Assembly (NCBI RefSeq): GCF_001483135.1
Contig: NZ_LNAL01000006.1
Location: 806,003-870,002, forward strand
DNA: 64,000 bases
Origin: Solirubrum puertoriconensis
GTDB taxonomy: Bacteria > Bacteroidota > Bacteroidia > Cytophagales > Hymenobacteraceae
Direction of reading: 5' to 3'
Part shown: positions 1-64,000 of the stretch, piece by piece
How positions within the stretch are numbered: the stretch's first letter is position 1
Layout: each line of letters begins with the position of its first letter
The notes under the pieces: generated by a model
What the model saw: only the letters and a program-made list of their open reading frames with translations
Database searches by the model: none
Told to the model about the DNA's origin: nothing
Translations under genes and position numbers: made by a program

Positions 1-1456
1 GCCACAGGCTGAACTCGCTGCCGCGGTTTGGCTCGCTGCGCACGGCAATGCGGCCGCCGTGGCGCTCCACCACTTGCCGCACGTAGTACAAACCGAGGCC
101 AAAGCCTTTAATGGGGTGCAGGTTGCCTGTGGGCACCCGGAAGAACCGATCGAAAATGGCATCCTGGTAGTTCTTCGGAATGCCAATGCCGTCGTCTTGC
201 ACCGTGAGGCGCCAGCCGCCGTTGTCGTCGTGGTGGCCCCGTATGGCAATGCTTACCTGCTCGCGCGAGTACTTAATGGCGTTGTCGATGAGGTTGTTGA
301 TGACGTTGCCCACGTGCAGCGGATCGAGGTGCACCGAGTCAGAGGGGGCAATGTCGACGGTGAAGTGCACTGGTTTGGTGGCCTTCAGCTGGTGGCGCGT
401 TACCAGCTCGCTCACCAGCTCGGCCGGGCGCACAGGCTCGGGGTTGATGGTAAGCGTTTGGCGCTCCTCCACGGCAATGTTTAGCACTTTCTCCACCAAA
501 TCGGAGAGGCGCTGCAACTCGTTGCGCGAAATGCTGAGGTAGGTTTGGGCCTTTTGCGGATCGTTGAGGGCGCCGAAATGCTGCATGGCCTCCACGGCTG
601 CCGATACCGTTGCCAGCGGCGTCTTCAACTCGTGCGTCATGTTGTTGATGAAGTCGTTCTTCACCTCCGAGAGCTTCTTCTGCTTCAGGATGGTGCTCAG
701 CATCAGCAGAAAGCATCCCGTGGTTAGGCCCAGCAGCAACACCGAGCCACCCAGCAGCCCGCCCATTTGCCGCAAGATGTAGTACGTGGGCGTCGGGAAC
801 GACGCCTGCACGTACAGCGAGCGGAGCGGATTAAGCGGAACGGGGGGCGTTTGTACGGGGTAGCCCACCGGGGCGGGTTTGCTGGGCGGCAGGGCACCTA
901 GGCCAGCGGCGCGCGGGACCGAAAGGGTATCCAGCTTCAGGTCGGAGTCGGCGCCGCGCAGGCGCAGCTCGGCGCGGTAAGCCTTGGTTAGCTTCTGCAG
1001 ATCGACATTGCGGCCACCGGCCCAATCGTCGATGATGATACGCGAAATATTGCGTGCCACCGTATCGGCCTCGGCTGAAGTACGGAGGGAAGGCCGCCGC
1101 TTGTGAATCTCGATGCGCTTGGTAGCAGCAAAGCGGCGTTTGCCTTGGCGGCGGTTGGTATCGGTAGGAGAGGCACTGTCGGGCGACACCAGCACGATGC
1201 GGTTGACGCTGCCGTTTTCGGAAGTGAACTGCCGTACAAATAGCTTGTTGGGCACGCGGCCGGGCTCCATCACCAGCTCGCGCGCACCGGCCAGTAGTTG
1301 GCGCTGCGCGGTAGCCAGCAAGGCCTCGCGCACCGTGCGGTTGAACTGGGCCGTGGTGAGCTGGTAGGTATTGTAAAGCCAATACGCCTGAAAGCCGTTG
1401 ATGCCCAGGATGCAAACCGCCATGAGCCAGAAGATAGAGCGGATGCGGCTTTTCAT
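1..1456 (-). CDS. Membrane sensor histidine kinase (C-terminus beyond window edge)
   Basis: The reading frame is open from the ATG at 1456 to the left edge, so the last residues are missing. Residues ~5-25 form a first membrane segment, followed by a ~200-residue periplasmic sensor region and a second membrane segment (~240-262). The HisKA dimerisation box is clear: NDFINNMTHELKTP with the phospho-acceptor His275. A HATPase domain follows, with the N box (NNLIDNAIKYS), G1 box (DDGIGIP) and G2 box (GFGLGLYYV). These features define a two-component kinase that autophosphorylates and passes phosphate to a response regulator. No regulator is visible here; it may lie past the left edge, downstream of this gene. 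The signal it senses cannot be told from the sequence. Confidence 0.93.
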   Translation of the reverse strand, partial: MKSRIRSIFWLMAVCILGINGFQAYWLYNTYQLTTAQFNRTVREALLATAQRQLLAGARELVMEPGRVPNKLFVRQFTSENGSVNRIVLVSPDSASPTDTNRRQGKRRFAATKRIEIHKRRPSLRTSAEADTVARNISRIIIDDWAGGRNVDLQKLTKAYRAELRLRGADSDLKLDTLSVPRAAGLGALPPSKPAPVGYPVQTPPVPLNPLRSLYVQASFPTPTYYILRQMGGLLGGSVLLLGLTTGCFLLMLSTILKQKKLSEVKNDFINNMTHELKTPLATVSAAVEAMQHFGALNDPQKAQTYLSISRNELQRLSDLVEKVLNIAVEERQTLTINPEPVRPAELVSELVTRHQLKATKPVHFTVDIAPSDSVHLDPLHVGNVINNLIDNAIKYSREQVSIAIRGHHDDNGGWRLTVQDDGIGIPKNYQDAIFDRFFRVPTGNLHPIKGFGLGLYYVRQVVERHGGRIAVRSEPNRGSEFSLW

Positions 1457-1605
1457 GAGATGACGAAGCAAGTGTGCACCAACGAAAATACTACCCCCCG
1501 GCGGGCTGTAAGTGGCCGTTAACACACTTTAACACAATATAACAGTGCTTTACACGGCAGCATCGGTGCTTTGCAAGCGTCAATCAACCCAACTCTCTTG
1601 CTGCC

Positions 1606-2406
1606 ATGAAACCCTTGCTCATGTTCCTGCTCCTGCTGCTGCTCACCGGCACCAGCGTGTTTGCCCCGGCCAATGCCCAAACCACCTCGGGCCGCATTAT
1701 GTACGAAGGCACCCGCCGCATCGACCCCAACTCCATGCGCGTGGTGATAAACGGGCAGGAGATAAAGCCCGGCAGCCCCGATTTCCCCTCCGACATACCC
1801 GACGTGCGCAGCTTTGCCATGACGCTGAGTTTTGCCAACGGCTACGCCAAGGAGGAGCGCGAAGGCGGCGCCGTGATGCGCACCATGGTAAGCAGCTCCG
1901 GTGCAGCCCCGCAGGTAACCAACATCGGCCGGCCGTTTGAGGAAGCCGTGTACCTCAACCTGAATGAGCGGGCCACCAGCACCGTGCTCACCCTGAAAAA
2001 GGATAACGCCACCACCGTGTACCGCGCCGATGCGCCCATGGCCAAGCAACCCACCGGCTGGCAAACCACCGAGCAAACCAAGAAAATTGCGGGTTACACC
2101 TGCCGCAAAGCCACCGTGCCTTACCAGAAGGAAACCTACACGGTGTGGTATACCACTGAGCTGCCCTTCACCTACTCACCCATTCGGGACCTCACGCCGG
2201 AGAAAGGCGTGGTGCTGGCCATTGAGGGCTCGAAAGAACAGTTTCGGGCCAACAAGGTGGAGCTGAAGCCGGTGAAAGACGCCGACGTGCGCCCCAGCGA
2301 ACAAGCCAAAACCGTTACGGCCGAGGAGCTGAAAGACCTGCGCGACAAAGCCAGCGCCGACTTCCGCCAGCGCATGATGGACGAAGTGGGCACCCGCGCC
2401 AATTAG
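1606..2406 (+). CDS. GLPGLI-family secreted protein
   Basis: This 266-residue protein starts with a typical signal peptide ending around residue 25 (NAQ). The core GYTCRKATVPYQKETYTVWY followed by TTELPF matches the GLPGLI family of Bacteroidota, exported proteins of unknown function. The glycine-rich signature that names the family is degenerate here: the equivalent stretch reads LTPEKGVVLAIEG. The gene sits directly upstream of a TonB-type barrel on the same strand, the usual arrangement for this family, which suggests a joint envelope role. Function is unknown. Confidence 0.8.
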   Translation: MKPLLMFLLLLLLTGTSVFAPANAQTTSGRIMYEGTRRIDPNSMRVVINGQEIKPGSPDFPSDIPDVRSFAMTLSFANGYAKEEREGGAVMRTMVSSSGAAPQVTNIGRPFEEAVYLNLNERATSTVLTLKKDNATTVYRADAPMAKQPTGWQTTEQTKKIAGYTCRKATVPYQKETYTVWYTTELPFTYSPIRDLTPEKGVVLAIEGSKEQFRANKVELKPVKDADVRPSEQAKTVTAEELKDLRDKASADFRQRMMDEVGTRAN

Positions 2407-2407
2407 G

Positions 2408-2430
2408 GCGGCGGGGCATTGCCCCGCCGC
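2408..2430 (+). terminator. GC hairpin between GLPGLI gene and barrel gene
   Basis: A 9-bp perfect GC stem (GCGGCGGGG / CCCCGCCGC) with a 5-nt loop starts two bases after the GLPGLI stop codon. There is no T run, so it may attenuate transcription or protect the mRNA end rather than terminate fully. Confidence 0.4.
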
Positions 2431-2509
2431 AACCCGCCTGTTGCTTACCCATTGCACACCTGGTTTGCACCTAGGGCTTGGCCGCGCCTTGCCCATACTC
2501 CGGCACCTT

Positions 2510-5374
2510 ATGCGCTACTGTATACTTTTGATGATTAGCTGGCTGAGCTGCGTGGCTGGCACGTTCGCGCAGCAGCCGGCAGCTCCGCGGCCCAGCAGCG
2601 GGCAAGTGCGCGGCGCCGTGGCCGACTCGCTCACTGGTAAGCCCTTGCGCGAGGCCTCGGTGTCGTTGCTGGCGGCCAAGGATTCGTCGTACCTGAGCTT
2701 TACGATAACCGATGGCGACGGCAACTTTACGTTGCGCAACGTGGCTCCCGGCCGCTACTTTCTGCTGCTCACCTTTCTGGGCTACAAAAGCAAGCTGCAG
2801 CCCATTAGCCTGACGGCTGCCAGCCCGAGTTTGGAGATGGGTACGCTGCGACTGCGCGCGGTTTCGCAAACCCTAGGTGAGGTGGTGGTGCAGCAGGAGC
2901 GGGCCCCCGTAAGTATGCAGGGCGATACGCTGGCGTTCAACGCCCGAGCTTTCAAAACGCAACCCAACGCCGCTGTGGAAAGCCTGCTGAAAAAACTGCC
3001 CGGCGTGGAGGTAGACCGCGACGGCACCATTCGGGCCCAGGGCCAACAGGTAAACCGCGTGCTGGTAGATGGCAAACCCTTCTTCGGCGACGACCCCAAA
3101 ATGGCTACACGCAACCTGCCGGCCAACATCATCGATCAGGTGCAGCTGTACAACCAGCAGAGCGACCAGGCGCAGTTTTCGGGCATCGACGACGGCTCGC
3201 AACAGAAGACCATCAACCTGGTAACCAAGCGCGACAAGCGCAAGGGATACTTCGGCACCGAGCAACTGGGCTTGGGTACCGATGGCCGCTACCGCGCGCA
3301 ATTGGGCCTGAACCGCTTCAACAACGGCCGGCAGATTTCCGCCCTGGGTCAGGCCAACAACGTCAACCAACTGGGCTTTTCCGACGATGGTGCCCCCGCG
3401 GCCGGCGACCTAAGCAGCGGCCCCAGCGCCCTAGGTGGTGGGCTGTCCGGCGGCTTTGGGGGCGTAGGTGGGCCCATGGGCGGTGGCGCTACCATGGTGA
3501 TGCAAGGCGGGCGCGGCGGGGGAGGTGGCTCGGCGGGCGGCATCAACAACCAGCCCAGCAGCATTACCGAATCGATGGCGGGCGGGCTGAACTACCGCGA
3601 CGCCTGGGGCAAGCGCGCCGAAGTGGCTACCAGCTACTTTGCCAGCCGCACTACGGTACGTACTGAGCAGCTGAGCCGCCGCGAAAACGTGGCGGGCATC
3701 ACCCGGCCCAACGGCGAGGCCGGTCCGGCGCTCATTACCGACTTGGATGCCGCCGCGCGCAACCGCACGCTTAGCCAGCGCTTCAACTTTCGGCTCGACT
3801 ACAAGCTGGATTCGCTTACCTCGCTGCGCTTTACGCCCAGCCTGTGGTGGCAAAATACCGAGCAGCGGCGGCGCAACAACCAACAAACCAGCTTGGGTGA
3901 GCGGCTGCTCAACACCAGCCAGAACCACTACGATGCCACGGCCGATAACCTGTGGGGTGGGGGCAACCTGTTGCTGATGCGCAAATTTGCCAAGCCGGGC
4001 CGCACCTTTTCGGCCAACCTGAATGCGGTGCTCAACAACCAAGAGGGCGAAGCCTTTAACCGCGCCAACAACACCTTCTTCGGCCCCGATGGCACGCCGC
4101 GCAGCAATGTGCTCGATCAGCGCATCGGGCAGGATTACCCCGCCCGCTCGCAGGCGCTGAACCTCTCGTACACCGAGCCGCTCAGCCTGCAAAGCAAGCT
4201 GGAGCTGCACTACAACCTGGCCAATTCGCGCAGCAGCGCCATGCGCTTACTGGATGATTACAACGAAGCCACCAGCCGCTACGACTTGCGCAACCCCCTG
4301 CTCAGCAACCAATTCGAGAGCGGGTTTCTGACGAACCGCGCCGGCCTTACTTGGCAAACCCGCCGCCTGCGCTACGGCTACTCCCTAGGTGTGGATGCCC
4401 AGCAAGCCGAGCTAACAGTTGACAACCAAAGCCTAGATACTGAGCTGGCGCGCCGCTACCGCACGCTGCTGCCCAATGCCATGTTCAACTACAATGGCAC
4501 CCGCAACCGCAGCCTACGCCTCAACTACCGCACGCGCCTGCAGGCACCCACCGCCACGCAGCTGCAACCCGTGCCCGACAACACCAATCCGCTGTTCGTG
4601 CGCCTTGGCAACCCGGCGTTGGCGCCCGAGTATTACCACACGCTGTCTGCCACCTACAACCAGTTCAATGCCAGCAACAACCGCAGCATCTTTGGCTTGC
4701 TCTCGGGCAACCAGGTGCAAGACCGCATCGTGTCCTCGACTGCATTTGACGCCAACGGCGTGCAAACAACCCGCCCCGTGAATGCTAACGGATTTTACAG
4801 CCTGAACGGGTTTATGTCTATGGGTCAGCGTTTAAGCTGGCATAAGCTAAACCTGAACCTGAGCACCAACGGCAACTACACCCGCAGCATCAGCTACGTA
4901 AACGAGCAAGCCAACGAGGCCCGCAACTGGAGCCTGGGGCAGGGCATTAGCCTCAATTCGGCCTTCAACGATGCGCTGGAATTTGGCCTTTCGGGCAACG
5001 TTACGTACCAGCGGGCCAGCTACTCGCTGCTGGCGCAGCAGAACACCTCGTACTGGACACAAACCCTCAGCGCCGACGTGCACTATCAGCTGCCCAACCG
5101 CTGGGTCGTTACTTCCGATTTGTGGTTTACCAACTACGCCGGGCGCTCAGCAGGCTTCAACCAGGCCGTAGCGCTCTGGAACGTGGGCGTGGCGCGGCAG
5201 TTTTTCGCCAACAAGCAAGGCGAGCTGAAGTTGCAGGCCTACGACTTGCTGAAGCAGAACCGCAGCCTGGTGCGCAACGTGACGGATACCTACCTCGAAG
5301 ACGTGCGCAGCCGGGTGCTCACGCGCTACTTCATGCTAAGCTTCAGCTACAACCTGCGCCAGTTCGGTAAGTAG
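2510..5374 (+). CDS. TonB-receptor-like outer membrane beta-barrel protein
   Basis: The start is taken at 2510 because the signal peptide (MRYCILLMISWLSCVAGTFAQ) begins there. Residues ~35-115 form a carboxypeptidase-regulatory-like domain (GAVADSLTGKPLREASVSLL). A plug-like region follows (LKKLPGVEVDRDGTI, VNRVLVDGKPFFGDDPK), then a ~650-residue barrel of the OMP_b-brl_3 type ending in a terminal aromatic strand (RYFMLSFSYNLRQFGK). A glycine-rich low-complexity insert (GGGLSGGFGGVGGPMGGGA) lies around residues 305-340. The family sits in the outer membrane; substrate is unknown. It follows the GLPGLI gene by 100 bp and is probably co-transcribed with it. Confidence 0.88.
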   Translation: MRYCILLMISWLSCVAGTFAQQPAAPRPSSGQVRGAVADSLTGKPLREASVSLLAAKDSSYLSFTITDGDGNFTLRNVAPGRYFLLLTFLGYKSKLQPISLTAASPSLEMGTLRLRAVSQTLGEVVVQQERAPVSMQGDTLAFNARAFKTQPNAAVESLLKKLPGVEVDRDGTIRAQGQQVNRVLVDGKPFFGDDPKMATRNLPANIIDQVQLYNQQSDQAQFSGIDDGSQQKTINLVTKRDKRKGYFGTEQLGLGTDGRYRAQLGLNRFNNGRQISALGQANNVNQLGFSDDGAPAAGDLSSGPSALGGGLSGGFGGVGGPMGGGATMVMQGGRGGGGGSAGGINNQPSSITESMAGGLNYRDAWGKRAEVATSYFASRTTVRTEQLSRRENVAGITRPNGEAGPALITDLDAAARNRTLSQRFNFRLDYKLDSLTSLRFTPSLWWQNTEQRRRNNQQTSLGERLLNTSQNHYDATADNLWGGGNLLLMRKFAKPGRTFSANLNAVLNNQEGEAFNRANNTFFGPDGTPRSNVLDQRIGQDYPARSQALNLSYTEPLSLQSKLELHYNLANSRSSAMRLLDDYNEATSRYDLRNPLLSNQFESGFLTNRAGLTWQTRRLRYGYSLGVDAQQAELTVDNQSLDTELARRYRTLLPNAMFNYNGTRNRSLRLNYRTRLQAPTATQLQPVPDNTNPLFVRLGNPALAPEYYHTLSATYNQFNASNNRSIFGLLSGNQVQDRIVSSTAFDANGVQTTRPVNANGFYSLNGFMSMGQRLSWHKLNLNLSTNGNYTRSISYVNEQANEARNWSLGQGISLNSAFNDALEFGLSGNVTYQRASYSLLAQQNTSYWTQTLSADVHYQLPNRWVVTSDLWFTNYAGRSAGFNQAVALWNVGVARQFFANKQGELKLQAYDLLKQNRSLVRNVTDTYLEDVRSRVLTRYFMLSFSYNLRQFGK

Positions 5375-5394
5375 GCGCTGCAAAGCCACGGTAT

Positions 5395-5436
5395 TAAGCC
5401 CTGGGTGCCGAACGCATTTTCGATACCCAGGGCTTA
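5395..5436 (+). terminator. Terminator after the barrel gene
   Basis: Perfect 12-bp stem TAAGCCCTGGGT / ACCCAGGGCTTA with an 18-nt loop, 20 bp downstream of the stop codon. Only a short T stretch follows. Confidence 0.6.
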
Positions 5437-5582
5437 TTGCTGCCCGATTGAACCCGCAGCCCGCGGCCTGCGTTCGAGGCCTTAAGTTTTGGCTGATGCG
5501 GCTTAACCTCAACAATTTAGCTGCAAACTTCTGGCCCAAACCGCCGTACACGCACACCTTTGCTTACAACACACTCCGTACC

Positions 5583-6350
5583 ATGCGCATGAAAAGCCAC
5601 TACCTGTTGCTTGCCACTTTGGCCACTGCCGTTGCCTGCACCCGTACCGATCAGGTGCGCTCGAATCCCGAGCGCGTGATTGATCGGGATAGTGCCTCGA
5701 CCGATGTGGCCATTGCGGCCGATACGGCTGCGCTTGCTACTGCCGCGCCCACCGCTACTCCCACCGCAGCAACGGCGGGCGCATCGGGTAAAAGCACCCT
5801 GAACCCTGCCGTGGTAGAGGCCGCTGCCAACCTTACCGTGGCCCTGAACCGCGACGCGCAGCGCCTCTCGGAGGTGCGCGCCACCGGCAACACCGACCAC
5901 GACTTTGCCGCCATGATGGCCGAGCACGCCCTAGGTGCCGTCGACCTGGCCCGCGTGGAGCTGCGCGATGGCAAGAACCCCGAGCTACGCCGCATGGCCG
6001 AGCAAATAATTACCGAGCGCCCGGCCCAGGCCGAGCGCCTGAGCGTAACGGCCAAACGCTTGGCGGGCGCCAAAGCCAACTACAACACCCTCGATGCCAC
6101 CGACCCCTACAAAGCCCGCCTGATTGGGGTGATGCGCATCATGAAACAACCGCTGGTTTCGTCGGAGAAGATTGACGTGGACTTTGCCCGTTTGCTGCGC
6201 ATTCACACGCAAAGCGGCATTGCGCTTACCAACGCCGTAATTGCCCACGGACGCGACGCCGAGGTAAAGAAGCTGGCCCAGCGCCTAACTACCGAGCAAA
6301 CGGCTTCTTTGGCTCAGATTGATACCTGGCTGCAGCGCAACGAGCGGTAA
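5583..6350 (+). CDS. Tandem DUF305-like (ferritin-like) lipoprotein
   Basis: The start is placed at 5583 (5589 is also possible) because a lipoprotein signal follows at once (LLLATLATAVAC). After an Ala/Thr-rich linker there are two similar helical repeats: FAAMMAEHALGAVDLARVEL followed by NPELRRMAEQII, and FARLLRIHTQSGIALTNAVI followed by DAEVKKLAQRL. The FxxMMxxHxxGAxDxA pattern is that of DUF305, a four-helix family often linked to metal binding in the periplasm. The second repeat has lost most Met residues. An envelope-anchored stress or metal role is inference. Confidence 0.72.
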   Translation: MRMKSHYLLLATLATAVACTRTDQVRSNPERVIDRDSASTDVAIAADTAALATAAPTATPTAATAGASGKSTLNPAVVEAAANLTVALNRDAQRLSEVRATGNTDHDFAAMMAEHALGAVDLARVELRDGKNPELRRMAEQIITERPAQAERLSVTAKRLAGAKANYNTLDATDPYKARLIGVMRIMKQPLVSSEKIDVDFARLLRIHTQSGIALTNAVIAHGRDAEVKKLAQRLTTEQTASLAQIDTWLQRNER

Positions 6351-6468
6351 GGGAGCAGCCCTAGGTTGCTGCGGGCGGTAGCTCGGCCGGAACATTGGGC
6401 CAGCGGTGGCGTAAGGGCAGGTAGCCGCACGCCCGACTGATGTTCTCCTTCATTCCTTCGCCAACGCC

Positions 6469-6720
6469 ATGAAACGTACTTTCTTGCTGCCGGCTGTGCT
6501 GCTCACCTTGCTATTGGGCGCCTGCAACAGCGGCTCTAACCAAGCCAGCACCGACGCCGACAATCCCAATACCGAAGCCGCCGCCAGTGCCAACTCTACC
6601 AGCGGCACCGGCACGGCCGCTACCGCCGCCGAGGGCGTAACCCGCGACTCGACCTCGGCCGATGGCTTGGCCGACGAATCGGCCAGCGGCAACAAAAAAA
6701 CCGGAATCGATCCGGAATAG
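6469..6720 (+). CDS. Small low-complexity lipoprotein
   Basis: This 83-residue protein has a clear lipobox (LLLGAC, Cys at residue 19) and then only a disordered tail rich in Ala, Ser, Thr, Asp and Glu. No domain is recognisable. It lies 118 bp downstream of the DUF305-like lipoprotein and ends at a strong terminator, so the two may be co-transcribed. Function unknown. Confidence 0.7.
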   Translation: MKRTFLLPAVLLTLLLGACNSGSNQASTDADNPNTEAAASANSTSGTGTAATAAEGVTRDSTSADGLADESASGNKKTGIDPE

Positions 6721-6734
6721 CCTACCCGCATACA

Positions 6735-6783
6735 AAGCCCGCCGGCAGCTCCCAACCTAGGGTCAGGAGCTGCCGGCGGGCTT
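6735..6783. terminator. Bidirectional terminator between convergent genes
   Basis: A perfect 18-bp inverted repeat (AAGCCCGCCGGCAGCTCC and its complement) around a 13-nt loop lies between the lipoprotein stop (6720) and the convergent Usp stop (6800). It can serve both strands. Confidence 0.8.
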
Positions 6784-6799
6784 GTGTTTGGAGCATGGG

Positions 6800-7672
6800 T
6801 TAGTCGTGGGCCGGCAGCACCAACACGGGCACGGGGCACAGCTGCATCAGCCGATCGGTAACGCTACGATGAAACAGCTCGCCCAGCACGCTGTGGCGGC
6901 GGGCAATAACTACCAGCAGCTCGGCTTTGGTGTCCTCCACGGCTTGCAGCAGGCCGTGCGCGGTGGAGAGGTGCTGAAAAGCGCGGGTGTGCACCTGCCG
7001 GGCTCCTTCGCACAGGCCGCTTTGCTCCACCTGATACCGCGCGGCCAGGCAGTAGTCGTCGGTTTCGAGTACGGATACGTTTACCACCGTCAGGTCGGGC
7101 TCGAGCTCGGTGAGCAGCAGCCGGGCGCCCGTGGCCGCATCATCGAGCTGAAACGCGTCGCCATCGGCGGCTACGGCTACGTGGCTGGGGCAGGAGGTGC
7201 CGCGGTATCTTTCGGGCACAAGCAGCACCGGAAACTGCCCGGTGCGCAGCACCTCCAGCACAGCGGTGCTCAGCTCGGCCTCCTGCGCGGCCGAGCGGCC
7301 CACCACAAACAGCGCCGGTTGGTAGCGCTTGGCCAGGCTTAGGGCTACATCGGACTGCAGACTGGGCACCAGCTCCACGCTGGTAGGCACGTACACCTCG
7401 TCGGCCAGCGCGTTCAGGGCCATCAGCAGCTCACCGTCGCGCTCGTGGGTGTCGCTAAGCCAAGAGGCATCGGTAGCGTCATCTTCGAACACGGCAACCT
7501 GCCGCACGTGCAGCAGCACCAGTTGCGCACCTAGGGGCGCCGCCAGCTCGGCCGCGTACCGAATGGCTCGGTGCGCGGCCGGAAAGAAGTTGGTGAGCAC
7601 AATCAGCGACAGCGGCGTGCCGGGAGGCGCAGCCAGCTTCGCCGGCTTTGGTTGGGCGGTAAGTTGTGGCAT
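6800..7672 (-). CDS. Universal stress protein, two Usp domains
   Basis: 290 residues with two Usp folds in tandem. Domain 1 opens with the beta-1 strand LSLIVLTNFF and ends at FPVLLVPERY; domain 2 runs from SHVAVAADGDAFQL to PVPVLVLPAHD. The nucleotide-binding pattern G-2x-G-9x-G(S/T) is not evident, as is common in Bacteroidota two-domain Usps. It is the last gene of a three-Usp run (gaps of 45 and 56 bp), so a single operon is likely. Role in stress survival is known for the family; the trigger is not visible. Confidence 0.88.
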   Translation of the reverse strand: MPQLTAQPKPAKLAAPPGTPLSLIVLTNFFPAAHRAIRYAAELAAPLGAQLVLLHVRQVAVFEDDATDASWLSDTHERDGELLMALNALADEVYVPTSVELVPSLQSDVALSLAKRYQPALFVVGRSAAQEAELSTAVLEVLRTGQFPVLLVPERYRGTSCPSHVAVAADGDAFQLDDAATGARLLLTELEPDLTVVNVSVLETDDYCLAARYQVEQSGLCEGARQVHTRAFQHLSTAHGLLQAVEDTKAELLVVIARRHSVLGELFHRSVTDRLMQLCPVPVLVLPAHD

Positions 7673-7717
7673 GGCAAATATGGCTTAGCTGTGGCTGATG
7701 TGGATGGGCCTGGGTGC

Positions 7718-8551
7718 TTACTGCGTGTGCAGCACCAGCACCGGCACGGGACTGTGGCTCATTACCTGCGCCGTAACGCTGCGGTGGAACAAGCCGCCGA
7801 AAAAGCTGTGGGGCCGCGCCAGCATCACCACGGCATCGGCCTGCAAATCGGCCACGGCTTGCACAATGCCCTCGGCGGGGTCTTCGTCGCGCACTTCGTA
7901 GAGGCGGTTGTCGGGCACTTGCTCGAACAGTCCGGCGCGGCGCACGTGGGCCAAGGCTGCCTGCGCATTGGCGGCTGCCAGCGGCCCCTCCGCCGACACG
8001 TGCACCACCGCGGGGTCGGCTTTGAGGGCAGCAAACAACGGCTTGGTATTGGCCGAGGCCGCGTTGAGCTGAAAGGGGTGTCGATCGGCCGCTATCAGTA
8101 CCCGCGTGGGCAGCTTGGCCTGGCCGGGTTGCTCGGGCACTACCAACAGCGGAAAATGCACCGCCCGCAGCGAAGGCAAGGCTAAGTTGCTCACCAGCCG
8201 ATCGAGAAAGTTATCGGCGTGCTCGCGGCCTACCACCAACAGCAGCGGGTGGTAGCGCTGCACAGTATCGGCTACCACCTCCGATATACTGCTCGACGAC
8301 ACGGCTACCTCGGCAGGTACCGGCAGTTTTTCGGCCAGCTGCTGCAGGTGCTGCGTTACCTCCTGCTGGGTTTGGTAATAGGCCTCCACGGGCACCGTCA
8401 CCAGCGCTGTTTCGGTTACCAGCAAGGGGTCTTGGTAGAGGTGCAGCAGCACCAAACGCGCCGAGAGTTGCTCGGCCAGGCTGGTAGCGCAACGCAAGGC
8501 TGCCTCAGCGCCCGGCGAGAAGTCCATCAGCACAACGAGGGAGGGAGACAT
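7718..8551 (-). CDS. Universal stress protein, two Usp domains
   Basis: The start is set at 8551 because the protein then begins just before beta-1 (MSPSLVVLMDFSPGAEAAL); an upstream ATG at 8599 would add a serine-rich tail absent from its neighbours. It has two Usp domains, the first ending at FPLLVVPEQP and the second at SPVPVLVLHTQ. It shares layout and the motif SFFGGLFHRSVTAQVM with the genes on either side, so the three arose by tandem duplication. Confidence 0.87.
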   Translation of the reverse strand: MSPSLVVLMDFSPGAEAALRCATSLAEQLSARLVLLHLYQDPLLVTETALVTVPVEAYYQTQQEVTQHLQQLAEKLPVPAEVAVSSSSISEVVADTVQRYHPLLLVVGREHADNFLDRLVSNLALPSLRAVHFPLLVVPEQPGQAKLPTRVLIAADRHPFQLNAASANTKPLFAALKADPAVVHVSAEGPLAAANAQAALAHVRRAGLFEQVPDNRLYEVRDEDPAEGIVQAVADLQADAVVMLARPHSFFGGLFHRSVTAQVMSHSPVPVLVLHTQ

Positions 8552-8607
8552 GGGTGTGATTGGTTGGGAAGAGAGGGAGAACAAGGAAGGAGCAACCAAG
8601 GGGCCGC

Positions 8608-9429
8608 TTATTCGGCGGCGGGCAGCAACAGCACGGGCAGCGGGCTTTCGGCCACTACCTGCGCCGTTACGCTGCGGTGAAACAGGCTGCCAAACAAGCT
8701 GCGCCGCCGCGCAATGAGCACCAGCAAATCGGCCTTTACCTCGTGGGCAGCTTGCAGAATGCCAGCCGCCGTTTCGGCTTGGTGCACGGTGTGCACGTGG
8801 GTAGCGGGTATTTCGGATGATATTCCGGCCGTACGGGCCAGTTTAAGCAAGCTTTCCGGCGTGGGTTCGGGCTCGTTGGTGGGGGCCACGTGCAGCAAGT
8901 TGAGGCTGGCACCTAGGCAGCCTTGCAGGCGGTGCAGCAGGTCTTCTTGCTGCATAATGGTGAAGGGATTGTCGTCGATAGCCACGGCTATGCGGTGGGG
9001 CGGCACGGTACCCCAGCCCACGGTGGGCACCACCAGCAGTGGCCGGTGCACGGTGCGCATCAAATCAACGGTGGCTCCGGTTACCAGGTCGGAGGGTGAG
9101 TAGGCGGTGCCGGGGCGGCCCAGCACCAGCATCAGCGGGTGGTGGTGCTCCACCGATTCGCGAATGGCATCGGGCAGAAACGCGTCGGAAATCTCGGCCA
9201 CGGCGGGCACGGGCTGCTGCTCGGCCAACTGCACGAGCTGGTGAGCAGCTTTCCGTTCTTCGCGGTGGGCGCGGTAGGTGCCGTGCTCGGCCGGGTCGAG
9301 CAGAGCATCGTGCTGCACGTGCAGCAGCACCAACTGGGCACCCAGGGGCTCGGCCAGCTCGCCGGCATAGGAAAGCGCCCGGTTCGACACGGCAAAGAAG
9401 TCGGTAAGTACAATAATGGAAGGCGTCAT
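8608..9429 (-). CDS. Universal stress protein, two Usp domains
   Basis: The start at 9429 gives MTPSIIVLTDFFAVSNRAL, matching the start of its two paralogues; the longer frame to 9555 adds an unlikely Pro-rich extension. The first domain ends with LGRPGTAYSPSDLVTGAT, the closest of the three to the ATP-binding G-2x-G-9x-G pattern, so this copy is the best candidate to bind nucleotide. It is the first gene of the three-gene run and probably carries the promoter. Confidence 0.87.
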   Translation of the reverse strand: MTPSIIVLTDFFAVSNRALSYAGELAEPLGAQLVLLHVQHDALLDPAEHGTYRAHREERKAAHQLVQLAEQQPVPAVAEISDAFLPDAIRESVEHHHPLMLVLGRPGTAYSPSDLVTGATVDLMRTVHRPLLVVPTVGWGTVPPHRIAVAIDDNPFTIMQQEDLLHRLQGCLGASLNLLHVAPTNEPEPTPESLLKLARTAGISSEIPATHVHTVHQAETAAGILQAAHEVKADLLVLIARRRSLFGSLFHRSVTAQVVAESPLPVLLLPAAE

Positions 9430-9636
9430 GGTGCTTAGGTGCTTGGTAAGCCGGCAGCCCGGCCGAGTAGGAGTGGGGGAGGCAGAATTGGGCGGGTATT
9501 CAGGAGCAGGTGCTTGGCTTTCAGTAGCGTATGCGCTACCGGGCAGCCGAGCCACTAGGGTGCGCTGATGTCGCCAGCCGAATGCTCGGGAGGCAAATGA
9601 GGCATACTGCCCTAGGTGGAGTAGCCGCCGTTTCGG

Positions 9637-10092
9637 CTAGTGGGCAAAAGCCGAGCGGGTAGCCGGCTCGGCCACGCGCCAGGCCGTGTGCCGGCGTGGG
9701 CGCTGCACCGCGGGTTGCGGGCGGTGCAGATTGTGGTGCTGCAGCATCACGGCCAAATTGGCGGTTTTGGCCTTCAGCTCCTCGGCTTGGTGGCGGGGGT
9801 AGTGCGCATCAAGGGTTTCGGCCAGCACCTGTTGCCACCGCCCAAACGCGGCCAATAAGTGCGATATAGGCTGCTGGCGCGGAAAAGGCCGTCCTTCGTA
9901 ACAGGTGCCTTGCATTACGCTCTCCCAAAAAAGGTACACCACGTCGGGCTGCGGCACCCGGGCTAGGCTGGCCTGGTCGCCAAACAGGGGGCGCAGCATG
10001 GCATCCAGGCTGATGCGCCGGTACAAATCGTGCACGAAGGCTTTGGGGTTGGCCGCGGGTCGCTGGGCCATGAGCGAAGCTAAAGCAGGCAT
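9637..10092 (-). CDS. Group 3 truncated hemoglobin-like protein, proximal His replaced
   Basis: The start at 10092 is chosen because upstream sequence is Arg/Ser-rich and not globin-like. The 151-residue protein has group 3 truncated globin features: FVHDLYRRISLDAMLRPLF, VVYLFWESVMQGTCYEGRPF and FGRWQQVLAETLDAHY. In the family the segment after the PF turn normally carries the proximal haem-ligating His (PFxxH); here the codon is CAG and the segment reads PFPRQQPISH. The next His lies five residues later. Haem binding is therefore uncertain. The C-terminal ~30 residues are Arg/Pro-rich and outside the fold. Confidence 0.78.
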   Translation of the reverse strand: MPALASLMAQRPAANPKAFVHDLYRRISLDAMLRPLFGDQASLARVPQPDVVYLFWESVMQGTCYEGRPFPRQQPISHLLAAFGRWQQVLAETLDAHYPRHQAEELKAKTANLAVMLQHHNLHRPQPAVQRPRRHTAWRVAEPATRSAFAH

Positions 10093-10256
10093 GGTAACTG
10101 GTCGAGAGGAACAACACGCGGAAGCAAAAGCAGCGGAACCCGGGGCGGAGTCAGGCTCGCGGCGGCGCAAAATGGGTGGAGGCGCCGCGCAAAGGATCAG
10201 TAAGCCGGCTGCAACCTGCGCAATGGGGCGCAGGTGCTATTCGGCTCTCTACAAAT

Positions 10257-10295
10257 ATGACATTTGCAGAATGCCAATGCACTGATTTATGTCAT
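10257..10295. promoter_or_regulatory. Dyad in the globin / L,D-transpeptidase divergent region
   Basis: ATGACAT (10257-10263) and ATGTCAT (10289-10295) form a perfect inverted repeat, extended by A/T flanks, in the 279-bp spacer between the two divergent genes. It may be a regulator site or promoter structure; I cannot assign a protein to it. Nothing else is recognisable in this spacer. Confidence 0.3.
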
Positions 10296-10371
10296 TTTTT
10301 TGACAAAAACTTTACCGGAGGGTGCGGTGTCGCAGCCTGGGCGGCAACGCTTGCGCCTAGGTAGGCCACGC

Positions 10372-11862
10372 ATGGTACATGCTCCACACCCTTCGTCGTC
10401 ATTCTGCTGGTCGGGCCTTGCTTCGGTCTTGATGCTGCTAGCTGCAGCCGCTGCCCTGCTGGCCTTGCGCAGCACCCTTAACCCAGCAGAAATAATGGTG
10501 CCCGGCTCAGCCGCAGCTATTGCCATCAGCCGGCCCGATACGGCCCTGCAACACCAATTGCGCTTGCACCTGAGTGACTCCGCCAACGCCCTGCCGCGCC
10601 TAGGTAGGCACGCGTTGGTGGAGGCATTTTATGCAGAGCGCAACTACGCGCCCGCCTGGCACAATGCGGCTGGCCACGCGTTGCCGCTGGCCGATTCGGT
10701 TTTGCGGGTGCTAAGCCGCGCTGCTGCCTTCGGCCTCGACCGGCGTCCGTACCACTATGGCGCCCTGCTAGCCCTCCACGACTCTTTACAAGCGCAGTCC
10801 GCCGCCCACCTAGGGCAACAATCCCGCGACGAGGCGCTGCTTACCGATGCGCTGTTGCAGCTCTTTGCGCACCTGCAGCACGGGCGCGTGCGGGCTTCGG
10901 TACTCGCGGCTGACGCTACCGCGCCCACTGGCCCGGTAGCATGGCTGCAGCAAGCCTTGCAGGAGCAGGCCTTAGCCAATGCGGTGCACCACTGCCAGCC
11001 TGCCAGCCGGGAGTACCGGCAGCTACAACCGGCTTTGGCGGCTTGGCTGCAAACGCAACCCGACTGGGCGCCCGATGCGCTTTGGCAGCAGCCGCAATTC
11101 TGGAGTGCGGCCTTTAGTCTGGAGCGTTGGCGGCAAGCACCCGTTGCCGATACCGCTTACGTACTTCTCAACCTGCCGGCGTATGAGCTGCAGGTGCTGA
11201 GCCAAGGGCGAGTTGTAGCCAGGCACCGCGTGGTAATTGGCAAGCCGCAAACGCCCTCGCCCACGCTAAGCAGCCGCATAAGCTACTTTACCACCGCGGC
11301 CGATTGGCACGCGCCGCGTTCCATTCCCGTCAACGAAATTCTGCCATGTTTACGGCGCGAGTCTGGTTACCTGGCTCAGCATAATTATGCCCTGTACTCC
11401 TAGCAAGGCGAGTGGCTTGATGCTTACAGCATCAATTGGCAGCAAGTGTCGGCCAAGCGGTTTGTTTATCACATTCGGCAGAGTGCCGGCTGCGACAATG
11501 CCCTTGGCAACGTGGTGTTCCGGTTTGCAAATCCTTACGCCGTGTACTTGCACGATACGCCAGCCCGCGAAGCTTTTCGGGCTCCGCAGCGGGCGTTCAG
11601 CCACGGCTGCATTCGGCTTGAACACCCCATGCAGTTTGCAGCCTATCCGCTCCGGCGCGAAGGCCGCCTTGCTTAACTGCCAGCCGAGGCTGCGTGTGCT
11701 CGGCAAACCAGGCCTCGGCACTACCAGCTGCGCCAGCCAACGCCCTTTCATATTCGCTACGCTACCAGCACCGGCGAAGGGGGCGAACTGCACACTTACC
11801 CCGATGTGTATGGCCGCGACTCCGCGCTGGCGCGCCACTGGGCAACAATGCCTCTGCAGTAA
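10372..11862 (+). pseudogene. L,D-transpeptidase (YcbB-like) broken by two in-frame stops
   Basis: One frame runs from the ATG at 10372 to the TAA at 11860 and encodes a complete YcbB-type L,D-transpeptidase: signal anchor (SGLASVLMLLAAAAALLAL), scaffold region, then the YkuD domain. It is interrupted by TAG at 11401 (codon 344) and TAA at 11674 (codon 435), both in frame and without any frame change. The catalytic SHGCIRLEHP (Cys413) lies between them, and the family-typical tail (FHIRYATSTGEGGELHTYPD) lies after the second. The longest product stops before the active site, so the gene is probably dead. The enzyme normally makes 3-3 cross-links in peptidoglycan. Sequencing error would have to have struck twice. 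Confidence 0.85.
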
Positions 11863-11895
11863 AAGGTAGGTACGAGGATTTAGCGAAGAAAGTAG

Positions 11896-11926
11896 TTGAT
11901 TTTCAGTAATTCAGCTCCTATCTTTT
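11896..11926 (+). promoter_or_regulatory. Bacteroidota-type promoter upstream of DUF2892 gene
   Basis: TTG at 11896-11898, a 20-nt spacer and TATCTTTT at 11919-11926 give a near match to TTTG-N19/21-TAnnTTTG. It lies 34 bp before the ATG of the DUF2892 gene. Confidence 0.45.
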
Positions 11927-11959
11927 AGGTAGTTGTTCAACCCAAAAGCACCTACGGCT

Positions 11960-12187
11960 ATGCAAACGAATGTGGGAACTTTGGATCGGGAAATTCGGCT
12001 GGCATTGGGCGCCGCCCTGATACTAATTGCCTTGCTGCCCATTGGCGCCAGTCAGCCGGTATTGGTGCTGCTGCTGGTGTTCGGTGGTCTTTTCTTGCTA
12101 ACGGGCGGCGCCGCTTACTGCCCCATCTACGCCATCCTCGATATTTCGACGGAAGATGGCCGCGATGAGCTGGAGGTGACGTCCTAG
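11960..12187 (+). CDS. DUF2892 small membrane protein
   Basis: A 75-residue protein matching the DUF2892 (YgaP membrane part) pattern: N-terminal MQTNVGTLDREIRLALGAAL, then two membrane helices (~17-33 and ~36-52) and the conserved CPIY motif near residue 57. The family is often fused to rhodanese domains, but no sulfurtransferase is present here. The start at 11960 matches the family N-terminus. Confidence 0.82.
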   Translation: MQTNVGTLDREIRLALGAALILIALLPIGASQPVLVLLLVFGGLFLLTGGAAYCPIYAILDISTEDGRDELEVTS

Positions 12188-12276
12188 GTAGGCCGGCAAC
12201 CAACCTAGGCAAACAGGTATGCGGCAGGCCGCTTAGCTAGGGGCGCGCCTGAGTAGGCCCCTGCGTGCCGGCTTGT

Positions 12277-12879
12277 TTACCGCTGCTGCTGCAGTTTGCG
12301 CAAAAACTTCAGCATGGCGGGGTTATCGTACTGCGCCATGCCTTCGTGCCGCGATACAATATCGCCGTTGGGCGCGATGATGAACGTGGTGGGTATCGAC
12401 TGCGTATCAAACACCCTAGGTACGTTGCCGTTGAGGGTGTAGATAGGCATGCTAAACCCGCGCCGCGCCACAAACTTGCGCACTTTCTCGGGGCTATCGT
12501 CAACAGAAACCAGGGCCAGCGAAACGCGGTCGGTGCCGGGTTGCAGTTGCTCGTGCAGGCGCTGCAGGCTGGGCATTTCGGCTACGCACGGCGGGCACCA
12601 CGTGGCCCACAAGTTCAGCACTACCACTCGGCCCCGCAGCTCACCTAGGGTAATGCTGCGGCCATCGAGCGTGCGCAGGGGCAACGAGTAGTCGGCTTTG
12701 GCTGCGGCGGCCGGCGGGGCGTCGGGCAGGGTAGGCGCAAACAGGCCGGTGGCCAGCACCACTTGCTGCACCCGCCCGATCACCTCGGTGTGCCAGCCGC
12801 TTAGGTACAAAGCCAGCGGAATCGTAACGAAAGCCGAGCGGCGCAGCTGCCGCCAAAGGGTAGGGAGGAGGTTATTCAT
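12277..12879 (-). CDS. TlpA-family thiol-disulfide oxidoreductase, membrane anchored
   Basis: 200 residues with an N-terminal membrane segment (FVTIPLALYLSGW) and a periplasmic thioredoxin fold. The redox centre is WATWCPPC (Cys95, Cys98), and the cis-Pro loop is SIPTTFII. The family reduces or exchanges disulfides in the envelope, for example during cytochrome c maturation; the partner here is unknown. Its upstream side abuts a palindromic repeat element. Confidence 0.9.
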   Translation of the reverse strand: MNNLLPTLWRQLRRSAFVTIPLALYLSGWHTEVIGRVQQVVLATGLFAPTLPDAPPAAAAKADYSLPLRTLDGRSITLGELRGRVVVLNLWATWCPPCVAEMPSLQRLHEQLQPGTDRVSLALVSVDDSPEKVRKFVARRGFSMPIYTLNGNVPRVFDTQSIPTTFIIAPNGDIVSRHEGMAQYDNPAMLKFLRKLQQQR

Positions 12880-12893
12880 TGTTTCTTAATTGA

Positions 12894-12999
12894 TGTAGCG
12901 CGGAAATCCGTTCCGCGACGTGCCTTGAAGCGCGTCTGTGGTGCTGCATGGTACCGGATACGCTCCTGCGGCGCGTTGCGGAACGGTTTCCGCGCTACA
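12894..12999. repeat. REP-like palindromic intergenic element
   Basis: Arms at 12894-12920 and 12974-12999 are near-perfect inverted repeats (one inserted base, one mismatch) beginning TGTAGCGCGGA and ending TCCGCGCTACA, around a ~53-nt middle. The same GTAGCGCGGA ends bound the element at 63413-63512. The right arm supplies the TAG stop codon of the neighbouring dNMP kinase gene. Confidence 0.8.
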
Positions 13000-13543
13000 C
13001 ATGCGCCAGCAACTGCTGCACCTGCGTTTGCAAATCCTGCAACGAGCCCGTGTTGCGCAGCACGGCATCGTAGTGCGTGTAATTATCGAGGGCGGTTTCG
13101 CTGGGGTGGTTGTCGTCGCGGGTGCCGTCGCCGCGTTGCTGCAGCGGATCGCCCTCTATGCGCCATACCACGCCGCCGCGGCTCCTAATCGCCTCGGCTT
13201 CGTCGGGGAAGCGCAAGTCGGCTACCACCACGGGCTTGTCGGCTGGCAGCGCGGCCAGTAGGGCTTCAATCCAAACCTGCGGGCGCCACGCGCGCAACGC
13301 GCCGCCCACTTGCTGCAGCAATTCGCCGCGCGTTAGGCCAAATACCGGCAGCAGTTCGGTTTTGCCTTCCTGGCTGTAGTAAGGCTGCGTAGGCTCAGAA
13401 GCCAGTGCAGCGCTAACCGCCTTTATACCATCGCCAAAGGCCAGAATTTGCCAGTTGCGCTCGGGCTGCATCGCCTGAACCAGTTCGGCCACGGTGTTTT
13501 TGCCGCTGCCACGTTTGCCCGCAAGGCCAATCAACTGAAGCAT
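12995..13543 (-). CDS. Phage-type deoxynucleotide monophosphate kinase
   Basis: The start is taken at 13543 (MLQLIGLAGKRGSGKNT) so that the Walker A loop lies near the N-terminus. FGLTRGELLQQVGGALR and the strand VVVADLRFPDEAEAI resemble phage-type dNMP kinases, which phosphorylate dNMPs with ATP. The 182-residue length fits. Its TAG stop is part of the palindromic element. It is divergent from a RecE-like nuclease; both are typical phage cargo but stand alone here. A different P-loop NMP kinase role is possible. Confidence 0.75.
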   Translation of the reverse strand: MLQLIGLAGKRGSGKNTVAELVQAMQPERNWQILAFGDGIKAVSAALASEPTQPYYSQEGKTELLPVFGLTRGELLQQVGGALRAWRPQVWIEALLAALPADKPVVVADLRFPDEAEAIRSRGGVVWRIEGDPLQQRGDGTRDDNHPSETALDNYTHYDAVLRNTGSLQDLQTQVQQLLAHV

Positions 13544-13719
13544 AGGAGAAGTAGGGGAGTAGTGCTGAGTAAACAACTGCATTGGGCAGTTGGCCGGGCT
13601 TTATTCCGCGGCGCAAGCTGCAAAGTTGCGCAAGCCCGACTGAAATTGCCTTAGCCCGTTATTCGGGCAGAACGCCAACACAACCCAGCCGGCGCAAGCG
13701 TAGTACATTGCACTACGCT

Positions 13720-14469
13720 ATGCCCGAAAACACCCCTTACCGCCGCCCCGATCTGCTGCGCCTTTCGTACGACGATTACCGCGCCTTACCCGCCATTGCC
13801 AACTCCGACCTCTCGAAGTTGCGCGATGCCCTAAACGGCCGGCCGCGGCGCGAATCAGGCGGGAACTCGGCGCTTAGCTTCGGTACGGCTTTTCATACGG
13901 CCCTGCTCGAGCCCGACCAGTATGTGCCCAGCTACCCCGTGGTAAACGACACGCTGGTGTGGTGGCTGGTAGAAGGCGTACGCCTGCGCGACGACATGCG
14001 CGAAATGATTGATAACGGCGTGGCCGAACCCAGCTGCGTGTTCACGGAGCCCATTACCGGCACCATGTGCAAGCTGCGCGCCGATTTGGTGTACAACGTG
14101 CCCGGGCAGCCTTACACCATCATCGACTTCAAGACAACCATTGCGCGCGACTACCACCACTTTGTAGCGCAGTGCTCGGGTTACGATTACGACCGCCAGG
14201 CCGCCTTTTACTCCGACGCGCTGCGTGCGGAGCGGTTCTTGCTCGTAGGGGTGCAGAAGGTAGAGCCCTTCCACGTATTTGTGTACGAAGTACCGCCCCA
14301 CATGCTCGAAGAAGGCCGCGCCAAGTACCTCCGTTTGCTGCGCCTGCTCGACCCCAGCAAGCTGCCCGACTACCTGCACCCCTCCGTGCGCGATGTGGTG
14401 CTGGAGCTAGGCCATACCCCGCCCGAGCAGGAAGACGACCCTGCTACCACCCCCGATACCCCCGCCTAA
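13720..14469 (+). CDS. RecE-like PD-(D/E)XK exonuclease
   Basis: The start at 13720 gives MPENTPYRRPDLLRLSYDDY; the 46 upstream residues of the open frame look non-coding. The family begins with a Ser-Lys region (ANSDLSKLRDALN) and a conserved SFGTAFHTALLEPD. The nuclease core follows: CKLRADLV then TIIDFKTT, the D...(D)xK metal site, then GYDYDRQAAFYSDAL. This matches the exodeoxyribonuclease VIII/DUF3799 domain that degrades linear duplex DNA from ends in phage recombination. No RecT partner is nearby. Confidence 0.8.
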   Translation: MPENTPYRRPDLLRLSYDDYRALPAIANSDLSKLRDALNGRPRRESGGNSALSFGTAFHTALLEPDQYVPSYPVVNDTLVWWLVEGVRLRDDMREMIDNGVAEPSCVFTEPITGTMCKLRADLVYNVPGQPYTIIDFKTTIARDYHHFVAQCSGYDYDRQAAFYSDALRAERFLLVGVQKVEPFHVFVYEVPPHMLEEGRAKYLRLLRLLDPSKLPDYLHPSVRDVVLELGHTPPEQEDDPATTPDTPA

Positions 14470-14533
14470 CCCGCTGCCCCGGCAGCGGTTATAGTTGCCC
14501 AACCTCACTGTTCACCTCCACATCCGTATCACG

Positions 14534-15289
14534 ATGCTTAAGCGAGATTTCCTGAAGAACGGTTTGCTGACGATTGTTGGCGCCATGGTAAGCCCCAGCC
14601 TCCTGGCCTACGCCCGCGACGAAAAGCTGCTGCGCGAAGCCCGCGCTACGCCCATTGCCGATGGCCCCTTCACGCTGCCGCCGCTGCCGTATGCCAACAA
14701 TGCGCTTGAGCCGCACATCGATGCGCGAACCATGGAAATCCACCACGATGCGCACCACAAAACCTACGTTTCGAAGCTGAACGAGGCGGTGGCCGGCAAA
14801 CCGCTCGAGAAAATGTCGCTGGCGCAGCTGCTGGCCTCGGCCAGCAAGCAGCCCGATGCCGTGCGCAACAACGCCGGCGGCCACTGGAACCACTCGTTCT
14901 TTTGGCAGCTGATGGCCCAAAAGGCCGGCGGCCAACCCACCGGCGAGCTGGCCGCGGCCATCACCAAGGATTTCGGCTCGTTCGACAAGTTCAAGGAAGA
15001 GTTTACAAAGGCTGCCACGGGCCGCTTCGGCTCGGGCTGGGCCTGGCTCATCCACGATCCTAAAGCAGGCAAGCTGGCCATTACCTCCACGCCCAACCAA
15101 GACAACCCGCTGATGGACCTACCCGGCATTCAGCGCGGTACCCCGCTCATCGGCCTCGACGTGTGGGAGCACGCCTACTACCTCAAGTACCAAAACAAGC
15201 GCCCCGACTACGTGGCCGCTTTCTGGAACGTGGTAAACTGGAGCGAGGCCGGCAAGCGCTACGACGAAGCCCGCAAAGCGAAAGGCTAA
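14534..15289 (+). CDS. sodA: Superoxide dismutase, Mn-type, exported
   Basis: The start at 14534 gives a signal region [20 protein letters not shown] that resembles a Tat signal (KRDFLK instead of RRxFLK), so the enzyme is probably periplasmic. The mature part is a full Fe/Mn superoxide dismutase with ligands His70, His120, Asp209 and His213. The tracts [16 protein letters not shown] and [10 protein letters not shown] are those of Mn enzymes rather than Fe enzymes. It converts superoxide to oxygen and peroxide. A strong terminator follows. Confidence 0.92.
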
Positions 15290-15313
15290 TTCGCTTTGCT
15301 GAATTGCCTAGGT

Positions 15314-15349
15314 AAAATGCCGCTCCCGAACCATCGGGAGCGGCATTTT
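15314..15349 (+). terminator. Intrinsic terminator of the superoxide dismutase gene
   Basis: A perfect 16-bp stem from AAAATGCCGCTCCCGA with a 4-nt loop and terminal TTTT, 24 bp after the stop codon. Confidence 0.88.
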
Positions 15350-15394
15350 GCTTTAGAAGTCTCATTATTAGCAGGGATTAAAGATGCCGCGATG

Positions 15395-15561
15395 CTTTGC
15401 GCAACGTCCTGCTGAACTTGTAGAAGCATCTCTGCCGCTTCCTAGGTCGTCATGCAGAGCCGCGGGCGAACCGCAGGTCAGCGTAGCTGAGCATCTCGCC
15501 GTATGGTGACTTCTATCGGGCTTCAGCACGCGAGATGTTTCGCTTTAGGCTCGACATGACG
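15395..15561. repeat. Intergenic repeat region with imperfect palindrome
   Basis: GTCATGCAGAGC (15449-15460) and GCATCTCGCC (15491-15500) are mirrored by GCGAGATG (15530-15537) and CTCGACATGAC (15550-15560). The adjoining 15395-15440 has the same vocabulary (GAAGCATCTCTGCCG). Such palindromic GTCATGC...GCATCTC repeats are, from memory, common between genes in Hymenobacter. No ORF is present. The rest of 15562-15700 is featureless AT-richer DNA. Confidence 0.55.
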
Positions 15562-15706
15562 GGCCATTGTAAATGCCACGAAGCGGGAGAGGTGCTTCAC
15601 CGGAGCTTACTACAAAGTTTTTGTGTCTACCGCTCACACAACCTTGAGCAAGACGACTAATTAAAATGCCTAATTTCTTCTCTTGAAAAATTATTTACAC
15701 GAATTA

Positions 15707-15737
15707 TTTGCATTAGAAATTATACTCTTTACTTTGG
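15707..15737 (+). promoter_or_regulatory. Promoter of the asnA leader transcript
   Basis: TTTG at 15707-15710, a 19-nt spacer and TACTTTGG at 15730-15737 match the Bacteroidota promoter TTTG-N19/21-TAnnTTTG at all but one position. Transcription would begin near 15743, 24 nt before the leader start codon. Confidence 0.75.
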
Positions 15738-15766
15738 CAATACCAAACGCCCTTAAAGCGCTTATC

Positions 15767-15841
15767 ATGTTTCAGTTCGCCAATAGCCTCAATAATCAGA
15801 ATCGGAATAATCAATTCCGACGAGGAAGGCTATTGGTCTGA
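15767..15841 (+). CDS. asnA leader peptide, Asn-rich, 24 residues
   Basis: ATG at 15767 to TGA at 15839-15841 encodes a 24-residue peptide beginning MFQFANSLNNQNRNNQ. Six of the residues are Asn, all with the codon AAT, five of them packed into 15791-15811. The window otherwise favours AAC, so these codons would respond strongly to charged tRNA-Asn. The gene directly downstream is asparagine synthetase. The peptide sits inside an RNA with alternative hairpins and a terminator, as in the trp and his leaders of enteric bacteria. Its job is to be translated, not to act as a protein. No known sequence was compared. Confidence 0.85.
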   Translation: MFQFANSLNNQNRNNQFRRGRLLV

Positions 15842-15904
15842 TCGACAGACGTAAAATCATAAACTGATTTCAATAAGCCTTCCGATTTCGGAAGGCTTTT
15901 TTTT
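15772..15904 (+). promoter_or_regulatory. Transcription attenuator controlling asnA
   Basis: Region 1 (15779-15789, GCCAATAGCCT) pairs with region 2 (15827-15837, AGGCTATTGGT), enclosing a 7-bp hairpin at 15802-15820 (TCGGAAT/ATTCCGA). Region 2 (GGAAGGCTATTG, 15824-15835) can instead pair with region 3 (15871-15883, CAATAAGCCTTCC), 12 bp with one bulged base. Region 3 also forms the 5' arm of the terminator. A ribosome stalled on the Asn codons (15791-15811) would cover region 1 and allow 2:3 (antiterminator, asnA on). A ribosome reaching the stop at 15841 would cover region 2 and allow the terminator (asnA off). GTCTG/CAGAC (15836-15850) is a further hairpin. Confidence 0.85.
15875..15904 (+). 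terminator. Attenuator terminator upstream of asnA
   Basis: 10-bp perfect stem AAGCCTTCCG / CGGAAGGCTT with an ATTT loop and a run of eight T (15897-15904). It lies 135 bp before the asnA start, with no gene of normal size before it, so it acts as a conditional terminator. Confidence 0.9.
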
Positions 15905-16039
15905 CGCCTATACACGGCCGTTACCGGGCTTTGTGCATCGAAAAAACATAGTGTTTTCTCGGTTGGGCGGAGCCTTGTCTAAATATTTATAATTCCGAAA
16001 TCCAAACACAATTCTTTAATCCAAAACCACACATTTCGC

Positions 16040-17077
16040 ATGGAAGCAACCCTTGCCCCCGCCAAAGCCCTGAGCCCCGCCGAACTGCTCAAAACCGAAG
16101 AAGCCATTGGCTTCGTGAAGGACACGTTTGCCCGCGAGCTGGCCCGGCAACTGCAGCTTACCAAGGTGTCGTCGCCGATAGCAGTGCTCGACGGCACCGG
16201 CATCAACGACGACCTGAACGGCGTGGAGCGCCCGGTGTCGTTTCCAATCAAAGCCCTGGCCGAGCGCCGCGCCGTGGTGGTGCACTCCTTGGCCAAGTGG
16301 AAGCGCCTGCGCCTAACAGAGCTTGGCATTCCGGCAGGCCGCGGCATCCTGACGGACATGCGCGCCCTGCGCCCCGACGAGGACTACTCGCCCATTCATT
16401 CGATTTACGTCGATCAGTGGGATTGGGAAAAGCACATCTTGCCCGAGCAGCGCACCGTGGCTTTTCTGAAAGAAACCGTGGAGAAAATTTACGACGCCTT
16501 GCGCACCACCGAGCTGCGTGTGGCCGAAGAGCACGCGGACATCGTGCCCGTGTTGCCCGAGCAAATCACCTTTATCCATGCCGAAGAGCTGCTGCAGCGC
16601 TACCCCACGCTATCGGTAAAGGAGCGCGAAACCGCCGCGGCCCGCGAGTACGGTGCGGTGTTCATCATGGGGATTGGCGGCGAGCTGAGCCACGGCGAAA
16701 TCCACGACGGCCGCGCCCCCGACTACGACGACTGGAGCACCGCAACCGAGCCCGGCCTGCGCGGCCTGAACGGCGACATTGTGCTGTGGCACCCCGTGTT
16801 GCAATCGGCCTTCGAGGTATCGTCGATGGGCATTCGGGTGGATAAGGCGGCTTTGCTGCGCCAGCTGGCGCTGCGCGGCTGCCCCGAGCGGGCGGCCCTA
16901 GGTTTCCATAGCCTGTTATTGGCCGGGCAGCTAACCGAAAGCATTGGCGGCGGCATTGGGCAGTCGAGGGTGTGCATGTTTATGCTGCGCAAGGCGCACA
17001 TCGGGGAGGTGCAGGTAAGCATCTGGCCCGAAGCCGTGCGGCAAGAGCTGAGCAGTGCTGGTATAGCGCTGCTGTAG
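16040..17077 (+). CDS. asnA: Aspartate-ammonia ligase (asparagine synthetase A)
   Basis: 345 residues, close to the usual ~330. It makes asparagine from aspartate, ammonia and ATP in the cytoplasm. Family landmarks include AVLDGTGINDDLNGVERPV, SIYVDQWDWEKHI, FIMGIGGELSHGEIHDGRAPDYDDW and the class-II synthetase-like motif 3 GGGIGQSR (residues 303-310) near the C-terminus. The gene stands alone behind the Asn-rich leader and terminator, which gives it end-product control by charged tRNA-Asn. The 135-bp stretch between terminator and ATG holds nothing else recognised. Confidence 0.96.
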   Translation: MEATLAPAKALSPAELLKTEEAIGFVKDTFARELARQLQLTKVSSPIAVLDGTGINDDLNGVERPVSFPIKALAERRAVVVHSLAKWKRLRLTELGIPAGRGILTDMRALRPDEDYSPIHSIYVDQWDWEKHILPEQRTVAFLKETVEKIYDALRTTELRVAEEHADIVPVLPEQITFIHAEELLQRYPTLSVKERETAAAREYGAVFIMGIGGELSHGEIHDGRAPDYDDWSTATEPGLRGLNGDIVLWHPVLQSAFEVSSMGIRVDKAALLRQLALRGCPERAALGFHSLLLAGQLTESIGGGIGQSRVCMFMLRKAHIGEVQVSIWPEAVRQELSSAGIALL

Positions 17078-17278
17078 GCAACCCAAAGGTTGGTGGGTTG
17101 GTGAGGCGAGGGTGGGCCGGCGTAGGCTGGCGCACCCTCGTTTGCTGCCACCGATATGGCCACAAACCTAGGCGCAAATGGGCAGGCAAGCAGCGAAAGA
17201 ATGGCCCGCCCGGGCAAGTTAAACTAAACGAAGCGTAGCCTTTAGCCGTAGTAGGCAGCCAAGCTAACCAATACTACC

Positions 17279-18025
17279 ATGGCTATGAACCAACCTCAGT
17301 CCTCCTCGAACCAAGGTGCCCAAAATGGCACCAACGCACAATCCGACAACAACACGCAAGGCGGCGGCTCGCTGCTCAACCAGGCCCAAAACTGGCTTAG
17401 CCAAGGCCGCGACCTAGTAGGCCAACTGCCCGAGCCGGTACGCAACGTGGGTACCAATCTGGGCTCTAGCATCGGCCGCCTCAGCACTACGCAAAAAGTA
17501 GTAGGCGGTGCGCTACTGGCCCTAGGTGTGGGCTACTTGGCCACCCGCGGCCGCACCGGCGGGCAGCGCGGTACGGCAGCTACTTTGCAGGAGCTGCTGC
17601 TGTTCGTGAACGACCGCATCGAAGGCTACCAGCGCGCCGTGGACGAAAGCACCGATGCCGAGCTGCGCGGCTACTACAAGCAGCTGGTAAGCCAGAGCCA
17701 GCGCTTTGCGGGCATCCTCAACGATTACCTGCGCGAAGAAGGCGGCGGCCGCGAAACCAAAACCACCATCAAGGGCAAGTTCTACCGCGCGTTTATGGAG
17801 GCCAAAGCCGCCGTAACGGGCTACAACGAAAACGCCATCCTGGGCTCGAACATCTACGGCGAGGAGTGGGCTATTAAAGCCTACAAAGAAGCCCTGGCCG
17901 ACCGAACCCTGACCGGCGAGTTGCGCCAGGAAGTGCAGCGCCAGTACGATCAGTCGCTGAAAACCTACGAGCGCCTTAAGCAGCTGAAGCAGCAAAGCAG
18001 CAACAGCGGCTCGGGCCAGGCCTAA
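17279..18025 (+). CDS. DUF2383 / PA2169-like four-helix protein
   Basis: 248 residues. A Gln/Asn-rich disordered N-terminus (residues 1-35) is followed by a hydrophobic segment (VVGGALLALGVGYLATRG, ~74-91) and a four-helix region: LQELLLFVNDRIEGYQRAVD, YYKQLVSQSQRFAGILNDYL, then AIKAYKEALADRTLTGELR. The helices match the DUF2383 family, ferritin-like bundles of unknown role often linked to envelope stress. Alone on the plus strand, with a strong terminator behind it. Confidence 0.75.
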   Translation: MAMNQPQSSSNQGAQNGTNAQSDNNTQGGGSLLNQAQNWLSQGRDLVGQLPEPVRNVGTNLGSSIGRLSTTQKVVGGALLALGVGYLATRGRTGGQRGTAATLQELLLFVNDRIEGYQRAVDESTDAELRGYYKQLVSQSQRFAGILNDYLREEGGGRETKTTIKGKFYRAFMEAKAAVTGYNENAILGSNIYGEEWAIKAYKEALADRTLTGELRQEVQRQYDQSLKTYERLKQLKQQSSNSGSGQA

Positions 18026-18060
18026 GCCACTGCCCATAGCACCCTAGGTGCACATGAGCG

Positions 18061-18101
18061 CAACGCCCCACCTGCTACCAGCAGGTGGGGCGTTGTTGTT
18101 T
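18061..18101. terminator. Bidirectional terminator
   Basis: Perfect 16-bp stem CAACGCCCCACCTGCT / AGCAGGTGGGGCGTTG with a 3-nt loop and TTGTTTT after it, between the convergent DUF2383 and TonB-receptor genes. Confidence 0.88.
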
Positions 18102-18120
18102 TAGTTAGTCCGGTGCCGAG

Positions 18121-20637
18121 TTAGCCGTTGCCGCCTTCGCCTTGTTTCTGGTCGTCGTTGCGGATGCTCTTTTTGGGCTTGGCTGGTTTGGTATCGAGCT
18201 TGCCGAACTGGTAGTTGAAGCTGAGGCGAATTTGACGGTTGTAGAAGTACGAGTTGTTGGTGTAGTCGAAACGGTCGGTTTCGAGCTGGCTGCGGAACAC
18301 TAGCTTGCGGTTAAAGGGGTTCACTACGCCCAGTGTCAGGCTGGCTTTTTTGTTAAACAGCTCCTTTTTGGCGGCAATAGTGTAGGTACGGTAGCCGGGG
18401 GTTCGGCCCTGCAGCGCCACGCGCCGCGAGTTGAAGAAGCCCGAAAACTGCGCGCTCCAGCCCTTGTCAAAGGTCCAGCTGCTGGTAAGGTTGCCGTTGT
18501 ACATCACCCCGCCGTTCGTGAGACCTAGGGCCTGGCTACGCAGCTGCAGGTAATACGCGTTGATGTTGCCGTTGAGGCTCCACTTGGGCGTAATCTTCGT
18601 CGAGCCGAACGCGCTGAGGCCGTAGGTGGCGTTGCGCGCCACGTTCAGGAAGGTGCTGTAAAGCACCCGCGTGGTGTCGTCGGTGGGCAGTACGGTGTTG
18701 CTGGGCACCAACCGCGACACGCTCTCGATGGCGTTGTTGGTTTGGCGGAAGTACCCCGAAAAATTGATGGTGCTCTTGTTGATGTAAGTGCTGTAAGCCA
18801 GCTCGTATGCGTCGGTCAGCTCCGGATCGACTTTGGGGTTGCCCGAGGAGATATTGCGCCTATCGCTGAGGTTTACGTAAGGGTTCAGAAACCAAATGCC
18901 CGGGCGCTGAATGCGGCGCGTGTAGCTCAGCTTCAGCTTGTTGTCCTTGTTGATGTCGTAGGCCGCTTGCACGCTCGGCACCACGTTGGTGTAGTCGGTG
19001 CGCAGCGAAATGTTGTCGGTAATAAAGTCGCCGTCGATGCGGGTGTGCTCTACGCGGGTGCCGGCTTTCAGCGTCAGTTTTTTACCTAGGCTGAAGCTGT
19101 AGGTAGCGTAGGTAGAGTACACGTTTTGGTCGTAGCGGAACTCGTTGGAGCGCGAGGGGATGGGCAGCAGCCCCCGGCCATCGAGGCTATCGGCCGCCAC
19201 CAGGTAGTCGCTCGATACACGGCGCAAAATGCTCTTCAGGCCGAGCTCCAGGGTGCCGGTGCTGTCGACGGGCTGAATGTAATCGAGCTGCAGCGTAGCC
19301 TCGCGGTTGCGGTTGTCGTTCGAGCTGGTTTCGCGGTAGTCGATAAACTCCTCGCGGCGCTGATCGAGGTCGTAATCGGTGTTGCCTTTGTTTTGGCTGT
19401 AAAGGGCCAGCACGCTCAACTCTTGCTTGGGCTTGGCCATGGTGCGCGTGTAGCCAAAGTTCAGGTCGAAGTTGGTGTTCTGTTCCTTCGTCACGATGTC
19501 GCGCGTAAAGATGTCATTCACCTTCGGGCCGACGTAGGCCGTGCGCTGGTTGCGGTCGTTGGTGTAGCCAAACAAGTTGCCGCGGCCGCTGAGGTTAAAG
19601 GCGTCTTTGGGGGTGAAATCGTACTCGATGCCGAGCTGCGCAAACGCTCCGCCGCCTAGGTTGGTGAAGTTGCCGTTTTGCTGCAGGGTGCTGCGTCCTT
19701 CCTCGGGCAAAAACTCGGTGCGCATGGAGGCGTTACGCGCCACGTTGTAGAACATGTTGGTGCCCGCGTTGGTATTCAGGCCCAGCTTGCCGCGGCGGGT
19801 GTTTACGGTGCTGCTCAGGAAGGCGCCCCGGTTGGAGCCCGCGCCGTTGATAGAGCCGTTTACGCCCTCCAGATTGCTCTTTTTCAGGATGATGTTTACC
19901 ACGCCGGCCGTGCCTTCGGCATCGTACTTCGACGAGGGCGAGGTAATCACCTCCACCGACTTAATCTGATCGGCCGGAATCTGACGCAGCGCATCGGCCA
20001 GGTTGTTGGCCAGGATGGTGGATGGTTTGCCGTTCACGAGTACCCGAATGTTGCCCGAGCCGCGCAGCTGCAGGTTGCCATCGATATCGACGCTCAGCAG
20101 CGGTGCTTTTTGCAGCACATCGGCGGCGGTGCCGCCGTTGTTGGTAATGTCCTTGTCGGCGTTGTACACAATGCGGTCGACCTTGTTCTCCACCAACTCC
20201 CGTTCGCCCACCACTTTCACTTCGCTGAGCTGCTGGGCCGCCGCAGCCAGGCTGATGTTGCCTAGGTCGACGTTGGCATTGGCGGCAGTAAACACCACTT
20301 GCTCCACCACTTTGGCCTGAAAGCCCACAAAGCTGACGTTGAGCTTGTAGGTGCCCGCGCCAATGTTGCTCAGGATAAAGCGGCCTTTCTCGTCGCAGGT
20401 GCCGCCGCCTATCGCCTTATTCGTAGCCACGTCGATAAGTCCAACATTGGCAAATTCTACGGGTTGGTTGGTGGCCGCGTTTACTACCGTGCCGGTCAGC
20501 TTACCTGTGCCTCTGTTGGGCTTGGCTACCTCGGCAGTTGCGGGGGCATTTTGGGCCAATAAGGGCCGAAATAGCGGTGTTGCCGCAAGCAGGCCCAGCA
20601 TCAGCAGCGAACGACGGGGGGTAAGAAGTAGCTTCAT
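18121..20637 (-). CDS. TonB-dependent receptor-like outer membrane protein
   Basis: Start at 20637 (MKLLLTPRRSLLMLGLLAA) gives a proper signal peptide. Residues ~40-125 are a carboxypeptidase-regulatory-like domain (GTVVNAATNQPVEFANVGL). The plug follows (LQKAPLLSVDIDGNLQLRGS, VLVNGKPSTILANNLADAL, VEVITSPSSKYDAEGTAGVV), then an OMP_b-brl_3 barrel of ~600 residues. After the last strand there is a short Lys/Gly-rich tail. Substrate is unknown. It is divergent from a LysR regulator and has a 16-bp palindrome in its promoter region. Confidence 0.9.
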   Translation of the reverse strand: MKLLLTPRRSLLMLGLLAATPLFRPLLAQNAPATAEVAKPNRGTGKLTGTVVNAATNQPVEFANVGLIDVATNKAIGGGTCDEKGRFILSNIGAGTYKLNVSFVGFQAKVVEQVVFTAANANVDLGNISLAAAAQQLSEVKVVGERELVENKVDRIVYNADKDITNNGGTAADVLQKAPLLSVDIDGNLQLRGSGNIRVLVNGKPSTILANNLADALRQIPADQIKSVEVITSPSSKYDAEGTAGVVNIILKKSNLEGVNGSINGAGSNRGAFLSSTVNTRRGKLGLNTNAGTNMFYNVARNASMRTEFLPEEGRSTLQQNGNFTNLGGGAFAQLGIEYDFTPKDAFNLSGRGNLFGYTNDRNQRTAYVGPKVNDIFTRDIVTKEQNTNFDLNFGYTRTMAKPKQELSVLALYSQNKGNTDYDLDQRREEFIDYRETSSNDNRNREATLQLDYIQPVDSTGTLELGLKSILRRVSSDYLVAADSLDGRGLLPIPSRSNEFRYDQNVYSTYATYSFSLGKKLTLKAGTRVEHTRIDGDFITDNISLRTDYTNVVPSVQAAYDINKDNKLKLSYTRRIQRPGIWFLNPYVNLSDRRNISSGNPKVDPELTDAYELAYSTYINKSTINFSGYFRQTNNAIESVSRLVPSNTVLPTDDTTRVLYSTFLNVARNATYGLSAFGSTKITPKWSLNGNINAYYLQLRSQALGLTNGGVMYNGNLTSSWTFDKGWSAQFSGFFNSRRVALQGRTPGYRTYTIAAKKELFNKKASLTLGVVNPFNRKLVFRSQLETDRFDYTNNSYFYNRQIRLSFNYQFGKLDTKPAKPKKSIRNDDQKQGEGGNG

Positions 20638-20713
20638 GTTTGGCTGGCGTAGGGGTGTATCGGTGCAATTCAGGCCAAGTGACAGCAGGTGCTTCTTCCC
20701 GGTTGCATACAAA

Positions 20714-20729
20714 TACGAAATATTTCGTA
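20714..20729. promoter_or_regulatory. Perfect 16-bp palindrome upstream of the TonB receptor
   Basis: TACGAAATATTTCGTA is a perfect palindrome in an AT-rich tract 77 bp upstream of the receptor start, within the 310-bp region divergent from the LysR gene. It overlaps where a promoter would be expected on the minus strand, so it may be an operator. Nothing coding is visible in 20638-20947. Confidence 0.45.
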
Positions 20730-20947
20730 AATATTTTTTAGCACCTCCCAACAGTCAGCTTAGCAAGGCTGAACGCAGGTGAGGGCACCTACAAAAGGGA
20801 GGAAGGAGGGGTGTGCTACCCTAGGTGGCAAGCCACCGCCCAGGCACACAGGTGCTGCTTGGCAGTACCATCAGGTCGGGAGTAAAAGTAGAAGCGTTGC
20901 ATTCAGTCTTCAAGTATATATTTTGCATCGATTGATATAATGTAGAT

Positions 20948-21853
20948 ATGAATGAAAAGCGGCCCGAGCTGGAGCTACGGTTGTTGTGGTACTTCGTAAC
21001 GGTGGCCCAGCACCTGCACTTCGGGCGGGCGGCCGAGCAGCTGGGCATTGAGCAGCCGCCGCTCAGCCAGCAGATTCGCCGGCTCGAGGAGTTGATGGGC
21101 TGCCGCTTATTTGAGCGCACCAGCCGGCGGGTGCAGCTGACGGCCGCCGGCGAGGCGCTGCTGCCCGAGGCCCAGCGGTTGCTGGCCCAAAGCCACGCCT
21201 TATCCGAGGCGGTGCGCACCGTTGGGCAGGGCCGCTCGGGTTTGCTAACAGTGGGCTTCGCGGCTTCGACGCTGTTTACTACCGTGCGGCAGATTATTCA
21301 AACGTACCGCACGCGCTACCCTGGCGTGGAGCTGCGCTTGCGCGAGCTTTCCACGGCAGCGCAGGTAGAGGAGCTGCGCACGGGCGGCATCCATGTGGGC
21401 TTTTTGCGCGAGCCGCCCCATATGCCCTGGTTTGTAGCCGAAGATGTAGTGCGCGAAGCATTTGTAGCCGTGTTGCCCGGCGCGCACCCGCTGGCCCAAC
21501 AGCCTACGTTGGCGTTGGAGCAACTCAACCAAGAGGATTTCGTGCTCTTTCCGCGGCAAGTAGCTCCGGCCTTGCACGGGCAGGTGCAGCACCTGTTTGC
21601 CACGGCGGGCTTTACACCTAGGGTGGTGCAGCAAGCCTTGGAATGGACGACCATTGTGGCGCTGGTGGAGGCTGGCCTAGGTGTATCGGTGGTGCCCGCT
21701 TCGTTCGATATCCTGCGCCTAGGCCACGTGGCGTACGTGCCGCTTTCGGCACCGGTGGGCCACACGCGCATTGCGGCTTGTTACCCAACTGGCCCCGTTT
21801 CGCCGCTGGTGCAAGGGTTCTTGGGAGTGGTAAGGGATTTGACCACGACCTAG
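20948..21853 (+). CDS. LysR-family transcriptional regulator
   Basis: 301 residues. The N-terminal winged helix is clear (LLWYFVTVAQHLHFGRAAEQ, then PPLSQQIRRLEELMG and LFERTSRRVQLTAAGEALL), followed by a linker helix and a periplasmic-binding-like effector domain (~90-295). Sequence resembles the BenM/CatM branch. LysR proteins often control divergent genes; here that would be the TonB receptor. A near-consensus promoter (GTTG, then TATATTTT at 20917-20924) and an inverted A/T repeat at 20915-20940 precede the ATG. Effector unknown. Confidence 0.92.
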   Translation: MNEKRPELELRLLWYFVTVAQHLHFGRAAEQLGIEQPPLSQQIRRLEELMGCRLFERTSRRVQLTAAGEALLPEAQRLLAQSHALSEAVRTVGQGRSGLLTVGFAASTLFTTVRQIIQTYRTRYPGVELRLRELSTAAQVEELRTGGIHVGFLREPPHMPWFVAEDVVREAFVAVLPGAHPLAQQPTLALEQLNQEDFVLFPRQVAPALHGQVQHLFATAGFTPRVVQQALEWTTIVALVEAGLGVSVVPASFDILRLGHVAYVPLSAPVGHTRIAACYPTGPVSPLVQGFLGVVRDLTTT

Positions 21854-21861
21854 CCAAAAAC

Positions 21862-21910
21862 AACCGGCGTTGCGGCTACGGAACAGTATTCCGCAACCGC
21901 AACGCCGGTT
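21862..21910. terminator. Bidirectional terminator hairpin
   Basis: Arms AACCGGCGTTGCGG and CCGCAACGCCGGTT (14 bp, perfect) around a middle with its own TTGCGG...CCGCAA pairing, between the convergent LysR and monooxygenase genes. Confidence 0.7.
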
Positions 21911-21933
21911 AGCAAGGCAGTGTGCTTGGCAGC

Positions 21934-22959
21934 CTAGGCCAGTACCTGAATTACCGCTTCCGAGAAACGCTCCATTTCCTCGAGCTGCGGGCTGCACTGC
22001 AGCAGGAACAGGTCGACGCCCACGGCTTCGAACTGCGCCACACGCTCAGCAATCTGATCTGGCGTGCCCGTTAGGCCCGAGCGCAGGCCGCGGTTCGAAA
22101 CCGAGTAATCCTGCAGCGAAACTTGCTTTTCGAGCTGAGTGCCGGCTAGCCACTGCTGGTAGTTTTTGTAGCCGGCAGCCGAGCCGTTCACGTTGGTGAT
22201 GCGCTCCAGCTCTTTCTTCACCTCCTGCTCGGTGTTGCGCACAATGCTGTACGCCGCCACGCCGAACTTCATCGGTGGTAAACCGAGCCGGTCGCGGCGC
22301 TCCTGCAGGTCCTTAATGCGGCGGCCGATGGCCTCGGGCTCGTCCCCGTGCATCACGTAGCCGTCGCACTGGGCCGCAATCAGGTTTTTGGCCGCTTCCG
22401 ATTCGCCGCCGGCGTACAGGAACGGGCGCGGGCGCGACACCGGCTTGGGCTGCAAAATGGAATCGGTAACCTCGTAGTACTTGCCCTTGAAGGAGAAGTG
22501 GTCTTGCTTCCAGAGGTTGTCGACAACGTGCAGCCACTCGGCCGTGCGGGCGTACCGGTCGTCGTGCTGCTCGAAGTGCACGCCGTACTTCTTGGCCTCG
22601 TCCTGCCACCACGACGACACTACGTTCAGCGACAACCGGCCGTTGCTGATGTGGTCGATGTTGGCGGCCTGCTTGGCCAGCAGCGCCGGTGAGTGGAATG
22701 TAGGACGCACGGCCACCATCAGCTCGAGCGTTTTGGTAACGGCTGCCAGCGCCGCGGCCGTGCTCCAGGCATCCAGCGAAGGCGCTTCTTCGCCTTTGAT
22801 GTCGTTGAGGTTCAGCTCGGCGATAAGCGAGAGGTCGTAGCCGAGTTCCTCGCTGCGTTGGGCCAGCGTTTTCACGTAGTCCCAATCGGCGCGCATGTTT
22901 TCATCTTCAACATTGCGCAGCCACCCGCCAAATACGGGCATCCAATATCCGTAACGCAT
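21934..22959 (-). CDS. LLM-class flavin-dependent monooxygenase (SsuD-like)
   Basis: 341 residues with the bacterial-luciferase TIM-barrel pattern: RYGYWMPVFGGWLRNVEDE, LIAELNLNDIKGEEAPSLDA, LMVAVRPTFHSPALLAKQAA, DHISNGRLSLNVVSSWW and FLYAGGESEAAK. These match SsuD-like enzymes that use FMNH2 and oxygen, several of which release sulfite from alkanesulfonates. Its ATG overlaps the TAA stop of the upstream ATP-grasp gene (TAATG), so the two are translated together. The pair lies behind a SAM-I riboswitch, which supports a sulfur-related substrate. The true substrate is unknown. Confidence 0.88.
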   Translation of the reverse strand: MRYGYWMPVFGGWLRNVEDENMRADWDYVKTLAQRSEELGYDLSLIAELNLNDIKGEEAPSLDAWSTAAALAAVTKTLELMVAVRPTFHSPALLAKQAANIDHISNGRLSLNVVSSWWQDEAKKYGVHFEQHDDRYARTAEWLHVVDNLWKQDHFSFKGKYYEVTDSILQPKPVSRPRPFLYAGGESEAAKNLIAAQCDGYVMHGDEPEAIGRRIKDLQERRDRLGLPPMKFGVAAYSIVRNTEQEVKKELERITNVNGSAAGYKNYQQWLAGTQLEKQVSLQDYSVSNRGLRSGLTGTPDQIAERVAQFEAVGVDLFLLQCSPQLEEMERFSEAVIQVLA

Positions 22960-23942
22960 TATGCCAGGGCTTTTTCGGTGGCCAGTTTCAGTTCTTGCTC
23001 GAGGTAGTCGACAAACAGCGCGTAGGGGTCGAAGCCCACCACGTTCACGGCATCGGCCACGAAGTTGGACAGCGCGTTGATGTCGTAGAACAGCACGTCG
23101 CCGGTGCGGTCGTCAACCAAGTACTCAATGCCGCCCACGTCGATTTTGGCTGCGGCTACCAAACGCTCTACTGCCTCAATAACCTCGGCGGGCGGCGTGG
23201 TGGCCTCTACCTGAATTCCTTTCTTTGGCGCCGTGGTAAGGCAGAACTCGCCTTCGGCAGCTGGCTCGTCGGGAATCTGGCAGATTTCGGCCGGGCACAG
23301 GTTGAAGCTGGTGCCGGTAGTGTACACCTTCATGGCGTACAGGAATTTGCCGTTCAGCGTCTCCACGCGGGTAATGTGGCCGCCGCGCGGCGCCACAAAC
23401 TCCTGCACCAACGCGGTTTGGTCGATGCCTAGGTCAATCTGGCCGTTATCAACGGCCGCCTGCAGGCCTTCGGGTGTATCGAAGCGCACAATGCCCGCGC
23501 CGCTGCCGCCGATGTTCACCTTCACCACGAGCGGGAAGCTGAGCTCCTTAGCGGCATCCGGAATGCGCGACACGTGGTTCACCACCCGCGACTTCGGAAA
23601 CTTCAGCCCCAAACCAGCCAACAAATCGAGCTGGCGCGCTTTGTTGGTTTCGATGCCCGAAGCCACCGTGCCGTTAATAACGCGCACACCCAGGCGCTCC
23701 AAGTGCGTGAGGAAGCCCGCCGTGTGGAATATGCCTTGGCCGTGGCCGCGCAGGTAAGCCGAAGAGCTCATGCGGTTGATTACCAGCCCGTAGCGGCTTT
23801 CCGACTCTGATGGATCGAAGAGGTGGTGCGCGGCGTCGATCTTCTCGTAGGGCAGCCCACGGCGGTCGAGCTCGGCGAAGAGCGGCTTAAACCACTCGGG
23901 GTGTTCGTAATAAATTCCTATGGGCTTGGGGTAATGTGCCAT
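22959..23942 (-). CDS. ATP-grasp ligase (RimK/glutathione-synthetase-like)
   Basis: The start at 23942 gives MAHYPKPIGIYYEHPEWFKP; the 60 upstream residues of the open frame look untranslated. Family features: INGTVASGIETNKARQLDLL, the ATP-binding strand-loop SFPLVVKVNIGGSGAGIVRF, VQEFVAPRGGHITRVETLNG and the metal-binding FYDINALSNFV. Enzymes of this fold join a carboxylate to an amine or thiol using ATP. The overlap with the flavin monooxygenase and the shared riboswitch suggest a two-step sulfur-linked pathway, possibly building or modifying a small molecule. No specific product can be named. Confidence 0.87.
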   Translation of the reverse strand: MAHYPKPIGIYYEHPEWFKPLFAELDRRGLPYEKIDAAHHLFDPSESESRYGLVINRMSSSAYLRGHGQGIFHTAGFLTHLERLGVRVINGTVASGIETNKARQLDLLAGLGLKFPKSRVVNHVSRIPDAAKELSFPLVVKVNIGGSGAGIVRFDTPEGLQAAVDNGQIDLGIDQTALVQEFVAPRGGHITRVETLNGKFLYAMKVYTTGTSFNLCPAEICQIPDEPAAEGEFCLTTAPKKGIQVEATTPPAEVIEAVERLVAAAKIDVGGIEYLVDDRTGDVLFYDINALSNFVADAVNVVGFDPYALFVDYLEQELKLATEKALA

Positions 23943-24447
23943 GTTATGCAGAATTGAAAATGTATGTCGGGGGAGGGAAAAGGCAGCTGCGACAGAGCTG
24001 CAAAGCTGATTATCAGTTGAAAAGCCTAGCTTGGTAAGCTCTAGGTGACTGCTGACATGCGGACCAGCAAACCAGCACGTGCCCCAAACCAGAGCAAGAA
24101 CAGCGTAGCACATTGCCGGCACCGCAGCGGCGCCAGCCAGGCACGAAAACAGGTTAGGGACACTGCGGCGAAGCTCGAACGCCGAGCGCGCAATTGCTTA
24201 GCCATCAAGTAGCTGGGTTACGCATCAGCAACGCCGAAACCGGAAGGGCAGCGTAACTGAGCACCATGCCCTAGGTGCCAACGCACCTAGCAGCTAAGCA
24301 GCAGCAAGGGAGGGGGTATAAATCCGGCTCAACAACAACAAGCCGCAACTGCCATGCCCATACAGCAACACTGCGCACGGCGCAGGTTGAGGGCGGTGGT
24401 AGCAGAACGAAAAGCGGCGGTGCGGGTAGTTGAAGCCACGGCTACTT
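23943..24447 (-). other. Long 5' leader between riboswitch and ATP-grasp gene
   Basis: 505 nt lie between the aptamer and the start codon. I see no convincing ORF or strong terminator. Two candidate elements are a CTAGGTGC/GCACCTAG hairpin (24271-24290) containing a CCTAGG site, and a weak GCAGCT/AGCTGC hairpin followed by CTTTT (23980-24002). Either might serve as an expression platform. Confidence 0.4.
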
Positions 24448-24548
24448 GTTTTTATATGGTCAGGACTTGGCACCGTTCCCGGGAGTTACCCCGCTGGTGG
24501 TTGCCGGCGTTTCGCAGAGCCTGTCTCTCCACGCCTCTGTATAAAAAC
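24448..24548 (-). promoter_or_regulatory. SAM-I (S-box) riboswitch aptamer
   Basis: Read on the minus strand, a 9-bp P1 stem (GUUUUUAUA / UAUAAAAAC) encloses the S-box core in order: ACAGAGGCGUGGAGAGAC, GGCUCUGCGAAACGCCGGCA, ACC, a GC-rich P3/P4 region, then GGUGCCAAGUCCUGACC. These blocks follow the SAM-I consensus (AGAG, GAGGGA, GGCCC, GCAACC, GGUGC-AA-UCC). It binds S-adenosylmethionine and normally lowers expression when SAM is abundant. It sits 23 nt downstream of a consensus promoter's expected start and controls the ATP-grasp/monooxygenase pair. Confidence 0.92.
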
Positions 24549-24577
24549 AATCCTTTGGTCGGAAAGAATTGGTGCTG

Positions 24578-24610
24578 CAAAGGTATAGCAGCTTACGGCA
24601 GAAACACAAA
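24578..24610 (-). promoter_or_regulatory. Consensus Bacteroidota promoter of the riboswitch operon
   Basis: On the minus strand TTTG (24607-24610), a 21-nt spacer and TACCTTTG (24578-24585) match TTTG-N19/21-TAnnTTTG exactly. Transcription would begin near 24571, just ahead of the aptamer. Confidence 0.8.
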
Positions 24611-24655
24611 CATTCTTGTCAAAGAACAAGCACAAATGCTGCGTAATAGGCAACG

Positions 24656-24698
24656 AAAAAGCCGCGAAACGACCGGTTGCCCGGCGCGTTTCGCGGCT
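24656..24698 (-). terminator. Terminator of the S1/P1 nuclease gene
   Basis: On the minus strand a 12-bp stem (AGCCGCGAAACG / CGTTTCGCGGCT) is followed by five T, 22 nt past the stop codon of the nuclease gene. It separates that gene from the riboswitch operon. Confidence 0.85.
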
Positions 24699-24719
24699 GA
24701 AAAGGGTGGCTGAAAAGCC

Positions 24720-25739
24720 TTAGTTGGCCGGAAATTCGGCGAAAGAAGAGAAATCGACGAGCTTGCCCTTCTGAATCAGTTTCAGCTCGGCCTGCAGGTT
24801 TTTCTGGTTGCTCTTGGTGGTGTATTCGGTATCGAGCTTGGTGAGGTCGGGCTTGCCGGCGTTTACCCAGGCCGTGTACCAGAAGTTGGCAGTGGTTTGC
24901 GCGGCGTTGCGCATCTGCCGCTCAATCATGTTGTTGAGCGCCTTGTGGTAAGCGGCCGAGTAAGCGGGGGTATGTACCCAGCTGTTGAACACGTTTTTCT
25001 TTACCTGGCCGTCGGCGTTCAGCACGTAAAGCGCCTCCTTGGGCGTTTCGCCGGCTAGCTTCTTCTCAATGGTCAGCATCGAGTCGATGGCAGCATGGCT
25101 CTGGGCGATGATGCGCCACGATTCGGCCACGGGGTCCTGAATCAGCTTGGGTTCGGCGAGCTTGAAGTTGTAGTTCTTGCCAAACTGCTCGGGCAGCTGC
25201 GACTCGTAGAAAGCGTGGATGCCGCGCTGGCCGGTGCGCTGGCCGTCGTGATTGGAGGAGGTGTGCAAGGGCTGGTGCGCATCGCCGATGTAGTGACCCA
25301 GGTCGGCCGCCAGAAACAGGATTTCGTCCTTGCGCTGGTTTTTCATGGCCTGCGTCAGCTTGCCCAGCATGTCCTGCATGTACCAGGGCAGGCGCCCATG
25401 TTTGTCGAGTGCTTCGGCGCCGTATTTCTGGTAAGCGTCGGCAGCGGCTTGGGGTATCTCCGCCACGGGGCCGTACTCCTCCAGGTCGATGTAGTGGCGC
25501 GGAAACTCGGCTTTGTCGTTGATGCTGTACTTGCGCGAATCGGGAATTACCGACTCCGTCACCACATAATCGATGTGGTTGTAGAAGAAGGTGCGCATGG
25601 CAGCGGGCAAGGCCAGCACGGCAGCGCGATTGATGCGTTGGTGGCCCCAGTTGCCCCAGGCAAACAGCAGCGACGGAGCAGCGAGCAGCAAAGCCGTAGC
25701 CAGCACCAGGCGGCGGTTACGGCGGCTAAAGTTGAACAT
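24720..25739 (-). CDS. Exported zinc-dependent S1/P1 nuclease or phospholipase C-like enzyme
   Basis: The start at 25739 gives MFNFSRRNRRLVLATALLLA, a signal peptide cleaved just before Trp (FA-WGNWGHQRIN). An N-terminal Trp is the first zinc ligand in both S1/P1 nucleases and zinc phospholipase C. Other ligands are visible in WGHQRIN, FPRHYIDLEEYG and LGHYIGDAHQPLHTSSNHDG. These enzymes cut single-stranded nucleic acid or phospholipids outside the cytoplasm; sequence alone does not settle which. A TAAATTTG element (25809-25816, minus strand) is a good -7 box 63 nt upstream. Confidence 0.85.
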   Translation of the reverse strand: MFNFSRRNRRLVLATALLLAAPSLLFAWGNWGHQRINRAAVLALPAAMRTFFYNHIDYVVTESVIPDSRKYSINDKAEFPRHYIDLEEYGPVAEIPQAAADAYQKYGAEALDKHGRLPWYMQDMLGKLTQAMKNQRKDEILFLAADLGHYIGDAHQPLHTSSNHDGQRTGQRGIHAFYESQLPEQFGKNYNFKLAEPKLIQDPVAESWRIIAQSHAAIDSMLTIEKKLAGETPKEALYVLNADGQVKKNVFNSWVHTPAYSAAYHKALNNMIERQMRNAAQTTANFWYTAWVNAGKPDLTKLDTEYTTKSNQKNLQAELKLIQKGKLVDFSSFAEFPAN

Positions 25740-26316
25740 ACGTGGCGTAAGCGTAAGAAAAAGAAAAAGCAAAGTTCAGCCCTTGGAAGGCGCCCGCAAA
25801 ATATCACCCAAATTTATGCACTGGTGTTTGTTCAACATGCTTGTATACAAACGATTAAGCGGGTGTGCGCGTGGCTGATTGTTGCCGAACGGTCAAATGA
25901 AACAGTTGAATTAATCCAAGAAACATCTGGCAAACCGTAAACGAGCGTTGGGTGCTTGGCCCGGGTATGTGCTAGCGCAACCTAAACGATTATAACGGCG
26001 CGGGCTGTAATCGTTGGCGACAAGCAACCATTAATCAGGCCTAGCAAAAGGCAGGCTGCAAAGGCTGGTGCTACTTGCCGGCAGGATACAATGCAAGGCG
26101 ATTTGGTCTTCTGGTTTGGACTGCGATACGCTGAAGATCAGTGTGGTTACAATTGTGGTGATAAAAAATATTGCCGAGCAGCCTACTACAGCTAGGTGAT
26201 TTTCGTACGCGGGGCGTGGCCAAGCTCTACCGTTGGCGTTTGGCAAACCCCCAATGGTCTTGCCGAACGCCAAGCCCAAGGCCACGCGCCGCCAAATTCC
26301 TCACCACTCTCCACCG
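25740..26316. other. 577-bp divergent intergenic region, no gene
   Basis: No convincing gene. It holds the nuclease promoter, two AACGATT motifs (CAAACGATTAAGCG at 25848-25861; AACGATTA/TAATCGTT inverted repeat at 25985-26015) that resemble the LacI-type sites near 32.5-33 kb, and a hairpin before the glycosyltransferase. Confidence 0.5.
26233..26273 (+). promoter_or_regulatory. Hairpin in glycosyltransferase leader
   Basis: TTGGCGTTTGGCAA (26233-26246) and TTGCCGAACGCCAA (26260-26273) pair over 14 bp with one G-U pair, 44 nt before the ATG. No T run follows. It may shape translation or bind a regulator. Confidence 0.4.
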
Positions 26317-27501
26317 ATGCAGATTGTTTTTCCGGCTAAAATCCTGATGACTGCCGACGCTGTGGGCGGCATGTGGACGTATGCGCTAGAACTTGCCAAC
26401 GCCCTAGGTGCTCACGGCACGCACGTGCACTTGGCAACAATGGGCACGCCCCTGAGCGATGCCCAAAGCCAAGAAGCTGCCGCCATCCCCAACTTAACGG
26501 TACACGAAAGCGCCTATAAGTTGGAGTGGATGGAGGAGCCGTGGGAAGACATAGCCCGCGCCGGCGAATGGCTGTTGCAACTGCGCGACGAAATTCAGCC
26601 CGACCTGATTCATCTAAACGGCACGGTGCACGGCAACTTGCCGTGGGGCAAGCCTGTGCTGGCAGTGGTGCACTCCTGTGCACTCTCGTGGTGGCAGGCG
26701 GTGCGCGGCGAGCAGGCGCCCAATAACTGGGCTACCTACCGCCGCATGGTGCAAGCGGGCCTGCAGGCAGCCGATGTGGTGGTGGCGCCGACCCACAGCA
26801 TGCTCAGCCAAGCCGAAGCGTTTTATGGGCCGTTTCGGCAGCAGGCCGTAGTGCCTCACGGCCGTACGCAGGAAAATTTTCGGGTGCGCGTTAAGGAGCC
26901 GCTGATCTTCGGCATGGGCCGCTTGTGGGATGAAGCCGAAAACCTGGAAGTGCTGGCCCGGGTAGCTTCGTTGCCGTGGCCGGTTTACCTGGCCGGCGAT
27001 GCGCAGCACCCTGTTACCGGCGAAACGATGCAGCTGGATAACGTGCACTTCCTGGGCTGCATAGCGCCCGCCGAAGCAGCTGACTGGCTGAGCCGCGCCT
27101 CGATTTTTGTGTTGCCGGCAAAGTACGAACCCTTTGGCCTGACGATTCTGGAGGCGGCAATGTCGGGCTGCGCGTTGGTGCTCGGCGATATACCAAGCCT
27201 GCGCGAAGTGTGGGGCGATGCGGCACAGTACGTAAAGCCCACCGAAGCCAAGGGCCTGGAGGCGGTTATTGAGTGCCTGATGATTGACGAGATGGCGCGC
27301 AACCGCTTGGCGCTCCGCGCCGCTGCTCGCTCACAGAACTACACCACAGCCCGGATGGTGGAAGCCTACGGCGCCCTCTATGAACAACTGCTTGCATCGG
27401 CTGCCGCGGTAATGGAGGCTCCGGGCCTAGGTGCTGAGGCCAGCAGCACAAGCCAGCAAACCGCTGCCAAGCTGCTTAGTAGCTCCCTTGCTTCGGCCTG
27501 A
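26317..27501 (+). CDS. Family 4 glycosyltransferase
   Basis: The start at 26317 gives MQIVFPAKILMTADAVGGMW, the usual GT-B N-terminal strand and Gly-rich loop. Later marks are the nucleotide-sugar site: FGMGRLWDEAENLEVL, VHFLGCIAPAEAADWLSRAS and the GT4 signature FVLPAKYEPFGLTILEAAMS with the conserved E-x7-E pair. It probably transfers a hexose from a nucleotide sugar in cell-surface glycan or storage polysaccharide synthesis. It stands alone beside the polysaccharide locus but is not an obvious part of it. Confidence 0.9.
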   Translation: MQIVFPAKILMTADAVGGMWTYALELANALGAHGTHVHLATMGTPLSDAQSQEAAAIPNLTVHESAYKLEWMEEPWEDIARAGEWLLQLRDEIQPDLIHLNGTVHGNLPWGKPVLAVVHSCALSWWQAVRGEQAPNNWATYRRMVQAGLQAADVVVAPTHSMLSQAEAFYGPFRQQAVVPHGRTQENFRVRVKEPLIFGMGRLWDEAENLEVLARVASLPWPVYLAGDAQHPVTGETMQLDNVHFLGCIAPAEAADWLSRASIFVLPAKYEPFGLTILEAAMSGCALVLGDIPSLREVWGDAAQYVKPTEAKGLEAVIECLMIDEMARNRLALRAAARSQNYTTARMVEAYGALYEQLLASAAAVMEAPGLGAEASSTSQQTAAKLLSSSLASA

Positions 27502-27672
27502 ATTAGCTGACCTAGGCATGCCCTGAGTTACCGCTATTCACTTAATGCTTGTTTCAAACCGCACAAAAGCAGTAGCTTTTCTACCACTCCATCTTATTCG
27601 ACTAAAGTCACGGCCACGCTGCGGCAGCTAGACAAAGCCGCACATTAACCCTAGGTGCCAAATGCAGCGGCA

Positions 27673-28728
27673 TTAGCGCAACACCGGCTCGGGCGTGGCG
27701 GCTTCTTTGTGCAGCAACGACGAGGCCCTAATCAGTACATCGGGTGGCAGCACAATGCGGCGCGGTAGAAAGTCCTTGGGCTTCTCGTGCATGATTTCGA
27801 GCAGCAGCTTTACGGCGGCCTGGCCCATTTGCTCGCACCGCTGATCGACGGAGGTAAGCATGGGCTCGGTGAAGGAGGTGATGGGCTCGTTGCTGAAGCC
27901 GGCGAGCAGCATGTCGTCGGGAATGCGCAGGCCCCGTGCTTTCAACACGTGCATGGCACCTAGGGCGCCCATGTCGCTGGAGGAGAACACGGCATCGGGC
28001 GGATTGGGCAAGGCTAGCAGTTTTTCCATGGCTTCCAGGCCCTCGGCGTAGGTAAGGTTGCCGTAGTGAATCAACTGCTCATCCACCTCCAGGCCGTTGC
28101 TGATCAGGGCATCGTGGTAGCCGCGGAAGCGGTTGTTGTAGATGTTGAGGTGGCGCGGGCCTTCGAAGTGCGCAATGCGGCGGGCGCCCTGGTCGATGAG
28201 GTGCTGCACCAGCTGAAAGGCCCCAAGGTAGTCGTCAATCACCACGGAGCTGACGTTGACGTGCTCCAAGGTACGGTCGAACAACACCAAGGGAATTTCG
28301 CGCCGCCGGATTTTCTCAAAGTGGCGGAAGTCGCGGGTGGTGCGCGCCAACGATACCAGAATGCCCTCCACCTGGGCGCTCATCATGGCCTCGATGTTCT
28401 GCTTTTCGCTGTTCACATCTTCGTTTGATTGGCAGATCATCACGTTGAAACCGGCCTTGCGGGCCACCGTTTCGATGCCGTGCACTACGGCCGCAAAGAA
28501 GTTGCCCTCGATGTGCGGCACCATCACGCCAATGAGGTTGCTGCGGCCTTTGCGCAGGGCCGCGGCCAGGTGGTTGGGCTGGTAGTGAAGCTGCTCGGCC
28601 AGGGCGCGCACCTTCTTTTTCATGGCCTCGCTGATGCTATGATGCCCGCTGAGCGCCCGCGAAATCGTGGACGGGGAGACGTTCAGCTCCTGCGCCATAT
28701 CTGCGATGGATGCCCGTTTCTGTGCCAA
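27673..28728 (-). CDS. LacI-family transcriptional regulator of the polysaccharide locus
   Basis: 351 residues. The helix-turn-helix and hinge are textbook (SIADMAQELNVSPSTISRAL, then ALRKGRSNLIGVMVPHIEGN), followed by a sugar-binding domain (~60-340). It lies next to, and on the same strand as, the GH43 and DUF4965 genes. The divergent promoter region 4 kb away carries three AACGATTG-centred palindromes of the LacI type, its most likely operators. Release by an arabinose- or xylose-type sugar is inference. Confidence 0.93.
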   Translation of the reverse strand: MAQKRASIADMAQELNVSPSTISRALSGHHSISEAMKKKVRALAEQLHYQPNHLAAALRKGRSNLIGVMVPHIEGNFFAAVVHGIETVARKAGFNVMICQSNEDVNSEKQNIEAMMSAQVEGILVSLARTTRDFRHFEKIRRREIPLVLFDRTLEHVNVSSVVIDDYLGAFQLVQHLIDQGARRIAHFEGPRHLNIYNNRFRGYHDALISNGLEVDEQLIHYGNLTYAEGLEAMEKLLALPNPPDAVFSSSDMGALGAMHVLKARGLRIPDDMLLAGFSNEPITSFTEPMLTSVDQRCEQMGQAAVKLLLEIMHEKPKDFLPRRIVLPPDVLIRASSLLHKEAATPEPVLR

Positions 28729-28800
28729 GGCAGTAAGGTTGTGTTGGTGTGGAGAAAGAGAATGATAGGCTGGAGCCTACGGCAAAGGCTAGGCAAACTG

Positions 28801-29871
28801 CTAAGGTATGGGCTGAGGCGTGTACGTAGGGCCTTGGCAACGCGGGCCCTGCGCCGTCCAGAGCAGTTTATCGATGCACATTTGCCGTTCCTTCATGCCC
28901 GCATCCCAGGCATGATACACGAGGTACTCGGTTTTGCCGTCGGGCCCCATAACGTGCGAGTGATGGCCGGGCCCGCGCACCTTGCCGGGCACGTACTGCA
29001 GTACGCGGGCCCCTTTTTCGGCCCCGGCATCGGAGTACGGCCCCAGAATGTTGTCGGCCACTAAATAGTCGACGCCGTAGTTGGTGGTGAGAAAGTTGGA
29101 GCCGCTGTAGAAGCAGTAATACCGGCCGGCACGGCGCCGCACAAACGGGCCCTCCAGCGTGTGCCACTGCGCAAAGGTGCGGTTCTCGTAGAGCGGCATG
29201 GTGCGGTTGGCCTCAAACAACGTCCAGGGGTGGCGGGCCCGCATTACGGTGCGCTCTTCGCCGGCCAGCTTGGTCATGTTTATCAGCCGATCAACGGCCA
29301 GGCCAGTGCCAGGGTAAAAGCCGTTGTCCGAATCGATGAAGTCGCGGGCGTAGAACAAGTACCATTTGCCGTCGGTGTCCTGGTAGGGGTGCGCATCAAT
29401 GGTAAAGCGGCTTTGGGGCACCTCCAGGGTAGCCACATCTTCGTACGGGCCTTCGGGTTTCTTGCTGGTGGCTACGTGCAGCTGGTGGCCCACAGTGGCG
29501 CCAATTGCCCCACCGCCCCGCGAGTAGTAGAGGTAAAAAGTACCGTTTACGTACACTACCTCGGGCGCCCAATACTCCATGTTTTCCGCTCCCTTGGGTG
29601 GCACCAGCGCCCCGCCCACCTCCTTCCAATCGACGAGGTTTGTGGAGGTAAGCACCTTGAAGAAGCGGCCCGTGCGGGTGTCGCGGTTGGTGGTGCCAAA
29701 AGCGTAGTACTTGCCTAGGTGCCGCAGCACAAACGGATCGGGCATGGAGCCGGGGTACACCGGGTTGGTGTAGGTGCGCGGGGCGGCAAGCAGCTCGGGC
29801 ATAAAGGGCAGGGCCGCCAAACCTAGGGCCGTGTGCTTCAGAAACTCTCGACGGGTGGGGAAGGGGAGCAT
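28801..29871 (-). CDS. Glycoside hydrolase family 43, Tat-type signal
   Basis: Start at 29871 (MLPFPTRREFLKHTALGLAA) gives a twin-arginine signal. The five-blade propeller of GH43 follows with the catalytic triad in the expected order: general base Asp45 (MPDPFV), pKa-tuning Asp159 (TIDAHPY) and acid Glu240 (LEGPFV). The family cleaves alpha-L-arabinofuranosides, arabinan or beta-xylosides by inversion. It follows the DUF4965 gene by 55 bp, probably in one operon. Substrate cannot be fixed further. Confidence 0.9.
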   Translation of the reverse strand: MLPFPTRREFLKHTALGLAALPFMPELLAAPRTYTNPVYPGSMPDPFVLRHLGKYYAFGTTNRDTRTGRFFKVLTSTNLVDWKEVGGALVPPKGAENMEYWAPEVVYVNGTFYLYYSRGGGAIGATVGHQLHVATSKKPEGPYEDVATLEVPQSRFTIDAHPYQDTDGKWYLFYARDFIDSDNGFYPGTGLAVDRLINMTKLAGEERTVMRARHPWTLFEANRTMPLYENRTFAQWHTLEGPFVRRRAGRYYCFYSGSNFLTTNYGVDYLVADNILGPYSDAGAEKGARVLQYVPGKVRGPGHHSHVMGPDGKTEYLVYHAWDAGMKERQMCIDKLLWTAQGPRCQGPTYTPQPIP

Positions 29872-29926
29872 GAGGAGTGGGGCTGATGAAATTCGGGGAT
29901 GTTGAGGCGGCAGCGGCGCGCGGTGG

Positions 29927-32425
29927 CTACGGCCGCCTAGGTGCCCAGCGTTGTTCGAGCATCTTGATGAAGTAGCCACCCACTACCGAGCGCGCCCGAA
30001 AGCCTACGGCCTTGCCAGTAGTGGTTTCGTGCCAATCGCTGAGCGGAATGCGGTCGGGCGTTTCGTTGACGAAGCGGTAGAGCGGACCAATGAACTGCTG
30101 AAATTCCTGCGGCGAATCGGCCAGCGTAGCCGTCCACACAATCCAGTCGGATTTAGTGTAGGTGCGGCGGCTATCGAGCGGCAACCCGTAGGGCTGCTGC
30201 TTGCCTAGGTAGTAGCGCACCTCGGTGCGGGCCACTTCGGGCGGAAACACCTCGAGCCGCAGCAGCTTATCCCACACTAGGTTATACTTCTGGCTCCAGG
30301 TGTTGGCGTTGTCGAAAGTGAGGCGGTAGTGGTCGTTGCCGTCGCGGGCTTTTTCCATCCATTGCCGGGCCATGTCGCGGGCCAGTTTTTGATATGCGGC
30401 GGCCGTGGCTTGGTCGCCGAGCATGCCGGCCAGGCGACCGTAGCTGGCCAGTCCCAAAATGGCTTTCACCGAGAGGTTGGCGTTGTGCGCCAGGTGGCCG
30501 GCAAAGTCGTCGGTGCACAGCTGGTTGTCGGGGTTAAAGCCCTCTTTTTTGAGGTAGTCCGCCCACTGCGTAAGGGCGGGCCAGTGCTGCTTGGCGTAGC
30601 TGGCGTTGCCCTCGGCCGCGGCAATGGCAGCCGTGAGAATGAGCATGTTGCCACTTTCCTCCACGGGCATGTCTTCGCCGTAGGTTTGGCCGTTGGCAAC
30701 GGGGTAGGTGCCTACGTCGTGCGCCGCAAATTCCTTCTTCCACCTGCCGCTTTCGGTGTAGTAGAAAATGGGGTCGAGCATGCCCTTGAGCAGCGTGGGG
30801 TTGTAGCGCAAAAAAAGCGGGGCCGAGGGGTACGTTACGTCGACGGTACCAATCGAGCCATTGCTGAAATTCTCCTTCGAAAAGAACAGCGGAGTACCGT
30901 TGGGCCCGGCCACCGTTTTGTGCGCGGCTATGGCTTGGCGGTAGGCCAAAGCGCACAGCTCGGCGTATGGCTCGCCGCCGGCCGCGCGGGCTTCCTGCGC
31001 CAACTCCGTATCAAAACGGTTGCAGGCCTGCATCAGGCGTTCGTAGTCCTGCTCGGCGGCTTGCAGTATTTGCTCGGCCGAGGCGCCGTTGCGCCGCCAC
31101 CATGGCCGCAGCCGTTGCCCGAAATACTCTACCGAGTACAGGTCGTCGTAGCCAAGCAAGGCGTGCCGGCTTGTGGCGGTGGTAGTCAGCTTGCCTAGGT
31201 CCCAAACCAACGCCAGCTCCACGGGCTGCTGATTGGCAGGGCGCGGCATGCGTGCGTCGTCGGTTTTGGGCAGGGTGCCGCGCCGCTTAAAGCTGCTGCG
31301 GGTACTGGTGTTTTCGGCGATGCGGGCAGTAGCGGCGTTATCGGCAGCCAGGAACAAGTAGCCCCAATCAATGCGCACGTTGTCGCCTTTGGTACCCAGT
31401 ACGTTTTGCTGTTGCGTGCCGGTGCGCAGCAGCGTAAGTGGGCCCGCAATGCTGCGCTGCCACGCCACGGCCTGGTCGGGGAAATTTACGGCCAACTGCG
31501 GCGAGGCCCCTAGGTACAGCTGCACCGCATGCGGGCGGCCATCGGTGGCCTTGGCTCGCATGGTGATGTAGGAAACCGGGCGGCTCAGCACCTCTAGGTC
31601 GTCGAGCAGCAGGGGAGAGGTAAAGGCAACCTCCAGTTGCACCGGGCCGCAGGCAAACTCATATAGCGTTTGGGTGGCGGTAGTGCGCACGCTGCGCTGT
31701 GTAGCAGTAGCAGCGGTGCTTGGGTCGGGCTCTTCGAGTAAGCCCACGTCGAGGGTGCCGGGGCCGCCGGTGTTTTTACAGTGCACGGCCAGCGTGTTGG
31801 CTCCTTTGCGCAAGGTGGCCGCGGCAGCGGGTGCCACCTCAAACTCCAGGTAATCGGGCGTAAAGCACGGCGCGCACGAAAACGCGGGCACGCCGTTGAG
31901 GTACACTTCCACGTCGTCGTCGTGGCGCATGTACAGCTTCAGCTTTTGGCGCGGCACTTCCTTCAGCGTAACGGTGCGCCGCAGCCATACATCGGAGCCT
32001 TGCCAATGAGTTTTGGCGTTGCGTTCATCCTTTTCGGTTGCCAGCAGGCCCGCGCCTTGCTCCCAAGCCTTGTCATCGAAGTTGGGCTGCATCCAGTTGT
32101 CGGCGGGCTTGTTGGTGGTGAAGCGGTAGGCTTGCGGCACGGTTTCCGAAGCAGCCGCAAGTACCTTTTGGGCATCTTCCGGTGAGCCCAGAAAGGTGAA
32201 AGTGCGGCCATCCACGCGGGCCATGCCCAGTAGGTTGTGGTTGCGCCCGGTCCAGTGCTTGGTAGGTTGCCCGTATAGCTGGTCGCCAAATGCCCACACG
32301 CTGGTGTAGGGGTCGATGGTGACCAGCGGATAAGCCGGTGCGCGCAGCCCTTGCCCCAAGGCAACGTTAGCCCAAACAAGAACCAGCAGCCACAAGCAAC
32401 TATTGCGTAGCGTTTTAGCACTCAT
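29927..32425 (-). CDS. DUF4965/DUF1793 glutaminase-like secreted protein
   Basis: The start at 32425 gives a signal peptide (SCLWLLVLVWANVALGQ). The N-terminal PAYPLVTIDPYTSVWAFGDQ is the DUF4964 start. It is interrupted at ~85-225 by a beta-sandwich of the galactose-binding-like type (DVWLRRTVTLKEV, MRHDDDVEVYLNGVPAF, GANTLAVHCKNTGG). DUF5127, DUF4965 (LLGYDDLYSVEYFGQRLRPW) and the (alpha/alpha) barrel DUF1793 follow. Fungal relatives are annotated as glutaminase A, but in Bacteroidota such genes often sit in polysaccharide loci, so a glycosidase role is equally possible. It is divergent from SusC. Confidence 0.85.
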   Translation of the reverse strand: MSAKTLRNSCLWLLVLVWANVALGQGLRAPAYPLVTIDPYTSVWAFGDQLYGQPTKHWTGRNHNLLGMARVDGRTFTFLGSPEDAQKVLAAASETVPQAYRFTTNKPADNWMQPNFDDKAWEQGAGLLATEKDERNAKTHWQGSDVWLRRTVTLKEVPRQKLKLYMRHDDDVEVYLNGVPAFSCAPCFTPDYLEFEVAPAAAATLRKGANTLAVHCKNTGGPGTLDVGLLEEPDPSTAATATQRSVRTTATQTLYEFACGPVQLEVAFTSPLLLDDLEVLSRPVSYITMRAKATDGRPHAVQLYLGASPQLAVNFPDQAVAWQRSIAGPLTLLRTGTQQQNVLGTKGDNVRIDWGYLFLAADNAATARIAENTSTRSSFKRRGTLPKTDDARMPRPANQQPVELALVWDLGKLTTTATSRHALLGYDDLYSVEYFGQRLRPWWRRNGASAEQILQAAEQDYERLMQACNRFDTELAQEARAAGGEPYAELCALAYRQAIAAHKTVAGPNGTPLFFSKENFSNGSIGTVDVTYPSAPLFLRYNPTLLKGMLDPIFYYTESGRWKKEFAAHDVGTYPVANGQTYGEDMPVEESGNMLILTAAIAAAEGNASYAKQHWPALTQWADYLKKEGFNPDNQLCTDDFAGHLAHNANLSVKAILGLASYGRLAGMLGDQATAAAYQKLARDMARQWMEKARDGNDHYRLTFDNANTWSQKYNLVWDKLLRLEVFPPEVARTEVRYYLGKQQPYGLPLDSRRTYTKSDWIVWTATLADSPQEFQQFIGPLYRFVNETPDRIPLSDWHETTTGKAVGFRARSVVGGYFIKMLEQRWAPRRP

Positions 32426-32478
32426 AGGCAGACCGGTGTAGGGTTGAGAAATAACCGCCAACAGCATGTTGTCGGGCT

Positions 32479-32496
32479 ACGCAATCGTTAGCGCAT
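32479..32496. promoter_or_regulatory. LacI-like operator, copy 1
   Basis: Read on the minus strand: ATGCGCTAACGATTGCGT. It has the same GCG-(C)WAACGATTGCG core as copies 2 and 3 and lies 54 bp upstream of the DUF4965 start codon. Confidence 0.6.
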
Positions 32497-32718
32497 GACT
32501 GCAGATGCCTTCAGGAGCCAGTGTGGGCCTTTTAGAAGGCTCCAGCAAGCAGTGTTAGCGCAAATAGTGTGCTGAATCAGTACTTTAAAAGTATGTTTTT
32601 TGCTTATTCGAAGTCAAGTCAGCGTAAAAATCTTGTTAGCGCGACTTAACTGGAGTAAGTGCTGGTCAGCTTAGGCAGGTATTTTCCTAAGTACGCGCAA
32701 CAATTGCTTCGAATGATT

Positions 32719-32733
32719 CGCAAACGATTGTTT
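32719..32733. promoter_or_regulatory. LacI-like operator, copy 2
   Basis: CGCAAACGATTGTTT: left half as in copy 3, right half diverged. It lies midway between the divergent genes. Confidence 0.5.
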
Positions 32734-32988
32734 GGTGCGTTGCAACAACCCTACGATTGAGCTGCCCGTATTGTTCGGCTTGTAAGGTCCTCCGGTCATG
32801 ATGCACGGTAGCAGAATTATTTCTGCCTATCGTAACACTTGACATTGATAAAATTACTTTTTATCCTTACTTATACTAACTTTCAGTAGGGTGTTGGTCG
32901 CTTTACTCACCCTGCCCAGCGCGTCCGCTTACCGCTTCGCTTAGCCCCTGTTGCCGCCCGCTTACCTGGGCTTTTTTTGTCCAAGTGC

Positions 32989-33004
32989 GCGCAAACGATT
33001 GCGC
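32989..33004. promoter_or_regulatory. LacI-like operator, copy 3
   Basis: GCGCAAACGATTGCGC: perfect 6-bp arms (GCGCAA/TTGCGC) around ACGA, 59 bp upstream of the susC start codon. The length and central CG resemble LacI-family operators. Confidence 0.65.
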
Positions 33005-33062
33005 ACCTCCGGAGCAAGCCCTTTATTCTCACTTGTGTTGCTCACCATTTCCCACTTCTGCT

Positions 33063-36000
33063 ATGAACAAAACTGTACTAAGCAAGTATGGGCTAGCCTT
33101 CCCTACGTTGCTGGGCTTGCTGGCTGCGCCTCCTGCGCCTGTGCATGCTGCCAACCCCGAGGCAGCGCCTCGTGCCCTGCAGCCCGACATTACGGTGCGC
33201 GGACGCGTAGTTGACGAACAAGGCCAAGGTCTGCCGGGCGTAACCGTTTTGCAGCGCGGCAGCACCAACGGTACCTCTTCCGATTCGGAAGGGCGCTTTA
33301 CCATTACAGTGCCCGACGATGCCACGCTGGTGTTTTCGTACGTAGGCTACACCACGCAGGAAGTTGCCGTAGGTGGCCGCGCTACCCTCGATGTGTCGTT
33401 GCGGCAGGATACCAAGGCCCTGCAGGAACTGGTAGTTGTAGGCTACCTCACCCAAAACCGCCAGGATGTAACCGGTTCGGTAGCTTCGGTTAGCGGCGAC
33501 GATGTGCGCCGGGCGCCCGTAGCTACCTTGGCCGAGGGCATTCAGGGTCGCTTGCCGGGCGTGCAGGTTACTAACTCCGGCGCGCCGGGGCAGGCTCCCA
33601 TTGTAAATATTCGCGGCATTGGTACCCTCACCAGCGGCAGCGGACCTTTGTATGTGGTTGATGGCTTGTGGGTAGAAAACATCCGCGACTTCAACCCGCA
33701 GGATGTGGAATCGGTGCAGGTGCTGAAAGACGCCGCTTCGCTGGCACCCTACGGTTCGCGCGGGGCCAACGGCGTTATCATCATCACCACGCGGCGGGGC
33801 AAAGAAGGCACACCGGCTATCAACGTAAACGCCTACGTGGGGGTGCAGAACATCACCCAGACTTACGACCTGATGAACGCCCAGCAGTGGGCGGCCGTCA
33901 ACCGCCAAGCCTACGAAAACGCGGGCCGTGCACCGCAGCCCTTTGCTGCCAACCCGCCAGCCGGCGTTGATACCGACTGGCAGGATGCGCTAATCAAGCA
34001 AGGCACGGTGCAGGATTACAACGTTGGCTTTTCGGGCGGCGGGCCCAACTCCAACTTCCTGATTTCGGGCGGCTATTTTACGCAAACCGGCACCATCGTG
34101 GGGCCGCGTTTCGACCGCTACAGCGTGCGCCTGAACACAGGCTTCCGCCGCGGCAAACTGCGCGTGGGCGAAAACGCATTGCTTACTCGCTCCAACCAAG
34201 TAAGGGTAAACGGCGCGCCCTTCGTGGATGTGCTGCGCATGCTGCCCGTAATCCCCATCCAAGACCCGGCCAACCCCGGCGGCTTTGGCTTCGGCAACAA
34301 CAACGCCAGCACCTTTGGCACCAACCCCATTGCGCTTCAACGGCTGCTGAACAACACCAGCGTAAACAATCGCCTGCAGGGCAACGTGTTCGGCGAGTTC
34401 GATATCCTCAGCTCCCTGCGCTACCGACTCAACCTAGGTGTCGATTACCTGGCTTACCACGACCGCGAAAAGCGGCAATTTGGCCAATGGCGCCAAAACG
34501 ACCCGCTGAACCCCTCGTACTACGCCGAAAACCAGGGCAACGACTTCTTTACGCTGGTAGAGAACACGCTAACGTTTGATAAGAGCTTCGGCGACAACAA
34601 CGTAACGGCCGTTGCGGGCTACACCGAGCAGCGCCAGCACAACGAGTTTACGCGCGGCCGCAACAACGGCTACGGCACCGGGCCTATTTATTACTGGTCG
34701 TTGAGCGCGGGCAGCACTACGCCCTCGGTTGAAGGCAACGAGTACACCTGGACGAAGCGCTCCTACCTAGGGCAGGTAACCTACGACTACAAGCAGCGCT
34801 ACTTGCTTACGGGTGCGGTGCGCCGCGATGGTTCGTCGCGATTCGACCCCGACAACCGCTGGGGTACTTTCTGGGCCGCTTCGGCCGGCTGGCGCATTTC
34901 AGAAGAAGGCTTCTTCGATGCGGTAAGTGCCGTAAGCAACCTAAAGCTGCGGGCCAGCTACGGCTCCCTAGGTAACGAATCATTGAACGGGCCATTCGGG
35001 GGTTCCTACTTATGGCAGGGTGCCGTGAACCCCAATGTAAACTACCCCTTCGGCGGCGACAACATCCAGAACGGCAGCATCCAAACACAGCTCGTGAGCA
35101 ATAACATTGCTTGGGAAGAGCGCCGCACAACCAATGTAGGCTTCGATGCCGGTTTCCTGGAAGACCGCATCACGTTTTCGGCCGACTACTACGTGTCGCA
35201 AACCCGCAATGCGCTGGTGCGGCCGGCTACGCCCATCATTTTAGGCAATGCCGGCGAGGAGCCGTACCGTCGCGTGGGCCGCATTGAAAACCGCGGCTTC
35301 GAGTTTCAGGCGGGTTACAACGAAAACCGCAACCCGTTTAAGTATGGCGTATCGGCCAACCTTACCACCATCAAAAACGAGGTGCAGCGCCTGAGCGACG
35401 ACGGCAGCAGCAGCTTCTTCGTGGCGGGGCCCGAGGGCGGCGTTACGCGCACCGAGGTAGGCTACGAAGTGGGCTCGTTTTACTTGTTCCAGTTCGACGG
35501 CATCTTTCAGCAGGGCGACAACATTGCCAACAGCGCGCAACCCAACGCCCGACCGGGCGATGTGCGGTACCGCGACATCAACAACGATGGCCGCATCGAC
35601 CAGCTCGACCGTACGCACGTGGGCCGCGTGTTCCCGAAAATCCAGTACGGCGTCAACCTGAACGCCAGCTACCTAGGGTTCGATGTGGCAGCCTTCTTCC
35701 AAGGGGTGGCCGGCAACGACATTCTGAACACCACGCGCTGGTGGCTCGACCGCACCGACGACAACGGTAACTACCGCGCCGACTTCAGCCCCTGGACGCC
35801 CAACAATCCTTCGAACACCACACCTAGGGCCCTCATCTCGGGTGGGGGCGGGCAGGCCGGCGAGGCTGCGGGTATCAACTCGCGCCTGGCTTCTACGCGC
35901 TGGCTCGAAAGCGGCTCGTACATGCGCCTGAAGAACATTCAGATTGGCTACACGCTGCCGAAAACACTTACCGAACGCTGGGGTGGCATTACCAACGTGC

Positions 36001-36176
36001 GCGTTTACCTGACGGGGCAAAACGTGTTCACGATTACCGATTACTCTGGCTACGACCCCGAAGTGGTGAACGTGAACACCGTAACGCGCTTTGCCGATCC
36101 GCTGCTGCGCGGCGTCGATGAAGGCTACTACCCCAACGTGCGCACGTTCACGGCGGGCTTGCAAGTGGGGCTCTAA
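33063..36176 (+). CDS. SusC/RagA-type TonB-dependent oligosaccharide importer
   Basis: Start at 33063 (MNKTVLSKYGLAFPTLLGLL) gives a signal peptide. A carboxypeptidase-like domain follows (GRVVDEQGQGLPGVTVLQRG), then the TonB box region and a plug with the SusC signature (GIQGRLPGVQV, GAPGQAPIVNIRGIGTL, LYVVDGLW, VLKDAASLAPYGSRGANGVI). The 22-strand barrel ends with RTFTAGLQVGL. It imports oligosaccharides across the outer membrane with the SusD lipoprotein encoded next. Confidence 0.95.
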   Translation: MNKTVLSKYGLAFPTLLGLLAAPPAPVHAANPEAAPRALQPDITVRGRVVDEQGQGLPGVTVLQRGSTNGTSSDSEGRFTITVPDDATLVFSYVGYTTQEVAVGGRATLDVSLRQDTKALQELVVVGYLTQNRQDVTGSVASVSGDDVRRAPVATLAEGIQGRLPGVQVTNSGAPGQAPIVNIRGIGTLTSGSGPLYVVDGLWVENIRDFNPQDVESVQVLKDAASLAPYGSRGANGVIIITTRRGKEGTPAINVNAYVGVQNITQTYDLMNAQQWAAVNRQAYENAGRAPQPFAANPPAGVDTDWQDALIKQGTVQDYNVGFSGGGPNSNFLISGGYFTQTGTIVGPRFDRYSVRLNTGFRRGKLRVGENALLTRSNQVRVNGAPFVDVLRMLPVIPIQDPANPGGFGFGNNNASTFGTNPIALQRLLNNTSVNNRLQGNVFGEFDILSSLRYRLNLGVDYLAYHDREKRQFGQWRQNDPLNPSYYAENQGNDFFTLVENTLTFDKSFGDNNVTAVAGYTEQRQHNEFTRGRNNGYGTGPIYYWSLSAGSTTPSVEGNEYTWTKRSYLGQVTYDYKQRYLLTGAVRRDGSSRFDPDNRWGTFWAASAGWRISEEGFFDAVSAVSNLKLRASYGSLGNESLNGPFGGSYLWQGAVNPNVNYPFGGDNIQNGSIQTQLVSNNIAWEERRTTNVGFDAGFLEDRITFSADYYVSQTRNALVRPATPIILGNAGEEPYRRVGRIENRGFEFQAGYNENRNPFKYGVSANLTTIKNEVQRLSDDGSSSFFVAGPEGGVTRTEVGYEVGSFYLFQFDGIFQQGDNIANSAQPNARPGDVRYRDINNDGRIDQLDRTHVGRVFPKIQYGVNLNASYLGFDVAAFFQGVAGNDILNTTRWWLDRTDDNGNYRADFSPWTPNNPSNTTPRALISGGGGQAGEAAGINSRLASTRWLESGSYMRLKNIQIGYTLPKTLTERWGGITNVRVYLTGQNVFTITDYSGYDPEVVNVNTVTRFADPLLRGVDEGYYPNVRTFTAGLQVGL

Positions 36177-36218
36177 CGTCAGCGGTAAACGCCTATTCTC
36201 ACTCCACGTCGACTTCCC

Positions 36219-37772
36219 ATGAAAGCACATACCCTTAAACTTTGCGTGCTGGCGGGCGGCCTAATGCTCGGCGCCACGGCTTGCGACAAAGATTTGCTGG
36301 ACCAGGTAAACCCCAACCAGCCCACCACCGAAACCTTCTGGCGCAACAGCGACGACGCCATTAAGGGCGCAAACGCGGCCTACAGCGGCTTGCAGCAGCT
36401 GGGCACGTACCGCCGCTGGCTCAACTTCGCGTTCGATTTGCGCTCCGACGATAGTTTCAGCTCCAGCCCCTGGGGCGAGCTGGCCGACTTCACGCGTTTC
36501 ACGCAGCCCAACTACAACTTTGAGGTGTCGCGCGATATTTGGCGCGACCATTACCGGGCCATTTGGCGCACCAACCAGGTGCTGGCCAACGTGCCCAACA
36601 TCGAGATGGACGCAGCCCTGAAAGCGCGCGTGCTTGGCGAGGCGCGTTTCCTGCGGGCCTTATACTACTTCAACCTGGTGTCGCTCTACGGCAATGTGCC
36701 ACTGGCGCTGCAGCCCGCCGACCCCACCAACCTGCCGGCGCAGGCTACCGAGGCCCAGGTGTGGGCGCAGATTATCGAAGATTTGCAGGCTGCCAAAGGT
36801 GCGTTGCCGGTGTCGTACACGGGCAGCAACGATGTGGGCCGCGCCACCAAAGGCGCTGCCACCACGCTCCTGGGTAAGGTGTACATGCAAAACCGGCAGT
36901 GGGCGCAGGCGCAGGCACAGTTTCAGGAGGTAATCAGCTCCAACCAGTACCAGCTGGCCGCCAACTACACCGATAACTTCCGCCACACCACCGAAAACAA
37001 CCGCGAATCTATTTTTGAGGTGCAGTTTTCGGATGCCAAACTGGGCGGCAACGACCAGGACGACGCTACCTCCTCGGAGGGCGGGCAACGCTCGCAATTT
37101 TGGGGCGTGCCGGGCGCAGGTTTTGTCGACGGCGAGCTGCGGCCGTGGGTGATAAACGAGTTTTTGCAGGAGGGCACCACTGCCGGACAGCGCGACCCGC
37201 GCCTCGCCGCAACCGCTTTTTACAACCGCCGCAACTTTACCACGGCGCTGCCCGTGGATGCCGACACGCTGGTGTACGGCCGGGGCTTTCTGACGCGCTT
37301 CAGGGGCAACGCCCGCGACCTGAGCCGCATTTACTGGCGCAAGTACCAAACCGATTACTACCGCACATTCGAGAACTTCGACTCGCCCATCAACCACCGC
37401 GTGATGCGCTACGCCGATGTGATGCTGTTGCAAGCCGAAGCCCTGAACGAGCAAGGTCAAACCCAAACCGCCGTGCCGCTCATCAACCAGGTGCGGCAGC
37501 GTGCTGGCCTGGCGCCGCTGGTAGCTGCTACTTTCAACCAGAATTCGTTGCGCATGCAGCTGATGCACGAGCGCGTAACGGAGCTTACCGGCGAAGGCTG
37601 GCGCTGGTTTGATTTGCGCCGCTGGGGCCTGATTGAAAACCAAGCTGGCCTCGACCAGCTCCGGCAGCGCGACCCCGACTTCGTAAACTTCCAGTTGAAT
37701 AGGTCGCGGCTGCTGCCCATTCCGCAGAACGACATTGACTTGGCCCGCCTAACCCAGAACCCCGGTTGGTAA
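36219..37772 (+). CDS. SusD/RagB-type surface glycan-binding lipoprotein
   Basis: 517 residues, lipobox LGATAC (Cys at residue 22). The SusD fold is shown by VNPNQPTTETFWRNSDDAI, ARVLGEARFLRALYYFNLVS (TPR-like), VMLLQAEALNEQGQTQTAV and the C-terminal ELTGEGWRWFDLRRWGLIEN and LLPIPQNDIDL motifs. It starts 42 bp after susC. It caps the SusC barrel and binds the glycan. A terminator follows. Confidence 0.95.
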   Translation: MKAHTLKLCVLAGGLMLGATACDKDLLDQVNPNQPTTETFWRNSDDAIKGANAAYSGLQQLGTYRRWLNFAFDLRSDDSFSSSPWGELADFTRFTQPNYNFEVSRDIWRDHYRAIWRTNQVLANVPNIEMDAALKARVLGEARFLRALYYFNLVSLYGNVPLALQPADPTNLPAQATEAQVWAQIIEDLQAAKGALPVSYTGSNDVGRATKGAATTLLGKVYMQNRQWAQAQAQFQEVISSNQYQLAANYTDNFRHTTENNRESIFEVQFSDAKLGGNDQDDATSSEGGQRSQFWGVPGAGFVDGELRPWVINEFLQEGTTAGQRDPRLAATAFYNRRNFTTALPVDADTLVYGRGFLTRFRGNARDLSRIYWRKYQTDYYRTFENFDSPINHRVMRYADVMLLQAEALNEQGQTQTAVPLINQVRQRAGLAPLVAATFNQNSLRMQLMHERVTELTGEGWRWFDLRRWGLIENQAGLDQLRQRDPDFVNFQLNRSRLLPIPQNDIDLARLTQNPGW

Positions 37773-37804
37773 GCCCTAGGTTAGCCTCGGCACCCTGCAC
37801 CCCC

Positions 37805-37841
37805 ACAGCCGTTCCGGTGCCCGCCGGAACGGCTGTTTTTG
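37805..37841 (+). terminator. Terminator after susD
   Basis: Perfect 13-bp stem ACAGCCGTTCCGG / CCGGAACGGCTGT with a 6-nt loop and five T, 33 bp after the stop codon. It may set higher susCD than enzyme expression. Confidence 0.88.
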
Positions 37842-37907
37842 CTGCCATTCCTTGTACCTTCCGGCCAGTGCCTGCCGCTGGTTCGTGCTCCACCCAAACC
37901 TAGGCTC

Positions 37908-38984
37908 ATGACTGCAAACTCGTCGCGCTGGCTGTTTCTGCTGACGGCGCTGTGGCTGGCTTCGCCCGCGTGCAAAAAGGCCGACCCGGTAATTCCGCCG
38001 CCGCCTTCGCCCGTAAACGACGCCACCACCTACACCAACCCGCTGCTGCCCTCGGGCCCCGACCCGTGGGTGTACCAGAAGGATGGCGTGTATTACTACA
38101 TGCACACCACCGGCAACAACCTGCAGCTCTGGAAAACGGCGAAGATGTCGGAGCTGGGTTCGGCCCCGAACAAGATTATCTGGTCGCCACCGGCGGGGGG
38201 CAGTGCCTCGCGCGACATTTGGGCGCCGGAAATCCATTACCTGGATGGCAAGTGGTACGTGTACTTCACGGCCGGGCCGGGCAACTGCTGCGGCGGCCAG
38301 CGCACCTGGGTGCTCGAGAACTCCGCCGCCGACCCCACCACCGGCACGTGGGTGGAGAAAGGCCGCATCTATAACCCCGCGCAGGATTACTGGGCCATTG
38401 ATGGCACCGTGCTCGAGCAGGGCAGTAAACGGTACTTTATCTGGTCGGGGCAAAGCGGCGGTACCGGCGCCGACAAAGACGAGCAGCGCCTGTACATCTC
38501 CGAGATGAGCAACCCCTGGACGCTCATCGGACCTAGGGTGGAGCTTTCGCGCCCGCAGTACAACTGGGAAACCAGCGGCACGCCCGATGTAAACGAAGGC
38601 CCGCAGGTGCTGAAGCACAACGGCCGCACCTTTATCGTGTACTCGGCCAGCCACTGCAGCACCGACGATTACGCCCTAGGTCTGCTGAGCCTCTCGGGCA
38701 CAGGCAACCCCATGGACCCCAACGCCTGGACGAAATCGGCCGCGCCGGTATTCACCAAAGACCCTAACAACAAGGCGTTTGGGCCCGGGCACAACAGCTT
38801 CTTCGTATCGCGCGACGGCACCGAAAGCTGGATTTTGTACCACGCCAACCCCAACCCCGGGCAAGGCTGCGGCGATGCGCGCACCCCCCGTATGCAGAAG
38901 TTTACCTGGAACGCCGATGGCACGCCCAACTTCGGGGCGCCCGCGCCCATCAACACTCCTTTACCCGAACCGGCCGGCGAGTAA
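37908..38984 (+). CDS. Glycoside hydrolase family 43 lipoprotein
   Basis: The start at 37908 gives a lipoprotein signal (LASPAC, Cys22). Catalytic residues of GH43 are Asp52 (GPDPWV), Asp165 (WAIDGT) and Glu230 (NEGPQV). Two adjacent Cys (NCCGG) lie near residue 127. It is an arabinofuranosidase/xylosidase-type enzyme anchored in an outer membrane leaflet or in the periplasm. It sits between susCD and a second GH43. Confidence 0.9.
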   Translation: MTANSSRWLFLLTALWLASPACKKADPVIPPPPSPVNDATTYTNPLLPSGPDPWVYQKDGVYYYMHTTGNNLQLWKTAKMSELGSAPNKIIWSPPAGGSASRDIWAPEIHYLDGKWYVYFTAGPGNCCGGQRTWVLENSAADPTTGTWVEKGRIYNPAQDYWAIDGTVLEQGSKRYFIWSGQSGGTGADKDEQRLYISEMSNPWTLIGPRVELSRPQYNWETSGTPDVNEGPQVLKHNGRTFIVYSASHCSTDDYALGLLSLSGTGNPMDPNAWTKSAAPVFTKDPNNKAFGPGHNSFFVSRDGTESWILYHANPNPGQGCGDARTPRMQKFTWNADGTPNFGAPAPINTPLPEPAGE

Positions 38985-39032
38985 GCCGCGCTGGGTGTAA
39001 CTACACTGTCGAACCAAAACCTGTCAGCCCGC

Positions 39033-40646
39033 GTGTTCTCTACCTTCCACCCGCACACCCGCCAAGCTGCCCTGTGGTTGGGCCTAGGTTTAAGCCTGCT
39101 CGGCACTGCCTGCAAGCCCGGCGTAACTACCTCGCAAAAAGCCGCGGCCCCACCCGCCACGGCGGCCGCGCCCATCACCAACCCCATTTTGCCCGGCGAC
39201 TACCCCGACCCCTCGGTGGATAAGCTCGGTGACAACTTTTGGGCTACTGCTACTACCTCCAACTGGGGGCCTATTTTTCCGCTGTTGAAATCGAAAAACC
39301 TGACGGAGTGGGAGCTGGTAGGCCACGTGTTTCCGGATAAAATGCCGGCCTGGGCCGACTACTACTTCTGGGCGCCCGAAATCAGCTTTGAGAAAGGCAA
39401 AACCTACATCTACTACACCGCCCACAAGCGCGGCGGCAACTTGTGCGTAGCCGTGGCCAGCGCCGACAAGCCCGAAGGCCCCTATACCGACCACGGCCCG
39501 TTGATAGGGCAGGAGGTAGGCTCGATCGACGGCTTTCCGATGCGCGACGAAAACAGCCGCCTGTACCTGATTTGGAAGGAAGACGGCAACAGCGTAGGCA
39601 AACCTACCCCCATTTGGGCGCAGCCCATGAATGAGGAGCGCACCGCCTTGGTGGGCGAGCGGGTGGAGCTTTTCCGGAACGACAAACCCTGGGAGGGCAA
39701 CCTGGTAGAAGGCGTGGCCATGGTGCGCCACAACGATTACTACTACGCCTTTTATGCCGGCAACGGCTGCTGCGGGGGCGCCTGCACCTACGGCACCGGC
39801 GTAGCTCGCTCGCGCAAGCTCACCGGCCCCTGGGAGAAGTACGAGAAGAACCCCGTAATCCTGAGCAACGAAACCTGGAAGTGCCCCGGCCACGGTACCG
39901 TGGTGCAGCGCAACGGGCAGTGGTTTTTGCTGCACCATGCCTACAGTGCCCGCGGCCACGAGTACGTGGGTCGGCAGGGGGTGCTTACAGAGTTTCGCTG
40001 GAATGCCGAGGGTTGGCCCGAGTTTATCAACCAAAGCACGCCCGGTACGCCCGGCGTGCCCACTGCTCTCAGCCGCAAAACCGTTACCGAAGATTTTAAA
40101 GGCAAGGAGCTGCAGCCCTCGTGGCAGTGGCCCGTAGAGGAAAAACCCGCCTTTGCCCTGCGCGATGGTAAGCTGATGCTCACGGCGCGCCCCGATAAAA
40201 GCGGCGCCATGTTGGGCCACCAGATTTACACCCCTGATTTCACGGCCACCACTACGCTGCTCGAGCCGGGCACCTTGCCCACCGGTACCGCTGCCGGCAT
40301 TGCCGCCCTAGGCGACCCCGACAACACAATTGCCCTAACTGCCGGCGACGGAAAGCTGCGCGTGTGGCAGCTCGAAAAAGGCAAGCGTAAAGTACTCGGC
40401 GAAACCGCCCTGCCCACTGCTAAAGCCCTGACGCTGCGCATGAATGCCCAAGACGGCAAGCAGTATAGCTTTCAGTACAGCACCGATGGCGGCAAAGCCT
40501 GGCAGAGTCTGCCCAGCCTGACTGCGCCCGTTAATGGTGGCTATCTGCCGCCTTGGGATCGGGGCGTGCGCGCCGGCGTGCTGGCCCTAGGCCCGGCCGC
40601 GGCCACTGCCACCTTCGATGACTTTGTGCTGGATAGCAAGCCCTAG
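39033..40646 (+). CDS. GH43 lipoprotein with C-terminal beta-sandwich (GTG start)
   Basis: The start codon is GTG at 39033; the lipobox LLGTAC (Cys27) follows directly, which supports it. GH43 catalytic residues are Asp59 (YPDPSV), Asp166 (SIDGFP) and Glu226 (VEGVAM). From ~345 a second domain (VTEDFKGKELQPSWQW, LMLTARPDKSGAMLGHQIY, DRGVRAGVLALGPA) resembles the concanavalin-like module of beta-xylosidases and arabinan-acting GH43. It follows the other GH43 by 48 bp. Confidence 0.9.
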   Translation: MFSTFHPHTRQAALWLGLGLSLLGTACKPGVTTSQKAAAPPATAAAPITNPILPGDYPDPSVDKLGDNFWATATTSNWGPIFPLLKSKNLTEWELVGHVFPDKMPAWADYYFWAPEISFEKGKTYIYYTAHKRGGNLCVAVASADKPEGPYTDHGPLIGQEVGSIDGFPMRDENSRLYLIWKEDGNSVGKPTPIWAQPMNEERTALVGERVELFRNDKPWEGNLVEGVAMVRHNDYYYAFYAGNGCCGGACTYGTGVARSRKLTGPWEKYEKNPVILSNETWKCPGHGTVVQRNGQWFLLHHAYSARGHEYVGRQGVLTEFRWNAEGWPEFINQSTPGTPGVPTALSRKTVTEDFKGKELQPSWQWPVEEKPAFALRDGKLMLTARPDKSGAMLGHQIYTPDFTATTTLLEPGTLPTGTAAGIAALGDPDNTIALTAGDGKLRVWQLEKGKRKVLGETALPTAKALTLRMNAQDGKQYSFQYSTDGGKAWQSLPSLTAPVNGGYLPPWDRGVRAGVLALGPAAATATFDDFVLDSKP

Positions 40647-40732
40647 GCAGCAGCCGAAAAACCACCGACTAGTCGCTTATTCCCGTTTTCTGCCTTTTTT
40701 ACCGCCCCGTTATCCTGTAACAACGCTCCACC

Positions 40733-41956
40733 ATGACCAAAACCTACCGCACTGGTGTGCTGGCCGGGAGTATGGCTGCTCTGCTGCTGGCTGGCTGCAA
40801 CCAAAACGCCAGCAACACCGAGCAGAATGCTGCCGATGCAAACACCGCCAGCACCTCGGCCGATACTACCCAAACCACAACCAGTGCTATGCCTACGTCT
40901 GCCTCCTTCGGCAAAACCAAGGACGGCCAGGAGGTGCAGCTCTTCACGCTCACCAACGCCCACGGCCTCAAAGCAACCATCACCAACTACGGCGGCATCG
41001 TTACCAGCCTTACCACGCCCGATAAAAACGGCCAGCAAGGCGACATTGTGCTGGGCTTCGACAACCTGGCCGACTACCAGCGCGACGCGCCGTACGACTC
41101 GCCTTACTTCGGGGCGCTGATTGGCCGCTACGGCAACCGCATTGCTAAAGGCCGCTTTACGCTCGATGGCAAAACCTACCAGCTGGCTACCAACAACGGG
41201 CCCAACCACCTGCATGGCGGCGTGAAAGGTTTCGATAAGGTGGTGTGGCAGGCGCAGCCCGGCTCCTCGGCCGATGGGCAAAACCTAACCCTCACGTACC
41301 TGAGCAAGGACAGCGAAGAAGGCTACCCCGGCAACCTGAACGTGAAGGTGGTGTACACGCTCACCAACAACGACGCCCTGCGCATCGACTACACTGCCAC
41401 CACCGATAAGGCCACGCCCGTAAACCTCACGCACCACAGCTACTTCAACCTCAACCACGGCAAGGCCCAAAATGCCCTAGGGCACGAGCTTACCCTCGAC
41501 GCCGACCGCTACACCGTGGTAAACGACCAGCTGATACCTACCGGCGAGCTGCGCGCCGTGGCAGGCACACCCATGGATTTCCGGCAGGCGCATACCATCG
41601 GCGAGCGGATTGCCAAAGTGGGCGGTGCTGCGCCTGGCGGTTACGACCACAACTGGGTGCTAACCCAAGCCAATGCTGCCGGCCTGCGCCGCGCCGCCGC
41701 AGTGTACGAGCCCACCACCGGCCGCACCATGGAGGTGTTCACCGATCAGCCCGGCATTCAGTTTTACTCGGGCAACTTCCTCAACGGCAACCTCAAAGGC
41801 AAGGGCGGTGTGCAGTACCCGCAGCACTACGGCTTCTGTCTCGAAACGCAGCACTTCCCCGATTCGCCCAACCAGCCCAAATTCCCGAGCACCATTTTGC
41901 GCCCCGGCGAAACGCTGCACACCGTTACGGAGTACCGCTTTGGCGTGCGCAAGTAG
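40733..41956 (+). CDS. galM: Aldose 1-epimerase (mutarotase), lipoprotein
   Basis: 407 residues; lipobox LLLAGC (Cys22) and a Thr/Ala-rich tether precede the mutarotase domain. Family motifs: ALIGRYGNRIAKGRF, NNGPNHLHGG, VNLTHHSYFNLNH (catalytic His), GGYDHNWVL, and CLETQHFPDSPNQPKFPS with the catalytic Glu. It interconverts alpha and beta sugar anomers. An exported copy next to the sugar symporter should speed uptake of sugars released by the GH43 enzymes. Confidence 0.94.
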   Translation: MTKTYRTGVLAGSMAALLLAGCNQNASNTEQNAADANTASTSADTTQTTTSAMPTSASFGKTKDGQEVQLFTLTNAHGLKATITNYGGIVTSLTTPDKNGQQGDIVLGFDNLADYQRDAPYDSPYFGALIGRYGNRIAKGRFTLDGKTYQLATNNGPNHLHGGVKGFDKVVWQAQPGSSADGQNLTLTYLSKDSEEGYPGNLNVKVVYTLTNNDALRIDYTATTDKATPVNLTHHSYFNLNHGKAQNALGHELTLDADRYTVVNDQLIPTGELRAVAGTPMDFRQAHTIGERIAKVGGAAPGGYDHNWVLTQANAAGLRRAAAVYEPTTGRTMEVFTDQPGIQFYSGNFLNGNLKGKGGVQYPQHYGFCLETQHFPDSPNQPKFPSTILRPGETLHTVTEYRFGVRK

Positions 41957-42034
41957 GCCAACGACCGATACTCTGCTTCGGCCCAAAAAACGGCTGCCGC
42001 ATCCCCCTGAACTCTCCACCTTCCAAGCCGCTTT

Positions 42035-43735
42035 ATGCGCAACGATCTTGCTTTAATCGACCTGCTGGTCTTTCTCGTCTACATCGTGGGCGTATCGCTG
42101 TACGGGTACTACATCTACCAGCAAAAAAAGCGGGCCCAAACCGATTCGAAGGACTTCTTCTTGGCCGAAGGCTCGCTTACGTGGTGGGCCATTGGCGCCT
42201 CCATGATTGCCTCCAACATTTCGGCCGAGCAGTTCATTGGCATGTCGGGCGGAGGCTTTGTGCAGGGCATTGCCATTGCGGCCTACGAGTGGGTGGCGGC
42301 GCTAATCCTGATTTTCGTGGCGGTGTTCTTCATGCCCATTTACCTGCGCGAGAAGATTTACACCATGCCGCAGTTTTTGGAGCAGCGCTACAACGCTACG
42401 CTCAGCCTGATCATGAGCGTGTTCTGGCTGTTCCTGTATGTGCTCGTCAACCTCACAGCCATTTTGTACCTAGGGGCGCTGGCCATCAACAACATCGTGG
42501 GCGGCGAGAGCTTCCACCTGATACTGCTGGCCTTGGCGGTGTTTGCCCTGCTGCTTACCCTAGGTGGCATGAAGGTGGTAGGCTACACCGACGTGGTGCA
42601 GGTAACGGTGCTCATCATTGGCGGCTTGGCTACCACGTACATCGCCCTCACGCTGGTTAGCCAAAAGTTTGGCCTCGGCAACGATGTGCTGGCCGGCTTT
42701 AAGGCCATGATGAACGACGCCGACGACCACTTTCACATGATCTTCGAGAAGCCCGGCCCCAACGCCTCGCAGGCCGAAACCGCCCGTTACCTGGCCCTGC
42801 CTGGCCTGGCCATGTACGCCGGTGGGCAATGGGTTGCCAACCTCAACTATTGGGGTTGCAACCAGTACATTACGCAGCGCGCCCTAGGTGCCGACCTCAA
42901 CACGGCGCGCACGGGCATTCTGTTTGCGGGCTTCCTGAAGCTCATCATGCCCATCATCGTAATGCTGCCGGGCATTGCAGCCTACGTGCTGCACAAAAAC
43001 GGCGGCCTGCAGGCCGAAATGGCCTCCACGGGTTCCTTCAACCCCGACAATGCCTACTCGGCCATTCTTACCTTCTTGCCCAACGGCCTGAAGGGCATGG
43101 CGTTGGCCGCCCTCACGGCCGCCATCGTGGCCTCGTTGGCCGGCAAGGCCAACTCCATTTCCACCATCTTCACGCTCGATATCTATAAGCGTTACCTCAA
43201 CAAAACCGCCGACGAAAAGCAGCTGGTGTGGGTGGGCCGCCTCACCATTCTGGCGGCCATGCTGCTGGCCATTTTCCTGACCTGGAAAGACGTGCTCGGC
43301 ATCAGCGGCGAAGGCGGCTTTACCTTCATTCAAAAGTACACGGGCTTTATTTCGCCGGGCATCGTGGCCGTGTTTGTGCTGGGTATGTTCTGGAAGCGCA
43401 CCAGCGCCTCGGCCGCCGTGGTAGGCATCCTGGCGGGCTTTCTGCTGTCGGTGCTGTTCAACAACTACGCGCCCACGCTATTTGGGCCCGAAACCGTGCT
43501 CTACACGGCCTTCCGCAACGCCCAAGGCTTTTACGAAATACCCTTCCTGGTCAGCATGGGCTGGTCGTTCTTCTTCACGGTGGCGCTCATGGTCGTTATT
43601 AGCCTCTTCGGACCTAAGGACAACCCCAAAGGCCTGAACCTGAACACGGCCATGTTCCGCGTAAGCCCGCAGAATACCTTCCTGATCGTGCTGATTTTGC
43701 TGATGGTATCGGCGCTGTACATCAAGTTCTGGTAG
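42035..43735 (+). CDS. Sodium:sugar symporter (SGLT-like, SSS family)
   Basis: 566 residues with about 14 membrane helices. The SSS/SGLT features include WWAIGASMIASNISAEQFIG in helix 1-2, MPQFLEQRYNATLSLIM, QWVANLNYWGCNQYITQRAL, and AALTAAIVASLAGKANSIST with the sodium-site Ser region. It imports a monosaccharide with sodium across the inner membrane, the last step of this locus. It ends at a terminator, marking the end of the locus. Confidence 0.94.
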   Translation: MRNDLALIDLLVFLVYIVGVSLYGYYIYQQKKRAQTDSKDFFLAEGSLTWWAIGASMIASNISAEQFIGMSGGGFVQGIAIAAYEWVAALILIFVAVFFMPIYLREKIYTMPQFLEQRYNATLSLIMSVFWLFLYVLVNLTAILYLGALAINNIVGGESFHLILLALAVFALLLTLGGMKVVGYTDVVQVTVLIIGGLATTYIALTLVSQKFGLGNDVLAGFKAMMNDADDHFHMIFEKPGPNASQAETARYLALPGLAMYAGGQWVANLNYWGCNQYITQRALGADLNTARTGILFAGFLKLIMPIIVMLPGIAAYVLHKNGGLQAEMASTGSFNPDNAYSAILTFLPNGLKGMALAALTAAIVASLAGKANSISTIFTLDIYKRYLNKTADEKQLVWVGRLTILAAMLLAIFLTWKDVLGISGEGGFTFIQKYTGFISPGIVAVFVLGMFWKRTSASAAVVGILAGFLLSVLFNNYAPTLFGPETVLYTAFRNAQGFYEIPFLVSMGWSFFFTVALMVVISLFGPKDNPKGLNLNTAMFRVSPQNTFLIVLILLMVSALYIKFW

Positions 43736-43757
43736 GCCCGGGTGTACCTCATTTGCC

Positions 43758-43793
43758 AGCAAGGCCCGGAGTATTCCGGGCCTTGCTTGTTTA
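43758..43793 (+). terminator. Terminator at the end of the polysaccharide locus
   Basis: 12-bp perfect stem GCAAGGCCCGGA / TCCGGGCCTTGC, GTAT loop, followed by TTGTTT, 23 bp after the symporter stop. Confidence 0.85.
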
Positions 43794-43858
43794 CAGCGGC
43801 TAGGCGTTGCGCCCGATGACCCAGTACCGGATTGCCTACCTTGCGCCCTCACCTCAGT

Positions 43859-44431
43859 ATGTTGCTAGAACGTCTCAGAATGGAACGGTGGAAGATTTTG
43901 AAATCGGAGCTGGTGGTAAACCACCGCTGGTACAAGTTGCGGCGCGACCACGTGGAGCTGCCCACCGGCCAGGTGCTCGACGATTATTTTGTGAGCGTGC
44001 GGCCCAACGTGGTGCTGGTGTTTCCGCTGACTGCCGATAACCAGGTGGTGCTGGTGCGCCAGTACAAGCACGCCGCCGCCGATGTGTTTATCGAGCTGCC
44101 CGGTGGCGTGGTTGACGAAGGTGAGAACACTCCGCTCGAAGCCGCCAAGCGCGAACTGCTCGAGGAAACCGGCTACGCCTCCGACGATCTGGAGCAGCTG
44201 CTGGAAGTAACCGACAACCCCACCAAGGACACCAACCGCATTTACTTTTTTGTGGCCCGCAATGCCCGGCGCGTAGCCGAGCAGGAGCTCGACGATACCG
44301 AAAACATTGAGGTGCTAACGGTGCCCTTGGGCGACATTGAAAGCATGATTTTGAGCGGGCAAATCCGCGTGGCCGGCTCCATTGCGCTCTGCCTGCTGGC
44401 CCTGCGCAAGCTGCAGCCCGTGCGCACCTAG
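43859..44431 (+). CDS. Nudix hydrolase, ADP-sugar pyrophosphatase type
   Basis: The start is taken at 43859 (MLLERLRMERWKIL); 43880 is also possible. The fold matches ADP-ribose pyrophosphatases: VVLVRQYKHAAADVFIELPG followed by the Nudix box GGVVDEGENTPLEAAKRELL then EETGY. The box has one extra residue between the first Glu and the REL motif compared with the strict consensus. It hydrolyses nucleoside diphosphates linked to a sugar or similar. Its TAG stop overlaps that of the convergent amine oxidase. Confidence 0.9.
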   Translation: MLLERLRMERWKILKSELVVNHRWYKLRRDHVELPTGQVLDDYFVSVRPNVVLVFPLTADNQVVLVRQYKHAAADVFIELPGGVVDEGENTPLEAAKRELLEETGYASDDLEQLLEVTDNPTKDTNRIYFFVARNARRVAEQELDDTENIEVLTVPLGDIESMILSGQIRVAGSIALCLLALRKLQPVRT

Positions 44432-45750
44432 GCTGAATGGGGATTAATTGGGCAAGCGAGCAGCTTTTGGGCCGTTTGTTGCCCGCTGGCCAAAGCCGCC
44501 TCTACCGTGCCCATGGCGTGTCCCTCGTATAAGGCTTCGCCGGCGAAAAACAAGGTGTTGGCTACGGGTTGGGTTAGCACCGCCCGCGCCTCGGCTGCCC
44601 CTACGGTGGCATAGGCGTAGGCACCTAGGGCAAAGGCATCGGCGCCCCAGTTTACCACCTTGTGGGCCACCAGATGCTCGCGCACGGCGGCCGGGCTGCT
44701 ACCAAGCAAGTACGCCACCGATTCGAGGGCTTGCTGCAGCACCTCCTCGGGCGCAGTGTGGCGCAGCCGCTCGGCAGCGGGGCCGGCAACCCAGCCCGTG
44801 AGCAAGGGGCGTTGCTCGGGCAGCTGCGACCACCACGTGGGCACCGGCGCATCCGAAAACAAGAAGCCCATATTGGGCAAAGGCCGTTGCAGCGCGGGAC
44901 CAACGGTTTCCCAAAACGAGGTGTCAAACTCCAGCAGCACTTTGATGACGGGCCCAAACCCCAAAGCCTGAGCAGCGGCGCGTTGCGTTGGCAGCTCGGG
45001 CTGAAACCGCACGTAGCCGGGTTGCCCGTCCCGGGCTTGGAGCACACCTAAGGGCAGGGTAAGCATTATTTGCTTAGCCATGAATTGGGAGCCGTTGGTA
45101 CAAAGCACCTGCGCTCGGCCGGGTTGCCACTGCACGGTTTGCACCACGTGCCCTAGGTGAATTTGGCCGCCCGCAACCCGGCAGGCCGCAGCCAGGTGCT
45201 CAATTAGCCGGCTGTAGCCCCCGGCAGGGCGGGGCGAGTCTTCGGCGCCGCCAGCGGCCCATTCTTCGCGCAGGGCAAACACGCTTACGCGCTCGGCATC
45301 GGCGGCGTCGTAGCCTTCGGCAAAGCGCGTTACCCAGGTGCGCAACCCGGCGTATTGCTCGCCGGCAAAGTACTGCGCCAAGTAGCTAGCCAGCGTCATG
45401 TCGTGCTCGAGGGTTTGCAAGTGTTCCAGCAGCGTGGGTAAGTCCTCAAACATGCCTTCCGACGCCTGCACCTGGCCGTTTTCAACTTCGTACATCTCAC
45501 CAGCCGTGTCGTGGTAAGCAATGTTGGCTTCGGCCAGCAGGCTTTGGGTCAGCGGCACTTCGCCGTGCATAAACTCGGCGCCCGCCTCGGTAGGGGCGGT
45601 AAACCCTTCGCCGCTGAAGGTGTAGATGCGGCCACCCAGGCGTTGGCGAGCTTCCAGAACTACCACGCGCTTGCCGGCTTGGCTTAGCTCGCGGGCAGCC
45701 ATTAGCCCGGCAGCGCCGGCACCAATAATTAATACTTCTGCTTCAGTCAT
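44428..45750 (-). CDS. FAD-dependent amine oxidase
   Basis: The start at 45750 gives MTEAEVLIIGAGAAGLMAAR, the FAD Rossmann loop, followed by VVVLEARQRLGGRIYTF and TEAGAEFMHG. The C-terminal FAD-binding motif is LFFAGEALYEGHAMGTVEAA. It belongs to the flavin monoamine oxidase family, oxidising amines to imines with hydrogen peroxide; substrate unknown. There is no signal peptide. It converges on the Nudix gene with a 4-bp overlap. Confidence 0.9.
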   Translation of the reverse strand: MTEAEVLIIGAGAAGLMAARELSQAGKRVVVLEARQRLGGRIYTFSGEGFTAPTEAGAEFMHGEVPLTQSLLAEANIAYHDTAGEMYEVENGQVQASEGMFEDLPTLLEHLQTLEHDMTLASYLAQYFAGEQYAGLRTWVTRFAEGYDAADAERVSVFALREEWAAGGAEDSPRPAGGYSRLIEHLAAACRVAGGQIHLGHVVQTVQWQPGRAQVLCTNGSQFMAKQIMLTLPLGVLQARDGQPGYVRFQPELPTQRAAAQALGFGPVIKVLLEFDTSFWETVGPALQRPLPNMGFLFSDAPVPTWWSQLPEQRPLLTGWVAGPAAERLRHTAPEEVLQQALESVAYLLGSSPAAVREHLVAHKVVNWGADAFALGAYAYATVGAAEARAVLTQPVANTLFFAGEALYEGHAMGTVEAALASGQQTAQKLLACPINPHSA

Positions 45751-45891
45751 GTCAGGCAACCCTACAGTTGGCGGCGCCGAAAAGTTTTCGGCTGCGTGTC
45801 GGCCCGTGGTTTGGCGCACTGCCCGGAGGCTATGCACGTGGCCCGGGGAATGCCGTTGCCGGAATAAGCACCTAGGTGGCGGCGGTTGTGC

Positions 45892-48800
45892 TTACTGCAA
45901 CAGCCGTAGCGTAGTGTCGAGCGGCTGCGCCAGGAGCAGCTGGCGGCACTGCTGCCGAAGCAGCGCCTGTTGCGCGCGTTTCTCTTGGCCCTTGAAAAGG
46001 CGAAGGTTGTTGCGGCCACGCGGACCACGGCGCAGGTTTACGAATGTTAAGTTGCGGGTGGGCCGGCGGGCGGGTTCGTCGCGCAATATCCGGTCGACGC
46101 GCTTGGTGTTGTTGCCTAGCAGCGCCTGAAACGGACTGAGCCCTAGGTACAAATTGGCCTGTCCGCTGAGGTTGTAAAAGCCGCTGACATCGAGGTCGGT
46201 GAGGTTGCTGTTGAGGTGCAGCGACGGGATAAGCACGGTGCCCCGGTCGAAGAAGAACCGCGAGCTAACGGGCTCGAACACCAAGTGGCTGGTGCGGCGG
46301 GCGCCGGCCAGTTTAAACGCCTGCTCCAGGGCAGCCACGTTCAGCAGCTCCAGGTTGTTGATATCGGCGCGGGTGTAGCCCACGGTGCGGCCGGCGGCGG
46401 GCAAAAAGTTGGCATCGAGGGTGGTGTGTACGTCGGCATTGCAGTGCAGCGTACCCTTAATGTTATGGCTACCGAGTACATCGAACTGCAAGGCATCGGC
46501 CAGGCGGAAAAGCTGGGGCAGGGCAATATTGCGCAAATCAAGTTGGGCGTGCAGCGGGTGCAGGCCGCGCACGGCCGTGGTTTGCAGCCTCCCGCGCAGC
46601 CGGAAGAAACCTCCGAAGGCATTAAGCGCGCACTCCTCGAGCCGGGCCGTGCCGGGTTGTAGGGTAGAAAGCGCCCGAAAGTTGGAGCCCGTGAGCACGC
46701 CGTATTGCACTTGGTCGGCGCGCACGCGCAGGCGGGCACTCAGGCGGCCGTCGGTGAGCATGCGGCTGGTGCCGTTGCCACCGGGTTTGGCCGTACTAGG
46801 CGCCTCTTCTTCGTCATCGGGCGCCAAGCTGGCCAGTTGCAGCAGCAGGCGTTGCACATCGAGGGTGCGGTAGCGCAAATCGAGGTTGGCATTAGCTGCC
46901 GCTAGCTTACCGCTGGCCAGGCGGGCCGTGGCCGTAGCCCGCCCCACACCGCCGCCCGACGCGCTGAATAGCAGGTACGGCATCCGCAGCGAGGTGCCGG
47001 TTTTCAGCACCCGCAGGCGCAGGTTCTTCACCTGGCCATTGGCGGGTAGCCGCAGGGTTTCGATCTGGCAATTGGCTTGCCCGTTGGCCTCGAGCAGCAT
47101 CTCGGAAAGGGCAGTAGGCTGAGCCGCTGTGCGGCGCTTGTGCTTGGCCGTAAGCAAATGCACCATGCGCTGGTAGCTTAAGGTGCCGAAGCCGACATCG
47201 AGCCGAAAATTGGCCGGAGCAGGGTTAACGGCCTCGGCTGCAGGCCAGGAGGCTTGGCCGCGCACTTTGCCGCCCCATACCCGCGCCGTAAGGTTGCTTA
47301 GTGAGGTACGCCGGCTGTCGTGCTGCACCGCGGCGGCCATGTCGGATACCGTATCGGTTGGTAGTACCAAGCGTTGGCAGCTCAGCTCGATGTTCAGGCG
47401 CAAGCCCGGCGGTATCAGGCTGGTATCGGCAGGGGTGGTGCGTGGGGCGGCTGGCCTGGCCTCTGCTACCCTAGGTGCCGCCGGCTGCAAGAGCCGGCGC
47501 AAGCGGGCAGTCCGCAGCTCTTCCACGGCAAAGCGGCCTTTCACGTGGGTAGCAGGAGCAAGGCCGGTAAAGTAATCAAGCAAATGCGTAGCCGTAGCCG
47601 TGGCCCGAAAGCGCATGCCATCTACCTCGCCCGCGAGGTTGTTGAGTTGCCACACGCTGTCCTGCATGCCTAGATGCACGTTCAGGTTGCGTACCTCGGC
47701 ATTGCGGTCGGGTAGGCGAAAGGCCGCATTGTGCAGCACTACCTTGCCGCGGGCCTGTAGGTTTTCGGCGGCATGCCTGGGGCTGATTTGCCCGGGCGGA
47801 GGGGGCAACAGGCCGCGCAGGGCTATATCGAGCTCGGCACTGCCCGAATGTGCCTGCCAAAAGCCTGGCGCCACCAAGGCGGCCAGGGCCGGCAAATCGG
47901 TGCGGCCGCGCATGCGCCCCACCACGTACGGTCGCCGAAAATCGCGCATGGTCAGCTGCACATCCAGCTCGCCCACCGACGAAAAAATGCGGCACTGCTG
48001 CAGCCGCAGCGTGGTGGTGCGCGGGTGGTGGGCCGCTCCGTTATCGAGCACGGCCAGCATGTTCCAGCGCCGGATGCGCCTGGCCGAATCGGGCCAGGTG
48101 ATTTGCGCATTGCGCAGCTGCAAGCGCGTGATGCTGCGGGGCCACACCGTGGGCCCCACGGTGCCTTGCATTTGGTAGTTGATAAACGCCTTACTGGGGC
48201 TGCGGGCTGCGGCTACGTAAGCGCGCAAACTGTGCGGCAGCATGGTAGGCAATACCCGGCTAAGTGGCTGCTTGCCCCGAACGCTAAACTGAAGGCTATT
48301 GCTACCTAGGCGGCCAGCGGTATGGGTGCCGGCTACGTGCAGGGTGTCGCCGTGCAGGGTAAGGCCGCTTTGCCAGATGGTGCCCTGCCGGCGGCTGTGG
48401 TTGTAGCGGTAGCGCACCCAGGCACGTACTGGTTGGCGGGCTACCATGGTGCCGCGCCGGGCGCGTAGCAGCTCCATGGTGCCGGCCAGTTGGCCTTGCA
48501 CTTGCAGCAAACCATCGGCCTGCCGGGCGCTAAGGCGCGCATCGGCAATTATTGCCGTAAAGGCGCTGCGCTTGTAATCGTTGCGGAACTGCAGGCGCAC
48601 GTTGCTGAGGCGCAAAGTCTTTAGCTCGAAGGGAACGGGGTCGGCGGTTTCTGCCGCATCGGGTCTGCGGCCGTGCACGCCCCAGCGCCGCCCCACCGAA
48701 TCGACGTAGCTGCTCAGTACCACATCGGAGAGGTGCAGGCGGCGTACTTGCACGCGGCCCCGCAGCAAGGCCAGCACTTGCAGGCGCAAATCGGCGCGGC

Positions 48801-49077
48801 CTACTTGCAGCACCTGCCGCGCCCGGCCGTGGGCGGTATCGGTAAGCGCAAAGCCCCTAACCGTGGCCGTGAAGTGCGGAAAATCCTGCCAGGTAGAAAG
48901 GCGTACCTCGTAGGGGCTGACGACCAGATCGGTACTTTGCCGTAGTTGCTCGCGCAGCTGTTGCTCCAGCTGCTGCCGGCCCGAGTGGGTGCCCAGCAGC
49001 AACAACACCAGCCCGCTCCCTACCGCACCTAGCAGCAGAGCCAGCAGGGCGGCCCGTCGGAAATGTTTCAGCAACAT
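45892..49077 (-). CDS. Large AsmA-like envelope protein
   Basis: 1061 residues. One N-terminal membrane helix (AALLALLLGAVGSGLVLLLL) is followed by a long beta-rich chain. Near the N-terminus SPYEVRLSTWQDFPHFTATV and near the C-terminus SLHLNSNLTDLDVSGFYNLS, NLYLGLSPFQALLGN are typical of AsmA/TamB-like proteins. These are thought to bridge inner and outer membranes and move lipids. A low-complexity Arg/Ala-rich stretch occurs around residues 530-550. It is upstream of the amine oxidase on the same strand, 141 bp apart. Confidence 0.82.
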   Translation of the reverse strand: MLLKHFRRAALLALLLGAVGSGLVLLLLGTHSGRQQLEQQLREQLRQSTDLVVSPYEVRLSTWQDFPHFTATVRGFALTDTAHGRARQVLQVGRADLRLQVLALLRGRVQVRRLHLSDVVLSSYVDSVGRRWGVHGRRPDAAETADPVPFELKTLRLSNVRLQFRNDYKRSAFTAIIADARLSARQADGLLQVQGQLAGTMELLRARRGTMVARQPVRAWVRYRYNHSRRQGTIWQSGLTLHGDTLHVAGTHTAGRLGSNSLQFSVRGKQPLSRVLPTMLPHSLRAYVAAARSPSKAFINYQMQGTVGPTVWPRSITRLQLRNAQITWPDSARRIRRWNMLAVLDNGAAHHPRTTTLRLQQCRIFSSVGELDVQLTMRDFRRPYVVGRMRGRTDLPALAALVAPGFWQAHSGSAELDIALRGLLPPPPGQISPRHAAENLQARGKVVLHNAAFRLPDRNAEVRNLNVHLGMQDSVWQLNNLAGEVDGMRFRATATATHLLDYFTGLAPATHVKGRFAVEELRTARLRRLLQPAAPRVAEARPAAPRTTPADTSLIPPGLRLNIELSCQRLVLPTDTVSDMAAAVQHDSRRTSLSNLTARVWGGKVRGQASWPAAEAVNPAPANFRLDVGFGTLSYQRMVHLLTAKHKRRTAAQPTALSEMLLEANGQANCQIETLRLPANGQVKNLRLRVLKTGTSLRMPYLLFSASGGGVGRATATARLASGKLAAANANLDLRYRTLDVQRLLLQLASLAPDDEEEAPSTAKPGGNGTSRMLTDGRLSARLRVRADQVQYGVLTGSNFRALSTLQPGTARLEECALNAFGGFFRLRGRLQTTAVRGLHPLHAQLDLRNIALPQLFRLADALQFDVLGSHNIKGTLHCNADVHTTLDANFLPAAGRTVGYTRADINNLELLNVAALEQAFKLAGARRTSHLVFEPVSSRFFFDRGTVLIPSLHLNSNLTDLDVSGFYNLSGQANLYLGLSPFQALLGNNTKRVDRILRDEPARRPTRNLTFVNLRRGPRGRNNLRLFKGQEKRAQQALLRQQCRQLLLAQPLDTTLRLLQ

Positions 49078-49213
49078 AGCGCAATGCCGGATATCCTACA
49101 GGTAAGGAACTGAGCGGCATTGTTAGCTCCACTGTAGCACCCGCAATGGGCAGTACGCAGATGCGCGGGCCTTGGCTGCGATGGTGCCTGGCTAGTTGCC
49201 CTGGGCAGGGCGG

Positions 49214-49657
49214 TTACTGAACAGGGGCGGGGCTGGGGTGCGGGGCCGGCTGGGCCGCTTTCAGCCACTGGGTAGCCTCGCCAAGGCTGCCGAACAAGCG
49301 CATCTCAAAACGGCCATCCACGCGGTGCAGCATTTCCTCTACCGATTGCTGCGCAAACAAGCCTGGGGCCAGAATGTGGGCAAAGCGGCGGAGCCCCAGG
49401 GCTTTGGCCTTCGGCATCCATTGCTGGGCAATGTAGTCGTTGGCTTGGCTCCACGAGCCTTTTACCTCACGGTTGTCGTTGAGCAGTAAGCGGCAGCCGG
49501 TGGCTTGCATTGCCTCCAGCACCTGCTCGCCACCTTTTTCCACGTTCTCCTTTGAGAGTAGGCCTTCCCAGCGGCTGTAAACCCAATTGTTTACCTGGTC
49601 CCACTGAATGGTAAGGAAGGGCTTGCCGAAGGAGTTTTGCAGAACAACTGTTTGCAT
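49214..49657 (-). CDS. STAS/SpoIIAA-like protein
   Basis: 147 residues, no signal peptide. The pattern NNWVYSRWEGLLSKENVEKG, CRLLLNDNREVKGSWSQAND and FGSLGEATQWLKAAQPA is that of a SpoIIAA/STAS-like fold seen in many Cytophagales. The protein at 54368-54781 shares the layout and the ending (SETDAVAWLR). Function unknown; STAS folds usually mediate protein partner switching. Confidence 0.6.
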   Translation of the reverse strand: MQTVVLQNSFGKPFLTIQWDQVNNWVYSRWEGLLSKENVEKGGEQVLEAMQATGCRLLLNDNREVKGSWSQANDYIAQQWMPKAKALGLRRFAHILAPGLFAQQSVEEMLHRVDGRFEMRLFGSLGEATQWLKAAQPAPHPSPAPVQ

Positions 49658-49821
49658 ACTAGTAACCCCAAGTGGGCGTAATCAGCGGTACTCTACTTAA
49701 GCCAACCTAGTTATTGGCGCAGCTACAGGCGACAGGTGAGGCACGAACGCATTGCTCTACAGCAATATATAGACTTGGTTTTTTACTACCAAAGGTTTGC
49801 GGGTGTAGCCCACTGCTGAAA

Positions 49822-49860
49822 TGTAAAGTGCAATCCGCTGCTGTATAGTGCAAACCCGCT
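49822..49860 (+). promoter_or_regulatory. Tandem direct repeat upstream of lipoprotein gene
   Basis: TGTAAAGTGCAATCCGCT (49822-49839) and TGTATAGTGCAAACCCGCT (49842-49860) share AGTGCAA and CCGCT with a period of about 20 nt, two helix turns. This suits a dimeric activator or response-regulator site 58 bp before the ATG. The rest of 49658-49917 shows nothing further. Confidence 0.5.
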
Positions 49861-49917
49861 CTTTTCTGCTTATTCTTACCGTTCAGAAAGTACCTACCTC
49901 CTCGAACACGCCTTGTT

Positions 49918-50496
49918 ATGAAGTCTTATTACCTGGGTATGGTGGCTGCAGCGCTGCTCGTGGCCGGCTGCAACCAGTCGGCACCTAGCACCGAGCAGGC
50001 CAATGCTGCTGCCGGCACAACCGAGCAAGCAGCCGCTGCCGATAGCACCAACCCCGCCGCTGCAACCGAGGGCAGCAAGCCTGCTGCGGCACCTACCGCC
50101 CCGGCTCCCGTAGCCGCCCAGTTGTCATTCCGCTTCGAGCCCGTGAAGGATGCCGATAGCGGCCCAAAGAAAACCACTGCCTACCTCGTGATCAAAGGCA
50201 GCGAAACCAAAGAAATTGACCTGGGTCGATTTGCTGGCAAGCCCGATGTGATTGATGAAGCCAAGGCCAAGCGCGCCGAGTATCCGAGCAATACGCTGGT
50301 GGGTTTTCGCAGCTACGACCCCAACACGGGCACCGGCGAGGATGTATCAGTAACCCCGGGCGATGGGGCCCGCCTGCGCATTCAGCAGCGCCGCATCGAC
50401 GAACAGGCTGACAAGCCGTTCACCTTCCAAATCGCCCGCGAAATTCCGCTGCCCGACAACACGGTGGTGCAAGTGGCTCCGCTAGTCAAAAAGTAG
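49918..50496 (+). CDS. Lipoprotein of unknown function
   Basis: 192 residues; lipobox LLVAGC (Cys18), then an Ala/Pro/Thr-rich tether to ~70, then a ~120-residue domain with alternating strands (AQLSFRFEPVKDADSGPKKT, TAYLVIKGSETKEIDLGRF). I do not recognise the domain. Monocistronic, with a hairpin after the stop. Confidence 0.7.
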   Translation: MKSYYLGMVAAALLVAGCNQSAPSTEQANAAAGTTEQAAAADSTNPAAATEGSKPAAAPTAPAPVAAQLSFRFEPVKDADSGPKKTTAYLVIKGSETKEIDLGRFAGKPDVIDEAKAKRAEYPSNTLVGFRSYDPNTGTGEDVSVTPGDGARLRIQQRRIDEQADKPFTFQIAREIPLPDNTVVQVAPLVKK

Positions 50497-50511
50497 GCTA
50501 GCAGCGCAGCA

Positions 50512-50560
50512 CAACGGCCCGCAACGTGGTAGGTATATCCTGCTGCGCTGCGGGCCGTTG
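50512..50560 (+). terminator. Hairpin after lipoprotein gene
   Basis: CAACGGCCCGCA / TGCGGGCCGTTG, 12 bp perfect with a 25-nt loop, 16 bp past the stop codon; no T run. Confidence 0.5.
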
Positions 50561-50787
50561 GCGTATTTAGTAGCATTGTACTAAGCTAAAGTTGGTTTCT
50601 AATAGGAATAGCAAGAGTGCATTTATACAGCGCGATAACAGCTTATTAATTAAGTTTTTAAAAATATATAGTGAATAATAGCTTGAAGTAATTATATCTT
50701 GTTCTGTAGCTGTTGTAACGTCATGTTCAAGACATTCAGCTAATTGCCACAGCCTGCAGTTCGAGCTTTTGCTTGCCCTAAATCCGG
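50561..50787. other. AT-rich spacer, no gene
   Basis: 227 bp with clearly lower GC than its surroundings (e.g. TTTTTAAAAATATATAGTG near 50656). No ORF or known element seen. Confidence 0.5.
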
Positions 50788-51804
50788 CTAGTGCACTGGT
50801 TTGCTGAATGCCGAATCAGTCGACTGGCGCCGCCGTGCAACGGCGTACACCCCAGCCGCTAAGCCAGCCGCAAAAGCAGTACCCAACCAAGCAGCCAAGC
50901 CGGGCTTGCGGCTGCTGCCCCAGCCGCCCACAATATCGGTGCCGTGCGGTACAGAGGCAGGTGCCAACAAGCTGCCGGTGCTTATCGGCGCGGGTTTGGC
51001 TTGCTTAAAATAGAGCTTGAAAAACCTCGCCAACATGGAGCGGGTAGCATCGGGGGCAAAGGCGTAGGCGTAGCGCATAACGCTAGCCGTCCAGCCAACC
51101 ATGGTGGTGTTGCGCGGGTGCTGGGCAAGCGCTACCAATGCATCGGCTACTTTGTGCGGACTAAACACCGGCGACGAAGGCTTGATGAGCTTGCCCGTGT
51201 AGTTGGCACCGTGCTGAAAACCGGGCGTATCAACAAACGCCGGGTATACATCGCAAATCCGAATGGAAGGCGTATCGATGAGCTCGGCGCGCAACGATTC
51301 GCTTAGGCCGCGCAAGCCGAATTTGCTGGCTGTGTACGAGGCCGTGAACGGCATTGGTACCCACGCACCCAAGGATATCATGTTGATCAGGATGCCGCCT
51401 CGCTGCCGCCGAAAGCGCGGCAACACCGCGTGCGCGCCGTAGAGGTAGCCCAGCAGATTAAGTCGCAATACCTGCTCGTGTGCGGCCACCGGCACCTCAT
51501 CAAACGCGCCCACGGCGCCGCTGCCGGCGTTGTTGATCCACACATCTATTCGCCCGCCAAAGGTTTCGGCGTTCTGGGCAAGGCGCTCCACGGCTTGCGC
51601 ATCGGTGGTATCGGTGGGTACGGCCAAGGCTCGGGCGCCTAGGTGTTCGCACTCGGCTACTACCTCGGCCAGCACATTGGCCCGGCGGGCAGCCAGCACC
51701 AACCGCGCACCGCAACGCGCAAACGCCAGCGCCGTGGCCCGGCCAATGCCGCTGCTAGCGCCCGTAATTACCACCGTTTGGCCCTCTAATGAATATTTTT
51801 CCAT
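50788..51804 (-). CDS. Short-chain dehydrogenase with C-terminal hydrophobic tail
   Basis: 338 residues. The NAD(P) loop (VVITGASSGIGRATALAF), NNAG motif (WINNAGSGAVGAF) and active site Ser/Tyr-x3-Lys (NMISLGAWVPMPFTASYTASK) are intact. Beyond the usual ~250 residues it has an extension ending in a likely membrane segment (AWLGTAFAAGLAAGVYAVAR). It oxidises or reduces an alcohol/ketone; substrate unknown. Confidence 0.9.
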   Translation of the reverse strand: MEKYSLEGQTVVITGASSGIGRATALAFARCGARLVLAARRANVLAEVVAECEHLGARALAVPTDTTDAQAVERLAQNAETFGGRIDVWINNAGSGAVGAFDEVPVAAHEQVLRLNLLGYLYGAHAVLPRFRRQRGGILINMISLGAWVPMPFTASYTASKFGLRGLSESLRAELIDTPSIRICDVYPAFVDTPGFQHGANYTGKLIKPSSPVFSPHKVADALVALAQHPRNTTMVGWTASVMRYAYAFAPDATRSMLARFFKLYFKQAKPAPISTGSLLAPASVPHGTDIVGGWGSSRKPGLAAWLGTAFAAGLAAGVYAVARRRQSTDSAFSKPVH

Positions 51805-52029
51805 GGCCCTCTCACGTTTGATGAGGTAGATTTAACGCGTTAGTGCCGGTGTGGTTCGGGAGCTGCAACGGCCGATGGTCAGAGCGTTTGGCCTGGTGCT
51901 CGGTGCCAGAGCAAAGCGCTTACAAAAGCAGGTAAGCAGCGTCAGGTTTCGGGCTGATTATTGTCATTTCTACACCTAAGGCAGCAGGGTAGCTTCGGCG
52001 CATCAATTGCGCTGTTAAGCTTCTTCCCT

Positions 52030-52350
52030 ATGAACTCAGTTGCTTCTGCTGCCTTCCGAACGGGTAGCTTACTTGGTGGGCGCCACGCTACCGTTGGCGA
52101 AACCAAAGCCCAGGTGCTGCTCGATAAAAACGGGCAAAAAGTCATCTTCAAAACCTTTCGGGCGGGCGAAACCATGCCCACCCACGATGCCCCGGTTGAG
52201 GTGCTGGTAACCGTGCTGACCGGCCGCCTCAACATAACGGTAGAGGGCGCTACCACCGAGCTGGGAACCGGCGACTACATTGTGTTTCCGGCCGGTGCGC
52301 GCCACTCCTTGCATTGCCTCGACGATGCGCGCATTCTCATCTATCGCTAG
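52030..52350 (+). CDS. Small cupin protein
   Basis: The start at 52030 gives a 106-residue single cupin domain. Motif 1 region: RAGETMPTHDAPVEVLVTVL; motif 2 region: GDYIVFPAGARHSLHCLDDA. Only some of the usual metal-binding His are in place (His of THDAP and ARHSL). Role unknown. Confidence 0.78.
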   Translation: MNSVASAAFRTGSLLGGRHATVGETKAQVLLDKNGQKVIFKTFRAGETMPTHDAPVEVLVTVLTGRLNITVEGATTELGTGDYIVFPAGARHSLHCLDDARILIYR

Positions 52351-52378
52351 CAGTTGGGCACATGGAGTAAGCCCTAGG

Positions 52379-52433
52379 TAACGAACCGGCCGGGCCGGTT
52401 GCGACATTAGCAACCCGCCCGGCCGGTTCGTTA
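52379..52433. terminator. Long bidirectional terminator between cupin and clpP
   Basis: Near-perfect 24-bp stem (TAACGAACCGGCCGGGCCGG... and its partner at 52410-52433) with a 7-nt loop. The last three bases of the stem are the clpP stop codon. Confidence 0.85.
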
Positions 52434-53123
52434 TTTACGCTCGAGTACCTCATCAATAAGGCCGTAGGCTTTGGCCTCGTCGGCCCGAAGCCAGTAGTCG
52501 CGGTCGGAGTGAGCATGAATCTGCTCGTAGGTTTGGCCAGTGTGCTTGGCGAGGATTTCGTACAGCTCCTGCCGCATTTTCAGAATTTCGCGCGCCGTAA
52601 TCTCGATGTCGGCCGATGGTCCTTGTACGCCGCCCGAGGGCTGGTGAATCATGACGCGGGCGTGGGGCAGGGCCGAGCGCTTGTCGCGGGCACCGCCCGC
52701 GAGCAGCACCGCCGACATCGACGCCGCCAGGCCGGTGCAGATGGTGGCCACGTCGGGGCCCACGTACTGCATCGTGTCGTAAATGCCCAGGCCGGCGTAC
52801 ACCGAGCCGCCCGGCGAGTTGATGTAGAGCAGAATATCCTTTTTCGAATCCACCGACTCCAGGAACAGCAGCTGCGCCGTGAGCACGTTGGCAATCTGGT
52901 CATCAACAGCCGTGCCCAGGAACACGATGCGGTCCATGATCAGGCGCGAGAACACGTCAATTTCGGCAAAGCGCGTGGGGCGTTCTTCGATTACCGAGCG
53001 CGTCATATTGGTAACAAGCGGCCGCGCCAAACCTGCGACGTGTTGCAGGTATTGGTGGAGATAAAGGCTGTTAAGTCGTTGATCTTTAACGGCAAATTGT
53101 GTGAACTCGTGGGCAAAGTGCAT
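52431..53123 (-). CDS. clpP: ATP-dependent Clp protease, proteolytic subunit
   Basis: 230 residues. The serine protease triad is intact: Ser135 (GLAASMSAV), His160 (VMIHQPSGG) and Asp209 (SDRDYW), with spacings equal to those of E. coli Clp[20 protein letters not shown] is highly conserved. It forms the tetradecameric chamber that degrades unfolded proteins delivered by ClpX/ClpA. No tig or clpX lies next to it, so this may be a second copy. Confidence 0.96.
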
Positions 53124-53260
53124 GGCAGTATCTTAAGGGTGAAACGCAGTGAGGCGAGGCACCCAAAAGGCAACACCGAGCTACCACAAGCCGGAGCCTG
53201 CGCAAATCGGAAGTAGCCAGAAGTAGCGGGTGCCCTAGGTGGCCGCGGCTAAGCGGAGCT

Positions 53261-53563
53261 TTAGGGCTTGGGCCGGAGCCGCGGCCAGCGGCTTAGTGCT
53301 TGCTGCAGGCGGGCAGTGGTGCGGCGCAGCCAGCCTGCCGCCACGGGGCCGTACAGCCCCGAATGAATGGCCTCGAGCTCGTGGCGCAGCTGGCGCCTGC
53401 CTGCCAGTTTGAGGCCCGCGTAGAGTTGCTGCTGGGCGTGGGCATCGGCAGCCAAGCCGGTATCGAGCAACAGCATTCGCTGCCATTCGGCCTCGGGCAC
53501 AGGCGGCTGAGTACCTAGCAGCTGCTGCTCGAGGTTGGCAAGGCGGGCGAGTTCGGGGCGCAT
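53261..53563 (-). CDS. Small protein following the sigma factor
   Basis: 101 residues beginning MRPELARLANLEQQLLGTQP. It is helical and Leu/Gln/Arg-rich, without membrane segment. Its ATG lies 4 nt after the sigma-factor stop codon, so the genes are coupled. Position and size suggest an anti-sigma or sigma-associated factor, which is inference; the usual membrane helix of such factors is absent. Confidence 0.65.
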   Translation of the reverse strand: MRPELARLANLEQQLLGTQPPVPEAEWQRMLLLDTGLAADAHAQQQLYAGLKLAGRRQLRHELEAIHSGLYGPVAAGWLRRTTARLQQALSRWPRLRPKP

Positions 53564-53567
53564 GGTT

Positions 53568-54182
53568 TCAGGCGTATAGGGCTTCGGCGATAGCATGGCG
53601 CACCGATTGGCGCAGGCGTTCCAGGCACTTAAACTTTTGCACCGTAGCCGAGCGGACACTCCGGTATTGGTGCGTAGCCGCAATCTGCTCGAGCGGTTGC
53701 CGGAAGTAATAAAACGACAGCAGGATGCTCTTGCACCGCTCGCCCAGGCGCTCTACATACTCGCGCACTGCTAGCGCAGGCAGTTCGTTGGCAGCCGCCT
53801 CGGCATCGGGCAGCTCGCAGTGCTCGTCGGCGAGCTGAGTAAGCGGCTCGCCGCGGCGGCGAGCCAGCTCGCGGCGCCACAAGTTGCGGCTTACCCCAAC
53901 CAGGTAGGTGCTGGCCGAAGCCGTGAGGTGCAGTGTGCCCGCCACGGCTTTTTCGTAGAACACCACCAAGGCATCCTGAAACACATCTTTGGCATCTTGC
54001 GCCGAGCCGCCGTGGCCCAGCACGTAGCGCTGCACCATGGGGTAGGTGCGCTGGTAGAGCTGCGCGAGCACAGCCTGCCTGTTGGTAAGCAATGCTTGCC
54101 GAAGTGCGGCGCCGGAGGTTGGCTCGGTAGGCGAAACGGGGTGGGGCAGTGGTGTCATCGGATTGAGGCGTCTTCTACTCAT
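53568..54182 (-). CDS. ECF-type RNA polymerase sigma factor
   Basis: 204 residues; start at 54182 or 54158. Region 2 is visible as VLAQLYQRTYPMVQRYVLGH and AKDVFQDALVVFYEKAVAGT, then YLVGVSRNLWRRELARRR. Region 4 is the helix-turn-helix LGERCKSILLSFYYFRQPLE followed by VRSATVQKFKCLERLRQ. It would direct polymerase to a stress regulon. It is coupled to the small downstream gene. Confidence 0.9.
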   Translation of the reverse strand: MSRRRLNPMTPLPHPVSPTEPTSGAALRQALLTNRQAVLAQLYQRTYPMVQRYVLGHGGSAQDAKDVFQDALVVFYEKAVAGTLHLTASASTYLVGVSRNLWRRELARRRGEPLTQLADEHCELPDAEAAANELPALAVREYVERLGERCKSILLSFYYFRQPLEQIAATHQYRSVRSATVQKFKCLERLRQSVRHAIAEALYA

Positions 54183-54317
54183 TAATCATCCGGCGCGCCA
54201 ACTATCACCCTAGGTGCTGCAAAAAAACTGATGGCAGGCAGCGGCAAGAAAGTCGGGCAGCTGCATACATAACGGCTTAACGAGCCGCAACGCTGCACGC
54301 AACAGGCTGTAAATGCA

Positions 54318-54344
54318 GCGAGGCACCCCCGTGGGGTGCCTCGC
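54318..54344. terminator. Hairpin downstream of the STAS-like gene
   Basis: Perfect 12-bp stem GCGAGGCACCCC / GGGGTGCCTCGC with a 3-nt loop, 24 bp past the stop of the minus-strand gene; no T run. The stretch 54183-54317 otherwise holds nothing recognised. Confidence 0.6.
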
Positions 54345-54367
54345 CGATCCGATTTTACGCGTTAGGC

Positions 54368-54781
54368 TTAGCGCTGCTGCCTAAGCCAAGCCACCGCGTC
54401 GGTTTCGCTGTCGAACATCCGGTAGGTGAGGGCGGCTGCCTTGGCCTCGTGCATCATGTTGTTTACCGATAAGCGGGCAAACACATCATTGGGCAGCAGC
54501 ACGGCGCCGTAGATGTTGCCATTCTGCTGCTCCTGCGACAACCAATAGCCCACAATCCATTGGCTTTCTTCCTCGGTAAAGGGCGACATCAGGCGTTGGT
54601 CGCCGAGCAGTTTGTTCCAGTTGCGCAGCTGCATTAAGCGGCCGGTATGGGTCAGGAAGGCTTGCAGGTGCTGCAGCTTGCGCTTGCCCGCGTGGTACTG
54701 CACTACGGCGTAGCCATCGGGGTGCTCTAGCACGCGGCCCACGGGGTTTTCGAAATACAACCGCAAGGCGGAGTCAGTCAT
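54368..54781 (-). CDS. STAS/SpoIIAA-like protein
   Basis: The start at 54781 gives MTDSALRLYFENPVGRVLEH, 137 residues, no signal. The chain alternates strands and helices (YAVVQYHAGKRKLQHLQAFL, YGAVLLPNDVFARLSVNNMM) and ends YRMFDSETDAVAWLRQQR, the pattern of the paralogue at 49214-49657. Function unknown. Confidence 0.6.
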   Translation of the reverse strand: MTDSALRLYFENPVGRVLEHPDGYAVVQYHAGKRKLQHLQAFLTHTGRLMQLRNWNKLLGDQRLMSPFTEEESQWIVGYWLSQEQQNGNIYGAVLLPNDVFARLSVNNMMHEAKAAALTYRMFDSETDAVAWLRQQR

Positions 54782-54934
54782 TCGGATAGGAATGTATTGT
54801 AGGCGGATACGCGGCAACGTTCCATAATGCAGCTTTACGGCAATCAGTTCCGCCGCTGCCAGAGGTGTGCACTGCAAAATTACAACAACTCGAGCGTGGC
54901 CGCTAGTGGGTGAGCCGTGCCCTGGGTGCTTGCA

Positions 54935-55651
54935 CTAAAGCGTATCGAAGTAAGCCAGGAGCTTTGCCACGTCGGCTTCGTCGTCGAGCTTTAGGCGTTG
55001 CTGGTTGATATACGCCTGCAACGCTGGTGCCTGCGCTTTGCCCAGGGCTTCGAGCACGGAGCGGGTGTTCAGCCGCACGGGCACGAGGGTGTTATCGGTG
55101 CGCTTGATATAATAAGCGTACGTATCACGCCAGGCCGAGCCCGTAGAGCCCGCCAACGACGGCGAATTGCCGTAGCTATACACGGTGCGGGTACGTTGGC
55201 GCAGCAGCGCGGTGCTGCCGGCATCGTAGCGTACATCCCAAAGCGTGCTGCGCAGGGTTGGCTTTTCGGTCTTTACATCGGGGTAAAGTCGGAAGGTATA
55301 CCGCTCGCCCCGGGCCGAGTCGCCGAGGGTAAACTCCTTCACCTGCGCCATCATTACTTCCACTGAGTCGCCGTTGGGCTTGCGCACCAGCAGGCGGTTT
55401 TGGGCTAAGTCGTACTTCAACAACGCACGCCGGGGGCCGCTGACTGTGCTTACTAATTGGCCGCTTGTCCAGTTGTGGAACAGAAACGGGCTACCTGCCG
55501 TGCTCGAGCGCGTAGAAAGTCCTTTGCCTTTACTCAGCTCGGTGTTAATGTAGTCGGCATCGGTAGCGGCCGTCATGCTGGTGCGCGTTTGCGCCGAAAC
55601 GGCGGTGCAGGCCAGGGCAGCAAACGCCAGGAGCGGAAGTGCGCGTTTCAT
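54935..55651 (-). CDS. Secreted protein of unknown function
   Basis: 238 residues with a signal peptide (MKRALPLLAFAALACTAVSA). The mature chain is beta-rich (RRALLKYDLAQNRLLVRKPN, GERYTFRLYPDVKTEKPTLR), with a C-terminal helical pair (LQAYINQQRLKLDDEADVAK). No family recognised. Confidence 0.7.
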   Translation of the reverse strand: MKRALPLLAFAALACTAVSAQTRTSMTAATDADYINTELSKGKGLSTRSSTAGSPFLFHNWTSGQLVSTVSGPRRALLKYDLAQNRLLVRKPNGDSVEVMMAQVKEFTLGDSARGERYTFRLYPDVKTEKPTLRSTLWDVRYDAGSTALLRQRTRTVYSYGNSPSLAGSTGSAWRDTYAYYIKRTDNTLVPVRLNTRSVLEALGKAQAPALQAYINQQRLKLDDEADVAKLLAYFDTL

Positions 55652-55856
55652 CGGGGGCTAAGTTGGAATTGGGAGAAGACGGATAATGCGCGTAATAGCC
55701 TTAAAGTAAAGAATAAATAGGTTTGTTAATATAGTGGCCGAATGCTCCTTGCGCGTCATTTCCCTGAGGGTGCCTACTGCCGGGTTTCACTTGGGTGGGC
55801 AGATGCTCCCTAGGTAAAAAGTAAGCTTCAGCAGCCTGCAATCAACAGTTGTATCA

Positions 55857-56681
55857 ATGGTATTTTCCGATCAGAACTTAGCCCGGCGGCTCGAGCGTGC
55901 CGAATCGCGCAGCAATGCCAGTTTTGTTGAGGCGCGCGCCAAACTGCACCCAGAAAGCGGCGCCCAGTGGCTGGAGGTAGCTGGCACTTACGCCATGTTC
56001 GACGGGCCCGATTCGCCGATTACCCAAACCTTCGGCCTGGGCTTGTTTGAGGCCGTGGGCGAAGCAGAACTGGTTAAGCTCGAGCAATTCTTTGCGGAGC
56101 GCGGAGCACCCGTGTACCACGAGGTAAGTCCCATGGCAGATAGCGCTTTGCTAGCGTTGCTGCCTATCCGCGGCTACGTACCCTTTGAGTATACCAGCGT
56201 GCTGTATCTGCCGCTCGAGCAAGCAGCATTGGCCACCAGCCCCGCACTCAACCCCAGGGTGCATACCCGCGTGGTGCCGCCTGCCCAAGCCGATTTGTGG
56301 GCCCAAACCTTAGCCCAGGGCTGGAGTACCGAAATGGACAACGCCGAAGCCTTTATGCGCGACTTTGGGCGCATTAATGCTCACAGCGCAGGCTACTCGG
56401 CTTACCTAGCCGAACTCGACGGCACGCCCATTGCGGCCGGCGGCATGTTCGTGCACGATGGGGTAGCCCTGCTGGCGGGAGCCAGCACCGTGCCGCACGG
56501 CCGCAGGCAAGGCGGGCAACAGGCCCTGCTACACGCCCGCCTGCGCGATGCCGCCGCGCAAGGCTGCACGCTGGCCCTGATGGGCGCCCTGCCGGGCAGC
56601 CAATCGCAGAGCAATGCCGAGAAGCAGGGCTTCCGGATTGCGTACACCCGAATTAAGTGGCAGTTGCAGCCCCGGGCCTAG
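55857..56681 (+). CDS. GNAT-family N-acetyltransferase
   Basis: 274 residues, about twice a single GNAT domain. The N-terminal half (GTYAMFDGPDSPITQTFGLG) is a degenerate GNAT-like lobe; the C-terminal half carries the acetyl-CoA loop TVPHGRRQGGQQALLHARLR and the final AEKQGFRIAYTRIKW. It acetylates an unknown amine. It converges with the Usp gene 8 bp away. Confidence 0.85.
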   Translation: MVFSDQNLARRLERAESRSNASFVEARAKLHPESGAQWLEVAGTYAMFDGPDSPITQTFGLGLFEAVGEAELVKLEQFFAERGAPVYHEVSPMADSALLALLPIRGYVPFEYTSVLYLPLEQAALATSPALNPRVHTRVVPPAQADLWAQTLAQGWSTEMDNAEAFMRDFGRINAHSAGYSAYLAELDGTPIAAGGMFVHDGVALLAGASTVPHGRRQGGQQALLHARLRDAAAQGCTLALMGALPGSQSQSNAEKQGFRIAYTRIKWQLQPRA

Positions 56682-56689
56682 GTGGTTGC

Positions 56690-57535
56690 CTAGGTGTGCA
56701 GGGTAAGCACGGGCGGGGCAGCATGCACAGCTACATTTTCGGCCGTGTTGTTGTGCAGCAGGTGGCTGAGGCCGGTGTGGGCGTGCGTGAGCATCACCAC
56801 CAAATCGGCGTGGGCTTGCTCCACAAAGCGCGGTATGCCAATGCTCACCTTGGGCGCATCAATCACATCGGGCTCGTAGTGCTGCAACTGGTGGCGGCGG
56901 GCAAAATCGTTGATGCGCGCCAGCACGGCATCGTCGCGGTCGTGCGAGGGCACCACGTCGAGCAGGTGCAGGGTAGCTTCCGGAAACGCCTGCTGAATTT
57001 GTTTGAGGCTGGGCACCACGCGGTCGGCCTCGGCCGAGAAATCGGAAGCAAACACAATGTGCTGCACCTTAAAATCGGGGGCGGGCTGCTTTACGGTAAG
57101 CACCGGGCACGGCGCCGTACGAATCAGGCGCTGCGAGGTTGATTCGGTAAAGAAGCGCGTCCAGTCGTGCGGTTCCTCGGCGCCCATCACCACCAGATCG
57201 ATGTTGCGTTCCTCGATTACCTCCATGATAGCATCCTCGAGCGAGGAGGTATGGATAAGGTCTTGCACCTCCACGCCCTCCACGCGGCGCTGTGCCTCGG
57301 CAATCAGCTCATACATGCGGTGTTTTACCACCTGCAGCAACTTAATGGCATACAGGTCGTTGAGCGTGCCGCCGCCTGCCGGGCCGCCCGACGACACCAC
57401 GCCGCCACCCGTCGGCATATCAACCACGTGCAGCAGGGTAACATGGCCACCCGTGCGGCTGGCGAGTTGCAGCGCCACCTCAAAAGCATTGTGAGCTTTG
57501 GGCGTAAAGTCGGTGGGTACGAGGATTTTCTTCAT
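56690..57535 (-). CDS. Universal stress protein, two Usp domains
   Basis: The start at 57535 gives MKKILVPTDFTPKAHNAFEV, the classical Usp beta-1. The first domain ends at ESTSQRLIRTAPCPVLTVKQ; the second starts QHIVFASDFSAEADRVVPSL. It is closer to the standard UspA pattern than the three genes at 6.8-9.4 kb, so it is an independent copy. Alone in its transcription unit. Confidence 0.9.
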   Translation of the reverse strand: MKKILVPTDFTPKAHNAFEVALQLASRTGGHVTLLHVVDMPTGGGVVSSGGPAGGGTLNDLYAIKLLQVVKHRMYELIAEAQRRVEGVEVQDLIHTSSLEDAIMEVIEERNIDLVVMGAEEPHDWTRFFTESTSQRLIRTAPCPVLTVKQPAPDFKVQHIVFASDFSAEADRVVPSLKQIQQAFPEATLHLLDVVPSHDRDDAVLARINDFARRHQLQHYEPDVIDAPKVSIGIPRFVEQAHADLVVMLTHAHTGLSHLLHNNTAENVAVHAAPPVLTLHT

Positions 57536-57819
57536 GGGCCAAGGGAAGCTTAGTGGGAAGGTGCCGCGTCCGGAACGCCCACGCCGAGCGTACTGGATTT
57601 CGTGTATAATATAGTTATTTATTTGGATATTAAAACGGGTTGCGAGCAGCTTTTCGCAAGCGCCTGTGCCCTTGCTCTTCGGGCTAATGCTTCGGAAGTA
57701 AGCCCTAGGTGCGCAGGCCAAGATCAAAAAGCAGGAGCTGGCCTGAAAAAAATAGGTGTTCAATTTCCGGTTGCCTGCCCTAGGGCAGCGTGTCTACTTT
57801 CGCTCAAAATCCTTTGAGC

Positions 57820-58599
57820 ATGACACCACCCAACGCGCAGCTTTTCCGGGAGCTGCACCACCACGCCGAACCCCTGTTGTTGCCCAACGCCTGGGATGCC
57901 CGCAGCGCTGCCACCTACCAGGAGCTGGGCTTTCGGGCCGTGGGTACTTCGAGCGCCGCCATTGCCAGCACGCTGGGCTACGCGGATGGCGAGCAAATGC
58001 CCTTTGCCGATTTGCGTTTTGTGGTGGCGCGCATTTGCCAGGCCGTGCAAGTGCCCGTTACGGTTGATGTAGAAGCCGGCTACAGCCGCGACGCCGCGCA
58101 AGTGTGCGCCAACGTGGCCCAACTCGCCGAACTCGGTGTGGTCGGCATCAACATCGAAGACTCGGTGGTGCGCAACGGCCAACGGCAACTGGTGCCCGCC
58201 GATGCGTTTGCCGAGCTGCTGCACCAACTCAAAAGCCATCAGGCAGCGCGCGGCTCGGACGTGTTCATTAATGCCCGCACCGATACTTACCTGCTCGGCA
58301 CTGCCCAGCCCTTAGCCGAAACCCGCCAACGCGCCGAAGCCTACGAGCAAGCCGGCGCCGATGGTTTGTTTGTGCCAGGCCTGACTGACCTAGGGCATAT
58401 GCGCGAACTGTCCGCCGCCACGTCGCTGCCCCTAAACGTGATGTGCTTGCCCAACTTGCCCAGCTTTGACGAGCTGCAACAAGCCGGGGTGCGGCGCATC
58501 AGCATGGGCAACTTTGCCTTTGAGCACCTAGGGCGCGTGCATGCAGCGGCCATGGCTAAACTGCGCTCCGAAGAAAACTTTGCAACCTTGTTCCGATGA
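57820..58599 (+). CDS. Isocitrate lyase/PEP mutase-family protein
   Basis: The start at 57820 is MTPPNAQLFRELHHHAEPLL. Family landmarks are LLLPNAWDARSAATYQELGF, the metal site VPVTVDVEAGYS, GVVGINIEDSV and VFINARTDTYLLG. These enzymes make or break C-C or P-C bonds next to carboxylates; the Cys-containing catalytic loop of true isocitrate lyase is not seen. Its TGA overlaps the ATG of ada by 4 nt, so the two are coupled. Confidence 0.88.
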   Translation: MTPPNAQLFRELHHHAEPLLLPNAWDARSAATYQELGFRAVGTSSAAIASTLGYADGEQMPFADLRFVVARICQAVQVPVTVDVEAGYSRDAAQVCANVAQLAELGVVGINIEDSVVRNGQRQLVPADAFAELLHQLKSHQAARGSDVFINARTDTYLLGTAQPLAETRQRAEAYEQAGADGLFVPGLTDLGHMRELSAATSLPLNVMCLPNLPSFDELQQAGVRRISMGNFAFEHLGRVHAAAMAKLRSEENFATLFR

Positions 58600-59657
58600 T
58601 TGCCGACCCCGCGCTTACTCACGAATACTACCGCGCCTTGGTTGCCAAGAATGTAGCCTACGAGGGTACGTTTATCGCGGCCGTGAAAACCACGGGCATT
58701 TTCTGCCGGCCTACCTGCACGGCCCGCAAACCCAAGCCCGAAAACGTGGAGTTTTACGGCACCACCAAAGAGGCCTTGGTGCGCGGCTACCGGCCCTGCA
58801 AAGTGTGCACGCCGTTGGGCAAGCGCGGCGAGGCACCGGCCTTTATCGGCGAGCTGCTGCAGGAAGTACACGCCCAGCCCGCCGCCAAAATCAACGACCG
58901 GGAGCTGCGCAGCCGCGGCTTTGAGCCCAGCATGTTGCGCCGTTGGTTTCTGAAGCATCACGGCCTCACGTTTCAAGCCTACCAACGCATGGTGCGCATT
59001 AATACCGCATTCAAGAAAATACAGGAAGGGGAGTCGGTAACGGCTGCCGCTTTCGATGCCGGCTACGAGTCGTTGAGCGGGTTTCAGGATTCGTTTAAGG
59101 CGGTGTTTGGCGTGGCGCCTTCCAACAGCCGCGAGCAGCGGGTTATTGATCTGCTGCGTTTCGAAACGCCCCTGGGCCCCATGATTGCCTGCGCGGTGGA
59201 GGAGGGGGTATGCCTGCTCGAATTCACCGACCGCAAAATGCTCGAAACCGAGCTGAAGGCCTTGGCCAAACTACTGAATGCCTCCATTGTGCAGGGGCCG
59301 AACCCACACTTTGCCGTCTTGCAGGCCGAGCTGGAGGAGTACTTTGCCGGCCAGCGGCGCACCTTTTCGGTGCCGCTGTACGCGCCCGGTACGCCGTTTC
59401 AGCAACGCGTGTGGGCGCAACTCCAAACCATTGCCTACGGCAGCACGCGCGCGTACCAGCAGCAGGCCAACGCCCTGGAGCAGCCGGGTGCGGTGCGCGC
59501 CGTGGCCGCGGCCAACGGCATGAACCGCATTTCCATTCTCATTCCGTGCCACCGGGTTATCGGGGCCGATGGCAAACTCACAGGTTACGGCGGAGGTTTA
59601 TGGCGCAAAAAATGGCTGCTCGAGCTGGAGCGGCAAACTCCCCAACTGGCCTTGTAA
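58596..59657 (+). CDS. ada: Ada: methylphosphotriester sensor and O6-methylguanine methyltransferase
   Basis: 353 residues, full-length. The zinc and methyl-acceptor Cys are 37, 41, 68 and 71 (FCRPTCTARKP, YRPCKVC). An AraC-type HTH covers ~95-175. The methyltransferase domain ends with the acceptor Cys318 in ILIPCHRVIGADG. It repairs alkylated DNA and, once methylated at Cys37, activates the alkylation response. It is coupled upstream to a PEP-mutase-family gene and followed 10 bp later by a DinB protein. Confidence 0.95.
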   Translation: MIADPALTHEYYRALVAKNVAYEGTFIAAVKTTGIFCRPTCTARKPKPENVEFYGTTKEALVRGYRPCKVCTPLGKRGEAPAFIGELLQEVHAQPAAKINDRELRSRGFEPSMLRRWFLKHHGLTFQAYQRMVRINTAFKKIQEGESVTAAAFDAGYESLSGFQDSFKAVFGVAPSNSREQRVIDLLRFETPLGPMIACAVEEGVCLLEFTDRKMLETELKALAKLLNASIVQGPNPHFAVLQAELEEYFAGQRRTFSVPLYAPGTPFQQRVWAQLQTIAYGSTRAYQQQANALEQPGAVRAVAAANGMNRISILIPCHRVIGADGKLTGYGGGLWRKKWLLELERQTPQLAL

Positions 59658-59667
59658 CTTGGCGCCC

Positions 59668-60219
59668 ATGAACTACCGCACCATCCGCCCCGCCGCTACC
59701 GAGTACGGCGCCTACTACCAGCGTTACATCAGCCTAATTCCGGACGGTACCGACCCGTTGCAGCAGCTGCGCAACCAGCAAACCGAGCTGAAGCAAATGA
59801 TTGGCACCCTCACCGACGAGCAGGCCTTGCTGCGCTACGCGCCCGGCAAGTGGAGCATCAAGGAAACGCTGCTGCACGTTATCGATACGGAGCGCATTTT
59901 TGCTTATCGCGCCCTGCGCGTAGGCCGCGGCGACAAGCAGCCGTTGCCCGGTTTCGAGCAAGACGAATACGTGGTAACCTCCGGTGCCGATGCCCGCTCG
60001 CTCGCCAGCTTACTAGCCGAGTACGACGCCGTGCGCGCCGCCACCCTGGGCCTGTTCGAGTCGTTTGGCCCAGAGGCTTACGAACAGAAGGGCACAGCCA
60101 GCAACCAGCCCGTAACGGTGCGCGCCTTGGCCTACATTACCGCCGGCCACGAGGCCCACCACCTGCAGCTGTGGCGCGAGCGTAGCCTGCCGTTGCTGCA
60201 ACAAACAGCACACAGTTAG
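59668..60219 (+). CDS. DinB-family metal-dependent protein
   Basis: The start at 59668 is MNYRTIRPAATEYGAYYQRY, 183 residues. The four-helix DinB fold shows the three metal-binding His: WSIKETLLHVIDTERIF and GHEAHHLQLW. Members act as thiol S-transferases or unknown hydrolases. Gap to ada is 10 bp, so it is part of the ada operon, fitting a damage-induced detoxifying role. Confidence 0.9.
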   Translation: MNYRTIRPAATEYGAYYQRYISLIPDGTDPLQQLRNQQTELKQMIGTLTDEQALLRYAPGKWSIKETLLHVIDTERIFAYRALRVGRGDKQPLPGFEQDEYVVTSGADARSLASLLAEYDAVRAATLGLFESFGPEAYEQKGTASNQPVTVRALAYITAGHEAHHLQLWRERSLPLLQQTAHS

Positions 60220-60322
60220 TATTAAAGGTGTTGATGCTCAAGCCACGCCACGCTGGTGCCCTAGGTTGCTTGCCTTGCGCGGCTTGCTTGCCGTTGTCAG
60301 CAACCACGGCAGCACCCCTGAC

Positions 60323-61423
60323 CTAGGGCAATTTTTCAGCTAGGTACATATACGGCAAGAACAAGTGGTGCCCGAATATGCGCTTGGGGTCGTCGGGGAA
60401 GCGGCGGTAATACTCGGCGGTGGGCTGCAGCACCACCGGCCGGCCCGTGCGCACGTAGTTATTGCTGGCGTAGTAGGTGCCCGGTTGGTATTCGGGCAAC
60501 GTTTTGCGCACTTGCCGCGAGGCAAACGTGCCTAGGTAGCGCTGGTAGTTGCGCTGGGCCTTGCGCGTGGGCTTATCGAGCTGCCGGTACACGTAGCCCA
60601 GCGCGAGTCGCTTGGGCAGGGTTTGCTTACGAATGATGCCGCGGGCACCCACAAACGGATTGGTGGGGTTGAAGTCGGTGAGGGTTTGAATGGAAATGGG
60701 CGTTTCTGGCACCCAGTCGGCGGCGTTTACCACGTTGAAGCCCCAGCCGCCATCGGGGCCGTGGGTTTGCGCCTCGTACTCGTAGGCGTACTGCAAGTTG
60801 CCGGGTTTGGGCGCGGCGCTGCAGTAAGTTTTCAGGCGAACATCGGCGGGCAGCTCGCCGCGGCTTTGCAGGTTGCGCAGGTGCGAGGTAAGCAGGTAGG
60901 CAATGGCTCCGCCTTGGCTGTGCCCCAGCACCACCACGTCTTTGGAACCGCGGCGGTAGCACGAGTCGATTTTGCTCACGATGTCGTCGGCCATCGAGGC
61001 CATGCCCAGCAGCCAGCCCGCGTGCACTGCCGCCTGCGGGTGCCGGGCCAGTTCGTACCGAAACGCGCGCTCTTTGCTGAGCCGCAGCTCGCCTTTGGCG
61101 GGCAGCATGGCCGCGTAAAAGTTTTCGAGCCAGCTCTCGTTGTTTTGGGTAGTGCCCCGCAGGCTTACCACCACCATGCCGCGGCCGTTGCTCCACAGGT
61201 CCCAGCGGTTATCGAGGCCCACCACGGGCGAGCGGTAAACCCGCCGGAACTGCTTGGGCGCGGCCACGCCGGCGTAGTACACCGAGTCGCCCGCTTGCCG
61301 CGACGACACCCGCAGCAGCTCGATGTACTCAGCTTTATCAAAACCGGGTTGCAGGCGCTGCCCTAGGGTAGAGTAGGCGGGTAGCGCAAACAAGCAGCAC
61401 ATGAGCGGGAGCAAACGTTTCAT
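60323..61423 (-). CDS. Secreted class 3-type lipase
   Basis: The start at 61423 gives a signal peptide MKRLLPLMCCLFALPAYSTL. The nucleophile elbow is VVVLGHSQGGAIAYLLTSHL (Ser169), preceded by the oxyanion-type VVVSLRGTTQNNESW. The catalytic Asp and His are probably in VVNAADWVPE and the C-terminal GHHLFLP. It probably hydrolyses lipids or esters in the envelope or outside. Confidence 0.88.
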   Translation of the reverse strand: MKRLLPLMCCLFALPAYSTLGQRLQPGFDKAEYIELLRVSSRQAGDSVYYAGVAAPKQFRRVYRSPVVGLDNRWDLWSNGRGMVVVSLRGTTQNNESWLENFYAAMLPAKGELRLSKERAFRYELARHPQAAVHAGWLLGMASMADDIVSKIDSCYRRGSKDVVVLGHSQGGAIAYLLTSHLRNLQSRGELPADVRLKTYCSAAPKPGNLQYAYEYEAQTHGPDGGWGFNVVNAADWVPETPISIQTLTDFNPTNPFVGARGIIRKQTLPKRLALGYVYRQLDKPTRKAQRNYQRYLGTFASRQVRKTLPEYQPGTYYASNNYVRTGRPVVLQPTAEYYRRFPDDPKRIFGHHLFLPYMYLAEKLP

Positions 61424-61695
61424 GGAGCACAAGAGTAACAGCGTAATGCAATCATTACCCGCACCACGGCAATAGGTTTGCGCGCAGCTGCCCTAGGTGC
61501 CTTGCAGCCTGTTGCAACAGTCGAGCAATGCCCAGTGGGTAACCCGTTGTAGGTCAGGCAACAGCTGGTGTTTCGGCTCCTAGGTACGACTTACCAAGCA
61601 CCCATTGCCGTAAATGAATCCTGAGCAGCGACCGTGTGTTGCCGACATTGCGGCGTCAAACCTAGGGCGGCCGCTTACTCCTTGCGCTTTTCTGT

Positions 61696-63300
61696 ATGTC
61701 AGCAAATAGGTTTTCCATTGATCAGGCCACCTTCGAAAACTCCTTGGTTGAGGAGTTGCGCGGCGAGGCCACATTTGATAAACAGCCGCGCCAGGTGCCC
61801 GGCTTTGCTTACTCGCGCGTGCAGCCCACGCCCGTACCCGATCCGCACCTGCTGGCTTGGTCCGATGACCTAGCCTGGTACCTAGGGCTCGAGAAGCCCG
61901 CCGAACGCGGCCCTGCCGTGGAGGTGCTGGCCGGCAACCGCGTAACCGAAACCATGAAGCCTTTTGCCGCCCGCTACGGCGGCCACCAGTTTGGCAGTTG
62001 GGCCGGGCAGTTGGGCGACGGGCGCGCTATTTCGCTGGGCGAGCTGCGCGCCACCGACGGCACCACCTGGGAAATTCAGCTGAAAGGCGCTGGCATGACG
62101 CCGTACTCGCGCCGCGCCGATGGCCGCGCCGTGCTGCGCTCCTCCCTACGCGAGTTTTTGTGCAGCGAGGCCATGCACTACCTGGGCGTGCCCACCACCC
62201 GCGCCCTTAGCCTGGTAGGCACTGGCGCCAAAGTGGTGCGCGACATGTTCTACAACGGCAATCCGCAGGAGGAGCCCGGCGCCATTGTGGCCCGCGTAGC
62301 GCCTACGTTTGTGCGCTTCGGCAACTTCCAGATTTTTGCGGCCAACGGCGAGATGGACAACCTGCGCGAACTGGCCGATTACGTCATTCGCCGGTACTAC
62401 CCCGAGCTGGGCGAGCCGTCGCCGGAGGTGTACCTGCGCTGGTTTGCGGAGGTGAGCCGCCGCACTGCCGTCATGATTGCGCACTGGATGTCGGTGGGCT
62501 TCGTGCACGGCGTGATGAACACCGATAACATGTCCATTCTGGGCCTGACCATCGACTACGGCCCTTACGGCTGGCTCGAGCCTTACGAACCCGACTGGAC
62601 GCCCAACACCACCGACTTCAGCTACCGCCGCTACGCCTTCGGGCAGCAGCCCCAAGTGGCCCTCTGGAACCTGGTGCAGCTGGCCCGCGCCATTGCCCCC
62701 CTCGTAGCCGACCCCGAGCAGCTGCGCCCCGGCCTCGACCTCTACGGCACTACCTTGGCCGAAACCATGCAGGCCATGATGCTGCGCAAGCTCGGCCTCA
62801 CAACTCACGAAACCGCCGACGATCAGCAGCTGATCGAGGATATGCACCAGGTTTTGGTTGATGCCGTGATGGACATGACGCTGTTCTTCCGCAACCTCTC
62901 GCACCTGGCCCCCAAGCTGCTGCACGATGCCGCCAACGAAGAAACCCAGCTGCTCGAGTTTGTAGAAGCCAACTCCTACGCCCAACCCGGTTACGCCGGC
63001 CATATCGTGCTGGTGCAGTGGCTGCAACGCTACCTAAAACGCTTGCGCCAAGAGCCGATTACACCCGAGGCCATTCGCGAAAGCATGTTGGCGGCCAATC
63101 CCAAGTATGTACTGCGTAATTACTTGGCGCAGAAGGCTATCGAAGCCGCCGAAACCGGCGACCTATCGGTGCTGAGCCGCTTGATGGAAGTGCTGAAAAC
63201 GCCCTACGCCGAGCAGCCCGAGCACGACGACCTGGCCGCCATGCGCCCCGATTGGGCAGCCTCCAAGCCCGGCTGCGCTACGCTTTCGTGCAGCTCCTAA
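61696..63300 (+). CDS. selO: SelO: protein adenylyltransferase (AMPylator)
   Basis: 534 residues of pseudokinase fold: YGGHQFGSWAGQLGDGRAIS, WEIQLKGAGMTPYSRRADGR, AVLRSSLREFLCSEAMHYLG, HGVMNTDNMSILGLTIDYGP. SelO transfers AMP from ATP to Ser/Thr/Tyr of redox-related proteins. The C-terminus carries GCATLSCSS; in animal SelO the residue near the end is selenocysteine, here replaced by Cys (527 and 532). No SECIS-like use of UGA is involved. Alone in its unit. Confidence 0.94.
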   Translation: MSANRFSIDQATFENSLVEELRGEATFDKQPRQVPGFAYSRVQPTPVPDPHLLAWSDDLAWYLGLEKPAERGPAVEVLAGNRVTETMKPFAARYGGHQFGSWAGQLGDGRAISLGELRATDGTTWEIQLKGAGMTPYSRRADGRAVLRSSLREFLCSEAMHYLGVPTTRALSLVGTGAKVVRDMFYNGNPQEEPGAIVARVAPTFVRFGNFQIFAANGEMDNLRELADYVIRRYYPELGEPSPEVYLRWFAEVSRRTAVMIAHWMSVGFVHGVMNTDNMSILGLTIDYGPYGWLEPYEPDWTPNTTDFSYRRYAFGQQPQVALWNLVQLARAIAPLVADPEQLRPGLDLYGTTLAETMQAMMLRKLGLTTHETADDQQLIEDMHQVLVDAVMDMTLFFRNLSHLAPKLLHDAANEETQLLEFVEANSYAQPGYAGHIVLVQWLQRYLKRLRQEPITPEAIRESMLAANPKYVLRNYLAQKAIEAAETGDLSVLSRLMEVLKTPYAEQPEHDDLAAMRPDWAASKPGCATLSCSS

Positions 63301-63316
63301 GGCACCGTTCCCTTAG

Positions 63317-63629
63317 CTGTCATTGCGATGAGGTACGACATTCCGCGCATCGAGCGGCGGCAATCGGTCCTCTCGCGGCATAACTCCTTGGTGAGCAGCA
63401 ACCGAAAACCAAGTAGCGCGGACTTTGTAGTCCGCGTCCCCGGATAGTAACTCTAATCAGCTGAACGCTTGAGAATACTATCCGGGGACGCGGACTACAA
63501 AGTCCGCGCTACATTGTTCTGCGGCGCCCTAGGTCGGTTGCGCTAAGTGCTACCTGAACGGTTGTGCCCTGCTCAGGACCGATTGCCGCCGCTCGATGCG
63601 CGGAATGTCGTGCCTCTTCGCGATGACAG
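63317..63629. repeat. Nested inverted-repeat element, 313 bp (outer arms 55 bp)
   Basis: Outer arms 63317-63371 and 63575-63629 are inverted repeats of 55 bp with three mismatches, starting CTGTCATTGCGATGAGGTAC and ending CTTCGCGATGACAG. They enclose a second palindrome (63413-63512), nearly on the same centre. No ORF or flanking duplication is apparent. It fills most of the 473-bp spacer between selO and the last gene. Confidence 0.85.
63413..63512. repeat. Inner REP-like palindrome, 37-bp perfect arms
   Basis: Arms 63413-63449 and 63476-63512 are perfect inverted repeats of 37 bp with a 26-nt loop. Each arm also contains its own hairpin (GCGGACT-TTGT-AGTCCGC). The ends GTAGCGCGGA match the element at 12894-12999, so the two belong to one family. 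Confidence 0.9.
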
Positions 63630-63773
63630 TGGCGGGAATGGTCGGTGCTAAGCTCCACTGTTGCCACCCATTGCCGCCCAATTTCGTTATCAGCAGAGAA
63701 GCTTGCTGCCTCTTTGCCCTGCAACTAGTGCAGCCACCTAGGGCGCAAGCATCGGCCACCAAACACCAGGAGT

Positions 63774-64000
63774 ATGATAGCAGAGGAGCGTAAAACCCAA
63801 ACCAGCTACGACATAGCCCAAATCATGGGCGGCCTGTACGGCGACGGCATCATTGGCCTGAAGGGTGCTTTCAGCCGTGAGTGGGCGCAGCAGCTAGGCG
63901 AAGACATTGCCGTGCTGTACCAAGATGCCCTGAAGCGCCCGGGCGGCGCCATAGGGCGCGGGCCCAAGCGCCACTATGTCGAAATTCACCCGGAAGGCAT
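63774..64000 (+). CDS. Phytanoyl-CoA dioxygenase-family protein (start only)
   Basis: Open from the ATG at 63774 to the right edge, 75 codons. The segment MGGLYGDGIIGLKGAFSREW followed by RPGGAIGRGPKRHYVEIHPE is, from memory, typical of a PhyH-like Fe(II)/2-oxoglutarate dioxygenase subgroup. The iron ligands lie beyond the window, so the call rests on the N-terminus only. Confidence 0.6.
   Translation, partial: MIAEERKTQTSYDIAQIMGGLYGDGIIGLKGAFSREWAQQLGEDIAVLYQDALKRPGGAIGRGPKRHYVEIHPEG

Follow-up and report, generated by a model that had tools for sequence, protein, structure and literature searches.

A putative asparagine-specific leader-peptide attenuator upstream of asnA in Solirubrum puertoriconensis and related Bacteroidota

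Leader-peptide attenuators of trp, his, thr and ilv genes are known in Proteobacteria, and the 1:2 protector stem is characteristic of the trp design, not of attenuators in general. According to PMC2965389 (2010), Proteobacteria and Actinobacteria were until then the only groups with demonstrated leader peptides, to which that work added Firmicutes. For the Bacteroidota, the element Bacteroid-trp (RF01692) is listed in a table of PMC2864571; PMC6414381 places it upstream of trp genes and compares it with Trp leader attenuation. PMC9723704 presents strong clues that amino-acid operons of Flavobacterium psychrophilum are subject to leader attenuation, and for Bacteroides thetaiotaomicron PMC7366714 describes short ORFs that recall leader peptides.

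A leader located upstream of asnA was analysed in Solirubrum puertoriconensis, within positions 806,003-870,002 of contig NZ_LNAL01000006.1 (GCF_001483135.1). This whole stretch of 64,000 nt is referred to as the window, and all coordinates are window positions (Table 1). The leader resembles the proteobacterial trp, his, thr and ilv attenuators in its ORF rich in codons for the amino acid of the pathway, its mutually exclusive 2:3 and 3:4 pairings and its terminator ahead of a biosynthetic gene (cf. PMC2965389). It differs from them in its Asn codons, the gene asnA, its Bacteroidota host and a 1:2 protector that is present in the window and not in most relatives. With Bacteroid-trp it shares the phylum and the place upstream of an amino-acid gene, although Trp and not Asn is concerned there; RF01692 was not among the Rfam matches of the window, of 12 other leader loci (both at the gathering score) or of the E-value list covering 15650-16060. 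The inferred F. psychrophilum attenuators are similar in belonging to the same phylum and to amino-acid biosynthesis operons (PMC9723704). The main text of that paper contains neither “asnA” nor “asparag”, and an asparagine case in its table S7 is possible.

The original prediction knew of no described asnA leader attenuator in the Bacteroidota, where it called attenuation little documented. No Asn leader or asnA attenuator was found in the literature searched, which comprised titles and the beginnings of abstracts, with subscription papers mostly outside it; leader attenuation in the phylum, however, has already been reported for other amino acids. The mechanism class is known, and the specificity for asparagine, in amino acid and in gene, is new as far as our searches show. 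If the reading given below is true, the list of amino acids sensed through leader-peptide attenuation would be extended to asparagine, in a phylum for which the mechanism is sparsely documented.

Table 1. Coordinates of the features described (window positions; the last row gives loci).
Feature	Positions	Strand	Description
Probable promoter	15707-15736	+	TTTG at 15707-15710, 19 nt, TACTTTG at 15730-15736
Leader peptide ORF	15767-15841	+	MFQFANSLNNQNRNNQFRRGRLLV, 24 aa, then TGA; six Asn codons, all AAT
Region 1	15779-15788	+	GCCAATAGCC; partner 15828-15837 when untranslated; mostly not kept among relatives
Local hairpin	15802-15820	+	TCGGAATAATCAATTCCGA; spans the last Asn codons; from the window fold
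Region 2	15824-15835	+	GGAAGGCTATTG; within the final leader codons; antiterminator 5' strand; duplex test and covariation
Small hairpin	15854-15870	+	AAATCA...TGATTT; between regions 2 and 3; from the window fold
Region 3	15871-15884	+	Antiterminator 3' strand and terminator 5' arm; duplex test and covariation
Intrinsic terminator 3:4 and U tract	15875-15904	+	Hairpin 15875-15898, eight T at 15897-15904; terminator scan and covariation
Second conserved stretch	15939-15978	+	Between terminator and asnA; hairpin-capable; alignments of relatives' spacers
asnA	16040-17077	+	Aspartate-ammonia ligase (asparagine synthetase A); TIGR00669, PF03590
thrA leaders			L263, L247, L249, L260, L264-L267, L269-L271; Thr- or Thr/Ile-rich ORF and terminator

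The product of the controlled gene matched TIGR00669 with 410 bits (cut-off 292.8) as well as PF03590. Direct reading of the sequence confirmed the predicted 24-codon ORF with its six AAT codons, which start at 15782, 15791, 15794, 15800, 15806 and 15809; five of them are packed into the 21 nt of 15791-15811, and the stop codon is 15839-15841. The short ORF thus carries a run of codons (six Asn in 24) for the end product of the gene behind it, as attenuators do. The predicted terminator with its eight T upstream of asnA was found as well. The Bacteroidota promoter consensus contains the element TAnnTTTG. The predicted consensus promoter was recovered only approximately: promoter-like boxes are present, but TACTTTG at 15730-15736 is one base short of that element and is near-consensus only. 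The promoter boxes were read from the sequence, and a best-match scan with no control was run over 37 leaders of the Hymenobacter clade; a transcription start near 15742 was assumed.

In order to evaluate the switch, the duplex between region 2 and positions 15871-15883 of region 3 was computed. It contains one bulge and has an energy of -18.0 kcal/mol (z -4.9); when the region-2 strand was shuffled 300 times by mononucleotides, so low a value never arose. Folding with a ribosome placed on an Asn codon, whichever of the six was chosen, and RNA polymerase at 15886 gave a 2:3 pairing probability (P23) of 1.00, while a ribosome at the leader stop gave a terminator probability (P34) of 0.97. In these folds the ribosome footprint was assumed to reach 10-13 nt past the A-site codon. 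The predicted alternation between 2:3 and terminator was therefore reproduced with the ribosome over the Asn codons. Region 3 is shared between exclusive terminator and antiterminator pairings, as found by duplex energy, folding and covariation, and in the folds alone, with the assumed footprint, a stall frees region 2 and a ribosome at the stop codon covers it. When the full-length leader was folded at equilibrium, the antiterminator of the window persisted only for stalls at Asn codons two to four; in the main set (49 modules, described below), 22 modules had an antiterminator above 0.5 at their best stall site. This limited persistence implies that the decision of the switch must fall during transcription.

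These data suggest that the leader is very probably a ribosome-mediated transcription attenuator through which asnA is controlled by the availability of Asn-tRNA. The gene is probably switched on once charged tRNA for asparagine becomes scarce, a reading strongly backed by the comparison of sequences. We infer that the leader would be translated, that the ribosome would stall in it and that termination would respond to asparagine in the following way. Transcription would begin near 15742, and a ribosome would enter the leader ORF at 15767. When Asn-tRNA is plentiful, the ribosome would pass the Asn codons as far as the stop codon and cover region 2, region 3 would then pair with region 4, and RNA polymerase would stop near 15904. 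When Asn-tRNA is short, the ribosome would stall on the AAT codons, region 2 would stay free to pair with region 3, and the polymerase would continue into asnA. In the window, the 1:2 stem would also close region 2 when the leader is not translated. An AsnRS is encoded in the same genome (TIGR00457, 647 bits), and free asparagine therefore probably sets the charging level of the tRNA. The local hairpin at 15802-15820, similar to an inverted repeat that is readable in relatives, could be a candidate pause hairpin. Such a sequence-defined switch would serve for testing transcription-translation coupling in the Bacteroidota.

The ORF, the pairings, their covariation, the codon bias and the distribution of the module were established computationally on a sample of relatives. 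Loci of asnA were collected from genome contigs (the best 80 of at least 590) and from overlapping sets of the genus (8/8 genomes with asnA), the family (46/150), the class (23/395) and the phylum (21/395). The resulting 156 loci correspond to 151 distinct upstream regions. Five of these were shorter than 600 nt (only 42 nt for L015) and four had no ATG at the chosen start, so that some misses of the detector may be artefacts. The detector required an ORF of at most 50 aa with at least four Asn within 12 codons, followed by a terminator. It was positive in 46 of the 151 upstreams, which bears out the expectation that relatives keep an Asn-rich ORF. The density was at least six Asn in 12 codons in 44 of the 46.

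The same counts bear on the notion that an AT-rich, Asn-rich stretch happens to lie beside an ordinary terminator. Terminator-like sites are indeed common around the gene (8 found in 15000-17400 vs 3.3 expected by shuffling). However, none of 920 dinucleotide shuffles of the positive upstreams contained an Asn-rich ORF with a terminator, and the detector set to each of the other 19 amino acids was positive in 0-6 of 151 upstreams. Together with the covariation of 2:3 and 3:4 and the over-use of AAT in leaders, described below, these figures make coincidence extremely improbable, and it was rejected on the detector counts, the shuffles and the other amino acids.

The main set comprised 49 modules; L208 and L209 are outside this set and outside alignment A3, and one overlapping ORF of L090 was excluded by hand from later analyses. 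Two members are doubtful, L006 with four Asn and L152 with a GTG start and a long branch. Compared with mononucleotide shuffles, 44 of the 49 modules had a stronger 2:3 duplex (z below -2); clear 2:3 pairing was missing in five. In the 49-row alignment, 8 of the 10 terminator pairs were changed on both sides, a result beating all 500 shuffles in every measure. For the antiterminator, 5 of the 8 core pairs were changed on both sides (9 cells), a level that 0-2 of 500 shuffles attained. With the 2:3 partner shifted by one column, changed pairs and pair types were as numerous or more so, but the share of paired cells was 65.1% at most vs 92.6% unshifted, and the covariation score was lower. In L112, regions 2, 3 and 4 were changed together. 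The RNAalifold consensus of the modules contained the terminator only. The small hairpin at 15854-15870 showed 80.3% paired cells vs 78.0% in shuffles and weak covariation. Of the three stems for which a covariation test had been proposed, 2:3 and 3:4 thus display compensatory changes, whereas 1:2 is mostly not kept among relatives.

When the ribosome was stalled in the middle of the Asn cluster with RNA polymerase just past region 3, the upstream pairing of region 3 exceeded 0.5 in all 49 modules, with a mean of 0.83 vs 0.42 for shuffles. At most 2 of 40 shuffles reached the value of the module in 42 of the 49; for the window, 3 of 40 did. With the ribosome at the stop codon, the terminator was scored in 49/49, which is nearly certain by construction because region 2 is masked. 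In seven of the 49 modules (L088, L092, L093, L096, L108, L134, L139) the leader stop overlaps the terminator or is at most 11 nt away from it, unlike in the trp layout, and region 3 would be blocked by a ribosome that rests on such a stop.

Codon use was compared in 37 of the 38 Hymenobacter-clade rows, as for the spacer counts below, L139 having been dropped by the identity cut-off; the name of the clade was taken from the named loci L001-L004 inside it. In 40 long ORFs of the window, AAT accounted for 113 of 767 Asn codons. In the 37 Hymenobacter-clade loci, it accounted for 3 of 131 Asn codons in the asnA genes and 212 of 284 in the leaders. Between the leaders of relatives AAT and AAC are swapped, while Asn itself is retained, which would point only indirectly to translation of the leader. 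An AT-rich AAT could also serve the folding of the RNA, so the bias alone is no proof of codon sensing.

The exchange of AAT and AAC with retention of Asn also speaks against sensing by a T-box, which would bind uncharged tRNA, or by a riboswitch for a free ligand, with the ORF being incidental. T-boxes occur at Asn genes in Firmicutes, which would favour such a device. No Rfam match at the gathering score was obtained in the leader region or at 12 other leader loci. All 11 weak matches in 15650-16060 overlap the terminator, the best being Phe_leader at 32.7 bits (gathering score 55). A T-box or listed riboswitch was rejected, no T-box match being present even in the E-value list for 15650-16060, and this kind of sensing is considered very improbable.

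The original prediction described the layout as that of the trp and his leaders, with mutually exclusive 1:2 and 2:3 pairings. The leader ORF, the 2:3/3:4 alternative and the terminator agree with it, but the protector is not general among relatives. In the window without a ribosome, 1:2 pairing in the full leader had a probability (P12) of 1.00, and region 2 was held upstream (0.83) with RNA polymerase just past region 3, so the exclusive pairings hold there. Under the same conditions, region 2 was held upstream in only 8 of the 49 modules and paired with region 3 in 37. This would place a trp-like protector outside the conserved design, whose core, judged from the sequences, is the 2:3/3:4 pair together with a region 2 placed near the end of the ORF. 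Since the 1:2 stem is absent in most relatives, the translating ribosome itself may permit termination there.

In a protector-free version of the same device, untranslated RNA would read through and termination would occur only during translation of the leader; such a device would sense general translation as well as Asn-tRNA. Those 37 modules with free 2:3 pairing, and the position of region 2 within or just behind the leader ORF, are consistent with it. On the other hand, the region 2 of the window itself is held upstream, and full-length folds without a ribosome favour the terminator (> 0.7) in 49/49 modules, as a matter of equilibrium and not of kinetics. We give this version somewhat less than an even chance. 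A wider proposal, which we hold only tentatively and consider rather doubtful, is that the Bacteroidota have an attenuation design of their own. It would lack a protector, region 2 would lie in or just behind the last leader codons, and the translating ribosome would be the sole device that permits the terminator. In the tandem second modules (L008, L112, L117, L208, L209), a Pro-Pro brake would be added at a distance of 0-7 nt ahead of the putative region 2; with Asn in good supply, it would hold the ribosome on region 2. The leader and asnA would move between lineages as a self-regulated cassette.

Those five loci carry two consecutive Asn leader-terminator modules upstream of asnA; among their ten ORFs, two were identified from TTG starts. 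Behind the Asn run, at the distance given above, Pro-Pro is present in 5/5 second modules and in 0/5 first modules, and in the main set it occurs in three of the 49 modules, all of them second modules. Clear 2:3 pairing (z below -2) was found in 5/5 first and 1/5 second modules. L117, L208 and L209 come from one family, so the tandem forms amount to about three independent cases. We infer that Pro-Pro could act as a proline brake in the second modules, which yields a direct prediction about EF-P. Both the protector-free and the tandem forms look unusual, and they would indicate how much of the trp model can be removed without loss of function.

Within the family sample, the module was present in 37 of the 46 asnA-bearing genomes and missing in 9. 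It occurred in 37/37 asnA-bearing genomes of genera g1 and g5, three of them counted via identical loci, and in 0/9 of genera g3 and g4. Distant carriers in the Bacteroidota include Myroides (L021), Vaginella (L023), a Bacteroidales MAG (L008), L112, L117 and L119. In the order of G423, asnA was present in 5 of 46 genomes, three of which have the module (L117, L208, L209), all in tandem. L112 (genome G461, tandem leader) belongs to an order in which 1 of 36 genomes has asnA, which suggests joint transfer of leader and gene. On a quick tree of 153 AsnA proteins the leader label requires 6 changes vs 41.3 with shuffled labels; several long branches are unsure, among them L152 and L008. The gene asnB was found in 145/150 family genomes. 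Control of asnB by the same leader was rejected, since the module was found in 0/20 asnB upstreams of genera g1 and g5.

A covariance model was built from all 49 modules and run over the 150 family genomes, with stricter filters and 20 candidates scored per genome, which makes absence elsewhere weak evidence. It gave 39 matches below E 1e-15. Of these, 37 are the asnA leaders of asnA-bearing genomes, as expected by construction, and only two lie elsewhere. In L244 and L245 (genomes G043 and G067) an Asn leader and its terminator are kept while asnA is not detectable. Such orphan leaders could be either a relic or a trans-acting RNA. Their leaders are 84% identical, against 72% in each of the two flanks, and the neighbouring convergent ORF is 83% identical.

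It could be argued from these orphans, which keep the leader, the Asn codons and the terminator and are more alike there than in the flanks, that the short transcript with its end near 15904 has its main role in trans, as a small RNA or peptide, cis control of asnA being secondary. The concentration of strong model matches at asnA (37/39) argues against this, and the similarity of the convergent ORF means that the orphans may represent one recent loss. A role mainly in trans is accordingly regarded as improbable, and attenuation of asnA in cis is retained as the preferred reading.

Among 69 weaker matches of the model, 14 were fetched. Two of them are leaders before thrA (L247, L249), both Thr/Ile-rich; the remaining 12 have a terminator, and no leader was recognised in them. 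The genome of the window itself contains a Thr-rich leader ORF, MYFSISTTTTTTTTRLGWGAVGVC, with a terminator before thrA (L263, G000:C8, upstream of thrA at 271798). It resembles the asnA leader in organism, leader ORF and terminator, and differs in its Thr codons and in the gene that follows; thrL of E. coli is the comparison for a Thr leader before thrA. A Thr- or Thr/Ile-rich leader with a terminator was found in 11 of 32 thrA upstreams, a count from a scan run with no shuffle control that includes the two starting cases. Leader attenuation thus seems to operate at two or more loci in this organism. A pattern scan for similar terminators in the genome of the window returned the asnA terminator only, its loop limit of 10 excluding the thrA terminator.

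The second conserved stretch, 15939-15978, has no Rfam match and was compared among the spacers of relatives. The consensus fold of 9 rows of genus g1 contained 15 pairs, none of them changed on both sides. RNAalifold gave no structure for the 28 other Hymenobacter-clade spacers matching this stretch, and a structure drawn by hand from one of the 28 had modest support only. In several g5 rows the counterparts of the stretch end with GTGCC and a T run, resembling another terminator. Elsewhere in the window, a SAM riboswitch (RF00162, 67.3 bits) was detected at 24449-24547 on the minus strand.
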